NCBI GenBank assembly: GCA_016199305.1
Contig: JACQGZ010000063.1
Location: 1-11,408 of the forward strand
Direction of reading: 5' to 3'
Source of the DNA: Armatimonadota bacterium
GTDB lineage: Bacteria > Sysuimicrobiota > Sysuimicrobiia > Sysuimicrobiales > Humicultoraceae
DNA: 11,408 nt
This document shows positions 1 to 11,408 of this stretch, piece after piece. Under the pieces are notes generated by a model. The model saw only the letters and a program-made list of their open reading frames with translations. It did not search any database and was not told the DNA's origin. Both the position numbers and the translations under genes were made by a program. Within the stretch, counting starts at the first letter, position 1; the number at the start of each line of letters is the position of its first letter.

Positions 1-506
1 ACGGCGGCACCGCCGTCGTCGGCGACTTCACCCTTCGCGTCGACGGACTCCCCGTCACCAGCGGCGCCACCAATGCCTTCTCCGCGGGCAGCCACACCGT
101 CAGCGAGGACGACCCCAGCCCCGGCTACAGCGGCTCCATCAGCTGTACCAACGGCGCCTCCGGCGGTCTCAGCGTTGCCTTCAGCCTCGCCCTCGCTCAG
201 AACGTCAGCTGCACCATCACCAACGACGACGTGGCGCCCACGCTGACGGTCACCAAGGTCGTCATCAACGACGAGGGCGGCACCGCCGTCGTCGGCGACT
301 TCACTCTCCGGGTGGACGGCACCCCCGTTATCAGCGGGGCCGTCAACACCCTCTCCGCTGGCAGCCACACCGGCAGCGAGGACGACCCCAGCCCCGATTA
401 CGCCGGCTCCATCAGCTGTACCAACGCGGCCTCCGGAGGTCTCAGCGTCACCTTCGTACTTCCTCCCGGCGAGAACGTGACCTGCACTATCACGAACGAC
501 GACGTG
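1..506 (+). repeat. Tandem 273-bp repeats encoding prealbumin-like domains
   Basis: Two consecutive copies with a 273-bp (91-codon) period: the motif caccgccgtcgtcggcgact occurs at 8 and again at 281. Both copies encode GGTAVVGDFTLRVDG, later SISCTN and CTITNDDV. The first copy is cut by the window edge, so more units may lie upstream. Differences are mostly scattered substitutions. Confidence 0.9.
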
Positions 507-1868
507 CCTCAGGACCCCAACGACATCGACCTGGACGGGGTCCCCAACGCTTCTGACAACTGCCCCTCAGTATTCAACCCCGAGCAAGAGAACTTCGACG
601 ACGACCCGGACGGCGACGCCTGTGACCCCGACGATGACAACGACGGCTTCCTCGATGTTGCTGAGCAGTTTATGGGAACCGATACCCTCAACCGCTGCAA
701 CTTCACCACGAACCTCAACGACGAACCACTGGACGCCTTCCCGCCGGATACTAACGATTCAATGAACGTTGATATCTTCGATGTCCTCGCCATGAAGCCC
801 CACTTCGCCAGCCCGTTGCCCAACCCGGACTACAGCGCCCGCCACGACCTAGACGCCGACGGCGACGTGGACATCTTCGACGTCCTTCAGTTCAAGCCGT
901 ACTTCGATACTACCTGCACCCCCAGCCCACCGCCGGACCGCGACCGCGACGGCATCATTGACGCCTTCGATAACTGCGTCAAGACACCCAACGCCGATCA
1001 GGCGGACGCCGACGACGACGGCGTAGGCAACGTTTGCGACAACTGCCCCTCCACACCCAACGCGGCCCAGACCGATAGCGACGGCGACAGTCGCGGCGAC
1101 GCCTGCGACAACTGCCCCTCCACACCCAACGCCGCCCAGACCGATAGCGACGGCGACGGCCGCGGCGACGCCTGCGACAATTGCCTCTCTATCCCGAACT
1201 TCGCCCAGACCGACGGCGACGGCGACGGCCGCGGCGACGCCTGCGCCAACTGCCCCTCCACGCCCAACGCCGCCCAGACCGATAGCGACGGCGACAGTCG
1301 CGGCGATGCCTGCGACAACTGTCCCTCCACACCCAACGCCACCCAGACCGACGGCGACGGCGACGGCGCCGGTGACGTCTGTGATAACTGCCCCTCCACA
1401 CCCAACGCTTCCCAAGCCGATGGGGATGGCGACGGTCGCGGCGACGCCTGCGACAATTGCCCTTCTATCGCCAACGCCGCCCAGACGAATACCGACGCGC
1501 TCCTGAAAGCCAGCGGCGCCACCATCGGCGGAGCGCCCCTGCCCGCCGACGCTCAGGGAGACGCCTGTGACACCGATGACGATAACGACGGCTTCAGTGA
1601 CGTCGCCGAGGTGTTCATGGGCACGAACCCCCTGGACAACTGCAACGCCGACTCAACCGCCAACAACGAATCGCCCGACGCCTGGCCCGTCGACTTCGAC
1701 GACGACCGCGATGCCGACATCTTTGATGTGCTGGCGATGAAACCACACTTCGCCAGCCCGTTGCCCAACCCGGACTACAGCGCCCGCCACGACCTAGACG
1801 CCGACGGCGACGTCGACATCTTCGATGTGCTGGCAGTCAAGCCCCACTTCAATAAGAGCTGCACGTAA
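1..1868 (+). CDS. Secreted surface protein with prealbumin-like repeats, thrombospondin type 3 array and two dockerin-like modules (5' partial)
   Basis: The reading frame is open from base 3 to the TAA at 1866-1868 and enters from outside the window, so the start and any signal peptide are missing (621 residues visible). Domains in visible residues: two prealbumin-like (SpaA/CnaB-type beta-sandwich) repeats at about 1-78 and 79-168, each with paired Cys in SCTN and CTITND; a short type 3 repeat at about 172-212; calcium-loop module A, loops at 249-260 and 282-293; eight thrombospondin type 3 units at 323-525 (pattern DNCPSTPNAAQTDSDGD); calcium-loop module B, loops at 564-575 and 597-608, ending NKSCT. 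Asp-rich loops imply Ca2+-stabilised extracellular structure (family knowledge). Having one module inside the chain and one at the end is unlike its neighbours, which have one each. The GTG at 231 is an internal Val codon, not the start. The partner and precise function are unknown. Confidence 0.88.
   Translation, partial: GGTAVVGDFTLRVDGLPVTSGATNAFSAGSHTVSEDDPSPGYSGSISCTNGASGGLSVAFSLALAQNVSCTITNDDVAPTLTVTKVVINDEGGTAVVGDFTLRVDGTPVISGAVNTLSAGSHTGSEDDPSPDYAGSISCTNAASGGLSVTFVLPPGENVTCTITNDDVPQDPNDIDLDGVPNASDNCPSVFNPEQENFDDDPDGDACDPDDDNDGFLDVAEQFMGTDTLNRCNFTTNLNDEPLDAFPPDTNDSMNVDIFDVLAMKPHFASPLPNPDYSARHDLDADGDVDIFDVLQFKPYFDTTCTPSPPPDRDRDGIIDAFDNCVKTPNADQADADDDGVGNVCDNCPSTPNAAQTDSDGDSRGDACDNCPSTPNAAQTDSDGDGRGDACDNCLSIPNFAQTDGDGDGRGDACANCPSTPNAAQTDSDGDSRGDACDNCPSTPNATQTDGDGDGAGDVCDNCPSTPNASQADGDGDGRGDACDNCPSIANAAQTNTDALLKASGATIGGAPLPADAQGDACDTDDDNDGFSDVAEVFMGTNPLDNCNADSTANNESPDAWPVDFDDDRDADIFDVLAMKPHFASPLPNPDYSARHDLDADGDVDIFDVLAVKPHFNKSCT
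801..868 (+). repeat. 68-bp perfect direct repeat, copy 1 (module A)
   Basis: Positions 801-868 are identical base for base to 1746-1813, 945 bp downstream and in the same frame. The stretch encodes the end of loop 1 (HFASP), the NPDYSARHD linker and most of loop 2. Perfect third-codon identity points to a recent duplication or gene conversion. Confidence 0.95.
969..1574 (+). repeat. Array of eight 69-bp units (thrombospondin type 3)
   Basis: Units start at 969, 1038, 1107, 1176, 1245, 1314, 1383 and 1452, an exact 69-bp (23-codon) period. Each encodes DNCPSxPNxxQxDxDGDxxGDxC. The units at 1038 and 1107 differ at only three of 69 bases, which points to recent expansion or homogenisation, while the first unit is clearly divergent. 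At 1245 the leading Asp is replaced by Ala. The last unit carries a longer insert (TNTDALLKASGATIGGAPLP) before GDAC. Such arrays form Ca2+-binding, disulfide-linked wires in thrombospondins and bacterial outer-surface proteins. Confidence 0.93.
1746..1813 (+). repeat. 68-bp perfect direct repeat, copy 2 (module B)
   Basis: Second copy of the repeat at 801-868. The identity ends within the GDV codons of the second loop. Recombination between the copies would delete or duplicate a 945-bp segment containing the whole type 3 array while keeping the frame (315 codons). Confidence 0.95.
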
Positions 1869-1922
1869 CCACGGGGGCACCCGCACGCCCCGCAGCCCTC
1901 AGCCTTAGCTTCAGCGAGCCCT

Positions 1923-1952
1923 TAGCGCCGGCGCTTTTCCGCGCCGGCGCTA
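1923..1952. terminator. GC-rich hairpin between convergent genes
   Basis: A perfect 12-bp inverted repeat (tagcgccggcgc, 1923-1934; gcgccggcgcta, 1941-1952) encloses a ttttcc loop. It lies 55 bp after the stop of the upstream plus-strand gene and 17 bp from the stop of the minus-strand TPR gene. No T-run follows on either strand, so this is a non-canonical bidirectional terminator or a transcript-end stabiliser. Confidence 0.75.
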
Positions 1953-1968
1953 GGGCACAATCTCAGAC

Positions 1969-2769
1969 CTACCGGGCCTCTAACTCTTCGATGAATTGTT
2001 CAATTTGAGCTTTGGAGTCAGGATCAGTGGTGAGGGAGAGAGCCCTGTTCAGGTCAGAGATCGCCTGCTCAACCTCCTCAAGCGCCGCCCGCGCGAGCCC
2101 TCGATTGGCGTAGGCCAGCGCGTCATTCGGGTCCAGCTGGATGGCCTTATCCAGATCAGCTATAGCCTTCTCGTAATCCGCCAGGAGAACGTAGGCCACT
2201 CCTCGGTTGTAGTAGGCCTCAGCCTGGCTGGGGTCCAGGGCGATAGCCCTGTTGTAATCGGCTATGGCGCTGTCTAAGTCGCCCAGGTCGTGGTACGTGG
2301 TGCCCCGGTTGCGGTAGGCCAGCGCATTCGCCGGGTCCAGCTCGATCGCCTGGTCGTAATCGGCTATCGCCCGCTCCAGATCGCCCAGTTCGTCATACGC
2401 ATTCCCGCGATTGATGTAGGCGGAAGCGTCTTCGGGGTCAAGATCGATCGCTCTGTCCAGGTCGACTATCGCCTCTTCAAGCTGCCCCAGCTCAACACGC
2501 GCGGCTCCACGGGCTGAGTACGCCTTCGCAAAGCCACTATCCAGCTCGATGGCCAGGTTGAACTCCGCAAACGCCTCCTCCCAGCGCTCTTCTACGGCCA
2601 ATTCCAGCCCTCTGTCGTAGTGCTGCTGCGCCTCTGAAGCCCCCGTGCAGGCCGTCGCCAGGAGAATCAGCAAGAGAGCCACTCCCGCGGCGGCGACAGC
2701 GGAGCCCGACGGCAGGAAGCCGCGCCTTCCGGTGGCCTTGGGCTCGGCAGGTCGTGCTGGCTGACTCAT
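1969..2769 (-). CDS. TPR-repeat membrane-anchored protein or lipoprotein
   Basis: 266 residues from the ATG at 2769, beginning MSQPARP. A basic stretch (KATGRRG) precedes a hydrophobic segment at about 23-40 ending LLATAC. Cys41 fits a relaxed lipobox, so the protein is a lipoprotein or has one N-terminal membrane segment. Residues from about 46 hold six tetratricopeptide repeats of about 34 residues with W/Y-x-x-A, A-Y-x-N-R-G and A-I-x-D-x-x-x-A-I-x-L-D-P signatures. TPRs form a helical protein-protein scaffold, here outside the membrane; no catalytic domain is present. A GTG at 2808 would add 13 residues. The ATG was preferred because the extension adds no signal feature, but neither start has a strong ribosome binding site. 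The gene converges on the upstream surface-protein gene and diverges from the lipoprotein gene at 2889. Confidence 0.88.
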   Translation of the reverse strand: MSQPARPAEPKATGRRGFLPSGSAVAAAGVALLLILLATACTGASEAQQHYDRGLELAVEERWEEAFAEFNLAIELDSGFAKAYSARGAARVELGQLEEAIVDLDRAIDLDPEDASAYINRGNAYDELGDLERAIADYDQAIELDPANALAYRNRGTTYHDLGDLDSAIADYNRAIALDPSQAEAYYNRGVAYVLLADYEKAIADLDKAIQLDPNDALAYANRGLARAALEEVEQAISDLNRALSLTTDPDSKAQIEQFIEELEAR

Positions 2770-2830
2770 CGTTAACCTGTAAGAGAATCGGACCGGGTGA
2801 CGACTCACCCCGGCCGCTTTCCGGTCAATG

Positions 2831-2839
2831 CTAGCACGA
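2831..2839 (-). promoter_or_regulatory. Possible extended -10 for the TPR gene
   Basis: On the minus strand this reads TGCTAGCAT, a TGn-extended -10 (TAGCAT) without a clear -35 hexamer. It would start transcription near 2824, upstream of both candidate start codons. Weak evidence. Confidence 0.3.
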
Positions 2840-2850
2840 TTGAGCCACTC

Positions 2851-2879
2851 TCGACACAGAGTTCAGCCATCGCTAGACT
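2851..2879 (+). promoter_or_regulatory. Sigma-70-type promoter for the small lipoprotein gene, probably leaderless
   Basis: TCGACA at 2851-2856 and TAGACT at 2874-2879 are separated by 17 bp. The ATG lies at 2889, only nine bases after the -10, so the predicted transcript starts essentially at the start codon. No Shine-Dalgarno motif precedes the ATG, which agrees with leaderless translation. A 6-bp inverted repeat (gttcag 2861-2866, ctgaac 2878-2883) overlaps the spacer and -10 and might be an operator. Confidence 0.5.
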
Positions 2880-2888
2880 GAACGCAAC

Positions 2889-3353
2889 ATGCTGCGAAAA
2901 CTGACCATCCCCGTCCCTCTCCTTATCGTCGCCGTCGTCGCGATCGCCTGTAACGGCGGGTCTAGCTCGCCCACGCCCGGCGCTACGCTCACGCCCGAGG
3001 CCACCTCGGCAGTCAGCGAAACGCCAACGCCAGACGCCACGGCTGCGGCCGACAATACGCCGGTGCCACAGCCCACATACACTCCCGACCCCAGCCTTGC
3101 CGGCCTGCGCATCACGCCGCCGGACGACCTTGACGCGTTCCTAGAGCAGTTTGCCGGTATGGACATAGTCCAAGACCCGTGTACCGTTACCGCCCCCGGG
3201 CAGCGGGACTGCGGCGAGCACGGCATATACCTGCCGGACCCACCGCCGGCCGAAAACGTCCCCTGCGATATCGTGCTGGCGGACGGCGAGCCCGCCCTTC
3301 TACTCTGCACCGTCGAGCAGCCCAGCAGCCTCATCTACTATGAGATACCATAG
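2889..3353 (+). CDS. Small predicted lipoprotein with Thr/Pro linker
   Basis: 154 residues. The N-terminus MLRKLTIPVPLLIVAVVAIAC is a lipoprotein-type signal with Cys21 as the lipidation candidate. Residues 22-70 are a low-complexity Thr/Pro/Ser/Ala linker typical of a tether spanning the cell wall or surface layer. The C-terminal part (about 71-154) is a small domain with four Cys (DPC, RDC, VPC, LLC), likely paired into two disulfides outside the cell. I do not recognise the fold. The start is fixed by the signal peptide and an apparent leaderless promoter. No dockerin-like module is encoded in frame, but a fragment resembling one lies just downstream out of frame. An antisense frame covers most of the gene but has no signal peptide or recognisable domain. 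Confidence 0.75.
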   Translation: MLRKLTIPVPLLIVAVVAIACNGGSSSPTPGATLTPEATSAVSETPTPDATAAADNTPVPQPTYTPDPSLAGLRITPPDDLDAFLEQFAGMDIVQDPCTVTAPGQRDCGEHGIYLPDPPPAENVPCDIVLADGEPALLLCTVEQPSSLIYYEIP

Positions 3354-3387
3354 AAAGTCCACGAATAGGGCGAAGGATACCCCCACC

Positions 3388-3435
3388 CGCTACGCCCGGG
3401 ACGTCGATGGCGACGTGGACATCCCCCACTGCTGA
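3388..3435 (+). pseudogene. Apparent relict of a dockerin-like module
   Basis: A short frame encodes RYARDVDGDVDIPHC and then stops (TGA 3433-3435). It resembles the YSARHDLDADGDVDI core of the modules in the neighbouring genes. In the 24 bases from 3400 to 3423, 22 match positions 853-876 of the first gene. There is no start codon and the frame differs from that of the lipoprotein gene ending at 3353, so this looks like a decayed tail. Chance similarity of a short Asp-rich stretch cannot be excluded. Confidence 0.45.
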
Positions 3436-3507
3436 CAAACCGATTTTCAACTTGGGCTGCGCATAGGGATACGACCTTGCGACGCATAGGCCGGCCGGCA
3501 AGAGTAG

Positions 3508-3513
3508 TAGAAT
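3508..3513 (+). promoter_or_regulatory. Candidate -10 element for the gene at 3568
   Basis: TAGAAT is the same -10 hexamer as in the well-formed promoter at 6474-6502 and lies 54 bp before the start codon. The position 17 bp upstream (catagg) is not a good -35, so either the promoter is weak or activator-dependent, or the element is not functional. Confidence 0.4.
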
Positions 3514-3567
3514 GGAGCATCAGGCCGTTAGCTGTCCCAAGCGCATGTCATGTAGGAAAGGATAAGC

Positions 3568-5373
3568 ATGAGGATGCTGCGGGCAGCGCCAGCTCTGGCT
3601 CTGCTATTCATCGTCGGCGTGATGGCCGCATCACGAGCCCCCGCCGAGGCTGAAGGCGACAACCGCCTCCTCTCCCTACACGCTGTATCCGACGCGCCGC
3701 TTGCCACCATCGCCTTGCGCCGTCCTCACCCCGACCATTCTGCGCTCGGCAACACGCTGAACTCCAACACCGTCCCTTGCGACAAAGAGATCGACACCGC
3801 CGGCAGCATCGCGGGGGTCTCCTTCGTCGCCGCCCAGGACAACGTCATCTGCACCAACGCCGATATCGACCTCTACGAGCAGGGCGGAGAGCAGTACGTG
3901 GTCCAGGCCGGCGGTCAGGAGGCTGCGTTTACCATCACCCGTATCGGCGTGGACGGCACCCCAACGCCGATCACGCAGAAGGCGTGGCTACAGACCAACA
4001 CCTACACGCCGGACGTCAAGGCGTTCAAGCAGGGGGCCGGGCGCTACATCGCCCTGGCACTTGAGCGGACGGCGCTGGGCAACGCCGCTTGCGGCGTCGT
4101 CATCGTCGACGTCACCAACGCTCCCAGCACGCCGATCGTGGACCAGTTTATCGGGGCCGACTGGTGCGATGTCCACAACGTCTTCGTTGAGGACGACGCC
4201 AGCGGGGACGGCAAGTACATCTACCTCACCGCTGACCTCCCCAATGACCTGCGTGTGCTAGACATCGGCAACCTGAGCAACATCAGCGAGATCGGCCGCT
4301 ACACTCATCCCGAGGCCAGCAACGACAACTACGTGCACGACGTCACTGTCATCGACCACGGCGGCTCCATCGGACGCCGCGTCTACGTCTCCTACTGGGA
4401 TGCTGGACTGATGATCTTGGCTGCCACGCACCTGACGCCGGGCGTGGTAGAGGCTGGGAGCCCTAACCAGCCCTTGAACGCGGACCACAGCATCGACCCG
4501 CCGGGATTCCTGACTCATCACGCCTACCCAAGCGATGACGGGAGCCGAGTCTTCATCCAGGACGAGTTCCTGCAGAGCTCGGGAGAGGAGCCCGTGCAGA
4601 TGTGGGACATCAGCTCACCGGGGAGCCCCAGCTATGTGGACGGCATCGCCCTGGGCAGCGCCCTGATGCCCGTGGTCAACCCCGCTCACAACCTCCTGGT
4701 GGACGGCGACAGGCTCTACGTGGGATGGTACAAGGCCGGCCTACAGGCCTTCGACTTCGAGGGGGCCGGATTCGCGGACAGGCCCATCTATCACCAAGTT
4801 CAAACGGAGACCGCCGACGATGTATACGACGGCGCCTGGGGCGTCCGCCTCGCCACCATCGGGACCACCAGCTATATCTTCCAGTCGGACCGCCGGTACG
4901 GGCTGATAATAGATGCCACGCTAGAGTCCCTCGACAGCGACGGCGACGGGGTTCCTAACACGTCCGACAACTGCCCCACGGTACCGAATCCGGGACAGGC
5001 CAACGCCGACGGAGACGGCTGGGGTGACGCCTGCGACAACTGCTCGGCGGTGGCTACCTCCTGGTCCGTTTCGCCGGGGGACGATGACTGCGACGGGTTC
5101 ACGACAGCCACGGAGAGCTTCGTGGGCACCCTGGCACTGGTCGCCTGCGCCGCCACCACGAGCGTGGGCGACGAGGACCCGGACCCGTGGCCGGCGGACT
5201 TCGACGACGACAAGGATGTCGACATCTTCGACGTCCTGAACATGAAGCCGTTCTTTGGCAGCCCCGGTTCCAACCCCTACAGCGCCCGCCATGACCTCCA
5301 GGGCCAGGACGGCGACAACGACATCTTCGACGTGCTCACGATGAAGCCGTTCTTCCTCAAAAGCTGCGGGTAG
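3568..5373 (+). CDS. Secreted LVIVD-type beta-propeller protein with type 3 repeats and C-terminal dockerin-like module
   Basis: 601 residues. A signal peptide covers about 1-28 (ending APAEA). Residues about 90-450 show repeated short beta motifs like the LVIVD family ([65 protein letters not shown]), pointing to a bacterial surface beta-propeller. Such propellers usually mediate binding; no catalytic signature is seen. Thrombospondin type 3 motifs follow from 456 ([15 protein letters not shown]). From 505 comes the shared module: DCDGF, GT...C, loop 1 at 544-555 ([12 protein letters not shown]), linker NPYSARHD, loop 2 at 576-588 ([13 protein letters not shown]) and the end KSCG. Loop 2 has 13 residues rather than 12. 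The ATG is supported by GGAAAGGA seven bases upstream and by the signal peptide. The next gene starts 96 bp downstream with its own promoter. Confidence 0.87.
5221..5312 (+). repeat. 92-bp near-identical repeat of the module, copy in the propeller gene
   Basis: Positions 5221-5312 match 9776-9867 with four mismatches, including an unbroken 27-bp identity (5242-5268 with 9797-9823). The stretch covers loop 1, the linker and the DLQGQD start of loop 2. This links the propeller protein more closely to the 1126-residue protein than to the gene lying between them. Confidence 0.9.
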
Positions 5374-5396
5374 CTCGCGGCGGCCCTCCGCGCCGA

Positions 5397-5424
5397 TTGA
5401 CAGCACGAGCAGCGGGCCTATAAT
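5397..5424 (+). promoter_or_regulatory. Consensus sigma-70 promoter
   Basis: TTGACA at 5397-5402 and TATAAT at 5419-5424, both perfect consensus, with a 16-bp spacer. It starts 24 bp after the preceding stop codon, so the gene at 5470 has its own transcription start (predicted near 5431). A weak 5-bp hairpin (5376-5380 with 5388-5392) lies between the stop codon and the -35. Confidence 0.88.
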
Positions 5425-5433
5425 AGTTGCGCA

Positions 5434-5455
5434 TCGCGAGGGGGTTAGCTCGCGA
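5434..5455 (+). promoter_or_regulatory. 5' leader stem-loop next to the ribosome binding site
   Basis: A perfect 7-bp stem (tcgcgag 5434-5440, ctcgcga 5449-5455) encloses ggggttag. It starts about three bases after the predicted transcription start and ends at the first A of the Shine-Dalgarno AAGGGGAG (5455-5462), eight bases before the ATG at 5470. It could stabilise the mRNA 5' end or modulate ribosome access. Confidence 0.6.
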
Positions 5456-5469
5456 AGGGGAGCGGCGGC

Positions 5470-6450
5470 ATGAGGTTGGTCAGATTCGCAGCGTTTAGTG
5501 CGCTGGCGGTTGCGGCACTCTTTTCCGCCGGCCGCGCCGAGGCCGTCGATGGCGGCATCAGCGGCACGGTGAGGGACGGCACCGGCGCCCCCATCGGGGG
5601 CGCCTTCGTCGAAGCGTTCGCGTTCTCCGGCTGCTGTGACAGCGGCTCCGCCCTCACCGGCCCCGACGGCACCTACACTATTAGCGGCCTGACGCCGGAC
5701 TCCTACCGCGTCTACGCCTCCGCGGACGGATACGTGGCCGAGTTCTACGACGACACCCTTGACATCACCCAATCGACGCCGGTGGTGGTTAGCGACGGCA
5801 CCGTCACTCCAGGTATCGATTTCGCCCTGTCCAGCGGCGGGAGCATCAGCGGCGTCGTCACCGAGGACCCCTCCGGCGCGCCCATAGAGGGCGCGATCGT
5901 GGACGCCATACTGGCCGAAGGGTGCTGCTCCTTCGGGGTCGCGGTGACAGCGGCTGACGGCACTTACACCATCGAAGACCTCTCCGGCACCTCGTACCTC
6001 GTATTCGCCTCGGCCCAGGGCTTCGCCTCCGAGTACTACGACGACACCACGGACGTCTCACTCGCTACCGCGGTGTCCGTGACCGTAGGCGCCAACACGC
6101 CGGGGATTAACCTCGCCCTCTCGTCATGCGGCAGCACCTGGCCCACGCCCGCCGGCGATGATGACTGCGACGGGTTTATGACGGCGACGGAGGAGTTCGT
6201 CGGCACCGTCCCGATGGTGATGTGCGCCACCGACTCGACTCCCAACAACGAGTCGCCCGATCCCTGGCCTGTGGACTTCGACGACGACCAGGACGTCGAT
6301 GTGTTCGACATCCTGGCCGCCAAGCCGCACTTCAACACCTCCCCACCGAACCCCGGCTACAGCGCCCGCCATGACCTAGACGCTGACAGCGACGTGGATA
6401 TCTTTGACGTACTGAAGACGAAACCGTTCTTCGGTCAGAGCTGCGCCTGA
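5470..6450 (+). CDS. Secreted protein with two carboxypeptidase-regulatory-like domains and C-terminal dockerin-like module
   Basis: 326 residues. The signal peptide is about 1-25 (ending GRAEA). Two homologous carboxypeptidase-regulatory-like (transthyretin-like beta-sandwich) repeats lie at about 29-121 and 125-218; each has a SG-V-D-SGAPI-GA start, an A-DGTYTI-L strand, and an E-F/Y-YDDT-D tail ending G-I-ALSS. Both contain a vicinal Cys-Cys pair (55-56 and 152-153) after Gly, unusual for this fold. The shared module follows from about 230: [25 protein letters not shown], loop 1 at 269-280, KPHF, linker NPGYSARHD, loop 2 at 302-313, KPFFGQSCA. The thrombospondin array found in its relatives is absent; only the DCDGF lead-in remains. 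No enzyme domain is present, so a structural or binding role is inferred. The ATG has the Shine-Dalgarno AAGGGGAG eight bases upstream and a consensus promoter. Confidence 0.88.
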   Translation: MRLVRFAAFSALAVAALFSAGRAEAVDGGISGTVRDGTGAPIGGAFVEAFAFSGCCDSGSALTGPDGTYTISGLTPDSYRVYASADGYVAEFYDDTLDITQSTPVVVSDGTVTPGIDFALSSGGSISGVVTEDPSGAPIEGAIVDAILAEGCCSFGVAVTAADGTYTIEDLSGTSYLVFASAQGFASEYYDDTTDVSLATAVSVTVGANTPGINLALSSCGSTWPTPAGDDDCDGFMTATEEFVGTVPMVMCATDSTPNNESPDPWPVDFDDDQDVDVFDILAAKPHFNTSPPNPGYSARHDLDADSDVDIFDVLKTKPFFGQSCA

Positions 6451-6463
6451 GCGGGCAGCCCGC
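6451..6463 (+). terminator. Short hairpin immediately after the stop codon
   Basis: gcggg (6451-6455) pairs with cccgc (6459-6463) around cag, starting directly after TGA, with no T-run. The first 13 bases after the stop of this gene and of the 1126-residue protein gene (9929 on) are almost the same (gcgggcagccc), so the homologous unit extends past the coding end. Confidence 0.4.
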
Positions 6464-6473
6464 CCCTGCCGCT

Positions 6474-6502
6474 TTGACAAACATTCGTGGCGGTGGTAGA
6501 AT
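6474..6502 (+). promoter_or_regulatory. Consensus sigma-70 promoter
   Basis: TTGACA (6474-6479), a 17-bp spacer, then TAGAAT (6497-6502). It lies only 24 bp after the stop of the previous gene and 46 bp before the ATG at 6548. A small 5-bp stem-loop (tagcg 6513-6517, cgcta 6521-6525) follows near the predicted transcript 5' end, recalling the leader hairpin of the gene at 5470. Confidence 0.87.
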
Positions 6503-6547
6503 CCACCATCTCTAGCGACGCGCTAAAGGACTCTAGCCGGGGTCACC

Positions 6548-9500
6548 ATGGGCAAGTTCCAGGCCGGCGCGATCCTACTGCTCGCAGTAGCGATCGCCAC
6601 CGCCGCGGTCATATTACTCGCGTTCGACTCCTTTGGCGGCCGTGACGAGCCGGCCGCAGCGGCGGTCCAAGCCAGCGATCAGGTCACCCCGGACTCGCTT
6701 CTCGGCCCGGCCGTCATTCTTGGGACAGGCCAGCTCGCCGACTGCAGCGCCCGCCTCTCGGAGATCCCCGCCGGCATGGATGTCTTCCAATCCGACGCCC
6801 AGATTTCCGGCGAGATCCTCGGCAGCCCGTTCGGACCGGTTGATCTGAACGGCCCCACCACGGTCAACCGCGGCGCCCCCGGCGATGCCAACGGGAACGG
6901 CCGCACCGACATCCCGGTTGAGATCGTCGCCATGGAGCTCGCCGGCAACGCCATCACCATCAAGGCCGGGCAGAACTTCGGCCTGTCGCCATCGACCGGC
7001 ATGGTGGAGTCTCTTGGAGTGGGGTCTCCTAGTGACGACAGCTTCCCCGTGAGCAGCTTCTTCGATGTCTTCACCGAGATAACCATCGGTACCGCCACCT
7101 ACCACACGGATGGGCCCGTCCCCATGGAGGCCACCATACCCGCCGACCCGCAGGGCGTTGGCTGTCTGCCGCCCCTGGGCCAGACCTACCAACCGCCCCC
7201 CAATACTCCGCCGGTGCCGATCTTGGACAGCCAGGGCCAGCAGGTCGGCACCCTCACCCACGCCCGGCACGTGCCGGAGCGGCCCCGCAGCATCGACGAC
7301 ATCAAGCTGGACGAGCTCAACAACCAGCCCCGGGCTGGCGCCGTGGTGACCCTGCACCGCGGCTTCGGCTGCCTGGGCCACCCTCTCGGCGCCGGCGTCA
7401 CCGGCCACGACGGCCAGTTCACCTTCCGCCCCCTGACGGCGGGCCAGTACTCCGTCCAGGAGCAGACGCCGCCCCTGGGGCTGGGGCCCGACCCCAGCGG
7501 CGCCTGCACCGATGTGGACCACACCGGGCCCTACCCGGAGGCCAGCGCCCCGGTCTCCCTTAACCCGCCTCCTGACGCCGGCGAGGATTTCTTCCCCTCC
7601 TGCGGCCTCTTCACCGCCCAGATCGGCCAGCAGACCGGGACAGTTGAGATGGAAGGTGACCCCCTCAACCCCACCCGCGTCCAGCGGGGCACCCCGGACC
7701 CGGTGACGGGCACCATCCCCATCGAACTCGTCGCCCTGAGCCTTGTAAGCGCCGACGGGCTGATTCAGGTCGGGCTGAACCCGGCCCAGCCGTCCACCGG
7801 CAGTATGACCGTCACGCCCATGGCCCCCGCCGGTACCTACGACAGCACCCTGAACGTCTTCCCCCTGCTCATATTCTCTCAGCAGCTCACCCTCCACACC
7901 GAGCAACCGGTGCCGCTGCGGTCTACGGCCCCCTCTACCGAGGCTCCGCCCTTCAACCGCTACTTGAGAGCCGACCACCTCAACATACCGCTGCTGGACC
8001 CGGACAACCAGCCGGTGGGCCAGCTGACCCTGGCCATCCACAAGCCCAAGCCGCCGGGCGAGAAGTGCGTCATCATCCGCAACCCGCCGGGGCCGCCGCA
8101 GGAGATCAGCTTCTCCATCGAATTCGGCGGGCCCAGCAACGCCATCTTCCACGCCGCTGATATCCTCAACCCCGGGCCCGTTGTGGCCAGGACCTGCGCC
8201 TCCCTCGGACTGACTCCCACCGGCTGCGCCTTCGCCTCGCCTCAGGACGATCTGCGGGCCCTATCCTACGGCTTCGACTTCTCCACCGCCGTCCCCGCTG
8301 AGCCGCCCAAGGTCTTCTCCCCTGACCCTATCACCGTGGGCGTGCCCGGAACCGATGTCAACATCGAATCCACCTGCCCGCCGGCAACGGACGCACCCGC
8401 CGATTTCTATCGGACTTTCCTCACCGGCACCAACATTCAGGAGTTCGATGGCAACGGCGTTCTGGGCTGCCTCACCAGCTTCCCGCTGGGCCTGGTGGAG
8501 CCCGGCGCGCCGCCTACCGGTGATAACGCCGACGCTCTGGGCGAGCTGCCCACCGGCGACCCCGTGTTCTTCACCCTGGCGCCCGGCTCGCCGAGCCTCA
8601 CGTTGCTGCTCGGCGGCCCCTACACCAGCGCCCACATCTTCAAGAGCGTAGCTGGGGTGGTCTCAGTCTACGCTACCCCGGCCCAGCTGGGCCTGACCGC
8701 GACCGACGTTGTCGACGGCATCTGCCTGCGGGAGTCGGACGGCATCTTCGACGCCACGCTGGACGGCCTGTTCGACACCCCACCCGACCTCCTGCAGTTC
8801 AGCCTCAGCCGCACGTCACCAACGCTGGGGCTCCTTCCCGCGGCGATACCGCCGTACAACGGCGCCGACCAGTTCATCCCGCGGACCGTGGTAGGTGGTC
8901 TGCCCATCCGCGTGAATACCGCCGCGGACCACGGCCTGCAAGACACGCTCAGTGGGACCGTCAATGACGACTTGGACGCCATGAAGTGCCCCTTCCTGGA
9001 CACGGACAGCGACGGCGTCCCCGACCCGCTGGACACAGGCGATGGCACCTACCTCAAGGGCACTATCTCCGGCGCCCTGACCGGGAGCGTTACCCTCGGC
9101 GATCCGCCAGACACGGTGCAAGTCGTGGGCGGTACCGGCGGCGGCACGGCCACCGCCAGCTGCCCCGCCACGGCCAGCAGCGGCGTCACTGGCGTCTCGG
9201 TCGCCCTGGACGAGGGGGAGATAGCGAATCTCGGCTGCACGGCCAGCGCCAGCGTCACGGTGGTCGTCGGTCCCGTTGTCGTCACATTCGGATCGTTCAC
9301 CGCCACGGTGCCCGCGGGCAGCACGGTAACGATATCGGAAGAGCCCACCTCCTGCGGCAGCCTGGCAGGCACGTTCGAGGTCAGTCACAGCCCCGGCACC
9401 GTGAACGTCATCATCAGCAGCCCCAACATGGCACCGCCGGTGACGCTGACGCCAGGCGGCACGTTCCTGGACTGCGACGCCGACGCCGTCTTCGATCAGG

Positions 9501-9928
9501 TGGACAACTGCCCCACCGTCTCCAACCCCAGTCAGGCCGACGCAGAGCCGGACGGCGTGGGCAACGCCTGCGACAACTGCCCCAACTGGCCCAACGCCGC
9601 CCAGGGCCTTCCCCCCTGGCCGGTCCCGATGACCGATCCCGATTGCGACGGCTTCAACACGACGGTCGAGACGTTCCTGGGCACGCTGCCCCTGGTCCAG
9701 TGCGCCGCCGACACCACGACCAACAACGAGGCTCCGGACCCCTGGCCGCCGGACTTCGACGACGACAGGGACGTCGACATCTTCGACGTGCTGAAGATGA
9801 AGCCGTTCTTTGGCAGCCCCGGTGCCAACCCCTACAGCGCCCGCCACGACCTCCAGGGCCAGGACGGTGACGTGGACATTTTCGACGTCCTGGCGATCAA
9901 GCCGTTCTTCGGCAAGAGCTGCACGTGA
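6548..9928 (+). CDS. Large secreted multidomain protein with duplicated N-terminal domain and C-terminal dockerin-like module
   Basis: 1126 residues. An N-terminal hydrophobic segment (about 7-27) is a signal peptide or membrane anchor. A domain at about 85-242 (V-RGAP, IPVEIVAMEL, I-AGQ, FFDVFTEI, TDGPVPMEAT, ILDSQGQQVGTLTHARH) recurs at about 355-500 (V-RGTP, IPIELVALSL, FPLLIFSQ, TEQPVPLRST, LLDPDNQPVGQLTLAIH): an internal duplication. Between them, about 255-310, is a CnaB/SdrD B-like beta-sandwich (GAGVTGHDGQFTFRPLTAGQ). Residues about 500-1010 are beta-rich and unassigned. A type 3 repeat section (VDNCPTVSNPSQADAEPDG) precedes the module, with loop 1 at 1069-1080 (DFDDDRDVDIFD), linker NPYSARHD, 13-residue loop 2 at 1101-1113, and the end KPFFGKSCT. 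No enzyme signature is visible. The ATG is preceded by a weak GGGG and a consensus promoter, and is supported by the signal sequence. Confidence 0.87.
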   Translation: MGKFQAGAILLLAVAIATAAVILLAFDSFGGRDEPAAAAVQASDQVTPDSLLGPAVILGTGQLADCSARLSEIPAGMDVFQSDAQISGEILGSPFGPVDLNGPTTVNRGAPGDANGNGRTDIPVEIVAMELAGNAITIKAGQNFGLSPSTGMVESLGVGSPSDDSFPVSSFFDVFTEITIGTATYHTDGPVPMEATIPADPQGVGCLPPLGQTYQPPPNTPPVPILDSQGQQVGTLTHARHVPERPRSIDDIKLDELNNQPRAGAVVTLHRGFGCLGHPLGAGVTGHDGQFTFRPLTAGQYSVQEQTPPLGLGPDPSGACTDVDHTGPYPEASAPVSLNPPPDAGEDFFPSCGLFTAQIGQQTGTVEMEGDPLNPTRVQRGTPDPVTGTIPIELVALSLVSADGLIQVGLNPAQPSTGSMTVTPMAPAGTYDSTLNVFPLLIFSQQLTLHTEQPVPLRSTAPSTEAPPFNRYLRADHLNIPLLDPDNQPVGQLTLAIHKPKPPGEKCVIIRNPPGPPQEISFSIEFGGPSNAIFHAADILNPGPVVARTCASLGLTPTGCAFASPQDDLRALSYGFDFSTAVPAEPPKVFSPDPITVGVPGTDVNIESTCPPATDAPADFYRTFLTGTNIQEFDGNGVLGCLTSFPLGLVEPGAPPTGDNADALGELPTGDPVFFTLAPGSPSLTLLLGGPYTSAHIFKSVAGVVSVYATPAQLGLTATDVVDGICLRESDGIFDATLDGLFDTPPDLLQFSLSRTSPTLGLLPAAIPPYNGADQFIPRTVVGGLPIRVNTAADHGLQDTLSGTVNDDLDAMKCPFLDTDSDGVPDPLDTGDGTYLKGTISGALTGSVTLGDPPDTVQVVGGTGGGTATASCPATASSGVTGVSVALDEGEIANLGCTASASVTVVVGPVVVTFGSFTATVPAGSTVTISEEPTSCGSLAGTFEVSHSPGTVNVIISSPNMAPPVTLTPGGTFLDCDADAVFDQVDNCPTVSNPSQADAEPDGVGNACDNCPNWPNAAQGLPPWPVPMTDPDCDGFNTTVETFLGTLPLVQCAADTTTNNEAPDPWPPDFDDDRDVDIFDVLKMKPFFGSPGANPYSARHDLQGQDGDVDIFDVLAIKPFFGKSCT
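9776..9867 (+). repeat. 92-bp near-identical repeat of the module, copy in the large protein gene
   Basis: Partner of 5221-5312, with four mismatches in 92 bases. Both encode the variant linker without the extra Asp (NPYSARHD) and the 13-residue DLQGQDGD loop. Confidence 0.9.
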
Positions 9929-9929
9929 G

Positions 9930-9954
9930 CGGGCAGCCCACCACCCGCTGCCCG
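9930..9954 (+). terminator. Hairpin after the large protein gene
   Basis: cgggcagc (9930-9937) and gctgcccg (9947-9954) form a perfect 8-bp stem with a 9-base loop, beginning two bases after the stop codon. No T-run follows. Probably a transcript end or stabilising structure; it also marks the boundary with the transposase remnant. Confidence 0.5.
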
Positions 9955-9958
9955 GTAG

Positions 9959-10386
9959 TGTCACGGGTTGCAGCCCTCGCTCCCGAAGCTGCGTGAGGAA
10001 CGCCTCCCAGTGGGCGGCACTCTCCGCCGGCGCCAGCCGGAAGTCCAGCAAGCGGCGCTCCCCTGTCACCGTAATCCCGTAAGCGCACAGCACTAGCCTT
10101 CCACGCGGGAGACTGTCTGAGCGCTTACCTGTTTGCCCAACAACGCTTCCAGGCTGGCGCCCACCCGGCGGGTTGATACCCCAGCCGGGAAGACCTCGCG
10201 AATGACCTGGTTCACCTGAGCCTGCCTGCGTTGGTAGCGGCTGAACACCGAGCGCTCAACGACAGGGGCCCGCGCCCGCGGCACCCGGATCGCCGTTATG
10301 ATCCCCATCTGCGTCGCCAGATCCCGCTCATAGAAGCCGTTGCGCTGACCGCGCCGGCCTTCTATCCGCCAAAAGCGCGCCCGACG
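9959..10386 (-). pseudogene. Decayed IS256/mutator-family transposase
   Basis: Two minus-strand pieces in different frames. The first (about 10386 down to the stop at 10093) reads RRGQRNGFYERDLATQMG, then VPRARAP, YQRRQAQVNQVIREVFPAGVSTRRV and LLGKQVSAQTVSRV, the N-terminal half of IS256-type transposases. The second (10093 down to about 9959) reads VLCAYGITVTGERRLLDFRL, ESAAHWEAFLTQLRERGLQ, matching the region after the first catalytic Asp. The roughly 40-50 residues normally between TVSRV and VLCAYG, including the LDG-type catalytic Asp, are missing, and everything after RERGL is lost, so no DDE residue remains. No terminal inverted repeats or target duplication were found. It is a dead remnant. 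Confidence 0.85.
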
Positions 10387-10460
10387 AGAGGGGAAGCGGC
10401 GATGGTCACGGCCCGCCCCAGAGCCGCAAGCAAGCCGTTCGCCGGCCTGAAGCGTAACGC
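10387..10460. other. Unassigned intergenic segment
   Basis: Between the transposase remnant and the promoter at 10461 I see no gene, hairpin or recognisable IS terminus. The minus frame remains open into it, so part may be the more diverged N-terminus of the transposase. Confidence 0.4.
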
Positions 10461-10489
10461 TTGACGGGTTCTCATTGTTATGGTATAAG
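10461..10489 (+). promoter_or_regulatory. Sigma-70-type promoter for the small secreted protein
   Basis: TTGACG (10461-10466), 17-bp spacer, TATAAG (10484-10489). The predicted transcript starts near 10496, which rules out a TTG at 10475 as start codon and supports the ATG at 10529, preceded by GGGAGGG (10514-10520). Confidence 0.8.
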
Positions 10490-10528
10490 AAAGCTGTTTT
10501 TCACGCCGTCTTCGGGAGGGATGCGGCC

Positions 10529-11065
10529 ATGAAGAAGCTACTGGTCGCCCTGGGCCTGGCGATCCTGGTGAGCGCGGCGCTGTGGCTGCCCACCGGCGCC
10601 GACCATCAAGTCGGCATCAGCGCCAGCGTCACCGTCAAGAACGTCTGCGTCACCGTCAGCCCTACCTCCATCGACTACGGCACCCTGGACTTCGAGGCGA
10701 GCCAGGCATCAAATACCCTGGCTACACCCGTAACCTTTCTCGCTACCAACTGTGGCACCGCCAGCGAGAGCTTCCTGGCCAGAGGGGCCAACGCCACGGC
10801 GGGGTCCACTACCTGGACCATCCAGGCGGCAGCCCCCAACTGTGCGACGCCGGATATCAACCTGTTCCGGCACAGCCTGACGAGAACAGCGCCGACCGCC
10901 GACACAGAGAAGTTCCTGACCACCTCTAACACTTCATGGGTCACCGGTATCGGCGCCACCTCCACCGCCTCCTTCAATACCAAGCTCTATATGCCCTGCC
11001 ACGGCAGCGGCGGGGCCGGCTCCACCGCCGCCACCTCTGTCACCGTCGTCGCCACCCAGCCGTAG
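10529..11065 (+). CDS. Small secreted beta-rich protein of unknown function
   Basis: 178 residues from the ATG at 10529. The signal peptide MKKLLVALGLAILVSAALWL ends near TGADH (residue 25). The mature part is rich in Thr, Ser and Ala with alternating beta-type strands (ISASVTVKNVCVTVSPTSIDYGTLDFEASQAS ... split here by function, not domain) and four Cys (VCVT, TNCG, PNCA, MPCH). The pattern of an N-terminal strand followed by SIDYGTLDF is reminiscent of WxL- or spore-coat-U-like surface beta-sandwiches, but I do not recognise a defined family. The start is chosen from the Shine-Dalgarno GGGAGGG eight bases upstream, the signal peptide, and a promoter lying downstream of the longer possible start. 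It lacks the dockerin-like module of its neighbours. Confidence 0.8.
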   Translation: MKKLLVALGLAILVSAALWLPTGADHQVGISASVTVKNVCVTVSPTSIDYGTLDFEASQASNTLATPVTFLATNCGTASESFLARGANATAGSTTWTIQAAAPNCATPDINLFRHSLTRTAPTADTEKFLTTSNTSWVTGIGATSTASFNTKLYMPCHGSGGAGSTAATSVTVVATQP

Positions 11066-11089
11066 CGACCCAACAGCCAGCCATATCCG

Positions 11090-11115
11090 GGAAGCCCTGC
11101 GCCAGCAGGGCTTCC
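11090..11115 (+). terminator. Hairpin terminator after the small secreted protein gene
   Basis: A perfect 11-bp stem (ggaagccctgc 11090-11100, gcagggcttcc 11105-11115) with a gcca loop, 25 bp after the stop codon. A pyrimidine stretch (cctttct) follows about 10 bases later instead of an immediate T-run. Most likely an intrinsic terminator of moderate strength. Confidence 0.75.
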
Positions 11116-11194
11116 TAGTCTGGGCCTTTCTAGGCGCTCCTTCTGCTGCGATAATAGGACACACGTGAAACCCTAGGCGAAGGGAAGGAGAGAG

Positions 11195-11408
11195 TTGCGA
11201 GCGCAATGGCCCCGGAAGGCGGCCCTGCTGGCCCTCCTGGCCGCTCTGTTCCTCCTGACCGCCACGCCCGCCGCCGCCGACAAGCCGCCCCCACCCGAGC
11301 CCATCCCGCCCATCGTTGACGCCGACAAGGACAAGCTCTTCGACGACCTGGAGCAGGCCCTGGCCGCCGCCCCCGCCGCGCAGCCCTTCGATGTCATCGT
11401 CCTCCTCC
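11195..11408 (+). CDS. Probable subtilisin-type (S8) serine protease precursor, N-terminal part only
   Basis: The frame from TTG at 11195 is open to the window end (71 codons). It starts MRAQWPRKAALLALLAALFLLTATPAAA when TTG is read as Met: basic n-region, hydrophobic core and AAA cleavage site, a classical signal peptide. A Pro-rich linker (PPPPEPIPPIVDADKDK) follows, then LFDDLEQALAAAP and FDVIVLL. That last segment resembles the start of the inhibitor-type propeptide of secreted subtilases, where a DLE...L helix precedes a VIVLL strand. The catalytic domain would lie beyond the window, so the family call is an inference. TTG is the only start after the in-frame TAG at 11174; AAGGGAAGGAG (11180-11190) is its ribosome binding site, with a short spacing of four bases. 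A possible -10 (GATAAT, 11150-11155) has only a weak -35. Confidence 0.5.
   Translation, partial: MRAQWPRKAALLALLAALFLLTATPAAADKPPPPEPIPPIVDADKDKLFDDLEQALAAAPAAQPFDVIVLL

Follow-up and report, generated by a model that had tools for sequence, protein, structure and literature searches.

A dockerin-type tail on diverse exported proteins and candidate membrane-anchored cohesins in Dehalococcoidia-like bacteria

A constant tail on different exported proteins raises the question of what the tail is for. The DNA analysed here (hereafter the window, 11,408 nucleotides) is the whole of contig C10 of the draft assembly G000 (1.58 Mb, 343 contigs, 69% complete) and encodes four exported-type proteins with five copies of a module of about 105 residues (Table 1). 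An earlier note on this DNA had placed copies ending at about 921, 1865, 5370, 6447 and 9925, and all five were located there on the plus strand. It is considered probable that these tails are dockerins that would dock onto membrane-anchored cohesins, keeping diverse exoproteins on the cell surface by means of a private code. Scanning the window for Rfam families and tRNAs gave no hit.

Table 1. Features of the window (all coordinates in nucleotides)
Feature	Coordinates	Strand	Description
Protein 1	3..1868	+	5' end cut by the contig start; SpaA_2 prealbumin-like domains, TSP3 repeats, two dockerin-type modules
Module copy 1, internal in protein 1	603..920	+	Dockerin_1 29.6 bits, over the cut-off
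Module copy 2, C-terminal in protein 1	1539..1865	+	Dockerin_1 27.1 bits, over the cut-off
TPR-repeat protein	1969..2808	-	Lipoprotein-like N terminus by eye; strand opposite to the module genes
Small lipoprotein-like ORF	2889..3353	+	No Pfam match
Protein 2	3568..5373	+	Signal-peptide-like N terminus, LVIVD-repeat propeller, TSP3, C-terminal module
Module copy 3 (protein 2)	5047..5370	+	One additional residue in the second loop
Protein 3	5470..6450	+	Signal-peptide-like N terminus, two carboxypeptidase-regulatory-like domains, C-terminal module
Module copy 4 (protein 3)	6130..6447	+	Dockerin_1 22.7 bits (22.9 including neighbours); structure predicted
Protein 4	6548..9928	+	1126 aa; N-terminal hydrophobic segment, TSP3, C-terminal module
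Module copy 5 (protein 4)	9614..9925	+	One additional residue in the second loop
Exported-looking ORF	10475..11065	+	196 aa, no Pfam match

The module runs from a TSP3-like loop (DxDxDGF...ExFxGT) through an invariant Cys and a Pro/Trp stretch to two F-hand repeats of the form [20 protein letters not shown], and ends in a second invariant Cys. The five copies share 43 invariant columns, the other four being 49–71% identical to copy 1, and the second loop is one residue longer in two of them (ends 5370 and 9925). The motifs quoted earlier as common to the copies stand as a consensus but are not invariant, since copy 1 reads DAFPPDTNDS and copy 4 VFDILAAKPHF. Searched over the whole assembly at E ≤ 1, a five-copy profile found just these five places, which are its own members (E 7.6e-58 to 1.7e-53).

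The IFDVLxxKPxF helix, by which the earlier note had set the module apart from dockerins, found no support as such a distinction: IFDVLxxKP corresponds to positions 10–18 of a dockerin F-hand, and both Dockerin_1 and solved dockerins match the module. The Pfam Dockerin_1 cut-off was passed by three of the five copies, the third only with its neighbours counted (by hmmscan, protein 3 reached 19.7 bits, below 22.9), and Dockerin_1 gave no match for the remaining two. Across 75 modules, calcium-ligand position 12 is Asp in both hands of every module, and position 1 is always Asp in one hand and Asp or Asn in the other; Asp or Asn occupies position 3 in 66 first and 53 second hands, and position 5 in 61 and 63. 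The predicted structure of copy 4 (pLDDT 89, pTM 0.78) likewise matched solved dockerins, the best match being a type II and not a type I dockerin. The subtype residues of type II dockerins are Phe at 20, Asn or Gly at 21, Met at 10 and Ala at 17 (PMC5590126); the ten hands of the window have Phe20 throughout and Asn or Gly at 21 in six, and differ from the Met and Ala of the Bacteroides cellulosolvens type II form in having Ile or Val at 10 and Lys at 17 in all ten. The outcome that would have refuted the earlier note, a match to nothing but ordinary type I dockerins with a known cohesin partner, did not arise: the best structural match is of type II, and any partner is a candidate at the level of experiment. 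The terminal Cys singled out by the earlier note is a real difference from dockerins, as is the TSP3-like part. Judged by profile and model, the module is a dockerin. Its two F-hand repeats, predicted to bind calcium, come after a TSP3-like loop of bacterial type and one Cys, and a terminal Cys closes the module. A disulphide between these two invariant residues may staple the ends together.

The N termini were called by eye, as signal-peptide-like in proteins 2 and 3 and as a hydrophobic stretch in protein 4. The earlier description of the four cargoes as unrelated mostly stood; the exceptions are the TSP3 repeats that Pfam assigns to proteins 1, 2 and 4 and the sole match in a cargo-versus-cargo BLASTP, a weak carboxypeptidase-regulatory-like one between proteins 3 and 4 (E 0.006). 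The cargo of protein 4 is mostly without assignment, with a weak CarboxypepD_reg-like match, and the duplicated novel domain once ascribed to it was not seen in a BLASTP self-comparison at E 1e-3. Metagenome homologues of protein 3 (P0002–P0011 and P0013) carry the module.

To follow the module beyond the window, 57 further stretches around module or cohesin matches were examined. The module ended within 3 residues of the protein end in 65 of 69 module-bearing proteins, counted over proteins from the window and from genomes of G047's class whose frames close with a real stop codon (this count, the calcium-ligand counts above and the membrane-helix counts below omit frames open at the 3' end as well as loci from archaea, planctomycetes and Anaerolineaceae). 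More than one module per chain was seen at L134 (3615–5471, minus strand, three) and L148 (1029–2501, plus strand, two). Among 56 module proteins, Pfam recognised subtilases (3), papain-type proteases (2), a penicillin amidase, a GDSL lipase, FG-GAP (4) and BNR/propeller repeats, as read from the first 25 of 53 families plus complete lists for 50 proteins. No glycoside hydrolase or carbohydrate-binding family appeared in those 50 complete lists, the remaining six proteins being covered by the first 25 families only; the nearest approach was one LacZ_4 domain (E 9.5e-4). The earlier proposal that a constant tail on varied cargo marks a targeting or assembly system gains support from this placement and from a co-occurring candidate receptor, and the system itself is what we infer from them.

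That receptor was sought among cohesins. The earlier note had reported none in the window, and they lie outside it, on contig C307 of the same assembly, where genes for four cohesin domains stand in tandem; these pass the Pfam cut-off (PF00963) and have the cohesin fold. The cohesin proteins are small (298–469 aa) and end in a C-terminal helix and a basic tail.

Both contigs sit uneasily in their bin. Their tetranucleotide correlations with 29 unmasked bin contigs are 0.64 (C10) and 0.66 (C307), versus 0.946–0.954 for bin contigs of 9–14 kb (n = 5) and at least 0.78 for shorter ones, while C10 and C307 correlate at 0.80 with each other. With stretches of G043, G044, G045 and G047, C10 correlates at 0.78–0.86 and C307 at 0.73–0.77 (0.65 and 0.64 with G046), and gene type may explain part of this, as the compared stretches carry the same gene types. 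Module and cohesin were absent from 42 other genomes of the bin's order, class and phylum, leaving only the bin positive; the searches at the three ranks covered one identical set of 43 genomes, so the larger ranks add no wider distribution. The bin also lacks a sortase, whereas all 13 other carriers searched have one. On composition, C10 and C307 appear foreign to the bin and most likely come from a misbinned Dehalococcoidia-like organism, transfer of the two contigs being the lesser alternative. Given the doubtful binning, the pairing of C10 with C307 is presumptive, and the identity of the module is not weakened by it.

A genome_contigs search gave long module matches in five Chloroflexota MAGs (L013–L019, L021, L022) and partial ones elsewhere; seven of the nine long-match loci are titled Dehalococcoidia. 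When ten genomes were searched with a cohesin profile that includes rows from G044 and G045, cohesins were found in four of six Chloroflexota source genomes (31 in G044, 8 in G045, 14 in G046 and 21 in G047), and none in G043, the Anaerolineaceae genome G049 or two planctomycetes. Weaker matches, 12 and 3, came from two Bathyarchaeota source genomes. Two loci from Bathyarchaeota MAGs (L020, L026) encode archaeal proteins whose paired F-hands are of the DVDIFD type, and weak cohesin matches occur in these genomes too.

The earlier note had asked for a receptor that co-occurs with the module, and cohesins turned out to be associated with it. An even sample of 294 genomes was taken from a larger group within G047's class and searched at E ≤ 1e-5. 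The module was found in 39 and cohesin in 44: 28 genomes have both, 11 the module alone, 16 cohesin alone and 239 neither. Scoring stopped at 16 module candidates per genome, a number that four genomes reach. The Fisher p value, a statistic that ignores relatedness, is 3e-19, or 6e-17 after removal of five seed genomes. With the limits on best E tightened to about 1e-15 and 1e-20, nine genomes retained both, eight the module only and two cohesin only.

The two partners differ in their C termini. By a crude hydropathy rule, a C-terminal membrane helix with a basic tail is present in 19 of 26 strong cohesin-only proteins and 22 of 37 cohesin-only proteins in all, as against 2 of 57 dockerin-only and none of 12 two-domain proteins. 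This last group combines cohesin and dockerin in one chain, two of them in the order cohesin-cohesin-dockerin, like adaptor scaffoldins. The same counts bear on the idea of a sorting or secretion signal like LPxTG, PEP-CTERM or the type IX C-terminal domain, which would explain a C-terminal position on varied cargo and sits well with the sortases present in 13 of 14 genomes searched (all 13 other carriers, with none in the bin itself). It is scarcely credible, as the helix and basic tail are so rare on dockerin-only proteins, the module is found inside chains and in tandem as well, and the window proteins have neither LPxTG nor a membrane helix in their tails and no type IX or other sorting-signal family among their Pfam matches.

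The loci read hold at most two cohesins per chain. Multi-cohesin frames with weaker matches exist elsewhere in the class, with six in a 2025-aa frame of G188:C148 and five each in G241:C7 and G152:C5; G241 and G152, with their scaffoldin-like frames, lack the module. More than one cohesin type is thus present in the class, and the association may partly concern those others. In G044 and G274, a histidine kinase and an OmpR-type response regulator lie near tandem cohesin genes on the other strand (L082, 6556–8599, minus; L086, 10172–11994, minus). At L084 (G045) and L087 (G225), cohesin genes lie downstream of similar genes, enolase at L084 and a gene with a like end at L087.

These layouts leave some room for the reading that the module, though of dockerin fold, has a receptor different from the C307-type cohesins, either another surface protein or a cohesin class outside the profile. 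Cohesin went undetected in 11 of the 39 module genomes, G043 among them, and the recognition residues described below imply a partner without naming it. Such a receptor is nevertheless unlikely in view of the association across genomes, the membrane anchors found on cohesins and missing from dockerins, and the 12 adaptor-like proteins that join the two domains.

Positions 10, 11, 14, 15, 17 and 18 of each hand, which we take to be the recognition positions, were compared with control positions 2, 4, 6, 7 and 8. In 29 modules, the two hands of one module agree at 0.60 of recognition positions versus 0.24 after shuffling (0 of 20000 shuffles), and at 0.17 versus 0.11 of control positions (30 of 20000 shuffles reach the observed value). 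The result holds in 12 dissimilar modules after thinning (0.53 versus 0.19). Recent homogenisation of the two hands is unlikely as its cause, because control positions agree little, if still above shuffles. Passages of PMC8063739 state that dockerin F-hands bear cohesin-contacting residues and that matching hands permit two docking orientations.

The recognition residues are also largely particular to each genome. Over 64 modules from eight genomes with at least three each (one duplicate and genomes with fewer omitted), agreement within and between genomes was 0.53 and 0.19 at recognition positions, 0.45 and 0.25 at variable loop positions, 0.47 and 0.26 in the linker, and 0.52 and 0.44, the smallest difference, in the TSP3-like part; each difference exceeds 2000 label shuffles. 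The genome-specific trend is therefore strongest at recognition positions and extends beyond them. All five window copies have IF or VF and KP, most G044 copies carry forms of DVLAYIPVFN, and G145 uses forms of DVLSYIPVFN; G045, G047 and G214 are more mixed (0.34–0.39 within genome).

The LVIVD protein offers a comparison with cargo held constant. Among the best 120 homologues listed for it, 23 (the window's own included) carry the full module, with a mean identity of 66% in the cargo, 45% in the TSP3-like part and 18% at recognition residues; in the 22 besides the window's, the hands match at 0.62 versus 0.19 shuffled (0 of 20000). A recognition face that changes fast yet stays symmetric is as expected under selection by a docking partner that varies by lineage. 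Among P0176–P0249, homologues that lack the module end in carboxypeptidase-regulatory-like domains, in a membrane helix followed through by RRRR as in P0176, or, like P0249, have no tail. One LVIVD propeller cargo thus seems to have several attachment solutions, the varied tails suggesting that the tail is exchangeable.

A partnerless calcium-binding, TSP3-like structural cap spread by duplication would account for the conserved calcium ligands, for the TSP3 repeats often found alongside (PF02412 in 22 of the 56 module proteins) and for within-genome likeness in loops and linker. Such a cap would have no need of residues particular to a genome or of identical ones in the two hands, and the within/between contrast that peaks at recognition positions and is least in the TSP3-like part, together with the divergence of those positions on conserved LVIVD cargo, makes it very unlikely.

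Docking of dockerin tails onto cohesins recalls the cellulosome of the Clostridium thermocellum type, in which exported proteins with C-terminal dockerins meet anchored single cohesins and adaptors with cohesins and a dockerin. All three elements recur here. Unlike in the cellulosome, the Pfam lists show no glycoside hydrolase or carbohydrate-binding family, and the loci read hold no more than two cohesins in a chain, unlike the frames with five or six cohesin matches in other genomes of the class; with no cellulases and no CBM scaffoldin in the Pfam lists seen, a cellulosome reading was rejected. Non-cellulosomal cohesins and dockerins were reportedly known from all domains of life by the time of Peer et al. 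in 2009.

The nearest relative in the parts of the literature consulted is the type II dockerin of Pseudobacteroides (Bacteroides) cellulosolvens Cel48 (PDB 2y3n; PMC8063739), from which the module differs by the TSP3-like loop in front, two invariant Cys and a cargo that is not a cellulase. Passages on ANME archaea (PMC9012536) describe a non-cellulosic set, with a proposed role in fixing proteins to the outer layer of the cell, with one dockerin and several cohesins in a chain; it resembles the present one in lacking a cellulosic role and in joining cohesins and dockerin, and differs in being archaeal, in having ABC-transporter binding proteins as common cargo and in holding up to five cohesins per chain. 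According to passages on the uncultured cloacimonadotal Ca. Stygibacter (PMC8542988), exported peptidases bear C-terminal dockerins as here, together with glycoside hydrolases, and one 3,755-aa scaffoldin carries tandem cohesins and CBMs where small single-cohesin anchors are seen here. According to a 2016 study, UNI-1 and five Anaerolineae genomes have no cohesins or dockerins (PMC4877987), and neither Chloroflexi nor Chloroflexota are named in a survey of cellulosome bacteria from 2024. In the open-access literature, judged by titles and passages and with few subscription papers covered, no dockerin system of such kind was found for Dehalococcoidia or Chloroflexota. Features that look new are its extent within Dehalococcoidia, membrane anchors bearing a single cohesin, a dockerin of the Cys/TSP3 form and a symmetric code largely private to each genome.

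In the proposed mechanism, the dockerin tail would plug, after export, onto a cohesin domain outside the membrane, displayed by a small protein of the C307 type that a C-terminal helix and basic tail would hold in the membrane. The cell would thereby retain propellers and adhesive repeats, and in relatives proteases and lipases, on its surface, and chains that combine cohesins with a dockerin would serve as adaptors that enlarge the assembly. Because both F-hands bear like recognition residues, the tail can probably dock in two orientations (a dual-binding mode), and because many genomes use their own residues on most tails, the two partners probably evolve together, forming a private code.

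A bolder version, offered tentatively, holds that Dehalococcoidia lineages run a cellulose-independent docking system in which arrays of membrane-anchored single cohesins hold dozens of dockerin-tagged proteins (proteases, lipases, propellers and adhesins) and a lineage-rewritten private address excludes neighbours; the caution reflects the within-genome trend also seen in loops and linker and the multi-cohesin frames in the class. Such an address, if real, would stop exoproteins from docking on neighbouring strains, both dockerin halves being rewritten together. Cohesin–dockerin pairs, which are known for the most part from bacteria that degrade cellulose, are widely favoured as engineering tools. 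They rank among the strongest known protein interactions, as passages of PMC8063739 put it. If the reading holds, these genomes would supply many natural candidate orthogonal cohesin–dockerin pairs and a route to studying specificity switching in a symmetric binding code, and would suggest how the mostly uncultured Dehalococcoidia keep secreted enzymes to themselves.
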